64,000 nt of DNA, taken from NCBI RefSeq assembly GCF_000313565.1, contig NZ_HE578930.1:124001-188000 (forward strand), in the 5' to 3' direction. Positions 1-64,000 of the stretch are shown one piece after another. This stretch comes from Dielma fastidiosa. Lineage in GTDB: Bacteria > Bacillota_I > Bacilli_A > Erysipelotrichales > Erysipelotrichaceae. The first letter of the stretch is position 1; every line of letters begins with the position of its first letter. Under the pieces are notes generated by a model. That model saw only the letters and a program-made list of their open reading frames with translations. It was not told the DNA's origin and ran no database searches. Position numbers and translations under genes: made by a program.

Positions 1-357
1 CGTTCAATAGCTAACTGGATCAGTAAATCATTAACGACTGATATTGGCTATTATCATAACATGACTCAAATGGCCGCGACACCTTGGCAAGACGTTTCAA
101 AGATGTGGGACTTTTCACCTTTAAAATATGCGGATCAATGTGTCACCCCTACCTTATTTATTCAATCTGATGAGGATTATAGATGCTGGATGTGTGATGC
201 CATGCAGATGTTTCATGCCTTAAAGCTTCATCATGTAGAGACGAGAATGTGTTTATTTAAGGGTGAAAATCATGAGTTATCAAGAAGCGGTAAACCAAAG
301 CATCGGCTGAGACGATTAAAAGAGCTGACTCATTGGTTTGATCGATATTGTAAATAG
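1..357 (+). CDS. S9-family peptidase (acylaminoacyl-peptidase type), C-terminal part
   Basis: The reading frame is open from the first base, so only the last 118 residues are present. They match the C-terminal end of the alpha/beta-hydrolase domain of prolyl-oligopeptidase (S9C) enzymes, which cleave short peptides in the cytoplasm. The acid residue of the triad is expected in SDEDYR and the catalytic His in GENHELS; both are visible. The Ser nucleophile lies upstream of the window. The ending with GKPKHR and a Trp-Phe-containing last helix is usual for the family. The gene converges on a LysR gene and shares a terminator with it. The family assignment is firm; the substrate is unknown. Confidence 0.88.
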   Translation, partial: RSIANWISKSLTTDIGYYHNMTQMAATPWQDVSKMWDFSPLKYADQCVTPTLFIQSDEDYRCWMCDAMQMFHALKLHHVETRMCLFKGENHELSRSGKPKHRLRRLKELTHWFDRYCK

Positions 358-362
358 AAAAC

Positions 363-398
363 AAGCTGTGTTCTAAAATTCTGAAACACAGCTTTTAT
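363..398. terminator. Bidirectional terminator between S9 peptidase and LysR genes
   Basis: An inverted repeat AAGCTGTGTT (363-372) / AACACAGCTT (385-394) is followed by T-rich sequence on the plus strand and flanked by A-rich sequence on the other side. It serves both convergent genes. Confidence 0.8.
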
Positions 399-1288
399 TT
401 TACCTTTTCAACAAGCAGATCACGCATTGCTCTGGCCGCGATGCTTAAGCCATGGTGGGTATCCTGGATCAGACAAATCGTGCGGTCTAATGTTTTTTCA
501 ACTAATTGTATTTCAATGATTTCACCTTTACTTAACGCTTCCTGAGCAAATTCAGCCGGAATAAAACCTAAACCCAGACTGTTTTTTACCATTGGCAGAA
601 TTAAATCAGAGGTCGCAACTTCAATATCAGGTTCCCATTCCAAGCCATGATCCAGATAGAATTTATTATAAAGCTCATAGGTACGGGTATTCTGAGCCAA
701 GCTGATCAGCGGATATTGCGTCAGTTCTTTTAGATGCAGCTTTTTATTGGCTAATGATGTGAAAGATGATGAAGCTATCAATATTTCATGAATTGTTTTA
801 AGTTTAATTTCTTGGAGTGAACCGCTGACTTTAGTAGGTGATGTCACCACCGCAAAATCAATTTGACCGCTTTTTAACGCATTGATGGCCTGCGGGGTCG
901 TATAATTGAAGATTTTCAAACGCACAGCCGGATAAGCCTCATGAAATTGACGCAGGATGGGCAGCAATAAACCATGCAGCGCTGTTTCACTGGCACCGAT
1001 ATAGAGAATGCCGCTTTGCAGACCAGCATTTTGCGACAGCTCAGCCTCACCTCTCTGCAGCTGTTCAAAGGCGATGGCAGCATGTTTATAAAGCTGCTCC
1101 CCTTCAGCCGTTAACGTGATGCCGCGGTTATTTCTGATAATCAGCCGGCAGCCTAATTCATTTTCAAGATTATTGATCACCCGGGTTACATTGGGCTGAC
1201 TGCTCATTAATGCAGCCGCTGCCTGTGTCATGCTGCGATATTTTGCGACATAGTAAAAGATACGGTAATATTCAAAATTAACAGCCAT
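395..1288 (-). CDS. LysR-family transcriptional regulator
   Basis: A 297-residue LysR-type regulator. The N-terminal winged HTH is seen in YYVAKYRSMTQAAAAL and the following recognition region with SSQPNVTRVINNLE. The rest is the periplasmic-binding-like effector domain. I start it at the ATG at 1288 (MAVNFEYYR) because GGGAGG lies 6 nt upstream; a TTG two codons earlier is less likely. It is divergent from a MATE efflux gene across about 136 bp, the classic arrangement of a LysR protein controlling its neighbour. The effector is unknown. Confidence 0.93.
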   Translation of the reverse strand: MAVNFEYYRIFYYVAKYRSMTQAAAALMSSQPNVTRVINNLENELGCRLIIRNNRGITLTAEGEQLYKHAAIAFEQLQRGEAELSQNAGLQSGILYIGASETALHGLLLPILRQFHEAYPAVRLKIFNYTTPQAINALKSGQIDFAVVTSPTKVSGSLQEIKLKTIHEILIASSSFTSLANKKLHLKELTQYPLISLAQNTRTYELYNKFYLDHGLEWEPDIEVATSDLILPMVKNSLGLGFIPAEFAQEALSKGEIIEIQLVEKTLDRTICLIQDTHHGLSIAARAMRDLLVEKVK

Positions 1289-1316
1289 CAGCAACCTCCC
1301 GGATATAACTATTTAT

Positions 1317-1331
1317 GATATCAGCTATATC
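1317..1331. promoter_or_regulatory. Possible LysR operator in divergent promoter region
   Basis: GATAT-CAGCT-ATATC is an interrupted palindrome 29-43 bp upstream of the LysR start and on the far side of the TATAAT (1365-1370) that probably serves the MATE gene. The size fits a LysR site, but several AT-rich near-repeats occur nearby, so the exact operator is uncertain. Confidence 0.4.
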
Positions 1332-1424
1332 AACTATATATTATTCATCTGATACTATATAGAGTATAATACGAAGCTGGTTAGGGTTCAATCTTTTATA
1401 CAAAATAACGAAGGGATGATGGGT

Positions 1425-2780
1425 ATGAATAACGATTTAACCGTAGGAAAGCCGTCAAGTGTCTTGTGGAGATTCTGCTTGCCGCTGTTTGGCAGTATTC
1501 TCTTTCAGCAGCTGTATAATATCGCTGACAGTTTTGTGGCGGGCAAATTCATCGGTGAACAGGCATTGGCTGCGGTCGGCAACAGCTATGAAGTAACCTT
1601 GATCTTTATAGCCTTTGCATTTGGCTGCAACATTGGCTGTTCGGTCGTTGTATCACAGCTATTCGGTGCTAAAAACTATCGTGATATGAAAACCGCGGTC
1701 ACCACAACATTAATTGCCAGTGCTGTTTTATGCGGCTTATTAATGCTGGGCGGCCTGACCCTTTGTACTCTGCTGTTAGAGCTGATCCATACACCCTCAG
1801 AAATAATCGCAGCTTCAAAATTATATCTGGATATCTATATCTTAGGACTTCCTTTTATGTTTTTCTATAATGTTTCAACCGGTATCTTCTCAGCATTGGG
1901 TGATTCACGGACACCCTTTATTTTTCTGGCGGTTTCCTCATTATCCAATATTGCCGTCGATATCCTTTTCGTTAAAGCATTCCAGATGGGGGTGGCCGGT
2001 GTCGCATGGGCAACCTTTCTCTGTCAGGGGATCAGCTGTATCCTCGCGCTTACCGTCGTATTAAAACGGCTTGCCGCAATTAAAACGGAAGGCCATGCGC
2101 AGCTTTATTCATGGGAAATGTTTGGCAGAATCGCGCGGATTGCCGTCCCAAGCATCCTCCAGCAAAGCTTTATCTCTGTGGGCAACATACTCATTCAAAG
2201 CGTCATCAACAGCTTCGGTGCCAGTGTGATCGCCGGGTATTCAGCCGCGGTTAAACTGAATAACATGGTCATTACCTCATTTACTACCTTGGGCAACGGA
2301 ATCTCTAATTATACAGCGCAAAACCTCGGTGCTGATAAGCCGCAGCGAATCAAAGAAGGCTTTCATGCCGGCATCAAAATGGTTTGGCTGATTTGTGTGC
2401 CGCTCGTGCTGCTGTATCTGTGTGCCGGCCGCTGGCTGATTTATATCTTTATGGATCATTCAACCGGTCTGGCGATAGATACGGGCGTTCAATTTCTAAG
2501 TATCCTATCCCCCTTCTACTTCATCGTATCCGCTAAACTGGTTGCCGACGGCATTCTGCGCGGAGCCGGTATGATGTCACAATTCATGACAGCGACATTT
2601 ACCGATTTACTGCTGCGTGTAATTTTAGCCGCTGTGCTTTCACGGTTCTTTGCGACAGCCGGCATCTGGTTCGCATGGCCGATCGGCTGGACAATTGCCA
2701 CAGCCTTATCACTTTTCTTCTACCGCAAAGGCACTTGGATCATTGCCGATCAAAAAGCTCAGCTAGTCAGCGCAAATTAA
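1425..2780 (+). CDS. MATE-family efflux transporter
   Basis: A 451-residue multidrug and toxin extrusion type membrane protein that exports cationic compounds in exchange for Na+ or H+. The start MNNDLTVGKP and the first helix with LPLFGSILFQQLYNIADSF are typical, and the 12-helix, two-bundle length fits the family. The ATG at 1425 is chosen because AAGGG (1411-1415) lies 9 nt before it; ATGs at 1416 and 1419 sit too close to that site. TATAAT at 1365-1370 is a good -10. The divergent LysR gene is the probable regulator. A second MATE gene (50133-51512) lies elsewhere in the window. Confidence 0.93.
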   Translation: MNNDLTVGKPSSVLWRFCLPLFGSILFQQLYNIADSFVAGKFIGEQALAAVGNSYEVTLIFIAFAFGCNIGCSVVVSQLFGAKNYRDMKTAVTTTLIASAVLCGLLMLGGLTLCTLLLELIHTPSEIIAASKLYLDIYILGLPFMFFYNVSTGIFSALGDSRTPFIFLAVSSLSNIAVDILFVKAFQMGVAGVAWATFLCQGISCILALTVVLKRLAAIKTEGHAQLYSWEMFGRIARIAVPSILQQSFISVGNILIQSVINSFGASVIAGYSAAVKLNNMVITSFTTLGNGISNYTAQNLGADKPQRIKEGFHAGIKMVWLICVPLVLLYLCAGRWLIYIFMDHSTGLAIDTGVQFLSILSPFYFIVSAKLVADGILRGAGMMSQFMTATFTDLLLRVILAAVLSRFFATAGIWFAWPIGWTIATALSLFFYRKGTWIIADQKAQLVSAN

Positions 2781-2808
2781 AACAAGAAAGCATGCGCTGC
2801 CGGCTTGA

Positions 2809-3426
2809 TTATAACAGTCTGGAAAAGGCCAGCAGAATCAGAAAGGCTCCGCTCAGCCATGACAGATCCCAGCGCAGACGTCCTTTCATCACCTTGCCAA
2901 TCAGCAATCCCAGCTGTACAAACAATACACAGACAATAAAATTCACCAGATAAAGACTGATCGAGGGTGTGATCGATAAACCATAGGCAAAACCGCTGGC
3001 TAAGGAATCCATGGATAAGGCTGTAGCAAGCATAATCGCCTCTTTTACTGAAAGCGTATTGGAATTATCCACATCTGCTTTCTTTTCATCTTCCGCAATC
3101 TCCAGCAGCAATACGATATTCTTAAATTTCACACACATCGGCTGTCGTTTTAATCTTCCCAGCCAGCTTTTCCAAAGACTCTTAAACAAGGAACAGCAGC
3201 CTAAAAGCATCAGCAGACCCGCGCTTAACGCCAATGCCAGCTGTTCATTTAATAAGCTTTGAATCAACGCTGCGAAGCTTAAAGACAAGAATAAAAAAAG
3301 CGTACCAATAAAAGCGATAATCACTGAGGCAGAACGGTTCACCTTCATGTTATCCAACCCATAGGTGATACTTACCAGAAACGCATCAAAGCTCAAGGCC
3401 ATGACGAGAAATAACCATTCAATCAT
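2809..3426 (-). CDS. ytaF: YtaF-like sporulation membrane protein (MntP superfamily)
   Basis: A 205-residue polytopic membrane protein with two related halves. Each carries the family signature: ALSFDAFLVSITYGL near residue 10 and ALSMDSLASGFAYGL near residue 137. A charged cytoplasmic loop of about 40 residues (KRQPMCVKFK to DVDNSNT) separates the halves. Similar proteins are called YtaF, made during sporulation in Bacillus, and are distantly related to the MntP manganese exporters. The conserved acidic residues in the paired helices suggest metal handling. It converges on the MATE gene. Whether it acts in sporulation or metal export cannot be told from sequence. Confidence 0.8.
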   Translation of the reverse strand: MIEWLFLVMALSFDAFLVSITYGLDNMKVNRSASVIIAFIGTLFLFLSLSFAALIQSLLNEQLALALSAGLLMLLGCCSLFKSLWKSWLGRLKRQPMCVKFKNIVLLLEIAEDEKKADVDNSNTLSVKEAIMLATALSMDSLASGFAYGLSITPSISLYLVNFIVCVLFVQLGLLIGKVMKGRLRWDLSWLSGAFLILLAFSRLL

Positions 3427-3475
3427 AACTCACCTCAACCTAGTTTATAGCTAAGACAGCGTTGTGTGAATATAA

Positions 3476-3497
3476 AAGCCAGACCGAAGTCTGACTT
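3476..3497 (-). terminator. Terminator after the unknown basic protein gene
   Basis: Read on the minus strand: AAGTCAGAC, a TTCG tetraloop, GTCTGGCTT, then TTATATT. A nine-pair stem with one wobble lies just past the stop codon at 3503. Confidence 0.8.
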
Positions 3498-3502
3498 GCT
3501 TT

Positions 3503-4189
3503 TTATAATTCCTGTATATTTCCTTGTTTATCAGCTAATAATACACTGAGCTTCAGCTGTTTTTTCACCACTGGAGAAATCTCGTTCCACTGTCTGCGGG
3601 TCATTGGTGAATCATTAAATGCCAGACTATAATGAATTGAAGGGTCCTGAATTTTTGTAATTAATTCGGTGACTTTACTAGGCAGTGTCTGCTTTCTTCC
3701 CCTTTTAATTCCCTGAACATTGATCACCCAGCGTTCATTCTCATGCTGAGCTAATATTTCATTTTTAATTTCTGTATAATCCCAACCATGCTCATCCAGC
3801 CATGAACGGATCAATTTACTCAAATCCTCCGTACTGCGTTTCATTTTCTGCTTTTTAGCCAATGCCTTTTCTTCCGGTGACTTGCTTGGTCTTCCGCGCT
3901 TCTTACTTGGGAATAAACGTTCCCGGCTGTCTAATTCATCTGTACGATATAGAATTACCAAATGTGAACCAAATCCTGTCTGCCCTTTTGGTCTTCTCAG
4001 AATTTCATCCCCCGTCAATGCCAGCTTATACATCGCCTGACAGCATGTCGGCATCGTCGCGTGATTTGGTGACACCTCCGCATGCAGCCCTTTGGAAGAA
4101 ATTTCGATCGTTTTTAACCCCGCCTTGGCTGCATCTTGTTTTTTCTTTTCTAAAATTTCTAAGTAATCTTTAATACCTGGACCTTTCAT
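3503..4189 (-). CDS. Uncharacterised basic protein with an AT-hook-like motif
   Basis: I do not recognise this 228-residue protein. It is soluble, rich in Lys and charged residues, and has no membrane segment. Around residues 96-112 it has KKRGRPSKSPEEKALAKK, a match to the RGRP core of AT-hook minor-groove binders, so nucleic-acid binding is possible. A second basic stretch, KRGRKQ, occurs near residue 167. The start at 4189 is supported by AAGGAGG 8 nt upstream; an upstream in-frame TTG would place the ribosome site inside the gene. It is divergent from an HNH nuclease gene across about 126 bp, so the two could be co-controlled. Confidence 0.7.
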   Translation of the reverse strand: MKGPGIKDYLEILEKKKQDAAKAGLKTIEISSKGLHAEVSPNHATMPTCCQAMYKLALTGDEILRRPKGQTGFGSHLVILYRTDELDSRERLFPSKKRGRPSKSPEEKALAKKQKMKRSTEDLSKLIRSWLDEHGWDYTEIKNEILAQHENERWVINVQGIKRGRKQTLPSKVTELITKIQDPSIHYSLAFNDSPMTRRQWNEISPVVKKQLKLSVLLADKQGNIQEL

Positions 4190-4289
4190 TTCGAAATCCT
4201 CCTTCAATTGCTACTATTGTAGCGCTTTGGTTTTGTCGAAATCACGCACATAGTGTCACTGATATGAAAAAGAATATCAAAATTTGATG

Positions 4290-4295
4290 TATAAT
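4290..4295 (+). promoter_or_regulatory. -10 element of the HNH gene promoter
   Basis: TATAAT lies 20 bp before the start of the HNH gene. No convincing -35 is present 17 bp upstream. The 5' leader would be very short and carries AGAGGTG as ribosome binding site. Confidence 0.5.
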
Positions 4296-4315
4296 AGGTA
4301 AAAGAGGTGATTTTC

Positions 4316-5353
4316 ATGAACAAGAATATCATAAAGCGTATTTTAAATCTGATTGACACGCTGGAAATTAATAAAACTTCAATTCGTTCCCTGATCTCAC
4401 AACTGGAAAAAGAGTTAAAATTACAGTTTTGTGAAACCAGCCGGGACAGTATTGAAGAAGTGATCAGAATTCTTCAGGCCACCGGCAACCTTAAAACGCT
4501 GGAGGACGGCATCGATCTGTCACAGCCGGCAACTGTTTATGCGAAAAGCTATGAGAAATCTGAATGTGAAGCCGCTGCCTTGTTTGAATGCTGCATCCGT
4601 GAAATGAAATATCGTCAAGTCCTTTTATCCTATCTGGATCTTACTTTTCATCCGATTGATCTGATGGCTGATCTTGGCTGTGAGGATCTTGTCTATTTGA
4701 TGCAGAACAGTATCTTATTTATTGAAGTAGACGAAGCCCTGTGCCGTTTTAATCCTAACCTGAAACAATATATTGAATGGGTTCTTGAAGATTATGAAAA
4801 TAAACGGCCGATTATTTCAAGCTGTGTCCGTGCTTTATACACGCGTGACATTTACCGCGCTAAGAAAAAGCTGGAAATGCGCAACACTGATTATAAAATG
4901 ATTGCTTATGACAGCTGTGATGTAATTTTGGATATCCTGCCTGCGATGGGGATTCCTGTTGATCGTGATGAATCGAAAGAGCTGCAGACTTTTTTCAAGG
5001 ACTGCCTGTTCAATGAGTTTAACCATTGCTGCGCGATCTGCGGTATCCATCTGCCGCAGATGCTGATTGCCAGTCATATTAAACCATTCCGTGACTGTGC
5101 CCATGTTTATGAAGCGATGGATAACAACAACGGCCTGCTGCTGTGCCGCAATCATGATTATTTGTTTGATCAGGGATATATCAGCTTTGAAGAAAACGGT
5201 CAGCTGATCATCTGTTCAGAATTATTAAATGATCCGCATTTTAAAGCGTATGGTATTAACACAGCTATTCGGTTAAAGGAACGCTACTGCACTCAGAGCC
5301 GGGTTAAATTTTTCAAATATCACAAGAAAAACTACTTTAGAAAGCAAAAATAA
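4316..5353 (+). CDS. HNH-endonuclease domain protein
   Basis: A 345-residue protein. Residues 1-225 are helical and of unknown function. Residues about 236-305 form an HNH nuclease domain of the kind found at the C-terminus of McrA-like and restriction-linked proteins: paired Cys in CCAICG, then ASHIKPF, then NNNGLLLCRNHDYLFDQGYISF, giving the metal-binding Cys/His set and the catalytic His. ATG at 4316 follows AGAGGTG by 7 nt, preferred over the overlapping GTG at 4307. No methyltransferase gene is adjacent, so it is an orphan nuclease or is partnered only by the divergent basic protein. The DNA target is unknown. Confidence 0.82.
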   Translation: MNKNIIKRILNLIDTLEINKTSIRSLISQLEKELKLQFCETSRDSIEEVIRILQATGNLKTLEDGIDLSQPATVYAKSYEKSECEAAALFECCIREMKYRQVLLSYLDLTFHPIDLMADLGCEDLVYLMQNSILFIEVDEALCRFNPNLKQYIEWVLEDYENKRPIISSCVRALYTRDIYRAKKKLEMRNTDYKMIAYDSCDVILDILPAMGIPVDRDESKELQTFFKDCLFNEFNHCCAICGIHLPQMLIASHIKPFRDCAHVYEAMDNNNGLLLCRNHDYLFDQGYISFEENGQLIICSELLNDPHFKAYGINTAIRLKERYCTQSRVKFFKYHKKNYFRKQK

Positions 5354-5373
5354 AAAGACCTCACAGGGTCTTT
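5354..5373. terminator. Bidirectional terminator between HNH and divIC ends
   Basis: AAAGACC / GGTCTTT flanked by A-rich sequence on the left and T-rich sequence on the right, between two convergent genes. Confidence 0.8.
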
Positions 5374-5380
5374 CTTTAAT

Positions 5381-5698
5381 TTACTTTCCGTCTGATGGTT
5401 CAAGTGAAAATACCTGTTCACCATCTTGTGAAACCAGCAGTTTTCCACGCGCATAACGCTTCACATAGTCAGGATTCTGCAGCTTCTCTTTTTCTTCTTC
5501 AAGATCAGCACGCTCAGCCTCTATTTCACTCGCCACAACCTGTGCTTCCGCAAGGTTTTGCTGTAACTCTCTAGTTGTCATGACTTCATTGAAGACATTG
5601 TAAATAAAGATACATGAAAAGGCAATAAGAACAACGTTCTTTGCGTGAGACAGTAATTTGCTACGCTTCTTGTTGCCGGATGCTTTCGCATTATCCAT
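5381..5698 (-). CDS. divIC: DivIC/FtsB-type septum protein, internal start within the composite gene
   Basis: This is the alternative product: ATG at 5698 (MDNAKASGNK), 105 residues, preceded by GGGAGG at 7 nt. Size, single N-terminal membrane helix, extracytoplasmic coiled coil and conserved NPDYVKRYARGKL match DivIC/FtsB, which with FtsL and DivIB/FtsQ supports septal peptidoglycan synthesis. Vegetative cells need DivIC, while YabQ is made only in the sporulating mother cell in Bacillus, so an independent start makes biological sense. A dedicated promoter could not be identified within the yabQ part. Confidence 0.75.
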   Translation of the reverse strand: MDNAKASGNKKRSKLLSHAKNVVLIAFSCIFIYNVFNEVMTTRELQQNLAEAQVVASEIEAERADLEEEKEKLQNPDYVKRYARGKLLVSQDGEQVFSLEPSDGK

Positions 5699-6088
5699 TT
5701 CTTGTCCTCCCTTTTTTAAGCCTACCCTACTTGTTATTATAGCATACATTTTCTTTTTGACAAGCCTGACAGAGTGAACAATTGGTTTAAAAAGTGATAT
5801 AAATCTAATATAAAAGGGCAAAAATAGTAAATAAATCCATTTATAGAAGCAGTAGAAGCCAATCGCAAAGAGCGCTATACAGTAAATCTGGGTTTCACCG
5901 CCATTAATTTGATAGAGACAATAATAAAAAACACACGTTGCAGACAAGGTTAACAGTGTCGTCCAAAAACAGCGGGCAAGCCTTGAGAAACGAGCGCTGA
6001 TCAATGAATATAGGCTGAAAATCATAGCAAACATAACACCGCCGAGAAAATGCGCAATCAATGACTGCAGCTGCTGCGGCAAAAGCAT
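5381..6088 (-). CDS. YabQ-DivIC in-frame composite gene
   Basis: One uninterrupted 235-codon frame carries two proteins that are separate neighbouring genes in Bacillus. Residues 1-125 look like YabQ, a sporulation membrane protein with about four hydrophobic segments. Residues 131-235 look like the division protein DivIC/FtsB: a basic N-terminus (NKKRSK), one membrane helix (NVVLIAFSCIFIYNVF), a coiled coil rich in Glu/Leu, then NPDYVKRYARGKL. The codons for KKGGQE just before Met131 spell AAGGGAGG, an ideal ribosome site 7 nt before ATG 5698-5696. DivIC can therefore be made alone from an internal start as well as fused to YabQ. The first ATG overlaps the yabP stop by one base (TAATG), implying coupling. 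Confidence 0.85.
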   Translation of the reverse strand: MLLPQQLQSLIAHFLGGVMFAMIFSLYSLISARFSRLARCFWTTLLTLSATCVFYYCLYQINGGETQIYCIALFAIGFYCFYKWIYLLFLPFYIRFISLFKPIVHSVRLVKKKMYAIITSRVGLKKGGQEMDNAKASGNKKRSKLLSHAKNVVLIAFSCIFIYNVFNEVMTTRELQQNLAEAQVVASEIEAERADLEEEKEKLQNPDYVKRYARGKLLVSQDGEQVFSLEPSDGK

Positions 6089-6387
6089 TATTTAAAAAGC
6101 CTGCTGATCAGTGATTCCTTGCCGTTTCCTTTCTTATTGGTGATGTATTCAATTGAATCAATAACACCCTTTATGATTACATCGCCATGATCAGTATCCA
6201 TCTTGGCAAGGGTTAAATCTTTACCATGCACGACCATCCAGCCCTGTGATGTATCCATTAAAAATTCATTCGCGTCAAAGCTGTCAATTAATTTTACACC
6301 TGAAAGTTCTAATACTTTTCTGTCTTTAAGCGACAGGTTATGGTAAGGATTGGTTTCAAAGTGGAAGCCATTTGCTGTATCATTCAT
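6088..6387 (-). CDS. yabP: Sporulation protein YabP
   Basis: A 99-residue soluble protein with the YabP/YqfC family pattern: HNLSLKDRKVLELSGVKLIDSFD at the start and a repeated beta pattern ending in IIKGVIDSIEYI. In Bacillus YabP and YabQ are made under SigE and are linked to spore cortex formation. AGGAGG precedes the ATG. The stop codon overlaps the ATG of the YabQ-DivIC frame. Only 41 bp separate it from the AraC gene upstream on the same strand, so its promoter is either in that short gap or inside the AraC gene; I see no clear SigE site. Confidence 0.88.
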   Translation of the reverse strand: MNDTANGFHFETNPYHNLSLKDRKVLELSGVKLIDSFDANEFLMDTSQGWMVVHGKDLTLAKMDTDHGDVIIKGVIDSIEYITNKKGNGKESLISRLFK

Positions 6388-6428
6388 AGATATCCCTCCT
6401 GCTATATCCTATGAAATTATTCACTTTC

Positions 6429-7319
6429 TTATGCGTTTAATTTTGTCTGATTGATTTGCTGCTTGCGAAAATCAGAAGGACTCTGTTTGTAATATTTACG
6501 AAATGTCTCTGCATAATAGCTGGCACTGCCAAAGCCTGTAATTAAAGCAATTTCACTCACCGTAAAATCAGTATCCCGCAGATAGTCAAGACTCTTATTC
6601 AATCGATATTGGTTTAGGTAAGCAATCGGTGTCTGTGTGAAAAACTTTTTAAATAACTGACAGCATTTACTCTCCCCAACTGAACCCGCCGCTGCTATTT
6701 CTTTTAAAGTTATCGTTTCCGCATAATTTTTCTGAATATAACCAACCATGTTGCGGATGATTGTCAGATTGCCTGACTGTTTTTTCAGCACTGTTTCAAC
6801 AGGCAGATTATCGCAAAGATAAAACCAAATGGCAGAAAAAGCAGCCTGACAATACAAAGGGGATGCGTTTTTATGTCTGTTTTCATAGATAGCAACAATC
6901 TGTTTGAGGATTTCAGACTGCCAGTCAGTATGCTTATTCAATTTGACATAAGGCAGTGCGTCATTATTGATTAAGGGTGAAACAAATTCCTGTTCATATG
7001 CTAATGTTGTACATAGCAGCAGCGGATGAAATAAAATACAGATATAGTCACAGTCCTTTTGCTCATTTGAAAAACCATAATGTACCTGTCTTGAATTGAC
7101 AAATATTCCTTCTCTCTCATGCAGTCGGATTATATTGCCATTCACATTGTAATCCATGAAGCCGCTTATTATATAGATAAGTTCAATATCATCATGCCAG
7201 TGACTCGGAGCTGTATAGTTCAGACACTGAGAAAGCATTGCCCTGCGGATATAGATTGGATAATTCAGTGAATCATAGTGTACCTTTTCTGATCGATCAT
7301 CCTTTAGTTCAATTGTCAT
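6429..7319 (-). CDS. AraC-family transcriptional regulator
   Basis: A 296-residue regulator. Residues 1-150 are a cupin-like sensor domain, with SHWHDDIELIYIISG carrying the usual His/Glu pair. The last 100 residues hold two HTH motifs of the AraC type, ending in EIALITGFGSASYYAETFRKYYKQSPSDFRK. This class usually senses a sugar and activates nearby genes. The ATG at 7319 is chosen because GAGGTGA lies 5 nt before it; a GTG three codons upstream overlaps that site. It is divergent from the PHP phosphatase gene across 111 bp, a possible target. The ligand is unknown. Confidence 0.92.
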   Translation of the reverse strand: MTIELKDDRSEKVHYDSLNYPIYIRRAMLSQCLNYTAPSHWHDDIELIYIISGFMDYNVNGNIIRLHEREGIFVNSRQVHYGFSNEQKDCDYICILFHPLLLCTTLAYEQEFVSPLINNDALPYVKLNKHTDWQSEILKQIVAIYENRHKNASPLYCQAAFSAIWFYLCDNLPVETVLKKQSGNLTIIRNMVGYIQKNYAETITLKEIAAAGSVGESKCCQLFKKFFTQTPIAYLNQYRLNKSLDYLRDTDFTVSEIALITGFGSASYYAETFRKYYKQSPSDFRKQQINQTKLNA

Positions 7320-7430
7320 ATACTTCACCTCACAGGATTGTTATTGAATTTGATATAAAAACGATATGATACTATTGAATTGCACAGTATAATTATAACA
7401 ATAAAGTAAAACATTACAAGGAGGCAGGCT

Positions 7431-8261
7431 ATGTTTGCAGATTATCATGTACATACGGATTTCAGTGATGATTCCCGTTATCCATTAGAGGATGTAATTA
7501 AAGACGCCATCGCGATGAAAATGGATGAGATTTGTATCACTGATCATGTTGATTATGGTATTAAGGTTGACTGGGACAGCGGCAAAGAAATTGTCTACCG
7601 GCACAACGATCCGCTGGCAAATGTTGATTATCCTAAATATATGCGGGCAATTAAAGATATGCAGGCAAAATATGGGGATAAAATAACGATTAAAACCGGT
7701 CTTGAATTTGGTATTCAAATGCACACGATTGATCAATTTGAGCAGCTTTTTCAACGCTATCCATTTGATTTTATCTTATTATCGGTTCATCAGGTAGAGG
7801 ATAAAGAATTCTGGACACAGGATTTTCAGCGCGGCAGAAGTCAGCAGCAATATAATGAACGTTATTATGAGGAGATGCTTCACCTTGTGGAAAACTATCA
7901 GAACTATTGTGTACTTGCTCATATGGATCTGATTACCAGATATGATGAGGCCGGTATTTATCCTTTTGAGAAAATTAAGCCATTGATTGAGAAAATTCTG
8001 AGTATTGTTATCCAGAATGGCAAAGGTATTGAATTTAATACCTCCTATGGCCGTTATGGTTTGAAAGATACAACGCCTTCTATTGATATTTTAAAGCTGT
8101 ATCATGAGCTGGGCGGTAAGATTATCACGATTGGCAGTGACAGCCATAAGCCAGAGCATTTAGGTGCCGGCTTTGATGAAGCAAAACGAATATTAAAAAA
8201 TCTTGGTTTTGAAACCTTCTGCACTTATCAAAATATGCAGCCAATTTTTCATCAATTATAG
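7431..8261 (+). CDS. PHP-family phosphatase, histidinol-phosphatase type
   Basis: A 276-residue protein of the polymerase/histidinol phosphatase (PHP) fold. The trinuclear metal site is visible in order: HVHTDFSDDS at residue 6, ITDHVD near residue 36, a Glu in GLEFG, SVHQV near 122, AHMDLITRYD near 163, and SDSHKPEHLG near 233. The length matches HisJ/HisK histidinol-phosphatases, which dephosphorylate histidinol phosphate in histidine synthesis. No other his gene is nearby, so another phosphoester substrate is possible. AAGGAGG precedes the ATG at good spacing. Confidence 0.85.
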   Translation: MFADYHVHTDFSDDSRYPLEDVIKDAIAMKMDEICITDHVDYGIKVDWDSGKEIVYRHNDPLANVDYPKYMRAIKDMQAKYGDKITIKTGLEFGIQMHTIDQFEQLFQRYPFDFILLSVHQVEDKEFWTQDFQRGRSQQQYNERYYEEMLHLVENYQNYCVLAHMDLITRYDEAGIYPFEKIKPLIEKILSIVIQNGKGIEFNTSYGRYGLKDTTPSIDILKLYHELGGKIITIGSDSHKPEHLGAGFDEAKRILKNLGFETFCTYQNMQPIFHQL

Positions 8262-8263
8262 CA

Positions 8264-8297
8264 AAAAAGCAATCAGGAATACCACTGATTGCTTTTT
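8264..8297. terminator. Strong bidirectional terminator
   Basis: A perfect 13-bp inverted repeat: 8264-8276 and 8285-8297, starting AAAAAGCAATCAG and ending in T5. It ends the PHP gene on the plus strand and the GNAT remnant on the minus strand. Confidence 0.9.
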
Positions 8298-8318
8298 CTA
8301 ATGGTTTGATTAAGCTGG

Positions 8319-8849
8319 TTATTCAAATTTAAGCTGACATTCAACACCTTCATAGGATACGCGTCCTTCATTTGCTTCAAAAACAATCTCTTTGACAAAG
8401 CTGAAACCCAATTTTGTCAAGACTTTCTCTGAGGCTTTGTTTGCCTTTCCATATCTTGCGACAATAACCTTTAGTTCAAGAGTATTTTTCGCAAAGTCAA
8501 GAATTGCCTTCATTGTTTCTGTGGCATATCCATAGCCCCAATATTGACGGTTAAAGTTATAACTGACCTCAAACAAATTATATTCCTCTTCATAATAAAT
8601 AAGTCCCGTGCCAATTAATTCACAGCTTTCCGCTAAAATCACGGCCCAGCGATACCAATAATTAGAGGGTAACTGATTTATTTCAAAAGGTATCCATTTT
8701 TTAGTTTTCTCAAGATCGTTATGACTGCACCAAAACATATATTTAGCGACCTTTGGATCACTCTTTCAGCCATTAAATACATTCTCAGTATCATCTTCAC
8801 AAAAAGGTCTCAACAAAAGTCTCTTTGTTCTCAGAATCGGTGTTTCCAT
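8319..8849 (-). pseudogene. GNAT N-acetyltransferase (RimJ/RimL type) broken by one in-frame TGA
   Basis: The full frame runs from ATG 8849 (METPILRTKRLLLRPF, preceded by GAGGTAACT) to the stop at 8319, but codon 28 (8768-8766) is TGA. The context reads VFNG-stop-KSDPKVAKYMFW; relatives commonly have Trp here (NGW.SDP), so a single TGG to TGA change explains it. The remaining 139 codons are intact, with the acetyl-CoA loop (QYWGYGYATETM) and the SEKVLTKLGF ending, so the lesion is recent or the base call is wrong. A protein from ATG 8738 would lack the first strands. Other genes here stop with TGA, so recoding to Trp is unlikely. Confidence 0.8.
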
Positions 8850-8869
8850 AGTTACCTCAATGTCGGTTT

Positions 8870-10189
8870 TTACCTTTTAAATTTAATCACTAACGCGCTC
8901 AGATCTTCAATTGCATCCTCGATATCAATGATCAGTTTATCGTCCATCTGCAAGCTCGCATGAATGGGTGTGATCAGTTCAGCGTGACTGCCCTGCGGCA
9001 GTAATTCCAGATGTCTGCTTGTCAGTTTCGTGCATAACGCATAAACGGCTTCATCAGTACATGTATAATAAATCTCACCACCGTCAATTGTTTCATGCTG
9101 CAGCTTGTAAGGCCGTGTTTTATAGATTGCTTCTCCGTGTATTTTAAGCCAAGCGCCTAATTCTTTTAAACGCTGTGCCTGCAGCGGACAGATGCTGCCG
9201 TCTTTTTTAGGCCCAATATTGATCAGCAGATTGCCGTTATAAGCAACAGTATCAATCAAGAGTTCAATCAGTTCTCTGGATGAAATTAATTCATCCTCGC
9301 CCTCAAGCTCATTGTAGCCAAAGGAATGCCCGATTCCGCGCGTCATTTCCCATTTTTCACTCAGTGAACGTTCCCCCATCTTATATTCCTTTGTCGTATA
9401 ATCGTGATAGCCCTCACCCCAGCGGTCATCAATGACACCCTCAGCGACCGTGTTATAGTAATGGGCCAGCAGTTCAGGAAGCCGCTGCATCCCGGCATAG
9501 GGCCATAGAATATCATTCCAGATCAGACTTGGTTTATATTCATCAATCAGTTCCTTTACCTGATTAAAGGCATAATCAGCATATTCCTGAGTATCATTAT
9601 CCGGATGATCAACCTGATACTGACTCATCATTGGCTGCTTCGAATACTGCCAGTCAATGATTCCTGAGTAATAGACACCTAAGCGTAAATCATTGGCTTT
9701 CAGTTCTTGATTTAATTCCTTAAGGATATCACGTTTAGGGCCTGTCTTCACTGAATTAAAATCCGTATACTGACTGTCCCACAAACAATAACCCTCATGA
9801 TGCTTCGTCGTCAGTACCACATAACCGGCACCTGCTTCTTTGAATAAATCAGCCCATGCCTTAGGATTGAAATGCTCACAGGTCAAGCCTTCTGTAAACT
9901 GGTTGTAATCAAAATCCTTGCCATAGGTCTTTACATGATGCTCATAAGTAGGGCCATAACCAATTCGCAATGAATTGAGATACCATTCCGCATAGGGATT
10001 ATAAGCATACCATCGCTCATCAAGCTCAACCTCACCCAACTGCTTGCCAAGCGGCGCGTAGGCTGGTACTGAATAGAGTCCAAAATGAATAAAAATGCCC
10101 AGCTTGCAGTCATTGTACCATTCAGGCACCTGATGACTCATCACCGATTCCTTTGTAGGCTTAAATTGTTCAGTCTGTAATACCGACAT
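8870..10189 (-). CDS. Alpha-L-fucosidase, GH29, intracellular
   Basis: A 439-residue glycoside hydrolase family 29 enzyme that releases L-fucose from glycan ends. Family signs are KLGIFIHFGLYSVPAYAP near residue 30, TTKHHEGYCLWDS near 127, the nucleophile Asp expected in SLIWNDILWPYAG, and LLINIGPKKDGSI near 320. There is no signal peptide, so the substrate must be imported. It overlaps the end of the M20 gene by 20 bp, which makes a two-gene operon. GGAGG lies 12 nt before the ATG, a rather long gap; an alternative start at Met17 (MSHQVPEW) has weaker support. Confidence 0.93.
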   Translation of the reverse strand: MSVLQTEQFKPTKESVMSHQVPEWYNDCKLGIFIHFGLYSVPAYAPLGKQLGEVELDERWYAYNPYAEWYLNSLRIGYGPTYEHHVKTYGKDFDYNQFTEGLTCEHFNPKAWADLFKEAGAGYVVLTTKHHEGYCLWDSQYTDFNSVKTGPKRDILKELNQELKANDLRLGVYYSGIIDWQYSKQPMMSQYQVDHPDNDTQEYADYAFNQVKELIDEYKPSLIWNDILWPYAGMQRLPELLAHYYNTVAEGVIDDRWGEGYHDYTTKEYKMGERSLSEKWEMTRGIGHSFGYNELEGEDELISSRELIELLIDTVAYNGNLLINIGPKKDGSICPLQAQRLKELGAWLKIHGEAIYKTRPYKLQHETIDGGEIYYTCTDEAVYALCTKLTSRHLELLPQGSHAELITPIHASLQMDDKLIIDIEDAIEDLSALVIKFKR

Positions 10190-11447
10190 ATTGTTTATAT
10201 TCCTCCATCGTCATTTCCGGTTTGAAATTCTTCTTAATGTTATCAACCAAAGACGGATCTTGAAGCAGATCAAGCACACTCATTGCCACAATCTTTGCCG
10301 GCTCAATGTAAACTTCCTGTTCGCTGATGACTTCTAAATCCTTACCATGCATCGTTCCCTTAAAGCCGGTGTAGCCGAACTGAATGGTTGGGATGAAGCA
10401 GCCAAGGTCACCGATATCACCCGCCGCGACACTCTTTTCATCAGTTAAAATCTGATCTTCGGTAGTGAATTCAAGCATATTTTTATAAATAATCATGCTT
10501 AAATCATGATTCTGATGGAATGGCAGATAGCCCGGCATATCATGTACTTCACATTCGCCATTTAAAGCCTGCGCGCAGTGTTTGGCGGTATGCGTCAGCT
10601 GATCGCTGATTGACTGCAGCTTCAAAGTATTGAAGGAGCGTACATATCCCTCATAAACAACATGTGATGGAATGGAGTTAACCGTATCCCCGCCCTTAGT
10701 AATCATGCCGTGAATACGGTTTTTGTCTTCATCCACAAAGGTTTCACGAAGCATGCCGACAGCACTTTGGAATAATGCGAAAGCATTTAACGCATTCACA
10801 CCTTGGTCCGGACAGACAGCGGCATGTGAAGCCTTGCCGATGAAATTATATTCCTTATACAGGAAGCCGGCCAATGTGGAATCAACAGAAAATTTATAAC
10901 CGCGATACTCGCCCATGCCATGCATATGAATACATAAATCAATATCATCAAAACAGCCGGCAAGCAGCATATTGGTCTTGCCTGATAAGGTTTTTATTTT
11001 ACCGGCTTTCTGCAGTTCTTTGCGGTAAGCCAAATCACAGAATTCTTCTGCCGGGGTAAAAAACAGCGTAATCGTACCGCCGTTCTTCACCGCATCCAGT
11101 TTCTTTAGAGCAGTAATCGCGCTCAGCATGATACCTACCTGTGTTGAATGACCGCAGCTGTGAGCCGCGTGATCAACAGGATCAGCACAGCGGTGTCCCT
11201 GAGTAGGAATTGCATCTAATTCACATATCAAACCGATATGCGGTTTGCCGGAACCAATAGTAATTTCAAACCCTGTCTCAAAATATTCTTTGCTGACGGT
11301 GAAGCCTTCTTTTTTCAAAAAGTCTTGAATCAACGCTTTAGTCTTATGCTCCTTAAAGCCTAATTCCGGTGTTTCAAACAATCTTTTGCTTAATTCAAGA
11401 ATTTCATTTGACTGACTGTCAATCAACTCGATACATTGTTTTTTCAT
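10170..11447 (-). CDS. M20-family metallo-amidohydrolase
   Basis: A 425-residue M20D-like peptidase/amidohydrolase (aminoacylase, carboxypeptidase or aminobenzoyl-glutamate hydrolase group). Visible metal-site segments are HAAHSCGHSTQVG near residue 99, FTPAEEF near 131, CIHMHGMGEY near 173, and TMHGKDLEV near 387. The second His of the common GHDxH motif is replaced (GHSTQ), as in some AbgB-like members. It is cytoplasmic and hydrolyses an amide bond in an N-acyl amino acid or similar compound. AAAGGAGC precedes the ATG. It is translationally joined to the fucosidase, which hints at a fucosylated amide or peptide substrate, but that is inference. Confidence 0.85.
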   Translation of the reverse strand: MKKQCIELIDSQSNEILELSKRLFETPELGFKEHKTKALIQDFLKKEGFTVSKEYFETGFEITIGSGKPHIGLICELDAIPTQGHRCADPVDHAAHSCGHSTQVGIMLSAITALKKLDAVKNGGTITLFFTPAEEFCDLAYRKELQKAGKIKTLSGKTNMLLAGCFDDIDLCIHMHGMGEYRGYKFSVDSTLAGFLYKEYNFIGKASHAAVCPDQGVNALNAFALFQSAVGMLRETFVDEDKNRIHGMITKGGDTVNSIPSHVVYEGYVRSFNTLKLQSISDQLTHTAKHCAQALNGECEVHDMPGYLPFHQNHDLSMIIYKNMLEFTTEDQILTDEKSVAAGDIGDLGCFIPTIQFGYTGFKGTMHGKDLEVISEQEVYIEPAKIVAMSVLDLLQDPSLVDNIKKNFKPEMTMEEYKQYVGITD

Positions 11448-11468
11448 AAAGCTCCTTTCAAAATAAGT

Positions 11469-11490
11469 AAACCCGGAATGATCCGGGTTT
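11469..11490 (-). terminator. Terminator of the nucleoside salvage operon
   Basis: AAACCCGGA-ATGA-TCCGGGTTT is a perfect 9-bp stem directly after the nucleoside hydrolase stop. The T-tract on the minus strand is interrupted (TTTACTTATTTT), so some readthrough into the M20-fucosidase genes is possible. Confidence 0.8.
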
Positions 11491-11492
11491 GT

Positions 11493-12425
11493 TTAATAAT
11501 TTTTATCTAAGTATTTAATATCTTCTAAAAAATACTCAATGAACTTATCCCGATCACCATGCATTAATACTAATGTATTGCATTTATCCGGATTGGTTTC
11601 CTGTTCATTTACAACACTCATGCCGCGTGTATAGCTGCCATGCGTCACGATATGTACAGGACACAGCTTCGCCTGAAACAGTTCTGGATGCAGCAGGTGC
11701 ATCACAGGTACTAAATCGAAAATCGGCGATGTTGTGTAATTCCTTTTGCGGCCCCATTCAGAGAAGAACTGAAGCAGGTCATGAACCAGATCACTGACAT
11801 AGCCCTGACCCTTTAAAGCATCGATCTCACTGTGCTTAATCGCTACCTCATTACAGATTTCAATAGCGCTCAGCACCAGCGGTACGCCAGCTTCAAATAC
11901 GATTTTAGCTGCATGCGGATCGGCATACAGATTAAATTCAGCTCGTTCAATAATATTCCCCGAATACAGGCTGCCACCCATAATCGTAATACATTCTATT
12001 TTTTCTTTCAGATGCGGATAAGTCTTAAGCAGCATCGCTACATTCGTCAGCGGTGCTAAAGCGATGATCGTAACCTGATCCTCACATTCCTCAAGACATT
12101 GGCGCATGAATTCAAGCGCGTGCTCCTGAATCGGCATAACCGTTGGCTCAGGCAGTACAGGACCGTCTAAACCGCTTTGACCATGAGCGCTTTGCGGCTC
12201 TGGCTTCAGCAGGATCGGCTCCTGATAACCCCTTGCCACTTTGCCGTCAATACCCAAATAAGTAAGTACGGAACATAGATTTTTAGTAACCTGATCCGTT
12301 AAGTTATTGCCGCATACCGTCGTATAACCGAGAATTTCAATTTCTTGCGGATGTGCGAGGCATGACAGAATAGCCATGATATCATCGTGTCCGGGATCAC
12401 AGTCAATAATTACTTTACGTGTCAT
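11493..12425 (-). CDS. Nucleoside hydrolase
   Basis: A 310-residue inosine/uridine-preferring nucleoside hydrolase. The N-terminal calcium-binding signature DCDPGHDDIMAIL is present, as are TNVAMLL and the EFNLYADPHAAKIVF segment. The family splits ribonucleosides into base and ribose in the cytoplasm. It follows the second nucleoside permease by 7 bp and is the last gene of the operon, giving an import-then-cleave logic. The ribosome site (TAGGTAA) is weak, so translation is probably coupled to the permease. Base preference cannot be told. Confidence 0.93.
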   Translation of the reverse strand: MTRKVIIDCDPGHDDIMAILSCLAHPQEIEILGYTTVCGNNLTDQVTKNLCSVLTYLGIDGKVARGYQEPILLKPEPQSAHGQSGLDGPVLPEPTVMPIQEHALEFMRQCLEECEDQVTIIALAPLTNVAMLLKTYPHLKEKIECITIMGGSLYSGNIIERAEFNLYADPHAAKIVFEAGVPLVLSAIEICNEVAIKHSEIDALKGQGYVSDLVHDLLQFFSEWGRKRNYTTSPIFDLVPVMHLLHPELFQAKLCPVHIVTHGSYTRGMSVVNEQETNPDKCNTLVLMHGDRDKFIEYFLEDIKYLDKNY

Positions 12426-12432
12426 GAATTAC

Positions 12433-13353
12433 CTACTTTTTAGCTTTCTGATATTCACGGACAGACAGCATAACCAGACCAATCAATACGCAGACATAAG
12501 GAATGATATTTACCAGCTCGGCTGGCAGATTTGTCAGAATCAGCTGGTTTACTACACCCTGAGCAATCGCGAAGACAATGGTTGTAAGCACAACAATCAG
12601 GAAGTTGCCTTGACCAACCGCCTCAGCAGCGATACCGATCCAGCCTCTGGATGCCGTCATGTTGCTTGAGAACATGGACAGATAACCCATTGACAGATAA
12701 GCACCAGCCATTGCCGCCAGAATACCTGAAAGGATAATCGCGATTAAACGCACTTTCTGAACCTTAACACCTACTGATTCAGCGGTATGCTCATCAAGGC
12801 CGCAGGCCTTCATACGCAGACCAAATGGTGTCTTATAAACAAGAATCCAAATCAAAATCGCAAGTGCGATGCAAACATAAGTTAAGAAATAATGTCCTGA
12901 TATAATCTCACCGAGAATCGGTATATCCTTAATCACTGGTATGTCAATCGTTGGCAGTACCTTTGAAGGCAATGCAGCCGTTGTGCCCTTGGAACCCGTC
13001 CATACTAACAGCAGCCATACGCTGAAGTCAGCCGCAAACAAGTTCAGGGCAATACCAATCATGATTGGATTCGCCTTCATCTTCATCGTAAAGAAGGCCA
13101 TTACCAAAGCCATGATAATACCGATACCAATAGCGCCTAATAAACCAAGCCATGCACTCGCTGTCATTGCACTGAAATACACGCCGAACAAGGCAGCCAT
13201 GATCATAATACCTTCAACCGCGATATTTGGAATACCGGAAATTGAAGCGACATAGGCACTCATTGATGCAAACATCAAAGGCACACCTACACGGATAACA
13301 ACGAAAATAAACGCTGGAGTAAAGAAGGTTGAAACAATATCAATATTATTCAT
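12433..13353 (-). CDS. ABC transporter permease, nucleoside (NupQ/BmpA-linked) type
   Basis: A 306-residue inner-membrane protein of the branched-chain/ribose permease superfamily with about eight to ten helices. It carries LMFASMSAYVASISGIPNIAVEGIM near the start and the ATP-binding-partner loop region around YKTPFGLRMKACGLDEHTAESVGV, usual for permeases that pair with BmpA-type lipoproteins. It overlaps the other permease gene by 8 bp and has AGGAGG before the ATG. With the ATPase and binding protein it should form a nucleoside importer. Confidence 0.92.
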   Translation of the reverse strand: MNNIDIVSTFFTPAFIFVVIRVGVPLMFASMSAYVASISGIPNIAVEGIMIMAALFGVYFSAMTASAWLGLLGAIGIGIIMALVMAFFTMKMKANPIMIGIALNLFAADFSVWLLLVWTGSKGTTAALPSKVLPTIDIPVIKDIPILGEIISGHYFLTYVCIALAILIWILVYKTPFGLRMKACGLDEHTAESVGVKVQKVRLIAIILSGILAAMAGAYLSMGYLSMFSSNMTASRGWIGIAAEAVGQGNFLIVVLTTIVFAIAQGVVNQLILTNLPAELVNIIPYVCVLIGLVMLSVREYQKAKK

Positions 13354-14461
13354 CTTTCATTTCCTCCTTTTCATTTTTAAGCAGCTGTTTTTCACGCCAC
13401 TTCTTCAGGAAGTACTGTGAAGAAATCAGCAGACATAGAATAACCTCAACAATGGATACCAGCTTAACGTCGATAACCGGACTTGAGTTAGCTAATAATT
13501 GCGCGCTGGCACGCAGATAACTGATACCAAAAGCCGCAATCAATACACCGATCGGATGGTTCTTTCCAAGCATTGCCATCAACGCACCGGTAAAGCCTAA
13601 GCCTGGCAATTGTGTCCAGCTGAAGCGTTTATAAGTACCCAATAATTCAATGGCTGAACCAGCACCGCCTAAGAAACCGGCAATCAGATGCACAGCCATG
13701 AATAACGCGAATGAACTCATTCCTGAATACTTCGCGAAACGATCATTTAAACCAGTCATACGAATCGTATAGCCTAGTTTTGTCTTAAATAACAGAATAT
13801 AAATTGCTGCCACAGCAATTAGCATTAAAATCAAACCGCTGTGCACCTGCGTTCCATCCATGATAATCGCTAATTTGGCAGAACTTGCAAATGGTGCTGA
13901 TGCATTGCCTGAAACACCTTCAACAGCCAGATAAGTTTTAATCAGATAGAAACCGATACCAAACAGAATACTGTTCATCATCAATGAAATAACCATTTCA
14001 TTCGCATTATATTTAGCTTTCAGATAACCTGGCAGCAAGGCAATAATCGCTCCCACGATACCAGAGGCAAGAATACAAATCCCTGAATCGATGAAACCAT
14101 TTCCTGTCAAAGGAATCGAACCAACCGCAAAATAGGTACATACAACACCGCAGATATAGAAGATACCTTCTGTACTCAGGTTAAACAAACCCGTTCTGAA
14201 ATACAGCAAGGTAGCCAAACCGGCAAACGTCAGCGGTACCATCTTAATCAATACATAACCGAAATAGAATTTACCCTGCAGCGGATAAGTAAGCAGCTGA
14301 ATAAAATCATCAACCGGTGTCTTTGATACAAAACACAAAACAATAAAAGTTACAAATAAAGCGATAACAATAGAAAGCAGCATACGGATAATTTCAAAAG
14401 GCAGATCATCCGTCCACTTAATTTTCTTTTTCGCTACACCATTCTTCAGTGGATTACTCAT
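13346..14461 (-). CDS. ABC transporter permease, nucleoside (NupP) type
   Basis: A 371-residue permease, the longer partner of the following gene and of the same superfamily. The coupling loop is in KTKLGYTIRMTGLNDRFAKYSGM, and LLYFRTGLFNLSTEGIFYICGV resembles the matching region of ribose and nucleoside permeases. I start it at ATG 14461 (MSNPLKNGV), preceded by AGGGGGG; this overlaps the ATPase gene by 8 bp. A GTG-started form with 15 more residues would lie wholly inside the ATPase gene and lacks a ribosome site. Confidence 0.92.
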   Translation of the reverse strand: MSNPLKNGVAKKKIKWTDDLPFEIIRMLLSIVIALFVTFIVLCFVSKTPVDDFIQLLTYPLQGKFYFGYVLIKMVPLTFAGLATLLYFRTGLFNLSTEGIFYICGVVCTYFAVGSIPLTGNGFIDSGICILASGIVGAIIALLPGYLKAKYNANEMVISLMMNSILFGIGFYLIKTYLAVEGVSGNASAPFASSAKLAIIMDGTQVHSGLILMLIAVAAIYILLFKTKLGYTIRMTGLNDRFAKYSGMSSFALFMAVHLIAGFLGGAGSAIELLGTYKRFSWTQLPGLGFTGALMAMLGKNHPIGVLIAAFGISYLRASAQLLANSSPVIDVKLVSIVEVILCLLISSQYFLKKWREKQLLKNEKEEMKDE

Positions 14462-16010
14462 ATACAGCCCCCCTGATCTCTTCTTCACTCTGGTGTTCAA
14501 CACCAAGCATATAAAGACCTAGCTGACTTTCCGTAATGCCTTTCAGACTATCAAAGTAAGCTACGATCTCACCTTCATACATGACCAGCAAGCGATCGCT
14601 CAGCGCCATAACTTCATTTAAGTCAGCACTGACTAAAAGCAACGCAGAACCATTGTTACGCATATCAATCAGCTGATGATGAATATAGTTGGCACTGCCG
14701 ATATCAATACCGCGTGTCGGCTGTTCAGCTACCATCAAATGCGGATTAGTATTCCACTCACGGGCTACTACAACTTTCTGAATATTACCACCGGATAATG
14801 AATCGATTTTATCATTCTCAGACTTCGTCTTAACGGAGAACTTCTCAATCAGGCGCTTAGCCTCATTATGGATATTCTTGGTTTTTAAAAAGACTTTACC
14901 ACTTAAATCACTACGTTCGTAATATGTAGAAATCATATTATCAGCAATACTAGCTTCAGCCGCGATACCATCACGCATACGATCCTCAGGAATATAAGAA
15001 AGACCGCTTTCACGTTTCTGATAAATACTCATGCCGCCGACATCAACACCATCAATCTTAATTACACCCTCCTGCTTATTGCGCAGACCGGTGATAATTT
15101 GAATCAATTCCTCTTGTCCATTACCCTGAACACCAGCAATACCGAGGATTTCTCCCTGCTTGATTGAGAAATTAATATCCTGCAGCTTCTTAACACCTTT
15201 TTCAGCATAATTCAGACCAGCAACATCAAGAATCACCTTAGCGTCCTCAACCGGCTTTTTAAACTCATCATATGAATTTTCAAGCTTTCTGCCGATAATC
15301 AGTTCTGTCAGCTGATCAATTGTAACATCCTTCGCGTCATGCGTTCCCTTAGTTTCACCGTTACGGATAACCGTAATACGGTCTGAAATCTGTTTAACTT
15401 CATTCAGCTTATGAGAAATAAAGACGATCGTATGACCTGTTTCTTTAAAATATTTCAGCTGTTCAAACAATGCCTCAGTCTCCTGCGGTGTTAATACAGC
15501 CGTCGGTTCATCAAGAATAATCAGCTCCGCATTGCGGTACAGCGTTTTCAAGATTTCAACCTTCTGTTTGGCACTAACCGTCAGCGAGCTGACCTTCTGT
15601 GTAACATCAACATCAAAATTATATTTCTTAGCCAGTTCCTGCGTCTGTGCAATTGCTGACTTCATGTCAATAAACACACCTTTTTTAGGTTCACTGCCCA
15701 ATACGATATTCTGCGCAACCGTGAAGGAAGGAATCAGCATAAAATGCTGATGAACCATACCGATACCATTCTTAATCGCTTCCATTGAATCGTTAAAATG
15801 CACTTCATTCCCTTTGTAGTAAATTTTACCGTTCGTCTGCTTTTCAATGGCAAATATAATCTTCATCAATGTTGATTTACCGGCGCCATTCTCACCAACA
15901 ATGGAATGAATTTCACCTTTTCTGAATTCAATATTGATATCCCTATTCGCAACAACACCATTCGAATAGATCTTCGTAATATTCTCTAATTTTAAGATTG
16001 TCTCATTCAT
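14454..16010 (-). CDS. ABC transporter ATP-binding protein, nucleoside type (double ATPase)
   Basis: A 518-residue protein with two fused ABC domains, as in NupO/RbsA-type importers. Domain 1 (about 5-240) has Walker A GENGAGKST and Walker B LIILDEPTAVL. Domain 2 (about 260-505) has a degenerate Walker A (GVQGNGQEE) and signature SLSGGNIQKVVVARE. This asymmetry is typical of the family. AGAAGGTGA precedes the ATG. It energises the two permeases downstream. A strong hairpin separates it from the binding-protein gene and may lower its expression relative to that gene. Confidence 0.94.
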   Translation of the reverse strand: MNETILKLENITKIYSNGVVANRDINIEFRKGEIHSIVGENGAGKSTLMKIIFAIEKQTNGKIYYKGNEVHFNDSMEAIKNGIGMVHQHFMLIPSFTVAQNIVLGSEPKKGVFIDMKSAIAQTQELAKKYNFDVDVTQKVSSLTVSAKQKVEILKTLYRNAELIILDEPTAVLTPQETEALFEQLKYFKETGHTIVFISHKLNEVKQISDRITVIRNGETKGTHDAKDVTIDQLTELIIGRKLENSYDEFKKPVEDAKVILDVAGLNYAEKGVKKLQDINFSIKQGEILGIAGVQGNGQEELIQIITGLRNKQEGVIKIDGVDVGGMSIYQKRESGLSYIPEDRMRDGIAAEASIADNMISTYYERSDLSGKVFLKTKNIHNEAKRLIEKFSVKTKSENDKIDSLSGGNIQKVVVAREWNTNPHLMVAEQPTRGIDIGSANYIHHQLIDMRNNGSALLLVSADLNEVMALSDRLLVMYEGEIVAYFDSLKGITESQLGLYMLGVEHQSEEEIRGAVYE

Positions 16011-16032
16011 CTGTTCACCTTCTTTTTATACA

Positions 16033-16066
16033 AAGAATGCTCTAACTTCATTATTAGAGCATTCTT
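16033..16066 (-). terminator. Intercistronic hairpin after the BMP lipoprotein gene
   Basis: AAGAATGCTCTAA (16033-16045) / TTAGAGCATTCTT (16054-16066) is a perfect 13-bp stem between the binding-protein gene and the ATPase gene. The following T-tract on the minus strand is short, so it is better read as a partial terminator or 3'-end stabiliser that lets the binding protein be made in excess. Confidence 0.7.
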
Positions 16067-16087
16067 GCATTCAGTTTGAATAATTAA

Positions 16088-17182
16088 TTATTTAGAAGTT
16101 AATTCAGCCCATGCAGCTTCATCAGCCTGACAGTCAACAACATCAACTTCGCCAGCTTTTAATTTGTCAGCAAATTCTTTGAATGTAGCCATTTCTTCAT
16201 CAGTCATATTCGCTTTGAAGAAATCATTCTCAGCAACACCAACACCATCTTCAGCATAACCTAATACTTCAAGTGTACCAAATGGAGCTGTACCGTCAAG
16301 GATTTGTCCTACTGCTCTAAGGATAGCTTGGTCACAGTTCTTCAGACCTGAAGTTAATACGTGGTCAGCAAGATCCGGCTGATTAGCTAATGTAACATGC
16401 TGGTCAGCATCAACACCGATTGCCCAGAAGTCAGCTTGTGCAGCAGCTTCGATCATACCATTACCAGCACCGCCGGCAGCATGGAAGATTACGTCTGCGC
16501 CTTGTGAATTCATATTTAATGCAATTTCTTTAGCCTTTGCAGTATCCTGGAAATCACCTACGAAACCGCTTAATACTTTAATATCTGGATTAACATCTCT
16601 GGCACCCTGATAGAAGCCGCCTAAGAATTGTTTGATACCGCCGATTTCCATACCGCCGACACAGCCTACAACACCGCTTTGTGATTTAACAGCAGCAACT
16701 ACGCCAGCCAGATAACCGATATCCTGTGAAGCATAAGCAACACCGTAAACGTTAGGCAGATTGTTTAATTCTGGATCAGAATAGTCAAAGTTGAAGAATT
16801 TGATGTCTGGGAATTGTTCCGCAACTTCTAGCATATATGATTCATACTGGAAGTTACCTGAAATGATAACATCATAGCCATCCTGTGCAGTCTGCAGATA
16901 AGCAGAAGCCCAACCAGCTTCATCAGTACCCATTTCTACCAGTTTTGTTTCAACCTTATCGCCGTATTGTTCCGCAACAAGTTTCAAACCATTATTCGTG
17001 ATGTCGAAATATGACTGGTCACCGATATAAGGCAATACTAATGCAACTTTCAGCTTTTCGTCACCAGATGGCGTATCACCGTTATCTTTTGGTGTGTCAA
17101 CTTCACCGCCATTACTTGATGAGCATGCTGCCAGGCCTAGCGTCATAACAGCAACTAAGCAATACTTCAAAAATTTTTTCAT
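16088..17182 (-). CDS. BMP-family nucleoside-binding lipoprotein
   Basis: A 364-residue substrate-binding lipoprotein. The signal peptide MKKFLKYCLVAVMTLGLAAC ends in the lipobox LAAC, so Cys20 would be lipidated and the protein anchored outside the membrane. The mature part begins with a Ser/Gly/Asp-rich linker, then a BmpA/Med/PnrA-like domain (KVALVLPYIGDQSYFD; FHAAGGAGNGMIEAA; AIGVDADQH). This family binds purine and pyrimidine nucleosides. TAGGAGG precedes the ATG. It is the first transporter gene after the ADP-ribosylglycohydrolase-like gene. Confidence 0.94.
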   Translation of the reverse strand: MKKFLKYCLVAVMTLGLAACSSSNGGEVDTPKDNGDTPSGDEKLKVALVLPYIGDQSYFDITNNGLKLVAEQYGDKVETKLVEMGTDEAGWASAYLQTAQDGYDVIISGNFQYESYMLEVAEQFPDIKFFNFDYSDPELNNLPNVYGVAYASQDIGYLAGVVAAVKSQSGVVGCVGGMEIGGIKQFLGGFYQGARDVNPDIKVLSGFVGDFQDTAKAKEIALNMNSQGADVIFHAAGGAGNGMIEAAAQADFWAIGVDADQHVTLANQPDLADHVLTSGLKNCDQAILRAVGQILDGTAPFGTLEVLGYAEDGVGVAENDFFKANMTDEEMATFKEFADKLKAGEVDVVDCQADEAAWAELTSK

Positions 17183-17207
17183 TCCTTTTGTCCTCCTAAA
17201 TGAAAAT

Positions 17208-19274
17208 TTATTGAGAATTAGTAGATACTAATTGACAACTATGTATAATGCAGCTGGAACCGGCCGGTACATATAACCCTGCACAGCCTGACCCTGTAAC
17301 TGCTTTCATTGCCACCCTATGAGACTCCCCGTCTACTATAATTAAACCATTATTTCTATCGAGCTTCAATAAAAATTTGCAATCATTTGTATCTTTTTTT
17401 AGTTTTTTTGCGCTGACTGTCTTTTCTACATTATCCTTTTCAATCAAATTCATTGTATCCGCTTTCAGTTCGATTGCCTGATAATGCATCCAGCCCTGTA
17501 CATCATAACAGATTTGAACAGTTCCGTGTAGTTCTAATTCTAATTCCATTTTGCCAATTGATCCCAGAGCATCGCCAAAGAGTACAAAATCATCGGCTAC
17601 CACAAGGCTGCCATTGTCGATTTTAGCCCTATTTCTCAGCGTTGTACACTGACTTACCTCAATAAAACGCAGTTCGCCATAGTCCAGGCCATAGTCTTCA
17701 TTGACCTCATTTTTAAAATCAATAAGCACATCAAAATTGCGGTCAACCGCTGCTTCATGAATCAGAAAACTGCTGTGAAGGATGCGTTCTTTCACCCTCA
17801 GTTCCAAACCATACTCTAAAATCAGGTCATCGGAAGGTTCAATCCTGAATGTGTAATCTTTACGTTCTTTCACAAGAGGAACGAACGCTGACTGTGTTTT
17901 TTGCTTTCTGCCCAGCGCGTAAACGGAAACTGACAAGGGTAATTCCTGTGGATTGGACAGTGTGAAGCGAATCGTTTCACCCGGATAAACCTTTGGTGAA
18001 AAGCTTGGCTGATACCTTGCGTCATAAATATCACAGCTGCGGTAATAGCTTTTCTGCAAGACTTTGCCAACCGTATTAGGAAAGGCGTTATTCAGCACAC
18101 ATTTTAAAGCTGACCCGTCAACGATACATTGACTTTCAAAATATCGGGTGCTTTCACTCTTAAAGGCATGGGTTCCATAAGGCAGATAAAACCTAAACAG
18201 CTGTCTGGAAGAATCCAGCTCTGCCTGATATTTTTCCGGTATTTCTATTTGATGCAGCTTTGCCCCATAAGCGGCAAAACGCAAAGCGGTATGCGAAATA
18301 GTATCGATATTTTCAGAACCAAGCAAGCTGCTTGATAAGATTAAATCATTGATTGGCGTGATCCATTTGGCGTCAATTCCCTCAATGCCCGCCAGTGCTC
18401 CCATGATCGAGCCAACGTTGCCGCATGTGCAGTCGGTATCCCAGCCTGCAGTACACAGCATTGTCATTGTTTTAGAAAAATCATTTTCGCCGTAAAGCAT
18501 CGCCATAATCATTATTGCCGTATTAGGCAGAATATGACAGACACCTTCGTATTGATCATAACCATGTACTTCCTGAATATATTTCAGGCATTCATCAGCC
18601 GTTTTGCCGGCTTTATAGATAGCCGTAATTTCACGCACCAGCTTAGCATAATGACTGTCCGGTTTAATGAAACGCAGGGCTTCTTCAATGATCTGTTCAC
18701 ACGTATCATGTGTATAAGCCAGCGCGATGCATGCCGCAACAAAGCGGCCGCCTTCGATACCGTCTAAGTCATGAGTTACACTTGCCATTTTCTCAGCAAG
18801 ATCCGCTGCCAGCTGCGCGTCACCCATGCTGACATAACCCCAGCAGTCACTGAAAATCTGACCGCCGATCTGTTCAGCCATTACTTTGCCATTCGTCTGC
18901 CAAGCACCGCTCAAAGGAGCCTTCATGCCTTCTTTTAATCGCAGATAAGCCGTATGCTCCGTCGCGATACCATCGCCGCCCCACCAAAAGAAGCCATGAC
19001 CTTCGCTGAGGATATTTAATACATAGTTTCCCATTTCCTCACTGGAAATCGATTTGTTTGGATTATAATCCAAAGACCTGACGAAAAACAAAGGCCCGTT
19101 GGAATCATCATCAGCGGCAAAAACACCATAATCGACCGGGTAATGATCCAGCTTTCCATATGTTTCCATAATCTGCTTATGCGTCCAGTTTTCCACCGGC
19201 GCCCCTAAACGGATACCGATGATCTTGCCGAGCCAAGCCGCATATGTTTTCCGATAATATGCTTCAAAATCCAT
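17208..19274 (-). CDS. ADP-ribosylglycohydrolase-family protein with a C-terminal extension
   Basis: A 688-residue protein. Residues 1-330 are an ADP-ribosylglycohydrolase (DraG/ARH) domain: GIRLGAPVENW, ADDDSNGPLFF, and the dinuclear metal site in TAGWDTDCTCGNVGSIMGALAG. These enzymes split N- or O-glycosidic bonds to ADP-ribose or related ribosides. Residues 335-688 are mostly beta-sheet, perhaps carbohydrate-binding, and I cannot name them. There is no signal peptide. The start at 19274 has ATAGGAG 5 nt upstream; an earlier TTG is less likely. As first gene of the nucleoside importer operon it probably acts on an imported riboside rather than on modified protein. Confidence 0.88.
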   Translation of the reverse strand: MDFEAYYRKTYAAWLGKIIGIRLGAPVENWTHKQIMETYGKLDHYPVDYGVFAADDDSNGPLFFVRSLDYNPNKSISSEEMGNYVLNILSEGHGFFWWGGDGIATEHTAYLRLKEGMKAPLSGAWQTNGKVMAEQIGGQIFSDCWGYVSMGDAQLAADLAEKMASVTHDLDGIEGGRFVAACIALAYTHDTCEQIIEEALRFIKPDSHYAKLVREITAIYKAGKTADECLKYIQEVHGYDQYEGVCHILPNTAIMIMAMLYGENDFSKTMTMLCTAGWDTDCTCGNVGSIMGALAGIEGIDAKWITPINDLILSSSLLGSENIDTISHTALRFAAYGAKLHQIEIPEKYQAELDSSRQLFRFYLPYGTHAFKSESTRYFESQCIVDGSALKCVLNNAFPNTVGKVLQKSYYRSCDIYDARYQPSFSPKVYPGETIRFTLSNPQELPLSVSVYALGRKQKTQSAFVPLVKERKDYTFRIEPSDDLILEYGLELRVKERILHSSFLIHEAAVDRNFDVLIDFKNEVNEDYGLDYGELRFIEVSQCTTLRNRAKIDNGSLVVADDFVLFGDALGSIGKMELELELHGTVQICYDVQGWMHYQAIELKADTMNLIEKDNVEKTVSAKKLKKDTNDCKFLLKLDRNNGLIIVDGESHRVAMKAVTGSGCAGLYVPAGSSCIIHSCQLVSTNSQ

Positions 19275-19367
19275 AAGATCTCCTATCTTCAATATGTAAG
19301 TATATTTTAACTCATTCTTGAATCTTTTTTAACTATAAGTTAGTTTTATTATTAACAAGCTCTATGA

Positions 19368-20558
19368 TTATGTATTACATGAAATCTGATCCCAGTCGCG
19401 GGTGTGATTGGCATTACACAGCCAGTTCAAAGCATAATGATGCTCCTGCACAACACCTGATTCAAGATTTTCTAATTCAATATGTTTTATGCGGGCTTCC
19501 ACACATGTCCAATCATAATATAAAGCCCGGGTATGCATATTTAAGATTTCACGCTTACTTCTAAGCTTTGCCGCCTTGCATAATTCATCAAAAGATGAAT
19601 AAGAGCGGATAATCTTTGACATTTCACTGACATTGCATACACTCTCATAAGTGGCGTCCAAGCCATACAGGCCCAGCGCCCAAAGCAGTACCGCCGCGCA
19701 TTCATAGCGCCATGAAAACTGGATTGCCTCCTGCTCCTCAGCCGCCTCCATCACAAATGCCTTTTCCCGCTCACTTAAAGCGTCAACAAATGCAAACTGA
19801 TCTTTAAGTCTTGAAAATTCCTGCACCCCAAACGCATAACTGCCATCCTCCATCAATTCACACTCTGCCATCACGGATGTCGCAAAGATACAAAGCAGAC
19901 GTTTCGCAATTGTCTCAACACTTGGCAATTCAACCGTATCTAATGAAAGCTGAATCGGCAGCATCGAAGCAATCGCCGGATAACCGCGTTTTTTTATTTC
20001 ATCTGTCACATCAATAAAATTCTGTTTATCTTCGGCATCATAAACTCTTTCTTCATCTAAAATACTTTGATGAGCAATCGGACGCCATGTTTCTAAATCA
20101 CTGGCCCCCTCAATTGACAGCAAGAGCTTCGCATCCGGGGTAAACAAAGACATTGACGGATATAATACGATTGAAGAAGTGCTGCGGGCCGCCGCGAATA
20201 AACATTCCATAATCGCATTCGTCCGCGCTTCCTGAGCATCCAGCTGAAAATTCACGCCGGTTATATGATTAAATAATTGAATTTGCTGCATGACACTAGC
20301 CATTAATTCCTCATTATTTAAAGGCGCCTGCGCAAAAAAGTTCATCATACCGTCAGTCTGTCCGCGCATTTCCTTCTCATCATCAATAATATGCAGTTCA
20401 ATCTCACTGTTATCCTGAAGAATCAGCTTCATGGCATGATCCGCATACAGCACATCAATTGTAAAATCCGCAAATGCTTTTTTAAATGCTTCAAGGATTA
20501 AATCATCATTTTTAATCACACTATATAAAGTTATAACCGCATCTTGCCTCTCACTCAT
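19368..20558 (-). CDS. DUF4272-domain protein
   Basis: A 396-residue soluble protein that resembles the DUF4272 family. Near residues 255-395 it has the helical part: LSEREKAFV, FSWRYECAAVLLWALGLYGLD, RALYYDWTCVEARI, and the ending VVQEHHYALNWLCNANHTRDWDQI. The family's function is unknown, although such proteins often sit beside polymorphic-toxin immunity genes. The ATG overlaps the SUFU stop by 4 nt (ATGA), so the two are translated together. No toxin gene is visible in the window. Confidence 0.8.
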   Translation of the reverse strand: MSERQDAVITLYSVIKNDDLILEAFKKAFADFTIDVLYADHAMKLILQDNSEIELHIIDDEKEMRGQTDGMMNFFAQAPLNNEELMASVMQQIQLFNHITGVNFQLDAQEARTNAIMECLFAAARSTSSIVLYPSMSLFTPDAKLLLSIEGASDLETWRPIAHQSILDEERVYDAEDKQNFIDVTDEIKKRGYPAIASMLPIQLSLDTVELPSVETIAKRLLCIFATSVMAECELMEDGSYAFGVQEFSRLKDQFAFVDALSEREKAFVMEAAEEQEAIQFSWRYECAAVLLWALGLYGLDATYESVCNVSEMSKIIRSYSSFDELCKAAKLRSKREILNMHTRALYYDWTCVEARIKHIELENLESGVVQEHHYALNWLCNANHTRDWDQISCNT

Positions 20559-21217
20559 ACATGAACCTCACTTTCCGCTGACAGCTTATCAGCCAGACTT
20601 TCTCTTGTATAATCACACATTAAATTGGGTGCCAGACGCAAAATATCCCTGACCTGAATCTTCTTCTCAACAAGCAGCTTCAGCTCATCATCCTGCATGC
20701 CGATCAATTCCACAAACATTACCTTGCCATTGGGTGTCTGAATTTCACCGGCATCATCGAGCTTGGTGATAAAACCAGTGATCCTTGATGTTCCGGCCGC
20801 ATCCATTCCCGTTGTCTGCCCGGTATACAGATATTCATACGGCTGAAAAATTTCATTATTTTGAAAAGTAATACGGGCAATTGACTGCAGGATGCCTGCC
20901 ATGCAGCGAATCTCAGCCTCTGAATCACGCAAGCCAGCTTTTTTTAGCTTTACCGTCAGTTCAAAACCATAGCCGCTGTATTCCTGATTTTCACTTTCCT
21001 TCTCATAAAGCTCAGAAAGCCCATAAGTTACAAAATGATAAAAATCACCGCCGTCATAAACACTGATGCCATCCAGCGGATCATTGCCGCCCAGCTGCCA
21101 CGAAATTAAAGTTCCAAAATGGTAAGGTTCTCTCTGCTCTGGATACAATTTTTCAAATGCCTCACTAATCGCATCCCAGCCGGATGAACAAAAGTCTGGT
21201 TCATTATTTTCACTCAT
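20555..21217 (-). CDS. Suppressor-of-fused (SUFU) domain protein
   Basis: A 220-residue protein of the SUFU family. The signs are the opening AISEAFEKLYPEQREPYHFG, then DPLDGISVYD and HFVTYGLSELYEKE, then GYGFELTVKL. Bacterial SUFU proteins are best known as predicted immunity proteins against polymorphic toxins, though many occur alone. It is the first gene of a two-gene operon with DUF4272. The promoter is TTACAA-17-TATAAT with a cre-like site over the -35, which suggests repression in the presence of preferred sugars. Confidence 0.85.
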   Translation of the reverse strand: MSENNEPDFCSSGWDAISEAFEKLYPEQREPYHFGTLISWQLGGNDPLDGISVYDGGDFYHFVTYGLSELYEKESENQEYSGYGFELTVKLKKAGLRDSEAEIRCMAGILQSIARITFQNNEIFQPYEYLYTGQTTGMDAAGTSRITGFITKLDDAGEIQTPNGKVMFVELIGMQDDELKLLVEKKIQVRDILRLAPNLMCDYTRESLADKLSAESEVHV

Positions 21218-21261
21218 ACATTTCTTCCTTTCCTCATATCAGCAGCTTTTTAGGTTTAATC

Positions 21262-21299
21262 ATTATAACATAGAAACCATATACTTGTAACCGCTTTTA
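21262..21299 (-). promoter_or_regulatory. Promoter and cre-like site of the SUFU-DUF4272 operon
   Basis: On the minus strand TTACAA (21290-21285) and TATAAT (21267-21262) are 17 bp apart. The plus-strand 21286-21299, TGTAACCGCTTTTA, matches the cre pattern TGWAANCGNTNWCA at 13 of 14 positions and covers the -35, a classic position for CcpA repression. Confidence 0.65.
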
Positions 21300-21344
21300 A
21301 AGAGCAGTAATGCCATTTCATCGCCTTTTTATCTTCGTAAAGGC

Positions 21345-21377
21345 AGAAAAAAACTCCTTATTTAAGTCATAAGGAGT
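21345..21377 (-). terminator. Terminator of the aspG-cutC-mupG-EIIA operon
   Basis: ACTCCTTAT (21353-21361) / ATAAGGAGT (21369-21377) followed on the minus strand by a seven- to eight-base T run. It is just past the EIIA stop codon. Confidence 0.9.
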
Positions 21378-21385
21378 CTTAAGCT

Positions 21386-21697
21386 TTATTTATTAAACTG
21401 ACGGCACATTTCAATCATTTCAAGCGCCATAATTTTAATTGTTTCAGCACTCATAATCTGATCCTCGGCATGCAGCAGAAGTAAGGTTACATCCGTCTTA
21501 TTGCCATTTGCTTCATTTGTAATCAGTTCAGCATGCGCCTGATGGGCATTCACAAATTCCTTTTCGCCATCCTGAATCAGCTGTTCAGCCTTTTCATAAT
21601 CACCCTTGCGGGCAATCTGCATCGCCTCGATAAAACAGCTTCTTGCGGCACCAACACCAGCAATTATTTTAAAACAAATCATTTCTAAACCTTCCAT
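21386..21697 (-). CDS. PTS lactose/cellobiose-type EIIA
   Basis: A 103-residue all-helical PTS phosphocarrier. The phosphorylated His is expected in LLLLHAEDQIMSAETIK near residue 77, and the N-terminal helix has AGVGAARSCFIEAMQIARKGDY as in LacF/CelC. It takes phosphate from HPr and hands it to EIIB. The matching EIIB and EIIC genes are not adjacent but lie 11 kb away (33903-32233). Both units carry the same palindromic operator, which argues they form one transporter. AAAGGAGG precedes the ATG. Confidence 0.93.
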   Translation of the reverse strand: MEGLEMICFKIIAGVGAARSCFIEAMQIARKGDYEKAEQLIQDGEKEFVNAHQAHAELITNEANGNKTDVTLLLLHAEDQIMSAETIKIMALEMIEMCRQFNK

Positions 21698-21711
21698 GGT
21701 TCTTGCCTCCT

Positions 21712-22800
21712 TTATTGAATAAACCCAAAGATATTTTCATAAGCAATCATGCTTACTAATTTCATTTCATCCTCATTTAAATGCCCGGCCAGATTCCGGT
21801 CACCAGTATTAGGAATCGGTTTCAGAATAATCTGCAATTCAGCGCGGTAATGATTCAGTGCATCATTCACAATAACCACATCACCCACCGTAAACATTGC
21901 TTTATCGCAGACTCTTTGCGGTATTGAAGCATGATGATATTTCATTCGCGAATCAACGGTGCGAATCAATAAATCACTGCTGTCTGACCGGCGGTTATGC
22001 AGACAATCAAATACAATCTTTTTTTCGATTTCAGTGATTGTATCATCTAAATCAATCTTAACTGTCACTTTATTCGGATCAGCATCCGCCATCGCTTTTA
22101 GTTCTGCCTCACTCGCGAAAGCATTGCCGATCAAAACATCATCGATTTCACGGGTTGCGTATAAATACCGCGTCTGCCAGCTGATTGCTTTATCCCGGCA
22201 CAGCTCAAGCGTCGGCAACCCTTCATAAACCGGCCAAGGGCCAAAGGTGTTTTCTTCATTTGAGCTGACAAAAGCAGCATTCGTTAAGTTTAATGTTTTT
22301 GTCTTACTATTGAAGAAATGAAATCTTTCTTCACTTAAACCGCTGTAACGCATCGGATAGAAATTATGACAAATCGTCATATTATGCGGATTGGCGCCTT
22401 TTTCAATCATGCGGTCAAGATTCAGATATTGTGAACCGTTAAATTCAATCTGTATGCCATAGGGATTCAATGTTAACGCGATATCCTCTAAATCACTGAA
22501 ATGACCATCCATCCGAATAATGTCAACACCCATATCTTTAAAAACCTTTAAGTTAAGCGGATCAGCACCAAGCTTTTTAAATATCTGCGGGTTCGTGTCA
22601 ACGGAAACAATCATGCCCAATTGATGAGCCCTTGTACATAGATCGCTGAACATCTGAATCATCGCTTCGGTATCATCCGCTGATGAAAGCATACAGGTAA
22701 ACAGCCGTGTAAAGCCATAGCTGGCCGCCAGACGCATATAAGCGTCATCTTTTTCCTTCGTAGAATGCTGAGGATAAATGGATATGCCTAACCGATGCAT
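21712..22800 (-). CDS. MupG-like 6-phospho-N-acetylmuramidase family protein (DUF871)
   Basis: A 362-residue protein of the DUF871/MupG family, a TIM barrel followed by a cyclophilin-like domain. LGISIYPQHSTKEKDDAYM at the start, SVDTNPQIFKKLGA, and TICHNFYPMRYSGLS are characteristic. MupG cleaves MurNAc-6-phosphate-GlcNAc after PTS uptake in the cytoplasm. Its place beside a PTS EIIA, CutC and glycosylasparaginase supports work on a 6-phosphorylated amino sugar. It overlaps the cutC gene end by 13 bp. The exact substrate here could be another phospho-glycoside. Confidence 0.85.
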   Translation of the reverse strand: MHRLGISIYPQHSTKEKDDAYMRLAASYGFTRLFTCMLSSADDTEAMIQMFSDLCTRAHQLGMIVSVDTNPQIFKKLGADPLNLKVFKDMGVDIIRMDGHFSDLEDIALTLNPYGIQIEFNGSQYLNLDRMIEKGANPHNMTICHNFYPMRYSGLSEERFHFFNSKTKTLNLTNAAFVSSNEENTFGPWPVYEGLPTLELCRDKAISWQTRYLYATREIDDVLIGNAFASEAELKAMADADPNKVTVKIDLDDTITEIEKKIVFDCLHNRRSDSSDLLIRTVDSRMKYHHASIPQRVCDKAMFTVGDVVIVNDALNHYRAELQIILKPIPNTGDRNLAGHLNEDEMKLVSMIAYENIFGFIQ

Positions 22801-23555
22801 GCGTGATCCTCCGCTTCCCTGATTATATTCACCAGCTCCTTAACGGCTGTTTCAGACACCACATCATAATCCAGCTCATGATGATACGCATAGCTGACCA
22901 TACCGTTATCGGTTGTCGGATCATCAACCCACGCTTTAGCACTTGAATGCACTTGGCTGACACCGCTTGTTTTAATAAATTCCACAGCGTTATGCGCCTT
23001 AATGCCGCTGCCGGCGAGAATTTCAATCTGATCTCCATAGACACTCTGCAGCTCATGAATTAATTCCTTACCCGCTATGGCAGTAGGCGCTAAACCGCTT
23101 GTTAATACACGGTCAATTCCGCATTCAATCAACTGACTCATTGCTTGTTTCGCATCCTTAACACAATCAAAGGCGCGATGGAATACCGCTTCACGCTCTG
23201 TACCATATGATTTAATCAGTGCAATCATCCGTTTTGTCAGATTCAGATCAATCGTGGCATCTGCCTTTAAAAAGCCAAACGCCAAGCCATCGCTGCCAGC
23301 CTCTAACAGCGCCTTGGCATCTTCAAATATACATTCAATTTCAGCATCGTTATAACAAAAGCCAGCCCCTCTTGGCCGTACCATGCAGATTACCGGCAGG
23401 CTTACATCACGCTTAACCAGCTTCAAAGTTCCGATGCTGGGAGTTAACCCGCCCATAAATAAAGCAGAATTAAGTTCAATCCGATCCGCCTTGCCGTTTT
23501 GTGCCATCAGTGCATCATGATAGCTTCCGCAGCAGATTTCAACTAATGTTTTCAT
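22788..23555 (-). CDS. cutC: CutC family protein
   Basis: A 255-residue TIM-barrel protein of the CutC family. Signs are LVEICCGSYHDALMAQNGKADRIELNSALFMGGLTPS at the N-terminus, CMVRPRGAGFCYND, and LTSGLAPTA with EILAGSGIKAHN later. The family was named for copper tolerance in E. coli, but its chemistry is unclear and many Gram-positive copies sit in sugar operons. The start at 23555 lies 1 bp after the glycosylasparaginase stop, so translation is probably coupled. Here a role in amino-sugar metabolism seems more likely than copper. Confidence 0.9.
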   Translation of the reverse strand: MKTLVEICCGSYHDALMAQNGKADRIELNSALFMGGLTPSIGTLKLVKRDVSLPVICMVRPRGAGFCYNDAEIECIFEDAKALLEAGSDGLAFGFLKADATIDLNLTKRMIALIKSYGTEREAVFHRAFDCVKDAKQAMSQLIECGIDRVLTSGLAPTAIAGKELIHELQSVYGDQIEILAGSGIKAHNAVEFIKTSGVSQVHSSAKAWVDDPTTDNGMVSYAYHHELDYDVVSETAVKELVNIIREAEDHACIG

Positions 23556-23556
23556 A

Positions 23557-24507
23557 CTATTCACTCAGCGGCGCCATGCGTGTCTGCATATAATTATTCA
23601 GCCATTCCTCACTCGCTAATTCATGAATACATTTGCCGTCAACATTCTTAACTAGATATACTGCCGGTGTTTCTCCCTCTCTGCATACCGCAAAGGAGAA
23701 GCCTTCAATATTTGTTGCCACACCGTATTCACCTTTATTATTCATTGCCACAACACTCAGATCACCAGCCTTGCCGCGGCGTTTTTTCAATTCAGCATCT
23801 AAATTGCTGACCGCGATTTCACAGGCTGCCTGCGGATGATGACCTTCCTTCATCAAACGAACGATTTCATAAGAAATACAGCCCTTCATCAAATCCTCGC
23901 CAAGTCCGGTCGCACTTGCGCCGCCAACTGTTGAATCAGCATAAAAGCCGCTGCCGCTGATGGGTGAATCACCAACTCTGCCTTTTTTCTTCATGAATAA
24001 ACCTGAGGTAGAAGTACCGACAACCATCTTACCGTGCTGATCCAAGGCTACGACACCTACTGTATCATGACCGATATACGGGCGCAGCTCCTGAGCCGTT
24101 TCCTTTACCCGCTTGCGATAATGGATCTTAGCCCGATCCGTCAGCATATTCTTACGTTCAAAGCCTTCCTTATGCGCAAACTTCTCCGCGCCTTCACTAA
24201 CCAGCATACAGTTCACTGATTCAGCGGATAAACGCTTTGCCACTTTGATAGGATTCGCAAAATCCTTAATTGCCGCAACCGCGCCGATATCAAATGTATC
24301 GCCGTCCATATAAGCTGCGTCAAGCTCCACTTCCATTTCTTCATTCGGCAGACCGCCATAACCTACTGATTTATAATATGGAAAATCTTCAATATCACAT
24401 ATTGCCTTTTCCAATGCCTCCCCGGCAGCCGCTCCTTGTTCAAGCATCTCACCGCCGGCTGTAATTCCCTCAAGCGCCATACGCCACGTCGCAATCATCG
24501 CCCACAT
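23557..24507 (-). CDS. N4-(beta-N-acetylglucosaminyl)-L-asparaginase (glycosylasparaginase)
   Basis: A 316-residue Ntn-hydrolase. The precursor would cut itself before the Thr in HDTVGVVALD (near residue 168) to expose the catalytic Thr. Downstream GRVGDSPISGSGFYAD, GGASATGLGEDLMK fit the substrate-binding Arg and Asp region. The family splits the GlcNAc-Asn link left after N-glycoprotein breakdown, giving aspartate and 1-amino-GlcNAc. There is no signal peptide. As first gene of an operon with CutC, MupG and PTS EIIA it points to an imported, possibly phosphorylated, glycoasparagine. AAGGAGG precedes the ATG. Confidence 0.92.
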   Translation of the reverse strand: MWAMIATWRMALEGITAGGEMLEQGAAAGEALEKAICDIEDFPYYKSVGYGGLPNEEMEVELDAAYMDGDTFDIGAVAAIKDFANPIKVAKRLSAESVNCMLVSEGAEKFAHKEGFERKNMLTDRAKIHYRKRVKETAQELRPYIGHDTVGVVALDQHGKMVVGTSTSGLFMKKKGRVGDSPISGSGFYADSTVGGASATGLGEDLMKGCISYEIVRLMKEGHHPQAACEIAVSNLDAELKKRRGKAGDLSVVAMNNKGEYGVATNIEGFSFAVCREGETPAVYLVKNVDGKCIHELASEEWLNNYMQTRMAPLSE

Positions 24508-24541
24508 AACAAATCCTCCTTTATGTTTTACTTCTGATTTT

Positions 24542-24596
24542 ATTATAGGCTGATCAAGCCTTACAAACCGTTTTTCTCTTTCCTAAGATTAGGAAA
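24542..24596 (-). promoter_or_regulatory. Operator copy 1 and promoter of the aspG operon
   Basis: The palindrome TTTCCTAAGATTAGGAAA (24579-24596) has two perfect 8-bp arms. Its centre is 40.5 bp upstream of the first base of the minus-strand TATAAT (24547-24542). The expected -35 position reads CGGTTT, far from consensus, as expected for an activator-dependent promoter. Four related copies lie in this window. Confidence 0.8.
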
Positions 24597-24602
24597 CCCT
24601 CA

Positions 24603-25484
24603 TTAATCCAAGGGCTGCTGATAGAAACCGCCAAAGAAATTCTCTGATTTATACACATTCACCAGCAGCTGCGGATCGGCCTGCTTCATCAGATAAACAA
24701 TATCCTTAACCTCATAAGCTGATACAACCGTATGCAGCAAGTAGTAGCGCTTCTTAGAGAAACCGCCGTAGCTTGGCGTAACCGTGATACCATGCCGGTA
24801 ATGATCGACATACACATCGACCACCGCTTCCGCATTTGATGTCGTAATCTGCATCGTAACCCGTTCATAACGATGATAGAAGGCATTGACCGTCTGAGTC
24901 GAAACATATTGAAATAAAATAGAATAACCCGCATTCTGCCAACCAAACAAAGCGCCAAAAATACACAGCATGATGCAATTAAATATAAACACCTGTGTCC
25001 AAATTGACTTGCCGATCTTATTGGATACATATAAAGCGATAAAATCGGTGCCGCCGGTACTCGCATTCCCCTTTAATGAAAGCAGGATTGCAAAGCCATA
25101 CAATACACCGCCCAGCATGCAGTTCAGCATGACATCATCGATCAGCGGTGTAAAATGGAAAAGCTTTAAAAAGATGGATACACAGAAAAATTGAATACTC
25201 GAAAAAATCGTAAACTTTGTAGAAATACTTTTCAGACATAAGAGCGCTACCGGCACATTTAATAATATAATCATTAACGATACATCAAACTGCATTCCGA
25301 ATAAACCGCTGATACGGTTAATCAAAATAGCCAGTCCGGTAAAACCGCTTGACAGCAGATTACTGGCATTAATGAAAACCTGAATAACATACGTCTGCAG
25401 AAGCGCACTGGCAAGCACCATGATCAATGTATAGATACAGCGTGCCGCGAAATTTTTTTTCAGAACCTTAATTTTCTCTGACAT
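24603..25484 (-). CDS. YitT-family membrane protein (DUF161/DUF2179)
   Basis: A 293-residue protein. Residues 15-200 hold five or six membrane helices of the YitT type (NASNLLSSGFTGLAILI; SLKGNASTGGTDFIALY), and residues about 215-290 form the cytoplasmic DUF2179 domain (VYVDHYRHGITVTPSYGGFSKK; ending in NVYKSENFFGGFY). Its function is unknown. The start at ATG 25484 lies 8 nt after GGGGG. It has its own operator and -10 upstream and is divergent from the PRD activator, so it is likely a member of the same regulon. Confidence 0.88.
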   Translation of the reverse strand: MSEKIKVLKKNFAARCIYTLIMVLASALLQTYVIQVFINASNLLSSGFTGLAILINRISGLFGMQFDVSLMIILLNVPVALLCLKSISTKFTIFSSIQFFCVSIFLKLFHFTPLIDDVMLNCMLGGVLYGFAILLSLKGNASTGGTDFIALYVSNKIGKSIWTQVFIFNCIMLCIFGALFGWQNAGYSILFQYVSTQTVNAFYHRYERVTMQITTSNAEAVVDVYVDHYRHGITVTPSYGGFSKKRYYLLHTVVSAYEVKDIVYLMKQADPQLLVNVYKSENFFGGFYQQPLD

Positions 25485-25509
25485 GAGCATAACCCCCTGA
25501 TTCACCTGT

Positions 25510-25564
25510 ATTATAATCTCATTTGAAAATCACATGGGGAAATCCATTTCCTCTTGTTAGGAAA
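25510..25564 (-). promoter_or_regulatory. Operator copy 2 and promoter of the YitT gene
   Basis: TTTCCTCTTGTTAGGAAA (25547-25564): the promoter-distal half is perfect and the proximal half has two changes. Its centre is 40.5 bp upstream of the minus-strand TATAAT (25515-25510). The -35 position reads CCCATG. Confidence 0.75.
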
Positions 25565-25583
25565 TTCAAGAAACATCACCGCT

Positions 25584-25636
25584 TTTCCTAATAATAGGAA
25601 AAGACATTATAAAAATGGTTTTAATTATTATATAAT
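25584..25636 (+). promoter_or_regulatory. Operator copy 3 and promoter of the PRD activator gene
   Basis: TTTCCTAATAATAGGAAA (25584-25601): the distal half is perfect and the proximal half has one change. TATAAT at 25631-25636 begins 38.5 bp after the centre. No TTGACA-like -35 is present. A copy upstream of the regulator's own gene implies autoregulation. Confidence 0.75.
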
Positions 25637-25674
25637 AATGATAACGTAAGATTTTCATTGAAGGGGAAGATAGA

Positions 25675-27582
25675 ATGACAGATAGACAAGAAAAGCTGCT
25701 CCGTTTACTTGAATCACAAAATACATGGATCACCGGCAAAGAACTCTCCCAGATACTTAAGGTATCTGATCGTACAATACGCAGCGATATTGACGCTATG
25801 AATCATGAATATGATTTACCGCTGATTGAATCAAATATCCGCAAAGGCTACCGGCTGATCATAGAAAATGTTCATCAGAGCCAAAAGCCAGTTGATGCCC
25901 TGATTCCGCAGACACCTAAGGAGCGTTCTACATTCATCTTAAAAAAATTACTCCTGACGAATCAAAAGCTGTCAATCATTGATTTACTTGATGAAATCTT
26001 TATTTCTGAATATGCTTTAGATAATGATCTGAAGAATATCAAGGAATTTATTGATACCTTTGAGGGATTGAAGATTACCAAAAGCCGCAACCACCTTTAT
26101 CTGGAAGGGCCTGAACATTCCATTCGTGAATTATATAAACAGATGCTGCTTGAAGAGACTCAGAAAAACTTCTTAAATATTGATGAAATAGCTTCAATTT
26201 ATAAAAACTTCGATTTATTAAAATGTAAACAGGAGTTAGAGAAGATCCTTAAAAAATACAGCTATGAAGTTCATGATGTCTCATTTCCTAGTCTGATTGT
26301 CCATGTGGGAATATCGATTGACCGCATTTTCAACTTTCGCTATGTGGAATCAATGCGTAACACGGATGAAATTATGACATCGATTGAATATCGGATTGCC
26401 AAGGAATTCTATGAACGGATTTCCGCGCTGTATCAGACAGAGATTGTCGAAAGTGAAATTGTCATGCTGGCATTTTTGCTGATGGGTAAAAAAGGCACGA
26501 ATTTCTCATCAGAATCCTTAAAGGAATTTTTGCCGGAAAATGTCACTTGCAACATGCTGGCTCAAGAGATGCTTGAAAACATCCTCACGAACTTCGGCAT
26601 CAATTTTACTGATGATGAGGGGCTGATTGTCGGCTTAACCCTTCACCTGCAGTCCCTGATCGAAAGAGCCGCCAAGAATTTGGTAGCGAATAATCTTTAT
26701 TTACAGGAAATTAAACGTAAATATCCATTGATTTTTGAATTAGGAGTATCCTGTGCCAATTATTTATCCAGACGGCTTGATCTGGAAGTATCCGAAGAAG
26801 AAATCGGCTTCATCGCTCTGCATTTAGGCATGGCATATGAACGGCAGAATGCAAAGCGCAAATACAAAGCGATTGTGATTTTTCCTACCACACAGGCAAT
26901 TTCCAACGCGCCGATTCTTCGCATGCAGCGGATCTTTTCTGAATATATGGATATCATCGGCATCTTTAACTATTTTGAAGAAACGAAGATTCTTGAATTA
27001 AAGCCTGATTTAATTATTTGTTCGGTACCGCTGAAGCATTCATTAGAGATTCCTACCGTTCAGATTTCAATTTTCTTTTCCAGAGAAGACGAGGCTTATA
27101 TCTTATCAGCATTAAATGCGTTGGAACAAAAGCATTTAAAAGAAGCTTATGCTGATTGTCTGAATCAGATGTTCAGACCGGAGCATTTCTTTACCGATAT
27201 GGAATTTAAAACCTCAGAAGAAGCGATTCGCTTTATGTGTGATGATTTAGTTCGTTCAAATGCTGTCTCTGAGCAATTCTTTGATTCAGTTATGGCCAGA
27301 GAGAGTATGTCCTCAACCTCGTTTATCCATCAGTTTGCGATACCGCATGCCCTAGATTCCACAGTTTATCAGGCTAATATCTCGGTTGTAATTTTACGCA
27401 AACCAATTCGCTGGGGACCTTATGATGTGAAAATTGTATTCCTGCTGGCGGCAGGCAATACAGAAAGTGTAGCTATGAAGCTGTTCTTTGAGTGGATGAT
27501 TAACCTCTCTAATGATGTCTATAAGATGACCAGTTTGATGGAATGCAGCAATTATAATGAATTTATTAAATATTTTGATTAG
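25675..27582 (+). CDS. PRD-containing transcriptional activator (LicR/MtlR type)
   Basis: A 635-residue DNA-binding PTS-controlled regulator. Order: HTH_11 winged helix (about 5-60, ISKVSDRTIRSDI-like segment KVSDRTIRSDIDAM), an Mga-like helical part, PRD1 (about 190-285, His in VHVGISIDRIF), PRD2 (about 295-405, LHLQSLIERA and FIALHLGMAYER), an EIIB-Gat-like domain (about 406-495), and a C-terminal EIIA domain with the phospho-acceptor His in FAIPHALDST. The EIIB-like domain lacks the usual active Cys (IFPTTQAISN). It lies at the centre of a region with five palindromic operators, one before its own promoter, and is the obvious candidate to bind them. Confidence 0.9.
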   Translation: MTDRQEKLLRLLESQNTWITGKELSQILKVSDRTIRSDIDAMNHEYDLPLIESNIRKGYRLIIENVHQSQKPVDALIPQTPKERSTFILKKLLLTNQKLSIIDLLDEIFISEYALDNDLKNIKEFIDTFEGLKITKSRNHLYLEGPEHSIRELYKQMLLEETQKNFLNIDEIASIYKNFDLLKCKQELEKILKKYSYEVHDVSFPSLIVHVGISIDRIFNFRYVESMRNTDEIMTSIEYRIAKEFYERISALYQTEIVESEIVMLAFLLMGKKGTNFSSESLKEFLPENVTCNMLAQEMLENILTNFGINFTDDEGLIVGLTLHLQSLIERAAKNLVANNLYLQEIKRKYPLIFELGVSCANYLSRRLDLEVSEEEIGFIALHLGMAYERQNAKRKYKAIVIFPTTQAISNAPILRMQRIFSEYMDIIGIFNYFEETKILELKPDLIICSVPLKHSLEIPTVQISIFFSREDEAYILSALNALEQKHLKEAYADCLNQMFRPEHFFTDMEFKTSEEAIRFMCDDLVRSNAVSEQFFDSVMARESMSSTSFIHQFAIPHALDSTVYQANISVVILRKPIRWGPYDVKIVFLLAAGNTESVAMKLFFEWMINLSNDVYKMTSLMECSNYNEFIKYFD

Positions 27583-27608
27583 TCAGTGTCTAGGCACTGG
27601 CTTTTTGT
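27581..27608 (+). terminator. Terminator of the PRD activator gene
   Basis: AGTCAGTG (27581-27588) / CACTGGCT (27595-27602) with one T-G wobble, followed by a T run. The first stem base lies inside the stop codon. Confidence 0.75.
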
Positions 27609-27638
27609 TTACAAAAAAAGCATATGATGTGCTTGTAC

Positions 27639-28283
27639 TTATTTTCTGACTTCATCAATAATGGGAAGAAGATCTAAAAGATCATCCGTATCAACAGCAT
27701 ACTGAGCTTTTTCCTTTACGTTGTTTAAGGCATTAAGCGCGATTGAGTGAGCGCATATATCAAAGATGGGAATATCTGTCGCGCCGTCACCAATAGCAAT
27801 GCATTCAGAAGGCTTGATCTGATTCCTTTCACAAAAATCATGCAGACAGCTGACCTTGTTTTCAGCTTTGATATAATCAACAATGCGGCCTGTGAAAATA
27901 CCGTCAATCACTTCATAATCGCTGCCGTAACAGCCATCAAAGTTATAGATCGACGCAACTGCCTCAGCAACTTGAAGCGGCCCAACAGTAATTACGATGC
28001 ATTTTATATCTCGCTGATGCAGAAGCGTTACCGTCTTTGCGATATTCTCTAACGGCTTGGCTATTTCCAGAAAATGATTCTGAATTTCCTTTTCATTTAA
28101 ACCTTTAAACAATTCAGCTCTAAGGATATCCGCGCTGATATAATCAAGTTCACCAGACTCTTCCTTTTGCTGAATGAGTGCATGCTCCTTCGCTTTGCCA
28201 TTCAAAATACAGGGCAGCATGACTGAATGACAGCCTCTGATCAATGTATCATCTAAATCAAAACAGATTAATTTAATATCCAC
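27639..28283 (-). CDS. HAD-family phosphatase, SerB-like
   Basis: A 214-residue HAD hydrolase. Motif I is FDLDDTLI with the nucleophile Asp, motif II is VITVG near residue 103, and the Lys and motif III Asp pair are in GDGATDIPIF near 167. The helical cap lies between motifs I and II, as in phosphoserine phosphatase (subfamily IB). It removes phosphate from a small cytoplasmic substrate. It is a single gene: a strong terminator separates it from the PTS-peptidase operon upstream, and no palindromic operator is present. The substrate is unknown. Confidence 0.85.
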   Translation of the reverse strand: MDIKLICFDLDDTLIRGCHSVMLPCILNGKAKEHALIQQKEESGELDYISADILRAELFKGLNEKEIQNHFLEIAKPLENIAKTVTLLHQRDIKCIVITVGPLQVAEAVASIYNFDGCYGSDYEVIDGIFTGRIVDYIKAENKVSCLHDFCERNQIKPSECIAIGDGATDIPIFDICAHSIALNALNNVKEKAQYAVDTDDLLDLLPIIDEVRK

Positions 28284-28398
28284 CTTTACCTCCCTGACAA
28301 TGCTGTATTTATAGGCATTATCTTATAAATTCAGTGTATCACGATTCCGTTGAGCTGCCAATGGCTGTCATAAGACATGCTTCTTTATAAGCATTTAA

Positions 28399-28422
28399 AA
28401 ACTGAATCAGACGATTCAGTTT
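28399..28422 (-). terminator. Terminator of the PTS-peptidase operon
   Basis: AAACTGAATC-AGAC-GATTCAGTTT is a perfect 10-bp stem, followed on the minus strand by T-rich sequence. It closes the six-gene unit that begins with EIIB at 33903. Confidence 0.85.
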
Positions 28423-28430
28423 GTTGATAA

Positions 28431-29549
28431 TTACCAAGGTTTAATATTTTTATCCATCTGCGACAGTTTATACAATGACCAGGCATATACTTTGGCACAT
28501 GTTAGTAAATCATCGATATCAACCCATTCATTCGGCTGGTGAGCGATGCCCACTTGTCCTGGGAAGCTAGGCCCATAAGGGATGATGGTCTGGCAAACAT
28601 GAGCATAAGTGCCGCCGGTCGTTGTCGTTGGCTTCACGCTGCTGCCCATAACCTGCGCATAAGCTTCACTCAGGGTCTGCACCAGCCAGCAGTTTGGATC
28701 ATGGAGGACAACACCGCTGTCGCTGATTAGTTCAACCTTCATGCCGGCTGCTTTGGTGCGGATCTGATCAATAATGTCATTCATATCACAAGTTGGATAG
28801 CTGAGTGCAAATTGAATCCCAAGCTGATCGTTGTCAAGAATCAGATTCTTGCCGCGGATTATCATTTCGCCAAAATGCTGATCACTGACATTAATGCCAA
28901 GCCGATCACCGTTTGCTTTGGCATTCATGAAATATTCATTGATAAAAGGAACCGCCAGCTCTTTGCTGCCCATAACCCGCACGACTGCGCGGCCGCGTTC
29001 ACCATAGATCGCCGGAAATTTATTATCCGGGGTAAATCCCATCAAAGGGGCTTTTTCATGTTCCAAATAATAACGGCAGTCCGCCATACCGGTTTCTTCA
29101 TTTGTACCAAAAATCACACGAATCGGTATGTTTGGTTTAATGCCTAGCTTCTTTAATGCCAGCATGCCATAGAAAGCCGCAAATAACGGACCTTTATTAT
29201 CCAATGCGCCGCGTCCCCAGATACGGTTCTCAGCAATCGTTGCAGAAAAGGCCGGATAGCGCCAGCCATCACCTATCTCCACGACATCAAGATGTCCCAT
29301 AACGCCGATATAGTTTTCACCTTCACCGTACTGTCCATAACCCATGTAGCCATCGACATTTTTAGTAATCAGCCCTTCCCGTTTCGCAATCGATAAAGCC
29401 TTTAATAGTGCCTCATTGACACCCGCGCCAAACGGCATGCCCGGCTTTGCCTCACTGCGCTGTGAATCAATCTGTACCATTGCACAGATATCCTCAATCA
29501 TCTGATCCTTTAATTCATCAATCATCGCAAACAATTGTTCTTTTTCCAT
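28431..29549 (-). CDS. M20-family dipeptidase/deacylase
   Basis: A 372-residue zinc peptidase of the Sapep/PepV/ArgE group. All metal ligands are seen: His in VMGHLDVV, bridging Asp in GRGALDNKGP, catalytic Glu pair in GTNEETGM, Asp in FTPDNKFP, and the last His in GIAHQPNEW. It is shorter than PepV-type dipeptidases (about 460-470), apparently in the lid domain. It is the last gene of the operon PTS EIIB-EIIC-GrdB-like-M42-like-M42-M20, so it probably trims the peptide or amide part of the imported substrate. Confidence 0.88.
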   Translation of the reverse strand: MEKEQLFAMIDELKDQMIEDICAMVQIDSQRSEAKPGMPFGAGVNEALLKALSIAKREGLITKNVDGYMGYGQYGEGENYIGVMGHLDVVEIGDGWRYPAFSATIAENRIWGRGALDNKGPLFAAFYGMLALKKLGIKPNIPIRVIFGTNEETGMADCRYYLEHEKAPLMGFTPDNKFPAIYGERGRAVVRVMGSKELAVPFINEYFMNAKANGDRLGINVSDQHFGEMIIRGKNLILDNDQLGIQFALSYPTCDMNDIIDQIRTKAAGMKVELISDSGVVLHDPNCWLVQTLSEAYAQVMGSSVKPTTTTGGTYAHVCQTIIPYGPSFPGQVGIAHQPNEWVDIDDLLTCAKVYAWSLYKLSQMDKNIKPW

Positions 29550-29559
29550 AGGTTCCTCA

Positions 29560-30621
29560 CTAAGCGCAGATCATATCAAAGGTCTGCTGATCCATCGTAC
29601 ATAAGATATAAGTCAATAAATCTACACAAGCTTCAAGATCCTGCTTATGAATGATCGACTGATTCGTATGCATATAACGAATCGGAATTGATAATGTCAT
29701 ATTAACGATACCTTCAAAGCTTTTATGAATATTGCCGGAATCTGTACCGCCGCCGTTAAAAACCGCATATTGATAAGGAATCCCCTGTTCCTTGCATACC
29801 TTTTCCACATAACGGATTAAGCCGCGATGATAAACAGTATTGGAATCCAGCATTGAAATAACGACTCCGCCGCCCAGTTTACAGCTGTTTGCATTGGCCG
29901 GTGTATCGCCTGCCAGCGTTGTATCAATCGCGAAGGCAAGCTCTGGATGCATCAGATCTGTACTTGTACGGGCACCGCGCAGTCCTGGTTCTTCCTGCAC
30001 CGTACAGGCAAAACTCAGTGGTACATGCTTCTTCCCCTTTAATCGTTCCAACACATAAAGGCCCACCGCGCAGCTTGCACGGTTGTCAAAAGCCTTGCCT
30101 GCCAGATAATTAGGATTATTCATCACTCTGAAATTCGTATCGGGTACCACCATATCGCCAATTCTGATGCCCAGAGCTTCTGCTTCTTTCTTGTCAGCAA
30201 CACCTAAATCAAGATAGATTGCTTCCATTGCCAAGGTCTTCGCCCGCTGTTCTGAAGGCATGCCATGGGTTGCCGGACTGCCGATAAAGCCTTTAATCTT
30301 TCGGCCGTCTTGAGTAATTACATTAAAATCATGCCCCAGCAGCATATGCGTCCACCAGCTCCCCACCGGCATCAATCGAAGGGTTCCACTTGCCTCTATT
30401 TCTTTCACAAAAAAACCAACCTCATCCGCATGCGTAGCCAGCATCGTTTTAGGACCAGTTTCATCATCCCCCTTGATCCCAATCACCGATCCCAAACCAT
30501 CATGAATCACACAATCCACATAGGGCTGCATATATGTTTCAAGCTGTGAACATACCGCTTCCTCACAAGAGGAAATACCGGCTGCCTCACTTAATGTTTT
30601 TAATATCTCCAGATCAATCAT
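29560..30621 (-). CDS. M42-family aminopeptidase
   Basis: A 353-residue metallo-aminopeptidase of the M42 (FrvX/glutamyl-aminopeptidase, TET-forming) family. The ligand set is complete: His in LATHADEVGF, Asp in KAFDNRASC, Glu pair in TVQEEPGLRGA, Asp in AIDTTLAGD, His in RYMHTNQS. These enzymes form large cytoplasmic cages and remove N-terminal residues from short peptides. The ATG at 30621 overlaps the previous gene by 8 bp, so it is made together with its degenerate paralogue. Its place next to PTS genes mirrors the frv operons. Confidence 0.92.
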   Translation of the reverse strand: MIDLEILKTLSEAAGISSCEEAVCSQLETYMQPYVDCVIHDGLGSVIGIKGDDETGPKTMLATHADEVGFFVKEIEASGTLRLMPVGSWWTHMLLGHDFNVITQDGRKIKGFIGSPATHGMPSEQRAKTLAMEAIYLDLGVADKKEAEALGIRIGDMVVPDTNFRVMNNPNYLAGKAFDNRASCAVGLYVLERLKGKKHVPLSFACTVQEEPGLRGARTSTDLMHPELAFAIDTTLAGDTPANANSCKLGGGVVISMLDSNTVYHRGLIRYVEKVCKEQGIPYQYAVFNGGGTDSGNIHKSFEGIVNMTLSIPIRYMHTNQSIIHKQDLEACVDLLTYILCTMDQQTFDMICA

Positions 30622-31657
30622 AGCACACCCCATAACCAAAGCTTTCGATATCCTCACTGCTTAAGCCTGACAAATATTTTACTAATTCCTTTTTTAAGCA
30701 TTCCGCGTCATTTAGGTCAGCTAAAATATGATTGCTGCCAAGATGACTCATAGCAATACCAAGTGACAGTGTTGGTGTTCCCTTTAAAGTTTTATGAATA
30801 AATGAACCATCATTGCCATAAATGCCAAGATATTCCTGACAAGGCTGAATCTTATCCATGAAATCATGAAGCAGACGTTTGCCTGGCAGCATCTGCTTAT
30901 CATAAATGCCCACCGTGACACCTTTACCGCGTTTGGCAGCCGGCTGTGAGTTGGCGGTATCAAAACCAGTCAATACCAGCGCCGCGTCGGGCTGAATCAC
31001 ATAGGTCGCAGTCTTGCTGCCCCGCCAGCCGATTACCGACTGAGCAATGCCGCCCATTGCTAAATGATAATCAAGCTCACTCTCCTGCAGCACTTGTGAT
31101 AATTCAATCATCACTTCAAGCATTAAACGGTTATTTAATGCCTTCCCCATCGCGCAGTGTTCATTCAGCATCGTAAAATCACCCTTGATTAATGCTAAAT
31201 CGCCAATTGTAAATGTATCGCATGCTTCTTCATAGCTCATTCCCATATCCAAGCTCAAGTCTTCCATCTTTATCTGATTCACTGCGGTTTCCATGAATTT
31301 AATCTTATCGCAGCCAATGATACCGGTAAAGCATTGATGCTCTCTTGTATATACACAAACCTGCTGATGTAAAAGACTGGCCGGTGACAATGCTTCAAGC
31401 GTCACAAATTTTAATTTTCCATCAGGCAGAATCTCACTGACCATTAAACCTTCTTCATCAAGACTAGCTGCCAGCATCAGTGTTTTTGCCTTTGGATTCT
31501 TACTGCGCTTTAGTGCAAATAGTGAACCCAGACGATCACTCACCCACTCATCCGCAATCATATCCTTTTTCAATAAGGCTCTGACATCCTGTTCCTCACC
31601 GCTCACACCCATCGCATTTACTAAAGCCTTAAGCCGTTCAATATTCTGTTTTTCCAT
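30614..31657 (-). CDS. M42-like protein lacking metal ligands
   Basis: A 347-residue paralogue of the next gene, aligned over its whole length, but the metal site is lost: LATHADEVGF is LAASLDEEGL, KAFDNRASC is KALNNRLML, and the Glu-pair motif VQEEPGLRGA is replaced by MGGIAQSVIGW. The last motif reads AMSHLGSNH. It is therefore unlikely to be an active zinc peptidase. The frame is intact and it is tightly coupled to the active M42 gene, so it is maintained, perhaps as a structural or regulatory subunit of a mixed cage. The ATG at 31657 follows AAAGGA. Confidence 0.85.
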   Translation of the reverse strand: MEKQNIERLKALVNAMGVSGEEQDVRALLKKDMIADEWVSDRLGSLFALKRSKNPKAKTLMLAASLDEEGLMVSEILPDGKLKFVTLEALSPASLLHQQVCVYTREHQCFTGIIGCDKIKFMETAVNQIKMEDLSLDMGMSYEEACDTFTIGDLALIKGDFTMLNEHCAMGKALNNRLMLEVMIELSQVLQESELDYHLAMGGIAQSVIGWRGSKTATYVIQPDAALVLTGFDTANSQPAAKRGKGVTVGIYDKQMLPGKRLLHDFMDKIQPCQEYLGIYGNDGSFIHKTLKGTPTLSLGIAMSHLGSNHILADLNDAECLKKELVKYLSGLSSEDIESFGYGVCYD

Positions 31658-31706
31658 TAGTGTCCTTTCTTTACAAAAACCAGCCGATGCTCGACTGGTT
31701 TTCATT

Positions 31707-32231
31707 TTAGTAACAATTTCTAGTTTTTATTTCTTCAACATTTTCCGGATGATTCACTTCTGCATCGATTAATTCACATAAATTTTCAAGTGAATCCTTT
31801 AAACCAATACCACCCTTTTTAGGCATTTTCACAATTGGAATCAGTGACGCGTACTGATCAACGGTTGTCGAGTTTTCCACTGACATCATCGCGCATGACT
31901 TGATTGCGGTATTTTCCAGTATCGATTTAGAACACATCGCACACATAAGTGAATACTCTTCAAAATTAAAGCCAGGTCCGCATACAACATAATCAGGGTT
32001 TAGCTTCTTAGCCATTGCGGTCATTTTCTTCACTACTTCTTCCTGATGATCTTTGAAATAGCCAACGCCGCAATATAAGGTTGCGATAACCTCAGCCCCG
32101 ATCTTTTTGAAATATGGCTCCATCATCTCACCGGTACCGATGATACCCTTTTTAGCTGTAAGCTCAACATTCGGATTACTCTTACCGCCGGCACCCGCCA
32201 GACCTGAGTCAAATATCAATAGGACTTTCAT
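31707..32231 (-). CDS. GrdB-like protein (short, without selenocysteine)
   Basis: A 174-residue protein beginning KVLLIFDSGLAGAGG. The part VCGPGFNFEEYSLMCAMCSKSILENT, followed by MMSVENS, resembles the N-terminal lobe of the glycine/betaine reductase B subunit (GPAFNAGRYG...C region). Full GrdB is about 430 residues with a selenocysteine further on; here the gene ends at a TAA, so no recoding is hidden. It lies 1 bp after the EIIC stop, inside the PTS operon. The role may be reductive chemistry on an imported compound or simply a retained binding fold. Family assignment is moderate. Confidence 0.55.
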   Translation of the reverse strand: MKVLLIFDSGLAGAGGKSNPNVELTAKKGIIGTGEMMEPYFKKIGAEVIATLYCGVGYFKDHQEEVVKKMTAMAKKLNPDYVVCGPGFNFEEYSLMCAMCSKSILENTAIKSCAMMSVENSTTVDQYASLIPIVKMPKKGGIGLKDSLENLCELIDAEVNHPENVEEIKTRNCY

Positions 32232-32232
32232 A

Positions 32233-33576
32233 TTACTCTAAAACGAGATCATCAAATGAAAGATCATCAAGTTCATCTGATTCATTCGCTGTATTTGCTT
32301 CTTCTTCCAGATACTTGCGGTCAAGCATTTTCAGGAATGGGAAGTAGATTGCCATATCCATCGCTAGCTGTGCAAGCTGGAACAGTGAGGCTATAAAGCT
32401 TCCGGTAACCAGCCAGCCTGAGAATAAGATTGGTGTTGTCCATGGCAGCTGCACACCGGCAGTAATCGGCAGAATACCAATTGATGTCGCAATCGTCGCC
32501 GTGATTGTATTTAACACTGGTACGAAGATAAACGGCACCGCCATCAATGGATTTAATACAATCGGCAGACCGAAGATGATCGGTTCATTAATACCGAAAA
32601 TTGCTGCCGGCAGAGAAAGTCTGCCCAATGTTTTAATACGGTTTGATTTACCGGTAAAGGCCATCAGAATAACTAAGCCTAAGGTAGAACCGCCGCCGCC
32701 ATAGTTACAGAAGAAATCAGAGAAAGCAGAAGTAAAGACATTTGTCATTGCGATACCTGCTTTAGCTGCTTCATAGTTTTCTTGCGTCAGCACTTTATGG
32801 ATCGGCGCGAAAATGGTATTTGTAACCGCTGGTCCATTAATACCAAAGAACCAGAATAAAGTTGATAAGAACTGATAAATAACTTCAAATAGATTAGAAC
32901 GTCCTAGACCTACTAATGGTGCCTGCAAGACTTCATAGATGAACGCATGAGCACTTCCGTAAGCAGTATTCGTGAAAATAATATTTACAATAAAGAAGGT
33001 AACCATTGCGAAAGCAGCTGGAATTAATGCAGCAAAGGAATCCATTACCGCTGGCGGAACACCGTCAGGCAGCTTGATAACTAGTTTCTTACGCATTGCC
33101 CAAGCAAAGATTGATACCGAAAGAATCGCTGTAATCATTGATAAGAACATACCTGATGTACCAAGATTACCGAAAGAGAAACCGCTGAATGCTTTACCGG
33201 CTTCATTTACATAAGCGATATGTGTCTTTGGTGTGATGATCAGGAAGCAAGTCAGTGCTACTACACCGCCGGCAATCTTATCGACACCCTTTTCACGGGC
33301 ATAGCAATAACCGATTGATAAGACACCTGTCAGCGCTACAACATCAAAGGTAGATGAAGTAAGCGCGTCAAGATAAACTTCCCAGCCTTCACCAAATACA
33401 CTGGCAACCATTTCTGACCAGCCAGTAATCGGGAAATTGGAAATTAATAAGAATATTGAACCTACGATTACAATTGGTACTGTAATCAAGAAACCATCAC
33501 GAATCGCGCTTAATATTTTGTTTTTAGATAAAGCGTCAGCAACTGGTGATAAGTATTTTTCTAATTTATCAAACAT
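32233..33576 (-). CDS. PTS lactose/cellobiose-type EIIC
   Basis: A 447-residue sugar-translocating membrane subunit with about ten helices. Typical segments are LSKNKILSAIRDGFLITVPIVIVGSIFLLI at the start, FGINGPAVTNTIFAPI in the middle, and FGINEPIIFGLPIVLNPL with the conserved Glu that binds sugar. The gene begins 1 bp... that is, immediately, after the EIIB stop. An acidic tail (DELDDLSFDDLVLE) closes the protein. With EIIB next to it and EIIA at 21386 it makes a full transporter. The sugar cannot be read from sequence; the gene context suggests an amino sugar or glycopeptide. Confidence 0.93.
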   Translation of the reverse strand: MFDKLEKYLSPVADALSKNKILSAIRDGFLITVPIVIVGSIFLLISNFPITGWSEMVASVFGEGWEVYLDALTSSTFDVVALTGVLSIGYCYAREKGVDKIAGGVVALTCFLIITPKTHIAYVNEAGKAFSGFSFGNLGTSGMFLSMITAILSVSIFAWAMRKKLVIKLPDGVPPAVMDSFAALIPAAFAMVTFFIVNIIFTNTAYGSAHAFIYEVLQAPLVGLGRSNLFEVIYQFLSTLFWFFGINGPAVTNTIFAPIHKVLTQENYEAAKAGIAMTNVFTSAFSDFFCNYGGGGSTLGLVILMAFTGKSNRIKTLGRLSLPAAIFGINEPIIFGLPIVLNPLMAVPFIFVPVLNTITATIATSIGILPITAGVQLPWTTPILFSGWLVTGSFIASLFQLAQLAMDMAIYFPFLKMLDRKYLEEEANTANESDELDDLSFDDLVLE

Positions 33577-33903
33577 TTATTTCGCCTCGCTCTCTTTCAT
33601 TTTTTTGATAGCGGCTTTCAGTACCCGTTCCCCATTCATTGAACCATAGTCTGTACTGTCAATGACAAAAATTGGGTGCCCCAAATGCCCATATCTTTCG
33701 ACAACCTTTTCATACAGATATTTAACCTGCGGACCTAACAGAATGCAGTCCGGATTAAATTCTGCGATAATGTTGTCCATCTTAGAGTCAGGGAATGCTT
33801 TTACTTCAATTGGTAAATTGTGTTCTTCAGCTACTTTTTGCATCTTGCTTGCTAACAATGAAGTAGACATCCCTGCATTACAGAATAAATAAACTCTACG
33901 CAT
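33577..33903 (-). CDS. PTS lactose/cellobiose-type EIIB
   Basis: A 108-residue phosphotransfer subunit. The phosphorylated Cys is in YLFCNAGMSTSLLASKM near residue 8, and CILLGPQVKYLY lies in the middle as usual. It passes phosphate from EIIA to the sugar held by EIIC. It is the first gene of a six-gene operon. The promoter carries operator copy 4 and a cre-like site, so it should need the PRD activator and be silenced by preferred sugars. Confidence 0.94.
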   Translation of the reverse strand: MRRVYLFCNAGMSTSLLASKMQKVAEEHNLPIEVKAFPDSKMDNIIAEFNPDCILLGPQVKYLYEKVVERYGHLGHPIFVIDSTDYGSMNGERVLKAAIKKMKESEAK

Positions 33904-33930
33904 AATTCATATCCTCCTTTGGCTGATTCA

Positions 33931-33986
33931 AGTATATCTCAGCAAAGGAAGCGTTATCATCAATTCTGTTTCCGTGCATTAGGAAA
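33931..33986 (-). promoter_or_regulatory. Operator copy 4, cre-like site and promoter of the EIIB operon
   Basis: TTTCCGTGCATTAGGAAA (33969-33986): distal half perfect, proximal half degenerate beyond TTTCC. Its centre is 41.5 bp upstream of the minus-strand TATACT (33936-33931). Between them, AGGAAGCGTTATCA (33946-33959) matches the cre pattern at 12 of 14 positions. The -35 position reads TGATAA. Confidence 0.7.
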
Positions 33987-34041
33987 TGGTAAAGCTGACT
34001 GCGGAAATCGGTTTCCTTACTTTTTTCCTTTTCAAATAAAA

Positions 34042-34068
34042 AAGCTGACTTCATCAATTTGTCAGCTT
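34042..34068 (-). terminator. Terminator of the RDD gene
   Basis: AAGCTGAC (34042-34049) / GTCAGCTT (34061-34068) followed on the minus strand by TTTTATTT. It separates the RDD gene from the PTS operon. Confidence 0.85.
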
Positions 34069-34078
34069 CGATAATTAT

Positions 34079-34696
34079 CTATAATGCTTTCTGAACTTTG
34101 CCGGGAACATAAATATCTTCCACGTGCGTGTGTGAAATCCTGTCATGAATCATACGGCTTTGATCCTTATCTCTTAACGCGAGCAATAAGGATAACACAC
34201 AGATGACTGCTACCGGACCGCTCAGCAGCATGTCCATCATGCCTGTATCAAATGGCAGATATTTTGTAATCAGCAAGGTTTTGAATGTCGATGTGAAGAA
34301 ATAGAAGGTGCCTTCTAATACAAGACAGCCAAGCACAAAACGAATCAGCATGGTTTTAAAAGTGACTTCACTGTGATCATCATGGAACACCTTGATCTGA
34401 AGCATTCGCTGAGCAGGTGTCTGACCAATCCAGATCCGGCATGGCACCCAGACGTAATAGAATAAGAAAATAAGAAACAGGACAGCCATCAATATCCACG
34501 CCTGAGAGCTTGTCATCCCGTTAAGATTATACTGTACCTCAATCTGTCCCTGATTGAAAAAGCCATAGCACAGTGAAATCGCGATATTAGCCAGTACCCC
34601 GGATAAATACCAATCAATACCAAATGCCAACACTCTTCTTATAAAATAACCGCCGCGGCTTGAATTATTTGTTACAACCATTTTTTTCTTTGCCAT
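34079..34696 (-). CDS. RDD-family membrane protein
   Basis: A 205-residue membrane protein with about four helices and the RDD domain: RRVLAFGIDWYLSGVLANIAI at residue 20 (Arg and Asp of the name), WIGQTPAQRMLQIKVF in the middle, and DKDQSRMIHDRISHT near the end. RDD proteins are small transport-related or accessory membrane proteins whose substrates are mostly unknown. It has its own operator and -10, so it belongs to the same regulon as the PTS. It may help uptake or export of the regulon's substrate or counter-ion. Confidence 0.88.
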   Translation of the reverse strand: MAKKKMVVTNNSSRGGYFIRRVLAFGIDWYLSGVLANIAISLCYGFFNQGQIEVQYNLNGMTSSQAWILMAVLFLIFLFYYVWVPCRIWIGQTPAQRMLQIKVFHDDHSEVTFKTMLIRFVLGCLVLEGTFYFFTSTFKTLLITKYLPFDTGMMDMLLSGPVAVICVLSLLLALRDKDQSRMIHDRISHTHVEDIYVPGKVQKAL

Positions 34697-34721
34697 AGTA
34701 CATCCTCCAGCTTATGCTTCT

Positions 34722-34776
34722 ATTATAAACGAAGCAAGCTGAAAACGCTTAACTACAATTTCCTAGCATTAGGAAA
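34722..34776 (-). promoter_or_regulatory. Operator copy 5, cre-like site and promoter of the RDD gene
   Basis: TTTCCTAGCATTAGGAAA (34759-34776): distal half perfect, proximal half one change, arms extendable to CAATTTCCTA/TAGGAAATTG. Its centre is 40.5 bp upstream of the minus-strand TATAAT (34727-34722). TGAAAACGCTTAAC (34740-34753), a 12 of 14 cre match, lies between. The -35 position reads AAGCGT. Confidence 0.8.
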
Positions 34777-35102
34777 TTGTATCCATTTTAATGAAATATC
34801 AATGATATTCAGTCATAGAGGAAATGATATTTCGCTAAAGAATATTATTTAGCTTCTGTGCTGACATTCATTTCTAAGTTTTTGCACGCTGATTCACAAA
34901 AAACAAAAAAATCAATCTTTCGATTGATTCTTTAGTTAATAATATAACGCTAGATGTTTATAATTAAGGGGAAGAGAAAAATGGTTTTTCTGTGAATCTA
35001 TTGTTATATCTAACAAATTAATAATCAGCTATTAACTTTGTCAACATCATTATACAACATAATTTCATAAATGTAACCATGAAAATCAAAAATTTATAAG
35101 AT
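34777..35102. other. AT-rich gene-free stretch between the RDD and rqcP genes
   Basis: About 325 bp without a supportable gene on either strand. It holds the rqcP-side terminator at 34898-34929. The rest is AT-rich, with no RNA gene or repeat that I can recognise. Confidence 0.6.
34898..34929 (-). terminator. Terminator downstream of rqcP
   Basis: On the minus strand: AATCAATC-GAAA-GATTGATT, then TTTTTGTTTTTT. A perfect 8-bp stem with a GAAA tetraloop lies about 175 bp after the rqcP stop. It probably ends the pth-mfd-spoVT-rqcP transcript. Confidence 0.85.
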
Positions 35103-35384
35103 TTATTCATTTTGCGTCGAAAAATCATGATTTTCGGTTTTTTCTTCAATAATTTCAAACATTAAAGCCGCATCAGACTTAGAAACCTGCTTAGAAAGCA
35201 TCAAAACTCTGACTGTCAGTTCACGGTATCCGAAGACAATCGTTATGATATCTCCAACCTTGACCTCACTGCTCGGTTTTGCTATCCTGCCATTGATCAG
35301 TACACGTTCATTATCCGCCAGTTCTTTTGAAACGGTTCGCCGCTTCAGAATTCTGGCTACTTTTAGGTACTTATCTAAACGCAT
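35103..35384 (-). CDS. rqcP: S4-domain RNA-binding protein RqcP (YabO)
   Basis: A 93-residue protein that is essentially one S4 RNA-binding fold: MRLDKYLKVARILKRRTVSKELADNERVLINGRIAKPSSEVKVGD. The family (YabO/RqcP, related to Hsp15) binds stalled 50S subunits and helps RqcH add Ala tails in ribosome quality control. Start at 35384 follows GAGGTGA. In Bacillus it lies directly before yabP; here that neighbour is about 29 kb away. It is 27 bp downstream of spoVT on the same strand. Confidence 0.9.
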   Translation of the reverse strand: MRLDKYLKVARILKRRTVSKELADNERVLINGRIAKPSSEVKVGDIITIVFGYRELTVRVLMLSKQVSKSDAALMFEIIEEKTENHDFSTQNE

Positions 35385-35411
35385 GCCATCACCTCGCAAC
35401 TATTTTAACAT

Positions 35412-35900
35412 TTAAACCTCATATTTGCGAGATAAAAGTTGCGCAAACGCCGCGACACAGCGATTCTCCTTCACATCTACAGGCTCATTGCTCAATAAAA
35501 CAAAACTGCCCTGCCAGTAGCTTTCAACCACAACGGGAAAGAAACAGCCATCATAAAGTGACGCGTCATTCTCAAAAATCTTTTCCTTGGTAAAGGGAGT
35601 ATCCCGGTAAACAACCGCATGTGAGAACAATGATTTCGCGCAGGGCTGCTGGGTTCCCGTTACCTCATCCTTAATAAACAGCACTTTCTTGTTTAATACA
35701 CTCTGCAATGTTTCACACATATCCTGAATTTCACGCATATGTTTATCAAGCAGCTCATATTTCTGCAGAATAATTTTATCATTTTCAATATAAAACTCGA
35801 TGGAATCGCCTTCTTTTAATCGATATTGTTTTCTGATCTCCTTGGGTATAACTAAACGTCCAAGATCATCTAAACGGCGAATGATACCTGTTGCCTTCAT
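35412..35900 (-). CDS. spoVT: Stage V sporulation protein T (AbrB-family regulator)
   Basis: A 162-residue regulator. Residues 1-50 are the swapped-hairpin AbrB DNA-binding domain: MKATGIIRRLDDLGRLVIPKEIRK and LKEGDSIEFYIENDKIILQKY. Residues 55-160 form a GAF-like domain, as in SpoVT, which tunes SigG-dependent genes in the forespore. The length is slightly below the Bacillus protein (178). Its place between mfd and rqcP is the usual one, though yabM and yabN, which lie there in Bacillus, are missing. Confidence 0.92.
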   Translation of the reverse strand: MKATGIIRRLDDLGRLVIPKEIRKQYRLKEGDSIEFYIENDKIILQKYELLDKHMREIQDMCETLQSVLNKKVLFIKDEVTGTQQPCAKSLFSHAVVYRDTPFTKEKIFENDASLYDGCFFPVVVESYWQGSFVLLSNEPVDVKENRCVAAFAQLLSRKYEV

Positions 35901-35968
35901 TCATTCACACTCCTTGCACGTTTAGTATTGGCAAAGAATGAGCTTTTATAACCGATTAATGCAAATTT

Positions 35969-38900
35969 TTACTCTCTGACAACAGTTCCGCTCATTTCCA
36001 GAACCTCAATGACCTGTTTCAGCCAGTTCTTGTTTTTAGGAAAGCGGATTTTAATCTTATTTTGTGTATAACGCAGTACAATATCACGGGATAAAGCTGT
36101 GATTTGTTCAAATAGCTTCACACCGTCAGCATGCTTCGACCACTGCTCTGTAAAGGTAAGCTCGGCATCCTTGGCATTTTCTTTGAAATTTTCTACATTT
36201 GCCTCATTAATCAGTATATCAAGACGCTTCTTTTCAAACAGCAGCTGCACAGATTTAGGCAGTGAACCATAGTTATCCTCAATCATATCCATCATTGCCA
36301 GCAGTTCTTCCTTAGTCTCAACTTTATCGATTTGCTGATAAAGCGTAATCTTTTCATAATCCTGATCGGTAAAGGTACTTGGGATATAGGCGTCGACATT
36401 GACATTGGCACGTTTGATTTCCTTTGGCACGACTTTTTTAATTCCCTTTTGTTCATTAATCGCGTCATGCAGCATTTCAATATACATATCAATACCGATC
36501 GTATCAATAAAGCCAGCCTGCTGCGGGCCAAGCATATCACCGGCGCCGCGGATCGTTAAGTCACGCATGGCAATCTTATAACCAGAGCCAAGCTGCGTAA
36601 ACTCTTTAATTGATTTTAAACGCTTCGTCGCGATTTCCGAAAGCTGCTTCTGCGGTGAATAAAGCAGATATGCGTATGCTAAGCGGTCTGAACGGCCGAC
36701 TCTGCCCTTAATCTGATAGAGCTGACTTAACCCAAACTTATCCGCATCCTCGATAATAATGGTATTGGCATTAGGGATATCGATACCGGTTTCAATGATT
36801 GTGGTGCAGACTAATACCTGATATTCATTGTTGGTAAAACGCATCATGACATCTTCGATTTCTTCTCTGTCCATCTGGCCATGAGCGATTCCGATTTCCA
36901 TATCCAATTCATTGCGCAGCTTCGTTGCCGTCGCATAAATATTCTTAACATTGTTATATAAATAGAACACCTGTCCGTCACGGGCAACCTCGCGCTGAAT
37001 AATTTCTTTAATTAAATTAAAATTCTTCTCAACAACATAGGTCTGCACCGGCATACGGTTCATCGGCGGCGTATCTAGCTGAGAGAGTGAGCGCACACCA
37101 ATTAATGACATCTGCAAAGTACGCGGAATCGGTGTCGCACTAAGTGACAGAACATCGATACCGGTTCTTAATTCCTTGATTTTCTCTTTGTGCTGAACAC
37201 CAAAACGCTGCTCCTCATCGATAATCAAAAAGCCAAGATCCTTAAAAACGACATCCTTGGACAATAAACGATGGGTGCCGATCAATATATCAACATTGCC
37301 ATCCTTCAGATCCTGAAGAATTTTCTTCTGTTCCTGCGGCGGTACAAAACGATTTAATACTTCGATACGCACCGGATAGTTTCTAAAACGTTTCTTGAAG
37401 GTCTTAAAATGCTGCTGCGAAAGAATGGTGGTTGGACACAGATAAGCTACCTGCTTATTGTCAACCACAGCCTTGAAAGCCGCACGGATTGCGACCTCTG
37501 TCTTACCAAAGCCAACATCACCGCAAAGCAGTCTGTCCATTGGCTTCGCTGATTCCATATCTTGTTTAATTTCATCCACCGCTTTTTTCTGATCCGGTGT
37601 TAAATCATAATCAAAATCATCCTCAAACTGAAGCTGGTAAGGTGTATCCTTAGAAAAAGCGAAGCCGATATCTTCACTGCGCAATGAATAAAGAGCAACC
37701 AACCGCTGCGCAAGCTCGGCGACATTTTGACTGATGCGCTTCTTGGTCTTCTCCCATTCGCTAGAACCTAACTTATTCAGTTTCGGTGAAGCACCCTCCT
37801 TAGAAACAAATTTTCGAATCAGACGGAATTGCTCCAAAGGAATGAATAAAACATCATTATCTTTATAAATTACCTGCAGGAAGTCTTTGTGATGACCCTC
37901 AATCTCCTTGGTAACAATCCCGTTATACATACCCACACCATGCTGGTTATGTACGACATAATCACCTTTTTCAAGCTGAAGATAATCATCAAGAACTTCA
38001 CCTTGTTTAAATTTATTCGTATAACGGCCAAGCTTTTTCTGTTCATGAAAGATTTCTTTAGATGAATAAACAACGATCTTTTCTTCGGTTAGTTCAAACC
38101 CTTCTGCCAGCTTTTTGACACAGAGTGAAATACCCTCTGGAATTTTATCATTTTCATCAATCATTTGATATCGGATCTCATGATCATTAAAATACTTTTT
38201 CACAATACCGATTTCTGAATGATCTAAACAGAACAGCACGCTTTTTTTCTTGCTTTCCTTTACAGCCATGTCCAAGCATTTATCTAAAGAAAGCTCAGGG
38301 CGCGGCAGCTGCAGAAAACCGCTGACGATTGGCTGTTCTATGTTCACAAACAAATTAACATGAATACAGTCACGGCCGGCAGTCAGCTTATCGATTGAAT
38401 TAAACTGTGTATAGACAGGCAACCCCTGACCTGTGGCATTCAGCTCCTGAATGTAATCAATAGTTTCTTCATTGACTTTTTTCTCAACTTCATGAATTTC
38501 CTCATCAGTAGAAAGAATGATACATGCGTCTTGGGCATAATCCAGCAATGAACTATGCTGATCCAGCAAAGCATAATAACGGTATAGGTGATTTTCTCTT
38601 TGATGGTTGCTTAAAGCATCAAAATCATTCTCAATAAAAATATCAAACTGACGCTGTATAGCTGCTTCTGCCTGACGCTGTGCTTTCTTTTTCAGCACAT
38701 TGCCCTTTTCGATGATCGTGCTGATATCTTCATCGGTAAACAGCAAATCCGTAGCCGGTATGATTTTCACATGGTCACGTTTTTCAATCGTTCGCTGAGT
38801 TGCCGGATCAAAACAGCGGATACTCTCGATAACAGTATCAAAGAATTCAATACGGATCGGATAATCCTCATTCATTGAATAAACATCGATAATACCGCCC

Positions 38901-39409
38901 CTTGATGCAAAGCATAACGGCTGGTCAACTCTTGACACGTGCTCATAACCTGCCATAAACAGCTTCATTTTTAATGTATCCATGCTGATTTCATCATCAA
39001 CCTTCAGTTCCATGCTTACAGCCTTGAATAATTCCGGTGAGGGCATAAAACGCATCAGCGCGCCGGTATGAGCCACAACAATTTTAGCCTTGCCTTCAAG
39101 CATCGCATTCATGGTTTCCAGCTGTACCGCTTTACTCTCCGGAGAGGCGGCAATGGCCTCAACTCTCAGCGATTCCTCCACGACAAAAGGCAGCACCTCA
39201 ACATCAACGAGGGGGGTCAGCCGCTCGATCAGCTTCTGTGCTGTATAAACATTATTCTTCACTATCAGTAATGACTGCCGGCTTTGTCTGTATAATGCCG
39301 CATAAAGCAGTGCTTCTTCAGTTAATGATAAATTCCCTAATGAGCTTTCTTTGCGCAGCAGACTCTCGACCGCTGGATTCTTCACCAGTTCATTTAATAA
39401 ACAATTCAT
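35969..39409 (-). CDS. mfd: Transcription-repair coupling factor Mfd
   Basis: A 1146-residue protein of normal length. In order: UvrB-like UvrA-binding domains (about 1-340), the RNA-polymerase interaction domain (about 470-550, [19 protein letters not shown]), and the RecG-like translocase with Walker [14 protein letters not shown] near residue 630, the DEEQRFG box near 735, and the motif VI region GRVGRSDR. The C-terminal regulatory domain is complete. Mfd removes stalled RNA polymerase and recruits UvrA. It starts 2 bp after the pth stop, so the genes are co-transcribed. Confidence 0.97.
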
Positions 39410-39411
39410 AA

Positions 39412-39978
39412 CTAAGCGTCCTTCTGATTGTATTTATTCATCACATCCGCAAAAGGACGGTCGATGAATTCAATAGCCGCACTGGCTGCTTTATCTCTGG
39501 CCGCTTCAAACAAAGCCCGGTCGGCCTTTGGAAATTTACCAAGTACATAATCAGCCGTCAGCATCAGCGGATCTTTGCCGATGCCAATGCGTATTCGTTT
39601 AAAATCCTGCGTACCTAAATGAGCGATGATGTTCTTCAAGCCATTCTGGCCGCCGCTTGAGCCCTTTTCTCTTAAACGAATCTTACCCACCGGCAGATCT
39701 AAATCATCGACAAGCACCAAAATATCGCTTACTGGTATATTATAAAAACGCGCGCATTCACCTACCGCTTCTCCGGAAAGGTTCATATAAGTCTGCGGTT
39801 TCATCAGGATCACCGTTTCACCCTTGACCTTGACATTACCGATCAGCGCTTTAAATTTTTTTGTATTTACATCTGTGTTCAACCTTGAAGCAACCTCATC
39901 AAGTGTCATGAAACCCGTGTTATGACGCGTTTTTTCATAATCTCTGCCTGGATTGCCAAGTCCTACGATCAATTTCAT
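39412..39978 (-). CDS. pth: Peptidyl-tRNA hydrolase
   Basis: A 188-residue enzyme that frees tRNA from peptides dropped by ribosomes. MKLIVGLGNPGRDYEKTRHNTGF carries the catalytic His20 and the flanking Asn; MKPQTYMNLSGE, VDDLDLPVGKIRLR and GSSGGQNGLKNI follow. Length is normal. A minus-strand TATAAT at 40006-40001 lies about 23 bp upstream, so the gene probably heads the pth-mfd-spoVT-rqcP operon. Confidence 0.97.
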   Translation of the reverse strand: MKLIVGLGNPGRDYEKTRHNTGFMTLDEVASRLNTDVNTKKFKALIGNVKVKGETVILMKPQTYMNLSGEAVGECARFYNIPVSDILVLVDDLDLPVGKIRLREKGSSGGQNGLKNIIAHLGTQDFKRIRIGIGKDPLMLTADYVLGKFPKADRALFEAARDKAASAAIEFIDRPFADVMNKYNQKDA

Positions 39979-40024
39979 CTAATCACCTCGCGTATCAATC
40001 ATTATAGCGTACTAAAATTTAAAA

Positions 40025-40861
40025 TTAAAGCATTATTTGCAGAAGCAGACCCGCTGCTGATGAGAATAAAAACATATACAACAAAAGCAGACTATTCTCG
40101 CGTTTATTCTTGTTTTGCTTCCATAAAACAGCCATGCCGATGCCCGCTCCCGTACATAAGCCAGCCACCATTGAACCAAAAGACAAGCCGCCCAGCACAT
40201 AAAGCTGTACCAGCAGAATAGAAGCCGCGCAATTAGGAATAAAGCCAATCAGTGCCGCCGCAAACGGCTGAAGCATTGGATGTACATTCAGCAATGAGGA
40301 CAGGGCATCTTCACCGATACCAAACAGGACAAAGCCGATTACCAAATTAATACCTAAAATAAACATTGTAGTTTTCAAAGTACGGTTCAGCGCGTTCATA
40401 AAACTATTTGAACCGCAGCTGCAGCCCGGATCAGAGAGTTCGATCTCAAAATCATCCTCTTCATTCAGTGTTTTTTTATAAAGTACAAAATCAAGAAGAT
40501 AACCCGACAGAATGGCGATTACCAGCTTTAATATTAACAGCAGTCCCAGACTTTTATATTCTGAAGGATAAGCCAGCAGCATCGGCAGCGCTTCGTCACT
40601 GGTAGCCATAAAGCAGGCAACCAAGGTACCGGCACTGATCCCCTGCTGCGCAAAGAGTGAGGCGGCAATAACTGAGAAACCACACTGCGGCACTAAACCA
40701 AGCAAGGCTCCGAATAAGGGACCCAGATTTTTAATAAATAGATAATTTAAACGGTAAGCTGAACTGCGTTTATCGATAAAATCAATCAGTAAATAAGATA
40801 AATATAAGAGCGGAAGCAGTTTAACTGTATCCACTAATGCGTCAATTATTACATCAATCAT
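40025..40861 (-). CDS. Putative manganese/metal transporter (ArsP_2/DUF2899-like)
   Basis: A 278-residue membrane protein with about eight helices in two halves. Paired motifs LVPQCGFSVIAASLF near residue 58 and FIPNCAASILLVQLY near 223 are the family sign, and a Cys cluster (DPGCSCGS) sits in the central loop. Members are annotated as putative Mn transporters or arsenic-permease-like proteins; direct evidence is thin. ATG at 40861 follows AAGGAGGG at good spacing, preferred over an upstream start that would overlap that site. Confidence 0.75.
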   Translation of the reverse strand: MIDVIIDALVDTVKLLPLLYLSYLLIDFIDKRSSAYRLNYLFIKNLGPLFGALLGLVPQCGFSVIAASLFAQQGISAGTLVACFMATSDEALPMLLAYPSEYKSLGLLLILKLVIAILSGYLLDFVLYKKTLNEEDDFEIELSDPGCSCGSNSFMNALNRTLKTTMFILGINLVIGFVLFGIGEDALSSLLNVHPMLQPFAAALIGFIPNCAASILLVQLYVLGGLSFGSMVAGLCTGAGIGMAVLWKQNKNKRENSLLLLYMFLFSSAAGLLLQIML

Positions 40862-40888
40862 GCAATCCCTCCTTAAAGGCACGTTAGA

Positions 40889-41920
40889 TTATAGCACAGA
40901 TCGGATGGTAAAGAACACTGAAACGAATAGAACAAATAAGATAATATAGAGATTTATCGCTTTATTCATATTCAGATAGGCGATAAATTCACGCAGAAAG
41001 GCCATCGGCAGATAATAAGAAACCGTTGGTGCGCCAATTCCTTCAGCTCTTTTCAAGCCGGCTTTACGAGCATAGATGCCTGCACGAAACAGATGATAAT
41101 TATGCGTCGCTATCACACAGCGATATTTTGGCTTAACCGCATCCATCATTTCCTTAGAGTAAATAAGATTCTCATAGGTTGTCCGTGAATGATCCTCCAC
41201 TAAAATTTTCTCATCCGGTATCCCTCTTGCCAGCAGCTCCATTTTCATTACCACCGCTTCCGCAAGCTTTTCATCAGCACCCTGACCGCCCGATACGATA
41301 AAAATTGGTGTGCTGTCATTATAATGCTGCTGCTTTTTATAAAAATTATACCCGGCATCAATACGCTGCATCAATAAAGGTGAAGGTTTATCATAAAGCA
41401 AACCACAGCCAAGAATGATAATAAAATCCTGATCCAGCTTAGGCTTATTCAAATTAAAAAGCATTGAACTGACCAGAAAGCTGACAAATAAAAACGTAAA
41501 ATAACCCACTAAACCAACGATTCCGTAATAGATCGGCATCGGCAGATAGAGGGCATGATTAGAGGCATAAATAGGCAGATAAAAAATAAAAAGGAAGATT
41601 GTGAACATGCCTAAGCCTACGGCAAAAGACAGCAGATTGCACAACCGTTTTCCTTCAAATTTGATTAATAAAAAGCCGTTAAAAATCATCGCCGCACCCA
41701 CTGAAAAAAACAGCAGCGGCAGTACCGTCATGATTGCCCATAACAGGAAAAAGCCCATAGCTGAAATAATCAAATGCGGACTATTTTGCATAGACTGCAG
41801 CAGATAAATCATAAAACAGAGCATACTGCCGCATAACAGCTTGCCATTTAAAACTGTTCGTTTATCGATGAAATACGAGATAAAAAAGGCTGCAAGCAGA
41901 ATTTCAGCGAGTAATCTCAT
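40889..41920 (-). CDS. YdcF/SanA-family membrane protein (DUF218)
   Basis: A 343-residue protein. Residues 1-165 hold five or six membrane helices. The DUF218 domain follows, from DFIIILGCGLLYDKPSPLLMQRID near residue 170 through FIVSGGQGADEKLAEA, EDHSRTTYENLIYSKEM and ATHNYHLFRAGIYARKAG. A final helix ends the protein. The family (YdcF, SanA, ElyC) is linked to envelope processes such as lipid-carrier handling, without a settled reaction. It is 10 bp downstream of an unknown membrane protein gene. Confidence 0.85.
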   Translation of the reverse strand: MRLLAEILLAAFFISYFIDKRTVLNGKLLCGSMLCFMIYLLQSMQNSPHLIISAMGFFLLWAIMTVLPLLFFSVGAAMIFNGFLLIKFEGKRLCNLLSFAVGLGMFTIFLFIFYLPIYASNHALYLPMPIYYGIVGLVGYFTFLFVSFLVSSMLFNLNKPKLDQDFIIILGCGLLYDKPSPLLMQRIDAGYNFYKKQQHYNDSTPIFIVSGGQGADEKLAEAVVMKMELLARGIPDEKILVEDHSRTTYENLIYSKEMMDAVKPKYRCVIATHNYHLFRAGIYARKAGLKRAEGIGAPTVSYYLPMAFLREFIAYLNMNKAINLYIILFVLFVSVFFTIRSVL

Positions 41921-41930
41921 AAATGTCTCC

Positions 41931-42740
41931 TTATTTCTTTAAAACAAAATAGCGTATAAACTCAAAAGTCTGAAGACCCCCGCAAATAAAGATATCAACC
42001 GTCATATTCGCATAAAGCTTATTAATGATCAGCTTCTCTACCTCCATCGCGGCTAGCTCTGCCTCACTGTTTGTGAAAACCGAGGGTACCTCTTTGCGGA
42101 TGATTATTTTCGCATTATTAAACAGCATCGAAAAGATTTCCAGCTTTGTCATCTTACTCATAATCGTTTTTAAATAAGCATTTACTGAATCCGTATCAAA
42201 GATGATATCAACATCATAATCCTCATCGAGATAGCCAAAGAAGGTCTTGCGGTATTCCTCAACCCAACGTTCCTCTTCATATTCAAAACGCGGTTTAAAT
42301 TTCTTGGCCTTCAATAAATCATTTAAAGTTTGTCCATAAAACCAAATCTCAAAATTATCTTTGGTCGCAAACCCATACTGACTCACATAATCTTTATATT
42401 TATCCCCATCATTCAGCGGGAAAATCCTTACTTTATCAGTTTTAAAATGCTGCTGCTGAATATATTCATACCCCTTTAATATTTTGCTTTCAGCCTGCAG
42501 ACCGCGTGTATGAATGACCAGATAAAGCAAGACGCTGATGACCGCTATCGGCAGAAAGACAAACATTTCGAATTTAAGATTCATCGTAACGATCAGCGCC
42601 AGATAGGCAATAGTCGGCAGAAAGCATGATATAAAGATCTGAATACCGTTCTCACGCAGGCCTTCCAGATAGAGTACATCAATAAAATTCAGTCCAATCG
42701 GCACTTTGACTGATTTATCATAGGAATCATATTTTATCAT
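41931..42740 (-). CDS. Uncharacterised membrane protein with a cytoplasmic domain
   Basis: A 269-residue protein that I do not recognise. Two membrane helices near residues 36-54 and 58-76 (FLPTIAYLALIVTMNL; FVFLPIAVISVLLYLVI) are followed by about 190 soluble residues rich in aromatic and charged residues, with FYGQTLNDLLKAKKF and WVEEYRKTFFGYL. It follows the MarR gene by 31 bp and precedes the YdcF-like gene by 10 bp, so it is probably in one transcript with both. Confidence 0.7.
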   Translation of the reverse strand: MIKYDSYDKSVKVPIGLNFIDVLYLEGLRENGIQIFISCFLPTIAYLALIVTMNLKFEMFVFLPIAVISVLLYLVIHTRGLQAESKILKGYEYIQQQHFKTDKVRIFPLNDGDKYKDYVSQYGFATKDNFEIWFYGQTLNDLLKAKKFKPRFEYEEERWVEEYRKTFFGYLDEDYDVDIIFDTDSVNAYLKTIMSKMTKLEIFSMLFNNAKIIIRKEVPSVFTNSEAELAAMEVEKLIINKLYANMTVDIFICGGLQTFEFIRYFVLKK

Positions 42741-42771
42741 CTTATTCCCCCTGCTATTCTAATAGAACAGT

Positions 42772-43197
42772 TTACTCACTTAGCGCATTCTTAATCATAC
42801 TTTCCAATACACTTTGAAAAGCCTTGATCTCTTCCTTACTCAATCCCTGATACAATGAAGCCTGAAACTGCTGTCTCGCCTTTTTTAGTTTGGCAAGCAC
42901 GGGTGCCGAGCTCTCACTCAGCGTTAACCGCAAAATTCTTCTGTCCTTGGGATCTTCCTTGATAGTCAGAAAACCGCGGCTGCATAGAGAATCTACTGAA
43001 TGGCAGACTAATGATTTTGAAATACCGCGGTATTTGCATATATCCTTAGCCGTATTAAATGAAGGATTATTGGAAAGGTATAATAATACATCAATTTCAT
43101 TTGGCGCTAATGAATATTCAGCAACGCTTTTCATGCATGCCTGCCGGTCTTTTTTAATAATTTTGGCAAAGGTTACACATGGATTCAATTCAGCCAT
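42772..43197 (-). CDS. MarR-family transcriptional regulator
   Basis: A 141-residue winged-helix regulator. The HTH is in FNTAKDICKYRGISKSLVCHSVDSLCSRGFL and the wing in KEDPKDRRILRLTLSE. I start it at ATG 43197 (MAELNPC), 10 bp after the XRE stop, because GAGGTGA lies just upstream; the longer frame would overlap the XRE gene. MarR proteins sense small phenolic or oxidative signals. Likely targets are the downstream membrane protein genes or itself. Confidence 0.9.
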   Translation of the reverse strand: MAELNPCVTFAKIIKKDRQACMKSVAEYSLAPNEIDVLLYLSNNPSFNTAKDICKYRGISKSLVCHSVDSLCSRGFLTIKEDPKDRRILRLTLSESSAPVLAKLKKARQQFQASLYQGLSKEEIKAFQSVLESMIKNALSE

Positions 43198-43207
43198 CAC
43201 GATCACC

Positions 43208-43543
43208 TCACTTGTAGAAGCCTTTACGTTCTTTATCAAGTATAAATTCAATCACAAAACGAATATCTCTTTGCGCGCGGCGGCTTAAACCGCTAGGCAG
43301 ATAAATTACATCATTCTCAGATGTACAGCTTTTTAAGTCAGAAACACCTAACAGATAGTCCATAGTTACATTAAATACTTCCATAATTTTTATTTTAGTC
43401 TGGTCACTGGGATGAATCAAACCCCGTTCATAAGAGGATATCGTATTTACTGAAACATTAAGCAGCGGCGCTAATTCCTTTTGGGAATAGTTTGCTTCTT
43501 CCCTTAATTCCTTTAATCGAATACCAAAACTGCTACGTTCCAT
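43208..43543 (-). CDS. XRE-family HTH regulator
   Basis: A 111-residue protein. Residues 7-65 are a Cro/C1-type HTH: GIRLKELREEANYSQKELAPLLNVSVNTISSYERGLIHPS and MDYLLGVSD. The last 40 residues contain GLSRRAQRDIRFVIEFI and may mediate dimer contacts. It is the first gene of a run with MarR and three membrane proteins on the same strand. No partner peptide gene was found. Confidence 0.92.
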   Translation of the reverse strand: MERSSFGIRLKELREEANYSQKELAPLLNVSVNTISSYERGLIHPSDQTKIKIMEVFNVTMDYLLGVSDLKSCTSENDVIYLPSGLSRRAQRDIRFVIEFILDKERKGFYK

Positions 43544-43651
43544 TGTTTCACCTCAGCGATTAATCTGTCAGCACTATTTTAACACAGTTATGATACTTTG
43601 ATAAGTGGGTGCTGAATGCTGAAAACTGATAACTTCGCATGATGAAGAAAA

Positions 43652-43673
43652 AAAGATTCACAATTGAATCTTT
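43652..43673 (-). terminator. Terminator after the ChbG-type gene
   Basis: AAAGATTCA-CAAT-TGAATCTTT is a perfect 9-bp stem. On the minus strand it is followed by TTTTTCTTC. It ends the mannose-type PTS gene run. Confidence 0.85.
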
Positions 43674-43687
43674 CTTTAATTTAACAA

Positions 43688-44560
43688 TCATTCTCCCATA
43701 TACAAGCGGCTGTGAATACTGTGCAGATAGTTCTGATAATCCTGACTGCCATACAGGGCATCTTTAATATTCACTAATTCAACTTTATTCTCGATGATCC
43801 ATTGTTTCAGCTTTGGATCACACATTGCCTTTATGTCAATCACCCGAGCTAAATTAAAATGTTTCGATGAATCAAAGTATATATAATCATCAAGATAACC
43901 TGGATGCCAAGCTGTTATGACGATATCCTCTTTTAACAGCTGATCCTCATCATTCAGATAATAAGCGACAGGATCATACTTTTCTCTTTCTTCAGCATAA
44001 TCAGAATAGAGAATCTTATAACATGAATCATGCTGGCACGGCATAAATATATTCAAATGCTTCCATCGATCCGCCGGTACCGCTTCTTTTCTGGTTTTGC
44101 GGTCAACTTTGCGCATGAAATCATAAGCAATGCCATATTCATCGCATACTTGCGCCCGTGCTTTTTCAAATAATAAATCATGATTTATGGTCGTACAGAT
44201 TGGGGCATGACCTAACAGACGGATACAGCGTTCAATCTGCGCCCGGCATTCAATCAATGCTTCCTCATAAACAACATCATTTTTAAGCGCCTGGTCAACT
44301 CTGAATTTAAACTGTCCCGCTTCATTCAGCAAGGATGGAATCAGCTTTGGATCAGCAACTGGCCGTCCCCAGAAATGACCGCCATGCCAGCCTACTGAAA
44401 CCCATGGATAGGCTTTGATTTGTTCAATGGCATCCTCCGTTCCAGGACAGTCAAGCATTAGATCCACATAGGTTACAACACCTTCTCTAACCGCCTTAAT
44501 CATGCCGTCATTATATGCTTTTGTATAACCAAAATCATCAGCTCTCATAACTAGTTTCAT
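43688..44560 (-). CDS. ChbG/HpnK-type carbohydrate deacetylase (YdjC family)
   Basis: A 290-residue enzyme of the YdjC fold. Metal and catalytic parts are visible: MRADDFGYTKAYNDGM at the start with the Asp pair, VGWHGGHFWGRP near residue 57, TTINHDLLFE near 125, and ITAWHPGYLDDY near 215. ChbG removes one acetyl group from chitobiose-6-phosphate or similar sugars in the cytoplasm. It follows the mannose-type EIIB gene, so the imported phosphosugar is probably N-acetylated. AAAGGAG precedes the ATG. Confidence 0.9.
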   Translation of the reverse strand: MKLVMRADDFGYTKAYNDGMIKAVREGVVTYVDLMLDCPGTEDAIEQIKAYPWVSVGWHGGHFWGRPVADPKLIPSLLNEAGQFKFRVDQALKNDVVYEEALIECRAQIERCIRLLGHAPICTTINHDLLFEKARAQVCDEYGIAYDFMRKVDRKTRKEAVPADRWKHLNIFMPCQHDSCYKILYSDYAEEREKYDPVAYYLNDEDQLLKEDIVITAWHPGYLDDYIYFDSSKHFNLARVIDIKAMCDPKLKQWIIENKVELVNIKDALYGSQDYQNYLHSIHSRLYMGE

Positions 44561-44588
44561 TTAATTATCTCCTTTTTATTAAAAATGA

Positions 44589-44611
44589 GAGATAGCCAAA
44601 ACGGTTATCTC
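44589..44611 (-). terminator. Hairpin between EIIB and ChbG-type gene
   Basis: GAGATAGCC (44589-44597) / GGTTATCTC (44603-44611), with one G-T wobble, then on the minus strand CATTTTTAAT. It probably reduces but need not abolish ChbG expression. Confidence 0.7.
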
Positions 44612-44620
44612 CCATGATCC

Positions 44621-45112
44621 TTATTTCAAAGCTGCATTCAGCATAGGCATAAAATCAGTAGCGGCTTCTGAAGGTACAAGCTGATATTCCAGCTTAACAC
44701 CTAGTTCATCCAGCTTATGAAATGCCTCTGCGTCTTCAGGTAAAACAGCTACTGATTTACATACAGCTATTTTATCTGAGGCTTTACTCATATTGCCTAC
44801 TGTAATATTTTCGACGTCGAAACCTTTTTCATGCAGTTCCCAAAGCACTCTTGGGTTCTTGCAGACAATTGTGATCCGATCAGTGTCATATTTATTATTT
44901 TTCAGATTAGTGGCAGCTTTATCAACAGTTAATACTGAAAGACGGATACCATTTGGGCAGGAAATCTTTAACACTGCCTTTAATACATCATCGGATGCCG
45001 ATTTATCATCAATAACAATGATGCGGGTGCATCGCCATGCGCCAGCCCACATTGTGGCAACCTGGCCATGAATTAAACGTTCGTCAATACGTACAGCAAC
45101 TATAGTTTGCAT
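44621..45112 (-). CDS. PTS mannose/fructose/sorbose-type EIIB
   Basis: A 163-residue subunit with the phosphorylated His in VRIDERLIHGQVATMW near residue 15, as in ManX-B/SorB. RITIVCKNPRVLWELHEKG and ITVGNMSKASDKI follow the family pattern. It receives phosphate from the separate EIIA (49134-48721) and passes it to the sugar in EIIC/EIID. TAGGAGG precedes the ATG, 9 bp after the EIID stop. Confidence 0.94.
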   Translation of the reverse strand: MQTIVAVRIDERLIHGQVATMWAGAWRCTRIIVIDDKSASDDVLKAVLKISCPNGIRLSVLTVDKAATNLKNNKYDTDRITIVCKNPRVLWELHEKGFDVENITVGNMSKASDKIAVCKSVAVLPEDAEAFHKLDELGVKLEYQLVPSEAATDFMPMLNAALK

Positions 45113-45121
45113 AATGTCCTC

Positions 45122-45919
45122 CTAAATGATATGGAAGAAGGTAAGTAAAACGGCAACGATAATTATCGTCCATACCATTTTTACAGTCGTCATTTTCTTC
45201 ATACCTAATCCTAAGTATACCAGAACCGTAGCGCATATTGGCAATAAGAATGGGAAAATTGAATCGAGGATTGCCTGAATCGACTGAGCAGCGTCACCAT
45301 TGACATATTCAAAGATAACCTGCAGCTTAACGGTAGAAGGAATCATACAGCCTACCACAGTTAAACCTAATACGGTTGCCGCATTTGTCAGCGCTTTAAT
45401 TTGATCCTGTTTGGTTGTAATGAAGGCTGTTCCTTCACGATAGCCAAGCCAGAAGAAATAATACTTTATGCAGTAAAAAGCAACAATGTTCACTAAGAAT
45501 GCCAATACTAAGCCAAAAGCTGAACCATCTAATGCCATATAACCAACTAATGAACTTAAAATTACCTTCGTACTGATTTTGAATAATGAATCACCTAAGC
45601 CGGCAAAGGGTCCCATAAGACCTGTACGGATACCGATTGCAATATCCGTAGCGGCATCGGATTCCGTTTCTTCAATAGCTAAGCAAGCACCCATGATGAT
45701 TTGTGACATAGTATTTTCTGTGTTATAAAATGCCAAATATTTTTGAAGCTTATCTGCTATCACATCATCATTGCCCTCATAAATCTTTTCGATAGCTGGT
45801 CCGATTGCCTGTGTAAAACCGGTTGCCTGCATCGCTTCATAAGAGAAGGACTGCCACTGATACATCCAGCTGCGCAGCTGTACCTTTTGAACATCCTTTT
45901 TAGTAAGCTTACTCATCAT
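45122..45919 (-). CDS. PTS mannose/fructose/sorbose-type EIID
   Basis: A 265-residue membrane subunit: KLTKKDVQKVQLRSWMYQWQSFSYEAMQATGFTQAIGPAI at the start, TGLMGPFAGLGDSLFKISTK in the middle, and hydrophobic helices to the end. EIIC and EIID together form the channel. Start is ATG 45919 or the adjacent ATG 45916, both after AGGAGG; the gene overlaps the EIIC end by about 8-11 bp, so the subunits are made in step. Confidence 0.93.
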   Translation of the reverse strand: MMSKLTKKDVQKVQLRSWMYQWQSFSYEAMQATGFTQAIGPAIEKIYEGNDDVIADKLQKYLAFYNTENTMSQIIMGACLAIEETESDAATDIAIGIRTGLMGPFAGLGDSLFKISTKVILSSLVGYMALDGSAFGLVLAFLVNIVAFYCIKYYFFWLGYREGTAFITTKQDQIKALTNAATVLGLTVVGCMIPSTVKLQVIFEYVNGDAAQSIQAILDSIFPFLLPICATVLVYLGLGMKKMTTVKMVWTIIIVAVLLTFFHII

Positions 45920-46679
45920 CGTCACCTCCTAATGCTTTTTCTAAAACCGCAAATTTATTCTGCTGGTTAAATGCTAATAACGCTAATGCTAAACCAACTA
46001 ATGCTGTACCCAGGGCATTAACACCCAAGTAAGCGAAACAGAAGAAGCCAATCAGTAAGTATTGGAAATTGCCCTTTACCTGTAACTGACGAAGCAGGAT
46101 GGCAAAACCTAAACATGGCAGAATATTACCGGCATTTTTAAAGCCCTGAAGCAGCCATACCGGAATGGCTTCAGTAATACCAGCAACTAAGGCACTGCCG
46201 GCTACCAAAACGATAATTGTTGGAATTGTAACTTTTAATAAAGTCAGCGGTGCTAAGCCAATATGAATCCAGTTGTATCCTTTTTTAAAGTCATGAGCTT
46301 CAAAACAAGCTTGTGCTCTATGTAGGAAGAATGATCCTGCTGTTTTACCAAAAACATCAAGTGTTGTGGAAAGTGTAGCTACTACAATACCGACTGCCAT
46401 ACCTGTTTCTACACCAGATATTGCGCCAAAGGCTGTACCGATAACGGTTCCCATATTGTAATCAGGTACCGTTGATCCGCCTAATGGATTTAAACCGATA
46501 TTCATCAGCTCATAAGTACCGCCGATAAATAAGCCAACCTCCATGTTTCCCATGATCGTGCCGACAACAACGCCATGTAATACACATCCACCGGCTGTAA
46601 AGCCTCCAAATAATTTAGAGTATACGTCATAGCCTGTGAACCATAACAGAATAAGAATGATCTGCATAGCTGTAAACAT
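45909..46679 (-). CDS. PTS mannose/fructose/sorbose-type EIIC
   Basis: A 256-residue membrane subunit with about eight helices. GGFTAGGCVLHGVVVGTIMGNMEVGLFIGGTYELMNIGLNPLGGSTVPDYN follows the ManY/SorC-type pattern, including the sugar-contact region. It begins the EIIC-EIID-EIIB-ChbG unit. A palindromic hairpin at 46733-46754 separates it from the ceramidase-like gene, so it probably has its own promoter as well as readthrough. Confidence 0.93.
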   Translation of the reverse strand: MFTAMQIILILLWFTGYDVYSKLFGGFTAGGCVLHGVVVGTIMGNMEVGLFIGGTYELMNIGLNPLGGSTVPDYNMGTVIGTAFGAISGVETGMAVGIVVATLSTTLDVFGKTAGSFFLHRAQACFEAHDFKKGYNWIHIGLAPLTLLKVTIPTIIVLVAGSALVAGITEAIPVWLLQGFKNAGNILPCLGFAILLRQLQVKGNFQYLLIGFFCFAYLGVNALGTALVGLALALLAFNQQNKFAVLEKALGGDDDE

Positions 46680-46732
46680 AAGTAATTTACCCCCTTTATA
46701 GCTATTGATATATGATATTCATTGGTTTAAAA

Positions 46733-46754
46733 ATTAACTGCGCGCACGGTTAAT
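46733..46754 (-). terminator. Hairpin between ceramidase-like gene and EIIC gene
   Basis: On the minus strand ATTAACCG (46754-46747) / CAGTTAAT (46740-46733) with a GC-only hexamer loop, then TTTTTAAACC. It fits a terminator of the ceramidase-like gene, though as a near-palindrome 54 bp before the EIIC start it could also be an operator. Confidence 0.55.
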
Positions 46755-46780
46755 TCATATACAATGTTATATCCTTAATT

Positions 46781-48010
46781 CTACAAATTCGCTTCAATAA
46801 CATTCATATATCCCAAGACATCTTCCTTGCGGTATTTGCTGCCGATTGCCCTTGCGGAGTCCTGATATAATCTGGGCTGTAAGATATATGAATAATAACC
46901 GTTTGTATATCCGAAGATCAGGCAGCACTTAGCTGGACTTTGACGCTTGATGCTGATGCCAAGCTCGCTGCCTAACTCACCGGGAGAAGAGACAATTTCT
47001 AAATCCTTGCATTTAACTATCGTTGAATATAACGTCAGATCGACATCCTGCATCTGCAGCTTACGGTCAATCTGAGCAATGTTATCTAATGCCAGCTTGC
47101 GGGCCTGAGCATCTTGAGCTGCTGCAAGCTGTAAACTGTATTTCTCACGATAAGCATTTAAGTATTCACGTTCATCATTAATTTTATATTGGACATGATA
47201 CGTTACAGTAGAACATGATTCAAAGTGAAGGTCAAGCTTTTGATTAACCTCAATCTTCAGAATCTGCTGGGCACAGCCTTGCGCACAGCGTTCTAATTCG
47301 TCATAATCTGTACCCTGCCGATAAGCACGGTTACTGCAGTCACCGGCAGCTCCTACGATCATCGCGGGATAAACACCGATGCCAGCCGCCAGTTTATTCC
47401 TGACAGCACCGGCTAAATCAGCAGTCAGCAAATCATTTTCCGGATCAAGAACCGTTGAATGCGTTGCCCAGTTACATAAGGCAGCTACTGTTTTTTGTTC
47501 AGCATTTCTAAATTCTACCAGAATCACCTCATTATCGGCTTCCTCACCATAATAGATGCGGCTGCCATAATAACCTAAACATTGACCGCTGCCATAATAA
47601 GCCTCACTCTCCTGCAGCTCTTTAACACATTGCAAATAGCCTGCCTCCACCTTTTCGACAAAGGAATCATAATACTGCTGATCAAAGATACCTGTTGACC
47701 AATGCTTATGATAAGACATAACAGAATGATGATCATGTGTAGCACTGAAGAAAATCAAATCAGGATTCAATTGATACTTCTGTGCCAGCATGGCCTTGAT
47801 CTCATTACAGGAAGCTTCTTCAAATTCAATATAATCAGCATTAAATATATAAAGCTGCTGATTATCTACTTCAATTAAACTGCATATTGCATAAATATCA
47901 TCATGTACACCCTTGGCAGGCTGACGGCGGCTTTCATAGCGATTACCATAGCCAATTAAATAAAACTCTTTTTCAGGTGTCAGACATATTCTTACACTGC
48001 TTGCTTTCAT
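46781..48010 (-). CDS. Neutral ceramidase-like protein, cytoplasmic
   Basis: A 409-residue protein resembling the N-terminal part of neutral/alkaline ceramidases: FSATHDHHSVMS near residue 90 with the metal His cluster, CNWATHSTVLDPENDLLTADLAGAVRNKL near 180, MIVGAAGDCSNRAY near 220, and ELGSELGISIK near 345. True ceramidases are secreted amidases that free fatty acid from sphingosine. This copy has no signal peptide and lacks the C-terminal domain, so it should act inside the cell on another amide, probably the PTS product. A weak cre-like site (48040-48053) lies before the start. Confidence 0.75.
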   Translation of the reverse strand: MKASSVRICLTPEKEFYLIGYGNRYESRRQPAKGVHDDIYAICSLIEVDNQQLYIFNADYIEFEEASCNEIKAMLAQKYQLNPDLIFFSATHDHHSVMSYHKHWSTGIFDQQYYDSFVEKVEAGYLQCVKELQESEAYYGSGQCLGYYGSRIYYGEEADNEVILVEFRNAEQKTVAALCNWATHSTVLDPENDLLTADLAGAVRNKLAAGIGVYPAMIVGAAGDCSNRAYRQGTDYDELERCAQGCAQQILKIEVNQKLDLHFESCSTVTYHVQYKINDEREYLNAYREKYSLQLAAAQDAQARKLALDNIAQIDRKLQMQDVDLTLYSTIVKCKDLEIVSSPGELGSELGISIKRQSPAKCCLIFGYTNGYYSYILQPRLYQDSARAIGSKYRKEDVLGYMNVIEANL

Positions 48011-48077
48011 ATTACCATCTCCATGTTCATTCTATCGAATGGAAGCGCTTAACTCAATTCAGAAAATTTCCCTCTAC

Positions 48078-48731
48078 TCATGGTAAATTTATAAAATCGA
48101 TAAATTCAACAACCTTGCCGATATCCTCCAAGATTATATCTGCGCCTCGCTGATCAATAGCTCCTAATTCGTCTTTTAAGGCTGCTACATACGCGCCTGC
48201 TTTTTTACCTGCCGCAATCCCTAACTGAGAATCTTCAATAATTAATGTTTCCTCAGGTCTGACATTAAAGACTGCCATCGCATATTGATAAACATACGGA
48301 TCAGGCTTAAGCCTGCCTAAATCAGTTGCGCTGGCAATTAAATCAAATGCCGAAGCAATGGAAAGTGAATCAAGAGCCGTCTGCAGTCTTGCCGCGGATG
48401 AGTTAGAAGCCACTGCCAGCTTGAGATACCGTTTTTTTAAAACCGTCAGCAATTCATCTAAATTTTTCGTTTTTAATGCTTTTAAATCAGGCCGGGTTGT
48501 CTTAAAAGCAAGAATTTCATCCTGATGAGCAATAAATGCGGCATCCTGATAAAATAACTTCTGCATTTTTTTCAAAACCTCACTGCCAATGGTACCTGCC
48601 ATGGAAAAGATTTGTTCCTTGGTATAGGCTACCTGAAAATGATCCAGCATGAGCATCAGCTGTTTTAGCTTATACGTTTCTGTTTGTGCGATTACACCGT
48701 CAAAATCAAAGAGCACCGCTTTAATCATCAT
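48078..48731 (-). CDS. HAD-family phosphatase/phosphoglucomutase-like
   Basis: A 217-residue HAD hydrolase of the beta-phosphoglucomutase/phosphoglycolate type. Motif I is VLFDFDGVIAQTE, motif II VASNSSAARLQ near residue 115, and the motif III Lys and Asp are in KPDPYVYQYA and IIEDSQLGIAAGKKAGA. The four-helix cap follows motif I. It acts on a small phosphosugar. The ATG overlaps the EIIA stop by about 8-11 bp, so it is made with the PTS EIIA. Confidence 0.88.
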   Translation of the reverse strand: MMIKAVLFDFDGVIAQTETYKLKQLMLMLDHFQVAYTKEQIFSMAGTIGSEVLKKMQKLFYQDAAFIAHQDEILAFKTTRPDLKALKTKNLDELLTVLKKRYLKLAVASNSSAARLQTALDSLSIASAFDLIASATDLGRLKPDPYVYQYAMAVFNVRPEETLIIEDSQLGIAAGKKAGAYVAALKDELGAIDQRGADIILEDIGKVVEFIDFINLP

Positions 48732-49134
48732 CGTCTAAAGTCAGCGTTGACAAGTAGCCCTTTGCTTCAATGATATTCTGCTGGCCGCCCTGTACGATTG
48801 AAGGCAGATCCACCTCTTCAAAAGTTCTTTTAGACAGATATTCCAACAGCATCGCGAAATTGATACCGGCGATACAGTCAATTTGATCGCTGAGCAGCGG
48901 CAAAGTCTGATTAAATGGTGTACCGCCAAATAAATCGGCAAAGACAATAGCTCCCTCGCCTGTATTCACTTCATCAATCGCCTGCTGAATTTGATCTCCA
49001 AAAGCTTCCGGTGAATCATCCGCTTTTAAACAGCAAGCCTTAACCTGCGGCAGCTCGCTGCCTAGAAACAGCTTTGCGGAATCAAGCATCCCTGCCGCCA
49101 GCAAACCATGACTGACAATTACCAATCCCTTCAT
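48721..49134 (-). CDS. PTS mannose-type EIIA
   Basis: A 137-residue phosphocarrier: GLVIVSHGLLAAGMLDSAKLFLG with the phosphorylated His near residue 9, and FADLFGGTPFNQTLPLL near 65. It serves the EIIB/C/D encoded downstream. The ATG overlaps the metallo-hydrolase stop by 4 nt (ATGA). The acidic end (LTLDDDD) is unusual but short. Confidence 0.93.
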   Translation of the reverse strand: MKGLVIVSHGLLAAGMLDSAKLFLGSELPQVKACCLKADDSPEAFGDQIQQAIDEVNTGEGAIVFADLFGGTPFNQTLPLLSDQIDCIAGINFAMLLEYLSKRTFEEVDLPSIVQGGQQNIIEAKGYLSTLTLDDDD

Positions 49135-50120
49135 TCACTTGCCTCCTTTAAGATATGCTGCATCGTATAAGTAAGCTGACTGCCCTGATAAATCTTCTTA
49201 CCATATTGTATAAAACGTTCACCATTTCTTTCCACTTCACGTTTATAATCGTAACTTTGCGGATCTGCTAATACTGCCTCTGCCGCCTCAAGCCAGTTAG
49301 TAAGCACTGTATTTGTTTGATCCACAGCGCCATGACCGGGGAATACTCCTTCAATCTCATCAATTCTCGCTACAATTTTCCTTAACGCTTTCACATATTC
49401 ATTCACAGAACAGAAATGAGTATTTGGTTCTTCAGCAATCTGCTGCCCAAAGTGGGATGTATCACCTGAGAATAAAATATGATTATGCTTATCAAGATAA
49501 CCGCATTGGCCCGGTGTATGGCCAGGAATCAGCATTGCCTCAACTTCATAGCCATCACCTAAATCAAAGATATAATTATCCGGTATAGGAATAATTTCAT
49601 AGTCTTTATAAGAAACTAAATCGTTACGGTCAAATTCTGTCCAGATACATTTGCCGTCTTTATCAAACAAATAATCCCAGATATGTGGATTCTGTGTTCG
49701 TTTCATCCTGAATACTTCATTTTCATGACAATATATTTTATCAAATTGAGCATTACCATAAGCATGATCATAATGTGAATGAGTATTAACAACAATTAAT
49801 TCTTTATCATGAATAATTTCACGAATCAGACCCTTTAAATCACCGCAGCCAAAACCAGTATCAACAAGCAGCGCTTTTTTAGGCCCCTCAATAAGATACA
49901 TCCACGGATCACCCATACCATCAAGACTTTCCGTAAAAATACCGTATACATTATCTCTGAATTTATATACTTCCGCATAGGGATTACATGCAAACGTCAT
50001 TTTAGTCTTTGACTGTTCACGAAGAATTTTCATAAACGGCCACTTAAGCGGACTTTCACTTTCTCTGAATACAATACGTTTTGATTTTAATTGTGATTCT
50101 ATTTCTCGATATCCTTTCAT
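49131..50120 (-). CDS. Metallo-beta-lactamase-fold hydrolase
   Basis: A 329-residue protein of the MBL fold. The zinc site is complete: VNTHSHYDHAYGN near residue 114, IPGHTPGQCGYL near 200, FSGDTSHFG near 218, and FPGHGAVD near 262. The fold hydrolyses esters, thioesters or phosphodiesters. It lies between a MATE gene and PTS EIIA in a tight run, so a role in processing the imported compound is possible. AGGAGG precedes the ATG. Confidence 0.88.
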   Translation of the reverse strand: MKGYREIESQLKSKRIVFRESESPLKWPFMKILREQSKTKMTFACNPYAEVYKFRDNVYGIFTESLDGMGDPWMYLIEGPKKALLVDTGFGCGDLKGLIREIIHDKELIVVNTHSHYDHAYGNAQFDKIYCHENEVFRMKRTQNPHIWDYLFDKDGKCIWTEFDRNDLVSYKDYEIIPIPDNYIFDLGDGYEVEAMLIPGHTPGQCGYLDKHNHILFSGDTSHFGQQIAEEPNTHFCSVNEYVKALRKIVARIDEIEGVFPGHGAVDQTNTVLTNWLEAAEAVLADPQSYDYKREVERNGERFIQYGKKIYQGSQLTYTMQHILKEASE

Positions 50121-50132
50121 ATCATTAACCTC

Positions 50133-51512
50133 CTATTTATCACTAAGCAATTTACGCGTTTTCCATTTGCCGCTCATAAAGTAAGCAAAGCACAGCAGTC
50201 CTGGTAAGGTGCGGGCAAATGCGGTACCCCACCAATAACCATAAGCACCTTGATTAAATACATTAACAAACAGCAGACTGAAGCCGATACGGCAGACAAC
50301 ACCATCCAGAATACCAATTAAGAAGCCAAGCGAAACGAAACCGCAGCCTGTAACCATTGCCTGGAATGTCCCTGTGATTGCCGACATAAAGAAATGCATA
50401 ATCATAATCTTCATGTAAATTACACCTTCATCAATAACCGCCTGATCCGGTGTAAAGATGGCAAACAGTGCCTTTGGAGCAAATAACGCGATACCCGCGC
50501 AAACACTTGCCAGTACCAGACAGCATGCCAGAGTAACCCATGTGATTTTGCTGGCCCGATCAATCTTTTTGGCACCAAGATTCTGTCCGATCGCAGCACC
50601 TGAAGCTGTATTAACGCCTGAAACAAACACCTCAAGGAATTTATTGATCTTATTGCCTACCGCATTGGTTGCGGAAATTACCAATCCATATGAATTAACA
50701 TTAGAATTAACCCAAAGCATAGAGAAGCGAACAAAGCTTGATCTTACCATTTGCGGAATACCCAAAATTAATATCAGCTTTAATGGCTCCCATTTCATTT
50801 TGAAATAAGAAAGCTTTAATTCAAAATCAAATTGCTCTTTATGCTTGTAAAGATAATAAAATGCAGCTGCAAATGAACCAAATTGTGAAAGGATTGTAGC
50901 GATTGCCGTACCGGCAGCCTCCATTCTAAAGACCGCAACCAATAAAATATCCATCACGATATTTACCGTGGCAGCAATCATAATAAAATACAATGGCCGC
51001 TTTGATTCACCCATACCTCTCAACACTCCGCAGACAGCGTTATAACCAAAAATAAAAGGAACTCCCAAAGCGGTTATAATCATATATGAAGCTGCCTGTT
51101 CCCATGCTTCAGATGGACAATTCAGTAAGCGCAGAATATCCGTATGGAAAAAAACACCGAATACCGCACAAACAATAGCCACCAGCATCATCAATGTCAG
51201 CAATGTGCCAATTGTTTCCTTTACCCTTTTTTCATCCTTAGCGCCAACTAGCTGAGCAATATAAATCTGCCCCGCCATTGCGAACGCGTTGGCAATCGGC
51301 ATCAGCATATCGGCCAATTCTCCGCCGGTGGATACCCCTACTGTACCTTCACTGCCCATATACTTACCAATAATCATCAAGTCAACCATTGAATAAAATT
51401 GCTGAATCAAATTAGTTAAGATAATAGGAATGGCAAAGATAAGAAGCGTTTTTAAAATTTTCCCTTCAGTAAGATTAATGCCTACTTTATCTTTTTTTAA
51501 AACTGCCTCCAT
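50133..51512 (-). CDS. MATE-family efflux transporter
   Basis: A 459-residue 12-helix transporter, with LLIFAIPIILTNLIQQFYSMVDLMIIGKYMG at the start and the second-half counterpart at ILGIPQMVRSSFVRFSMLWVNSN. It is the second MATE gene in the window and is more than usually linked to a PTS cluster: 12 bp separate it from the MBL gene. It may export a toxic by-product such as a deacylated amino sugar, which is inference only. GAGGAGAG precedes the ATG. Confidence 0.92.
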   Translation of the reverse strand: MEAVLKKDKVGINLTEGKILKTLLIFAIPIILTNLIQQFYSMVDLMIIGKYMGSEGTVGVSTGGELADMLMPIANAFAMAGQIYIAQLVGAKDEKRVKETIGTLLTLMMLVAIVCAVFGVFFHTDILRLLNCPSEAWEQAASYMIITALGVPFIFGYNAVCGVLRGMGESKRPLYFIMIAATVNIVMDILLVAVFRMEAAGTAIATILSQFGSFAAAFYYLYKHKEQFDFELKLSYFKMKWEPLKLILILGIPQMVRSSFVRFSMLWVNSNVNSYGLVISATNAVGNKINKFLEVFVSGVNTASGAAIGQNLGAKKIDRASKITWVTLACCLVLASVCAGIALFAPKALFAIFTPDQAVIDEGVIYMKIMIMHFFMSAITGTFQAMVTGCGFVSLGFLIGILDGVVCRIGFSLLFVNVFNQGAYGYWWGTAFARTLPGLLCFAYFMSGKWKTRKLLSDK

Positions 51513-51645
51513 TCAATCACTCTCCTCATTTTAAGCTGTACTACCAGCTTGTCAGTCATAGTTTAAAATAAAAGGAGCAATAACTTAATTTATAAATTTA
51601 CCTTTAACTAAAGGCGTAAAATAAAAATTGGCCCTAAGACCAACT

Positions 51646-53607
51646 TTATTCACTTTCTTCCAGCACACGCCGTACAATTTCATAATCAGTCATGCGCTCA
51701 AAAGTAAAGATTAATTCATCACTATGCATTAAACGAGCAATAAAACGGCTCATAAACTGAAGATGCTCGACATTATTATCACGAGAATTATAGACAATAA
51801 TTGTCTGAATCATTTCATCCTTAAAGCGAAATGGCTTATCACAAATAATTATCTTGAGGAAGGTTTGATGCAGGATATCTTTAAACGAACGCAATACAGC
51901 AAGCTGATTCTTCCTTTCCGGTGATAAGATCGCATTTCTTTCATCAACCTCCTGAAAGAAGGCTTCAAGATTCTCGCATGATTTTAATACTTCAGCCGCA
52001 ATATAATCATACAAATCCTTACCATTTTTTATATCTTTTGGGTAATAGATATCTTCAATCGCAACCATTTCATGTGTACGGAAATACTTAGGCTTATTCA
52101 CCTGATTAATGAAACGCACAAAGTCGATGTTTTTACGGAAATAAAAGACTGGCAGCACCTTACTCTTTAATGAATCATCTAAATCCTTAGCTTCTATATT
52201 GGTTGCCAGAAAATCAAAATCATTGGGATTATACCGAAATAAATCACTGAATTCTGCAGGTATGAACTCTATATCATACGGTGTTTTAATCGTACTTAAA
52301 TTTGAACACAGATTCTTTGCTTTATAATAACCTGAACGCAGGGTTACTAATACCCTTCTTTTAATCTGCTTGTTCATCGCTGTAACAAACTCATTGAAAA
52401 TATAATAAAAGCTGGCGATATCATAAATTGAAGCTTCCAGACTTGTTTTCTCTTTAATAAATTTATAAAGAATCATACAGTAGTCCAGTGTAGACAACCC
52501 ATCGCTGTACAGATTGCTGACTATATCATGATCTACAGATATATGATAAATCGTTTTAAAAAATAAGGATGCAAAGTTACAGGCAAGATCTTCTCGAAAT
52601 GAAATCATATCAAAATATTTAATATTGTAAAAGCTGTCAAAGTAATCTAGAAATTCATCTGCCAGCTTATAAAAATCCTCAGGATATTCAAGAAAATTCA
52701 AATCTGAGGGAAGATAAGTCTGATAAGCGCTGATGACCCCCGCTAAAGTGAGAATATCTATTTCCGTATAAGTGACATCATCCGTGGCAGCTAATGATTC
52801 CCAAATTTCCTTGGCTGCTTGATAGGATGGCAGCAGTGATGCGTGAGTATATGTAAATTCAGGCAGTTCCAAATTATCACTGTATGCTTTTCGGGTTATT
52901 GACAATATGATCGTATAAGCTACCTTGCCCATGACTAAACCTGACATATGCAGATTATTTTGCTTCAGTTTCTCCAGTACCAAGGATTTTAATTGCTTAT
53001 AGATGCCTAAACCAGAAAGGAAAAACCTTGAGAAATCATATTCATCATAGTCTATTTCCGATGGGAATCGTTTATAAATCTTATGCTCATAAATCAGAGC
53101 TAAGCGTATATCCCATTCATTGCCCACTACAATCAAACCATTGTTGGTTTTATTTTTTACCTGCAAACGAAAGGTTGACAGAAGCGCCTTAGCTTCAATC
53201 ATATCACGATTTATAATGGAAGGTGAACAGCAGCAATCATCAGCAAGATCAGAGATAAATAAATTACCTGTATTGGTCAGCAGACGGCGAATGATAAAAT
53301 GCACTCTTTCACGTTGATTATTTTCAAAATAGTGATGATTGTGATAGAAAGATTTAAAACTTTCCGCAAAATGGCTGAATTTCTTTTCATCTAAAATTTC
53401 ACATTCATAACCCACTCCATAACGGCTTACAATTTGAAAACCGACAGTATTTAGATAATCATTTAATGTATCGATCTCTTTTTTAACAGTTTTTAAACTT
53501 AAACCGCTCTGCTTGGCAAGCACTAAACCGCTGATTGGTTCATTTGCATTCAATAATGAATACATGATAATTGCCTGTTTTTTTATCACCCGCATGTTCG
53601 CCTCCAT
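51646..53607 (-). CDS. PTS-type multidomain transcriptional regulator (Mga/PRD-like)
   Basis: A 653-residue regulator. Residues 1-65 are an HTH_11 winged helix (QSGLSLKTVKKEIDTLNDYL), and residues 95-160 a second HTH (ADDCCCSPSIINRDMIEAKALL). The middle resembles PRD or Mga regulatory domains but without clear conserved His residues, and the C-terminal 130 residues resemble an EIIA-like domain, with FRFKDEMIQTIIVYNSRDNNVEHLQFMSRFIARLM. Start may be ATG 53607 (after GAGGAG) or 53595 (after GGAGG). It heads the mannose-type PTS region and a near-consensus cre site lies about 70 bp upstream. Confidence 0.75.
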   Translation of the reverse strand: MEANMRVIKKQAIIMYSLLNANEPISGLVLAKQSGLSLKTVKKEIDTLNDYLNTVGFQIVSRYGVGYECEILDEKKFSHFAESFKSFYHNHHYFENNQRERVHFIIRRLLTNTGNLFISDLADDCCCSPSIINRDMIEAKALLSTFRLQVKNKTNNGLIVVGNEWDIRLALIYEHKIYKRFPSEIDYDEYDFSRFFLSGLGIYKQLKSLVLEKLKQNNLHMSGLVMGKVAYTIILSITRKAYSDNLELPEFTYTHASLLPSYQAAKEIWESLAATDDVTYTEIDILTLAGVISAYQTYLPSDLNFLEYPEDFYKLADEFLDYFDSFYNIKYFDMISFREDLACNFASLFFKTIYHISVDHDIVSNLYSDGLSTLDYCMILYKFIKEKTSLEASIYDIASFYYIFNEFVTAMNKQIKRRVLVTLRSGYYKAKNLCSNLSTIKTPYDIEFIPAEFSDLFRYNPNDFDFLATNIEAKDLDDSLKSKVLPVFYFRKNIDFVRFINQVNKPKYFRTHEMVAIEDIYYPKDIKNGKDLYDYIAAEVLKSCENLEAFFQEVDERNAILSPERKNQLAVLRSFKDILHQTFLKIIICDKPFRFKDEMIQTIIVYNSRDNNVEHLQFMSRFIARLMHSDELIFTFERMTDYEIVRRVLEESE

Positions 53608-53673
53608 AATTCTTCTCCTCAACATTTAACGTTAAATTCATGACATTTTGATTCTAGCACAAGCAATCTTTGT

Positions 53674-53687
53674 TGTAAACGCTTTCT
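53674..53687. promoter_or_regulatory. cre site before the PTS-type regulator
   Basis: TGTAAACGCTTTCT matches TGWAANCGNTNWCA at 13 of 14 positions and sits 67-80 bp upstream of the regulator start. CcpA binding here would place the mannose-type PTS region under catabolite control. Confidence 0.75.
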
Positions 53688-53723
53688 TAGTTTTCAGAAA
53701 CCTTTTGAAATTAACCAAAACAA

Positions 53724-53745
53724 AAAGCGGAGGACACCCCGCTTT
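53724..53745 (-). terminator. Terminator of the first two-component operon
   Basis: AAAGCGG (53724-53730) / CCGCTTT (53739-53745), then on the minus strand TTTTTGTTTTG, directly after the histidine kinase stop. Confidence 0.85.
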
Positions 53746-53752
53746 CTAGTAA

Positions 53753-55999
53753 TTACTCTTTAACTCGCTTAAAACTAACCGTGACAGTAAATAGATCCGC
53801 ATTTGTTTCGACTTTGAATTCACCGTTACAAGCTTCAGTAAAGCTGCGCGCGATAGATAAGCCAAGACCGCTGCCGCCATCTGTGCGGCTTTCATCACCG
53901 CGTACAAAACGCTCTGTGAAATCAAGATCTGTCGGTATTTCTGTCCTAGATGTATTTTTAACACAGGCAATCGCCATTTCACCTGAAAGATTCAGGGTTA
54001 CATAGACTCTTGAACCAGGCAGCGAATATAGCAGCGCGTTACCAATTAAATTTTGGAACACCCGATAGAGACGCTGACCATCTGCTAAAATCATAACCGG
54101 ATCAGCCATGATTTCAGTTCTCAGAATAATATCACTCTCATCAATCTTCTCCTGCATATCCGCTAAAGTCTGACGCAGTAATTTACCTAAATCAAGCTCT
54201 TCAATATTGACCGGCAGCTGACCGCTGGCCGCCTTGCTGATCTCAAACACATCTTTTACCATCTCTTTTAAACGCTGAGATTTAGAATCCAGAATCGCAA
54301 CATATTCACGAACATGATCAGGCAGCTCTTCTTCCTGTTTCAATAATTCAATATAGCTGATGATAGAAGTCAGCGGCGTTTTTATGTCGTGTGATACATT
54401 AGAAATAAGCTCTACTTTCATGCGCTCACTCTTTATCTGTTCATTCATCGCCGTAAACATACCCTGTTGAATATCATTTAATTCATTAACCGCTTTCGCA
54501 AGATCAGCGTCTTCAGGTCTTCGCAGAGTATTCGTCAAATCGCCGTTATGCACCGCTTCGATTTGATTAATCAGCGCGCCGACATCCTGACTGATCGTCT
54601 TGTTATTCTTCGCATAGGCTAGCTGGAAGAAAATCAGCAGACCGGCAACCAGCAGGAAGAATAATGCATAAGTCGTAATACTGATAGGTTCATAATAGCT
54701 GCGCCATGCCACAATAATCGCACTGAGAGAAGCGGCTGCCAAAACCACCTCAGCAATAAATACAGGCAGATAGCGATTCGTAATACGTTTTTGAAAAGGC
54801 AGTCTCAATTCACTAGTCTTAAATATGTTATAAACATAGCTGCAGATTCCATGCCACCAACGACCTCGATTATAACGCATATCATTAATTACAAGATAAA
54901 TCAGCCAGAAGCATACAAGAAGGATATAAGTTCTGCCTTCCAATATCCGCTGCAGACCATAATAGAGATAATCCCATTCAATATATTCATAGCCATAGAA
55001 AAGCTCATTCAGATAATAATATAGATATTCTTTAAAAGACAGAAGCAGCAATAAAAACGGCAGAATTAAAATCAATAATTTTATCTCAAACCACACATGA
55101 CCCGTCAATTCCGCAATCTTCTTATCCGCTGCTTTTTTATCTTTGCGCAGAATAATATAGATAACGATTAAAATTAAACCTAAAATGATTGACAAGCCCT
55201 GTGAGATATACTCTGATTTGCTGTTGTCAAAGTTTACCTTCAGCCAATATAATGAATTATCACGCTGAACACTGCCGCTCTCAGAATAATTTCCAAACAT
55301 GTAAATCTTAGGTTCTTTCGCAAAGGCTATGACAATCTCTGATTTTGCTGATTTCTCATCCAATGTGAAATTCTTATATCCAGGCACATACCAATCACTC
55401 TCATCGCGATAATAACCGTCACCATATACGTCAAGCTCTTCCCCGTCTTTAATCATAGTGACTTGTTTACCATCAAAGTGAAGGAAAAAATTATAGCCTT
55501 CCGGCAGCGTGCCATTCTTATCTAATTTCAAATCATCATTATTAGAATATAACAGCTTGCCTTCATGATAAATCTGATAGAGGACATTTTTATCATCTTT
55601 AAGTCTGTCATGCAGCTTATCGATAAGACTTCGGCTGACAGTACCATCATCTTCATCATCCGGCACTAAATTATTAAAAGTATAAGTTGTAGCATAGGAT
55701 GAATAAATATCGCTCTCATAGATTTCATTTGTATACCCATTATAGTAATTATACCAGCTGCTGATATTGCCGCCGGATGCCATTACAAGAAAACGTTCCA
55801 GATAATCTGACACATAGTATCTAAATTCATCTGTTGTCTGATAATCACCGGAAAAAGCACTGCTTACATCTTTTTTTAAAACGTCTACACTGCTGTAACG
55901 TACAAACAGTGATGACAGATTGCCAAGCAATATACTTATACCGAGGAAAAATGCGATAAAGCTAAATGTTTTTTTCCATTTTTTCAATTTTGTATCCAA
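53753..55999 (-). CDS. Sensor histidine kinase with large extracellular and multi-helix region
   Basis: A 748-residue membrane kinase. A first helix near residues 13-33 is followed by about 230 extracellular residues rich in Tyr and Asp, then several helices between about 265 and 465, a HAMP-like linker, and HisKA with the phospho-His in NVSHDIKTPLTSIISYIELL near 536. HATPase follows with NALLYSLPGS and GGSGLGLSIARSF. It starts at TTG 55999, inside the end of the response regulator gene; no in-frame ATG lies before the first helix. The signal is unknown. Confidence 0.88.
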   Translation of the reverse strand: MDTKLKKWKKTFSFIAFFLGISILLGNLSSLFVRYSSVDVLKKDVSSAFSGDYQTTDEFRYYVSDYLERFLVMASGGNISSWYNYYNGYTNEIYESDIYSSYATTYTFNNLVPDDEDDGTVSRSLIDKLHDRLKDDKNVLYQIYHEGKLLYSNNDDLKLDKNGTLPEGYNFFLHFDGKQVTMIKDGEELDVYGDGYYRDESDWYVPGYKNFTLDEKSAKSEIVIAFAKEPKIYMFGNYSESGSVQRDNSLYWLKVNFDNSKSEYISQGLSIILGLILIVIYIILRKDKKAADKKIAELTGHVWFEIKLLILILPFLLLLLSFKEYLYYYLNELFYGYEYIEWDYLYYGLQRILEGRTYILLVCFWLIYLVINDMRYNRGRWWHGICSYVYNIFKTSELRLPFQKRITNRYLPVFIAEVVLAAASLSAIIVAWRSYYEPISITTYALFFLLVAGLLIFFQLAYAKNNKTISQDVGALINQIEAVHNGDLTNTLRRPEDADLAKAVNELNDIQQGMFTAMNEQIKSERMKVELISNVSHDIKTPLTSIISYIELLKQEEELPDHVREYVAILDSKSQRLKEMVKDVFEISKAASGQLPVNIEELDLGKLLRQTLADMQEKIDESDIILRTEIMADPVMILADGQRLYRVFQNLIGNALLYSLPGSRVYVTLNLSGEMAIACVKNTSRTEIPTDLDFTERFVRGDESRTDGGSGLGLSIARSFTEACNGEFKVETNADLFTVTVSFKRVKE

Positions 56000-56672
56000 T
56001 GCCCCACACCACCTTTAAGTACTCTGGCTCTTTAGAGTTAAGTTCGATTTTCTCACGAATTCTGCGTATATGTACCATTACTGTATTTTCACAGGAATAA
56101 GCTTCTTCATCCCAGACACGGCGGTATATTTCTTCAGCTGGAAACACTCTGCCTAAATTGCGCATCAGCAGGTCAATGATTTTAGTTTCTATCGCTGTCA
56201 GCTTTACTGGCTCATCATCCGCAAACAGCGAACGCTCATCCACATGATAACGCAGTCTTCCATTATTAATAATATTGACTGAATTAACACTGTTGATATC
56301 GCCAAGCCGCGTATAGCGTCTTAAATGACTTCTGACTCTGGCAACTAATTCCTGTGAGTTATAAGGTTTGGTGATATAATCATCAGCTCCCATGGACAGC
56401 CCTAAAACCTTATCCGTGTCTTCACTCTTGGCACTTAACACAATAATCGGTAAATTACGTCTTTCGCGTATCTTCATGATGGCAGACAAGCCGTCTAACT
56501 TAGGCATCATGACATCAATCAGAATCAATTGAATGGAATGCTGAGCAATCAGCTCAAGTGCCTGTACACCATCATAGGCTTTTAAAACATGATAGCCTTC
56601 CTTTTCTAACAGGATTGCAATGGCTTTCACAATCTCATGATCATCATCAACTACAAGCACACATTCATTCAT
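55962..56672 (-). CDS. OmpR-family response regulator
   Basis: A 236-residue regulator. The receiver domain has the Asp pair in VLVVDDDHE, the phospho-Asp in LILIDVMMPKLDG near residue 53, and Lys in TKPYNSQEL. The OmpR winged helix ends with ENTVMVHIRRIREKIE and VVWGIGYKIEK. AAGGAGG precedes the ATG. Its 3' end overlaps the kinase gene by 38 bp. The pair resembles VanR/VanS-type systems. Confidence 0.95.
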   Translation of the reverse strand: MNECVLVVDDDHEIVKAIAILLEKEGYHVLKAYDGVQALELIAQHSIQLILIDVMMPKLDGLSAIMKIRERRNLPIIVLSAKSEDTDKVLGLSMGADDYITKPYNSQELVARVRSHLRRYTRLGDINSVNSVNIINNGRLRYHVDERSLFADDEPVKLTAIETKIIDLLMRNLGRVFPAEEIYRRVWDEEAYSCENTVMVHIRRIREKIELNSKEPEYLKVVWGIGYKIEKMEKNI

Positions 56673-56866
56673 CTTAACCCCTCCTTGGCCTGTCTATATA
56701 ATAGAACACGGTTCTTACAAAAAGCAGAACGCTTTTCTTAAATAAATCTTACATGATATAAGAATTGTATCATTGTCGGAAATAAAAGTCATCCTTAGCT
56801 GATATATCCTGCCAAATCTTCATTTATCTTACAGTAAGGCTTAAAGCACATGGCTGTTAAATAGAA

Positions 56867-56903
56867 AAAAGTGCTGAAACTCATAACGAATTTCAACACT
56901 TTT
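56867..56903 (-). terminator. Terminator of the cold-shock gene
   Basis: AAAAGTGCTGAAA (56867-56879) / TTTCAACACTTTT (56891-56903) with one mismatch-like G-T pair, then on the minus strand TTTTTCTATTT. Confidence 0.85.
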
Positions 56904-56914
56904 CATGTTTTTAA

Positions 56915-57118
56915 TTAAGCAATTAAAGTAACATCAGCAGCCTGTTCGCCGCGGTTTCCTTCAACAATGGCAAATCTTACACGCTGACCTTCATTTAAAG
57001 TCTTATAGCCATCGATTTGAATTGCTGAATAATGAATGAAAATTTCTTTTCCGCTTTCTTCAGTAATAAAACCATAGCCCTTTTCTGCATTAAAAAATTT
57101 AACTGTTCCTGTACTCAT
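56915..57118 (-). CDS. Cold-shock protein (CspA family)
   Basis: A 67-residue RNA chaperone: [30 protein letters not shown] contains both RNA-binding motifs ([14 protein letters not shown]), and the tail has [11 protein letters not shown]. Length is normal for the family. The start at 57118 follows TGGAGG at 7-8 nt; a longer frame to 57178 would add 20 residues not found in the family. A long A/T-rich leader lies upstream. Confidence 0.95.
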
Positions 57119-57523
57119 TTTAGTACCTCCATTTTGTTCTGTAAACAAGCTGAAGTCGATAGGTATAAAAAAACACATTCTTCCTTGTACCTAAGACATA
57201 AATACAACTCTCGAATGTGAATAAGTGAATCATAGATATTGCTTTGAATTACTTGTTCATCATAAGCGTTATCAGCCCAATAGTCAAGCTATTTCGTAAA
57301 ATAATGCAAATATAAGCTTTTTTATTCATCGTGCCGTAAATAAAGCATCGTTTAATTTTGCTATGACCGACAAGATGCGTTATATTTATTATATTAATTG
57401 TTTGTGATAACAGACATTTTAAAATTCCTTGATCCTCTAACTTTTCTTTAACCATCGTTTTGGTATAGTAACCATGCAATCACAAGTACTCACATCTGAT
57501 GAATACTAAAGGAGGATCATAAC
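57119..57523. other. Gene-free AT-rich region between divergent csp and secreted-protein genes
   Basis: About 405 bp with no supportable gene. It should hold the divergent promoters. TATAGT at 57464-57469 is a possible -10 for the secreted-protein gene, 55 bp before its start. The csp side may be a long structured 5' leader, as cold-shock mRNAs often have. A 76-codon minus-strand frame here has no ribosome site or recognisable composition. Confidence 0.55.
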
Positions 57524-57829
57524 ATGATTAAAAAAATTGCATTTGGTTTACTTAGCGCTTCAGCGCTTACTATGCTTACCGCATTGCCGGCATTCGCAGC
57601 TGGTGAAACAGAGATTGCGGCAGAAATTACACCTAGTGTTACAGTTGAAGAAAACTCTATAGTCATTGACGGCGGTGATACTGAAGGTGAAATTCAGAAT
57701 TTAGAATTAGGCAATGATGAAAAAGGTGATACCTTCATCATGGATAACGGGGAAAAGGTTTATATTACCACAACAACCGGTACTCTTGATGACAGTAATG
57801 TGACTATTACTTTCAAAAAAGCAAAATAA
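57524..57829 (+). CDS. Small secreted acidic protein
   Basis: A 101-residue protein that I do not recognise. A clear signal peptide, MIKKIAFGLLSASALTMLTALPAFA, has a likely cut after AFA-A. The mature part of about 75 residues is strongly acidic and Gly/Thr-rich, with predicted beta pattern (VTVEENSIVIDGG; VYITTTTGTLDDSNVTITFKK). There is no Cys, lipobox or sorting motif. AAAGGAGG precedes the ATG. It lies 48 bp before a two-component system on the same strand, so it may be its ligand, modulator or target. Confidence 0.8.
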   Translation: MIKKIAFGLLSASALTMLTALPAFAAGETEIAAEITPSVTVEENSIVIDGGDTEGEIQNLELGNDEKGDTFIMDNGEKVYITTTTGTLDDSNVTITFKKAK

Positions 57830-57877
57830 AGTTTAATATTGTGATTGTTTAAATAAACAGATAAGGATGTGAGGCAG

Positions 57878-58561
57878 ATGAAGATTTTGATTGTAGAAGA
57901 TGAAAAAGATATGCAGCAGGCATTATGCTATGGTATGCGCAAAAGCGGTTATGCTGTAGATGCTGCCGATAACGGTCAAGATGCTGTCGAGCTTTGTGAA
58001 TACAATGATTATGATTTAGTGATCCTTGATCTTAATCTACCCGGCATGGATGGTTTAAATGTACTTAAACATATTCGTGATAAGAATCTGCCAGCTAAAG
58101 TGCTGATTCTGTCCGCACGCTGTGATATCAGTGATAAGATTGAAGGATTAGATGGAGGGGCCAGCGATTATATGACCAAGCCCTTTCATTTTAAGGAACT
58201 AGAGGCTCGTGTACGTGTCCTGCTTCGGCGTACCTTTATTCAGAATGAGGCTGCCCTTTCACGGGGCGGTCTTTATCTGGATACAAATAAAAAGCAGGCC
58301 AGCTTTAAGGGTATGCCTATTGAACTATCGATGCGTGAGTTTTCAATTCTAGAATATTTAATGATGAATATGGGACGGCCAGTCAGTGCTGAGGAATTGC
58401 TTGAACATGTCTGTGACAGTGAAGCAGATCCTTTTTCCAATCAAATCAAGGTATACATCAGTACCATTCGGCGAAAGCTGGCAGCCTTCAGTGATGAGAA
58501 TATTATTAAAAATATAAGAGGGGCTGGTTATGTAATTAATAAGGAGGATGCTGAATGCTGA
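57878..58561 (+). CDS. OmpR-family response regulator
   Basis: A 227-residue regulator. The receiver domain has ILIVEDEKD, phospho-Asp in LVILDLNLPGMDG near residue 51 and Lys in TKPFHFKEL; the winged helix has IELSMREFSILEYLMMNMGRPVS and NQIKVYISTIRRKL. I start it at ATG 57878 because AAGGA and GAGG precede it; the GTG at 57869 abuts those sites. Its stop overlaps the kinase start by 7 bp. The PhoP/QseB-like pair lies directly after the small secreted protein gene. Confidence 0.95.
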   Translation: MKILIVEDEKDMQQALCYGMRKSGYAVDAADNGQDAVELCEYNDYDLVILDLNLPGMDGLNVLKHIRDKNLPAKVLILSARCDISDKIEGLDGGASDYMTKPFHFKELEARVRVLLRRTFIQNEAALSRGGLYLDTNKKQASFKGMPIELSMREFSILEYLMMNMGRPVSAEELLEHVCDSEADPFSNQIKVYISTIRRKLAAFSDENIIKNIRGAGYVINKEDAEC

Positions 58562-59742
58562 AAAAATTATCACTGCGGGCTAGATTAACATTGTTATCCA
58601 CACTGCTGACTACTAGTATGGCTGTTCTTCTGACATGTTTCTTTATGTTTAACGCAGACCGAATTTTTGTGAAGGATCTGCCAATCATTTTTACCGCTCC
58701 TGATTCAGATGTCGCATTAACATTTAAGGCAGCTGAACCTTCGGCTGCTCTTGTTGACTCTAAAACATTGGATCAAGAGTCAGAGACCGATCCTTCCTAT
58801 AACAATATTGATATAGTGGTTACTTTAACACAAGCCACACGCCAATTTAACTTATGGGGAATCGCCGGCTTATGTTTAATCACTCTGCTTGGCGGTGCGG
58901 CAGCCTGGCTGATGGCTGGCAAGGCATTGAAGCCTGTCAGAGAGTTATCTTCAGCGATTGAAAAGGTCAGTAACAATGATTTATCGCTGCATGTAGAAAC
59001 TACTGAGCGCGAGGATGAGATAAGTCAGTTAGGCAAATCATTTAATACAATGATGGATAAAGTCAATAGTTCCTTTGAACGGCAGAAAAGATTCAGCGCA
59101 AACGCGGCTCATGAGTTAAAAACACCGCTGGCAACGATACAGGTTGGTCTTGATGTCTTAGAGCTTGATGAAAAGCCTACACAGGAACAAATGGAATGGG
59201 CATTAACAGTTACAAAAGCAAATACTGAGCGAATGATTGAATTAGTAGAAAATTTATTTACGTTATCTTCAGATAAAGAATGTGATATGAATGATATCAT
59301 AGACATACAAGATGTTTTCACACGCATAGTTGATGAGCTTGCAGCACAAATCGACAGCCGGCATTTACAGGTTATAATGCAGATTTCTGATGATATAAAG
59401 CTTAAAGGAAATGCTGTGATGCTTTACCGCGCCTTGTTTAATCTTGTGGAAAACGCGATTAAGTATAATATTGAAAATGGCACTATTTTGATAACGGCTA
59501 TCGAAGAGGAAGCTAAAATCAAGGTATCTGTCAGTGACAGCGGCATCGGTATTAATGAAGAAGATATGCAGCATATATTCGAACCATTTTATCGTGCAGA
59601 TCAGTCCCGTTCACGGTTAATGGGCGGATCAGGGTTAGGTTTATCGTTGGTGAATGATATAATAAAAAAACATGATGCTGAAATTGATGTAGACAGCCAG
59701 CCAAATAGAGGCACTGTTTTTACTGTAATGTTTAAAAAATAA
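58555..59742 (+). CDS. Sensor histidine kinase
   Basis: A 395-residue kinase. Helix 1 is near residues 12-33, an extracellular loop of about 65 residues follows, helix 2 is near 100-122 (WGIAGLCLITLLGGAAAWLMAG), then HAMP (KALKPVRELSSAIEKV), HisKA with NAAHELKTPLATIQVGL near residue 186, and HATPase with NLVENAIKYN and GGSGLGLSLVNDII. AAGGAGG precedes the ATG. The short sensor loop is of a size that could meet the small secreted protein encoded upstream. Confidence 0.94.
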   Translation: MLKKLSLRARLTLLSTLLTTSMAVLLTCFFMFNADRIFVKDLPIIFTAPDSDVALTFKAAEPSAALVDSKTLDQESETDPSYNNIDIVVTLTQATRQFNLWGIAGLCLITLLGGAAAWLMAGKALKPVRELSSAIEKVSNNDLSLHVETTEREDEISQLGKSFNTMMDKVNSSFERQKRFSANAAHELKTPLATIQVGLDVLELDEKPTQEQMEWALTVTKANTERMIELVENLFTLSSDKECDMNDIIDIQDVFTRIVDELAAQIDSRHLQVIMQISDDIKLKGNAVMLYRALFNLVENAIKYNIENGTILITAIEEEAKIKVSVSDSGIGINEEDMQHIFEPFYRADQSRSRLMGGSGLGLSLVNDIIKKHDAEIDVDSQPNRGTVFTVMFKK

Positions 59743-59923
59743 ACAGATGATTAAGGGGAAGCTATATCATTTGTTCGGATAGCATATCCATCTTGAAATT
59801 TATTATAATATCATATTCTAACTTCAACTTAAGACAATCTGCCAGAAAATCGGTTATTTTTCAAAAGAAATCACTTTTAGTCTTGATAATTTAGTTAAAA
59901 TAGGTTAAAATTATCAAGCAGAT
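59743..59923. other. Leader of tRNA-Leu
   Basis: About 180 AT-rich bases after the kinase gene. No gene seen. TTATCAAG repeats and A/T runs precede the tRNA; no clear promoter could be fixed. Confidence 0.4.
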
Positions 59924-60009
59924 GCAGAAGTGGTGAAACGGCAGACACGCTGTCTTCAGGTGGCAGTGCACACACGTGCGTGAGGGTTCAAATCCCTTCT
60001 TCTGCACCA
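59924..60009 (+). tRNA. tRNA-Leu (CAG)
   Basis: An 86-nt class II tRNA with encoded CCA. The acceptor stem GCAGAAG pairs with CTTCTGC (59999-60005), then A and CCA. The anticodon arm is CTGTC-TTCAGGT-GGCAG, giving anticodon CAG. The variable arm and the T arm (GAGGG-TTCAAAT-CCCTT) are present. It is followed by a terminator. Confidence 0.95.
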
Positions 60010-60021
60010 TGATATTAATAA

Positions 60022-60047
60022 AACGCTGAAATATCGGCGTTTTTTTA
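60022..60047 (+). terminator. Terminator after tRNA-Leu
   Basis: AACGCTGA (60022-60029) / TCGGCGTT (60034-60041) with one wobble, then a seven- to eight-base T run. Confidence 0.88.
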
Positions 60048-60142
60048 TTTTTAAATACTTAAAGCTCCTACAAAACTCCTACAATTATCTAGTATATTTT
60101 ATATTTTGTTTTATAATTGCTATTAATCATTCGTTTTTTTGT

Positions 60143-60148
60143 TATAAT
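60143..60148 (+). promoter_or_regulatory. -10 element of the choline-binding-type gene
   Basis: TATAAT lies 26 bp before the ATG at 60174, with GGAGGGTGG as ribosome site between. No convincing -35 at 17 bp. Confidence 0.55.
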
Positions 60149-60173
60149 GAGTATAACTTTGGAGGGTGGAAAT

Positions 60174-61028
60174 ATGAAAAAAATATCCGCATTAGTATTG
60201 GCATTGTTGATGTTGTTTACATCTGCACCTATAAAAGCTGAAGAAAGTGCAGGCTGGATTAAAGAAGATGGAATTTATTATTTTTATGAAAACGGTCAAA
60301 AGAAAACCGGATGGATCAAAGACAGTATGAATTGCTGGTATTATCTGGACTATAAAACCGGAGCAATGAAAACAGGTTGGGCAGCTGATGGAAACAAGTG
60401 GTATTGGTTGAATCCCTTCAACGGTATAATGCAAACTGGATGGCAAACAATCAACGAAAAAAAATATTTTTTTACCGATTCTGGTGATATGGTTGTAGGT
60501 AAAATTCGACTTTTAGATAATTTATATACATTTGCAAATGATGGTAGTTTAATAAAAACAGAAAAATATGATTTAATTTGCAATTTTGATACAGCTATCG
60601 ATGAAGCATACAATTTAAATGGATACATTGATCAACTAACCACTTTCTTTCATGATGATTTAAAAGAGACAGCACGAAATATAAAGAAAGAAAAATATAT
60701 CGAGTATGTATATGAACAAATTGATGATATGTATAATCAATTTGAAAGTTTGAGTTATGCAGATAGTACATGTTTCAAAGAGGAATATAATGATGATCGT
60801 CTATATGTCGTTGAAATTAAAACTTGGTTTGATGAATTTGTAGAAACTAAAAAGTTACCAAAATACTTCCCTGAATTTAACATTGATATATTAAACCAAA
60901 TGCTCACAACAGTTGATTATTTTCTAGGCGATTTTAATACAAATAGTGAGAATACAGCAGAATTTATAAAGAATCAAACAGAATGGTATCAAGAGGTATA
61001 TGCTGATTACAAAAAGTTTGTTAAATAA
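60174..61028 (+). CDS. Secreted choline-binding-repeat protein with unknown C-terminal domain
   Basis: A 284-residue secreted protein. The signal peptide MKKISALVLALLMLFTSAPIKA is followed by about four to five choline-binding-type repeats (residues 25-125; GWIKEDGIYYFYENGQ, GWIKDSMNCWYYLDYK, GWAADGNKWYWLNPF, GWQTINEKKYFF). Residues 135-284 are helical, acidic and rich in Tyr/Asn/Asp, with no domain I recognise. The start at 60174 is fixed by GGAGGGTGG; an upstream frame would remove the signal peptide. It lies between tRNA-Leu and a phage-type gene and has a more AT-rich, Asn/Lys-rich composition than the chromosome genes, suggesting it belongs to a mobile element. Confidence 0.85.
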   Translation: MKKISALVLALLMLFTSAPIKAEESAGWIKEDGIYYFYENGQKKTGWIKDSMNCWYYLDYKTGAMKTGWAADGNKWYWLNPFNGIMQTGWQTINEKKYFFTDSGDMVVGKIRLLDNLYTFANDGSLIKTEKYDLICNFDTAIDEAYNLNGYIDQLTTFFHDDLKETARNIKKEKYIEYVYEQIDDMYNQFESLSYADSTCFKEEYNDDRLYVVEIKTWFDEFVETKKLPKYFPEFNIDILNQMLTTVDYFLGDFNTNSENTAEFIKNQTEWYQEVYADYKKFVK

Positions 61029-61035
61029 AAAAATT

Positions 61036-61066
61036 AGGTGCAAGCCGTAAGAGCCTACACCTTTTT
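61036..61066. terminator. Bidirectional terminator between convergent genes
   Basis: AGGTGCAAGC (61036-61045) / GCCTACACCT (61053-61062) with two mismatches, flanked by A-runs and T-runs on either side. Confidence 0.7.
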
Positions 61067-61067
61067 T

Positions 61068-64000
61068 CTATTCATAAGGATTCTTTTTAGAAGACGTTAA
61101 CACTCTATACATATAGGCTTTCTGTATTCTTGATAAACCGGAATCATTCAGCATCTTCTGAATATCTTCTGAATTGTTACCCTTGATGTTGTTGTAATAG
61201 ATGAAATCATCTACCTCAATGCCTACTTTATCAGCTTCCATTGCGCTAGTTACCCACTTGTCAGCTTTATACCCCGGTGTAAGTTCCAGTTTTGCTGATT
61301 GCTTCGCATATTCATATACATCATTGATCAGATTGGCTTTCAGTTCATCACTGGCTTTTTTATAATAGGCTGAATAAATGGTATCCTCTAATAATTCATG
61401 TGATGTCTGCCCTACTTCTTTTGAATACTGATCGTATTCAGCTGCGGTCAGGTTCTTAGTCTCACCGTTGACTGTGTAATACTTGCTTGGATAGGATGGC
61501 AGCGTGTTGTAGTCTGAATTGATTTTGTACAGACGTTCTAATTCTTTTTCAAGATCGGTTCGTTTATCTGTGGATATATAACCAGGGGATAATGTATTTT
61601 CAAAGATACGCTCCGGTAAGCTGTCTTTTTGTTCATTGCCCCATACATCTAGTTTAGGCTGTACTAATTGATTCGCAAATGGAATCTTTGTTAACGCTCG
61701 ATTAATAGGTATTTGCAGTATTTGAGGGATTGGTGAGTTCTTATCTACATAATACGGATCACGTCGTGTACCGTCTGCAATGTTTGTGATTTGTCCAAGC
61801 AACGTTGGCACTCCTTGCGATAAGTAACTTGTTGACATATTAATCAGTATGTCAGTTAAAGGACTGTCACTATAGCCTGCGGTTTTAATCGTGGAACTAA
61901 TTCCCTGCAACATCGACATGTCTATGATTGGTTCAGCGATCCTTGCTGCACTGTCAATGAAATTCGTAACAGAGAAACCTTTTTGATTCTGCATATCCTC
62001 AAATAAGGAAGCTCCCATAAAGATTGGCATTGATGAAGGAGCTGCCCAATCTACTGTATAAGATACATCACCAATTTTTATAGCATAATCCTGTGCGCCC
62101 ATAGCCTGATCGAACTTGTCTTTTTTCTTATCATCATCGTCTCCTGTCGACGTCAATATGCCCATATACGAAAGCCATGAGCCTAATAAGAATAAACCTG
62201 TACCTGTTAAACCTGAAGCTATCTCGTCAATGGCCTGATTCGGTGTCATTTTGCCGTCTTGCACATTCGTAAGCATGTCATACACACCCTTAACAACTCC
62301 TGCAGGTGAATATTCCATTCCTCGTTGTAAGATGTTCATAGGGGTCTTTGTAAATGGCATAAAGCCTTCACCAATGACCTGAGACAGCTTATTCTTGTTT
62401 TTCATGTTGTTGATACACTGTGCGAAATAACTGTTATCTCGGTATGTAGCTTTCTGAGCTTCCTGAACGGCATAATTTCTAGCTTCATCCAGAACAGTTA
62501 TTGAAGCGGTGTTAGGGTCAATTTGGTTTGCTTTCAGATATTGCGCTAAACTGTTTGCATAATGATATTTAGAAAACCACGCATCTTCTTTTTCAAGTGC
62601 AGTGAAATTGAAGTTTTTCAGCCATTCAAGCACATTACTTTTAAAGACGCGTTTTTGTCTTTCAATACCTATCTTATCCTGATACTTGCCATTCTCACCC
62701 ATAACCGCATCTTTATACTGCTCATAATCGGACTTAGCCCATTGAACAAGCTGCTGATCCGCTTTGCTCAACAAAGATTTGCTCATTTTGAAATCATCAG
62801 TACCCAAAGTATTTTTATACGCATTTTCTAAACCATACCCAATAATATCTTTCATCTGCTTCATTGGCATGAACAAAGCATTTCCAACAATGTTTCTGAC
62901 GTGAGTTCTAGGATTGCCAAGCATTGATAGATAACGCCAAGCATTCCATTTTTCCATCCAGTTAGCCGGCATCTGATCCGCTAAATCTTGCTTGATGTTA
63001 TCTACTCGATTCAGCATTTCCTCATGGCTTGTAGAATTAAGCAGATCGTTAGCCATGCCCTCCTTGATTTTAACCGGTTGTGCTTTATTGCCATATTTCT
63101 TAGACAATTCTTGATTCAACTGATTTTCAATCGTTTGCAGTGAATATAACTGCCCGTCAGGTGTCATTTTCTTTAGCAAGCTGAAAGCCTGAACATTCTG
63201 ACCGGCCTTAGTAGCTTGAACACTTAACTCAGAAGCGATCTTCATAGCCTCTGCAGTATTGCCGCTGTTAATCGCTTGATTATATAACTGCTGCCCTAGA
63301 GCAATAGAGTTTTTATCGGCAGGGGTGTGTCCATTTACAATATCGTTCCAGACAGCCTTAGACGCTTGATAACCGTAATTATTCAGCATATCTTCCGCAT
63401 ACTTTAAAGATTGTTTATCTGATATAACCTCATGGCTCATCTTTCCATTTGCAATCTCTGTTTTCAAATCATTCACAACATCATTCGGTGTAACTTCTGA
63501 TTCCATTAAAGTTCTGGCATATAAGCTAGTTACATCTTTATCTGATGTCTGCTTAGGAACTGGATCAATACGTGCAGGGTCTACACCTGTTTTGATTGCG
63601 CCATAATCTTTCAGCATTTGATCATAGTCAGATAATGATTTTCCCATTGATGGTTTTTGATCTGAGTTTAACAATCCTGCTTTTTCTAATGCAATTTGCA
63701 TATCTGTCTTGTAATTTCCGTTCATTTGATAGTTGACTTTTTGATCGCTTTTGCGTACACTATGTATGAAGCCATCAAGTTTTTTTACCCGGTTGGGCAA
63801 TTGGAGCCCTTGCGCGTTAAAAAGTTGTTGGCTTTTTTTATTATCTAAGTATAATATGTCATCTCCTGTTATTTTTTCAAGGAAACCTTTCGAATCATCT
63901 TTTGCATAAAATGTGTCCAATACATTGGCATCTATTTGTATATTATTATACATACCACTTGTATCAACATCAATTGGAGCGATCATATTATGCCCATTCT
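61068..64000 (-). CDS. Phage/mobile-element polyvalent protein, C-terminal part (runs off window)
   Basis: At least 976 codons are open to the window edge. The ATG at 63986 has no ribosome site and the frame is open beyond it, so the gene probably continues and the real protein is much larger. The part NWMEKWNAWRYLSMLGNPRTHVRNIVGNALFMP near residue 340 is typical of very large polyvalent proteins carried by phages and conjugative elements of gut Firmicutes. Four or so hydrophobic stretches lie in the middle (TGTGLFLLGSWLSYMGILTS). The function could be an internal virion or injected protein. The first 100 residues are unlike the rest and may hold another domain. Confidence 0.7.
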   Translation of the reverse strand, partial: NGHNMIAPIDVDTSGMYNNIQIDANVLDTFYAKDDSKGFLEKITGDDILYLDNKKSQQLFNAQGLQLPNRVKKLDGFIHSVRKSDQKVNYQMNGNYKTDMQIALEKAGLLNSDQKPSMGKSLSDYDQMLKDYGAIKTGVDPARIDPVPKQTSDKDVTSLYARTLMESEVTPNDVVNDLKTEIANGKMSHEVISDKQSLKYAEDMLNNYGYQASKAVWNDIVNGHTPADKNSIALGQQLYNQAINSGNTAEAMKIASELSVQATKAGQNVQAFSLLKKMTPDGQLYSLQTIENQLNQELSKKYGNKAQPVKIKEGMANDLLNSTSHEEMLNRVDNIKQDLADQMPANWMEKWNAWRYLSMLGNPRTHVRNIVGNALFMPMKQMKDIIGYGLENAYKNTLGTDDFKMSKSLLSKADQQLVQWAKSDYEQYKDAVMGENGKYQDKIGIERQKRVFKSNVLEWLKNFNFTALEKEDAWFSKYHYANSLAQYLKANQIDPNTASITVLDEARNYAVQEAQKATYRDNSYFAQCINNMKNKNKLSQVIGEGFMPFTKTPMNILQRGMEYSPAGVVKGVYDMLTNVQDGKMTPNQAIDEIASGLTGTGLFLLGSWLSYMGILTSTGDDDDKKKDKFDQAMGAQDYAIKIGDVSYTVDWAAPSSMPIFMGASLFEDMQNQKGFSVTNFIDSAARIAEPIIDMSMLQGISSTIKTAGYSDSPLTDILINMSTSYLSQGVPTLLGQITNIADGTRRDPYYVDKNSPIPQILQIPINRALTKIPFANQLVQPKLDVWGNEQKDSLPERIFENTLSPGYISTDKRTDLEKELERLYKINSDYNTLPSYPSKYYTVNGETKNLTAAEYDQYSKEVGQTSHELLEDTIYSAYYKKASDELKANLINDVYEYAKQSAKLELTPGYKADKWVTSAMEADKVGIEVDDFIYYNNIKGNNSEDIQKMLNDSGLSRIQKAYMYRVLTSSKKNPYE

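Follow-up and report, generated by a model that had tools for sequence, protein, structure and literature searches.

How can a reading frame that runs from a spore-cortex protein straight into a division protein still supply the division protein by itself? The question is raised by a locus in the window (the whole stretch of 64,000 nucleotides that was analysed), where YabQ and DivIC are joined. The original prediction was that no stop codon separates the two parts, and that the cell could make a YabQ-DivIC fusion during sporulation and free DivIC during growth.

The fused reading frame

The frame lies on the minus strand, a detail absent from that prediction. The absence of a stop is borne out, as the sequence is open from 6088 to 5381 with no internal stop. 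The gene order is yabP, then the YabQ part, then the DivIC part; yabP is directly upstream of yabQ, and its stop overlaps the yabQ start in TAATG. The features of this region are as follows.

6088-6387, minus strand: yabP (TIGR02892, 84.8 bits, cut-off 75.4)
5381-6088, minus strand: YabQ-DivIC open reading frame, 235 amino acids, the YabQ domain in frame with DivIC
5699-6088, minus strand: YabQ (ShfA) part, codons 1-130 including the linker KKGGQE; PF09578 and TIGR02893 above cut-off
5381-5698, minus strand: DivIC part, 105 amino acids with its own ATG; PF04977 above cut-off
5712-5717, minus strand: run of six A (A6) in the linker; the length of the leader between the -10 and the ATG is critical for the frame
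5706-5714, minus strand: Shine-Dalgarno sequence AAAGGGAGG, 7 nt upstream of the ATG at 5698
5352-5375, both directions: terminator-like hairpin after divIC, common to a convergent HNH gene

Both domains are complete in the fused frame, each above its curated cut-off. Spore_YabQ (Pfam PF09578) covers residues 11-85 with 38.8 bits (cut-off 27), the NCBIfam model TIGR02893 covers residues 3-85 with 51.4 bits (cut-off 32), and DivIC (Pfam PF04977) covers residues 154-229 with 47.2 bits (cut-off 28.9). Scored alone, the 105-residue DivIC part reaches 49.5 bits, slightly above its value within the fusion. The FtsL model TIGR02209 gives 22.3-24.4 bits, below the NCBIfam cut-off of 42.45.

TTAAAAAAGGGAGGACAAGAAATG codes for the linker LKKGGQE-M. 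GGGAGG ends at 5706 and is followed by ACAAGAA (7 nt) and then by the ATG at 5698-5696, in frame with yabQ. The claim that the KKGGQE codons conceal a Shine-Dalgarno sequence 7 nt ahead of an in-frame ATG is thus accurate in coordinates, linker and spacing. Comparable purine-rich sites precede divIC in relatives.

Judged by hydropathy only, the YabQ part has candidate transmembrane segments at about 14-32, 40-58 and 71-103, followed by a K/R-rich stretch; the loop that carries the linker holds 15 K/R against 2 D/E. The hydropathy of the DivIC part points to one transmembrane region (about 145-170) and then an acidic segment with 15 D/E and 9 K/R. In B. subtilis, YabQ is made under sigma-E, has a cytosolic C-terminus, and is sufficient as residues 1-103; YabQ-GFP goes to the forespore, and sfGFP-DivIC is found at septa (PMC13232292). 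The same paper names D25, R28, D45 and Y83 as polar residues within the membrane part of B. subtilis YabQ. Since the C-terminus of YabQ and the N-terminus of DivIC are both cytoplasmic, the chimera should insert sensibly. It may therefore be topologically sound, and it may make little difference which passenger is attached to the C-terminus.

The genome (3.6 Mb, 95 contigs of up to 457 kb, 98.5% complete, GC 40.3%) encodes SpoIVA and three SEDS proteins. In a genome search, the only DivIC above the cut-off was that at 5381-5698, so this locus must still supply free DivIC. A second DivIC-like match, in an open reading frame of 177 amino acids, was short and below the cut-off and was judged not to be DivIC.

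Around the locus, a convergent HNH_2 endonuclease-like gene (4307-5353, plus strand) faces divIC, and between them lies the hairpin at 5352-5375, which could serve as a terminator for either direction. Nearby, an uncharacterised protein without an NCBIfam match (3503-4207, minus strand; MKGPGIK.YLE...CCQAMYK...GFGSHL) is encoded, and the same protein occurs near divIC in a distant family member (G246, contig stretch L036 from about 2320). The genes mfd and pth, an Hsp15-like gene and an AbrB/SpoVT-like gene (162 amino acids, under the SpoVT cut-off) lie at 35106-39978, about 30 kb from yabP-yabQ-divIC. The cluster known from B. subtilis appears to be split in the window.

Predicted promoters for growth and sporulation

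One candidate promoter lies inside yabQ and another upstream of yabP.

5736-5763, minus strand: sigma-A-type promoter, with -35 TTGTCA at 5763-5758, a spacer of 16 nt and the extended -10 TGC-TATAAT
6406-6434, minus strand: sigma-E-like promoter, GCATAAGA and CATAGGAT separated by 13 nt, matching 9 of 11 consensus positions; like sites are found in relatives

The inner promoter is written in the last conserved codons of yabQ. Its -10 hexamer, TATAAT at 5741-5736, starts 43 nt upstream of the DivIC ATG. With 11 of 12 consensus matches plus the TG, it ranks first in a promoter scan of the window.

Similar sites are widespread. For 78% of family members the best promoter in the 110 nt upstream of divIC scored 9.5 or more, compared with 1.4% of 142 control stretches. 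TATAAT lies in frame 2 of yabQ in 31 of the 36 family pairs, in 20 of 21 from the sister family and in seven of nine further pairs from the class; the family members without it at the yabQ end in that frame are four separated pairs and G012. It mostly falls within the conserved ...(G/A)II... codons. In most family members a TTGnnA-like hexamer stands 16 nt upstream, and TG usually precedes TATAAT. Homologous sites occur in the Erysipelotrichales stretches L010-L048, L052-L071, L084 and L087.

The codons at the site read xxT ATA in 47 of 59 sequences, an underestimate, since the automatic choice of site took a neighbouring Ile pair in a few sequences. Elsewhere in yabQ, ATA makes up 26% of Ile codons, and T-ending codons 33-57%. 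Given this excess over codon usage, selection appears to maintain the embedded promoter over and above the protein sequence. The broader result is that yabQ carries a predicted promoter for growth throughout the order.

On the sporulation side, the -10 of the sigma-E-like promoter begins 26 nt upstream of the yabP ATG, and the match in the window is a moderate one. Scores of at least 9, against a consensus taken from general knowledge, were reached by 28 of 35 family members and by 25 of 175 control stretches (about 14%). In B. subtilis, yabPQ is controlled by sigma-E, whereas a separate internal promoter serves divIC (PMC1925097).

The window thus holds the sequence elements of a nested second product, namely a putative internal promoter and a Shine-Dalgarno sequence ahead of an in-frame start. 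Both are evident from sequence and conservation, and they are likely to be used. Together, the inner sigma-A-type promoter and the sigma-E-like yabP promoter strengthen the predicted pair of products, a fusion in sporulation and free DivIC in growth. Against this, a mother cell with extra DivIC could be harmed.

The junction of yabQ and divIC in relatives

The window belongs to the Erysipelotrichaceae, and a DivIC alignment scan and a tree give Traorella as the closest named genus; the genus of the window is represented by one genome in the comparison. Among 68 yabQ-divIC pairs examined, only that of the window is an in-frame fusion. Within the family (36 pairs), 28 overlap in the +1 frame, three in +2 and four are separate; frame 0 is found in the window only. 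All 21 pairs from the sister family overlap, by 4-94 nt and in 20 cases in +2, and so do nine other pairs from the class, by 23-50 nt and always in +1.

In the window's own clade all three frames occur: Traorella is in +1 (as is a further Traorella pair, L095), the sister genome G266, whose DivIC is 60% identical to that of the window, is in +2, and the window is in 0. The overlap frame is therefore drifting in this clade. From the start of the -10 to the ATG there are 43 nt in the window, compared with 41, 44 or 47 in most family members, so that a single base in the leader separates overlap from fusion, and a mutated stop is not needed.

Other searches agree on the rarity of the arrangement. 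A close-relative scan of genome contigs with the fusion protein gave no match, as did a search of phage records, and none of the 20 loci in the DivIC alignment scan of genome contigs was fused. Stop-to-stop lengths of YabQ frames were also compared in larger samples, and no other long frame there turned out to be a fusion. Of the long frames checked as possible candidates, that of G034 owed its extra length to sequence upstream of YabQ; G276, G201 and G648 had no credible yabQ-divIC pair; in G724 the next open reading frame was not DivIC; and in G661, with a lengthened tail, DivIC overlaps in a different frame.

Separately, in the genus g35 (L034, L038, L042 and L051) a gap of about 150-180 nt separates yabQ from divIC, and TATAAT lies outside yabQ. 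YabQ has a longer K/R-rich tail in this genus.

The loss of a stop codon that had been suggested was looked for in related genomes, and none of the 67 other pairs is fused; most relatives overlap out of frame. They point instead to a frame shift in an ancestral out-of-frame overlap. The suggested neutrality fares better: as the topology is tolerated by YabQ and DivIC alike, a neutral fusion is probable. The same count of 0/67 gives no support from conservation to a functional tie between division and the spore cortex.

Origin and meaning of the fusion

The preferred reading, with a probability of roughly 0.72, is that a real in-frame fusion arose as the frame of an ancestral yabQ/divIC overlap drifted, that free DivIC is made in growth and the fusion in sporulation, and that the fusion is tolerated rather than selected. 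During growth, RNA polymerase with sigma-A would start inside the C-terminal codons of yabQ, near 5729. The resulting mRNA would be short, with a leader of about 30 nt, and would yield only the free 105-residue DivIC from the ATG at 5698; as the promoter lies downstream of most of yabQ, this transcript could not encode the fusion. During sporulation, sigma-E would direct transcription of yabP-yabQ-divIC in the mother cell. As yabQ has no stop, YabQ would be made only as the 235-residue YabQ-DivIC, and some free DivIC may arise by internal initiation. The DivIC coiled coil would sit outside the membrane marked by YabQ. Most likely, frame drift produced the fusion recently and it has been tolerated, so that it is not a conserved device; the protein that results is probably a by-product which sporulating cells tolerate.

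The fusion could also be an error of sequencing or assembly in which one base is missing from the A6 run of the linker. A run of seven would stop YabQ at TAA and leave an 8-nt overlap with the DivIC start, the ordinary arrangement, and in place of 43 nt a spacing of 44 nt is common in the family. The change adjoins a homopolymer, and Dielma fastidiosa JC13 was sequenced by the 454 method (PMC3746426), so homopolymer errors would be a concern if the genome were the same. However, the frame also varies among the nearest relatives, and contigs are as long as 457 kb. In a screen of 464 kb of this genome (20 stretches and the window, with 452 open reading frames of at least 90 amino acids), none of the 14 pairs that looked most suspicious was evidently a split gene, although pairs with a member below 60 amino acids or more than 90 nt apart were missed. 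Where both members of a pair had a Pfam domain, either the two domains differed or each was complete; for a few members there was no domain. An error at this point is therefore unlikely when set against a base rate of one real case in 68, and the explanation as a whole is judged very improbable. It is unlikely, too, that the fusion exists on paper only, yabQ being unexpressed in an asporogenous organism that makes free DivIC alone. The predicted strong internal promoter and Shine-Dalgarno sequence would suit this, and Dielma fastidiosa, whose genus may be that of the window, has been described as non-sporulating (PMC3746426), but YabQ and YabP are intact and score like those of relatives, SpoIVA is present, and a sigma-E-like promoter stands upstream of yabP.

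An adaptive fusion would have YabQ bring the DivIC ectodomain between the forespore membranes, where it would recruit or activate a cortex synthase (SpoVE/SpoVD) or maintain synthesis of the division type at the engulfing septum. Its topology is coherent, both domains are intact and the genome has three SEDS proteins. Moreover, at least 89% of sporulating Bacillota have shfA (yabQ) next to divIC, and YabQ localises to sites of active wall synthesis (PMC13232292). Yet the fusion is seen in one genome only (1/68 pairs), one base suffices to create it, and B. subtilis can do without the YabQ tail, while deletion of spoVE or spoVD there leaves YabQ localisation unchanged (PMC13232292). Adaptation is accordingly thought quite unlikely.

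The closest known system is the yabMNOPQ-divIC-yabR operon of B. subtilis, which has the same gene order. There YabQ and DivIC are separate, whereas in the window they share one frame; the internal divIC promoter of B. subtilis is reported under sigma-X, while that of the window is of sigma-A type and lies in yabQ codons. Other Erysipelotrichales, such as Traorella, Longicatena and Amedibacillus, resemble the window in that the last part of yabQ contains the embedded promoter, the Shine-Dalgarno sequence and the start of DivIC. Unlike the window, their pairs are in +1 or +2, and yabQ stops inside divIC without a fusion. A further parallel is provided by nested genes with an internal start, in which one frame with two starts gives a full-length and a short product. 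The window would follow the same logic, except that an essential division gene forms the nested part and that the two products would serve separate cell programmes.

No reason is known for the proximity of YabQ and DivIC in most spore-formers, and a natural fusion offers an in vivo test of whether the two can act as one unit. It is very doubtful that the fusion is a sporulation-specific part of the divisome, in which YabQ goes to the outer forespore membrane and thereby brings the DivIC ectodomain to SpoVE/SpoVD, while growth reads plain DivIC from the inner promoter. If that were true, a division activator would now control cortex synthesis. A conserved promoter in the codons of yabQ would explain how an essential division gene survives overlaps and fusions, and keeping that promoter would be a selective force on the sequence of the YabQ tail.
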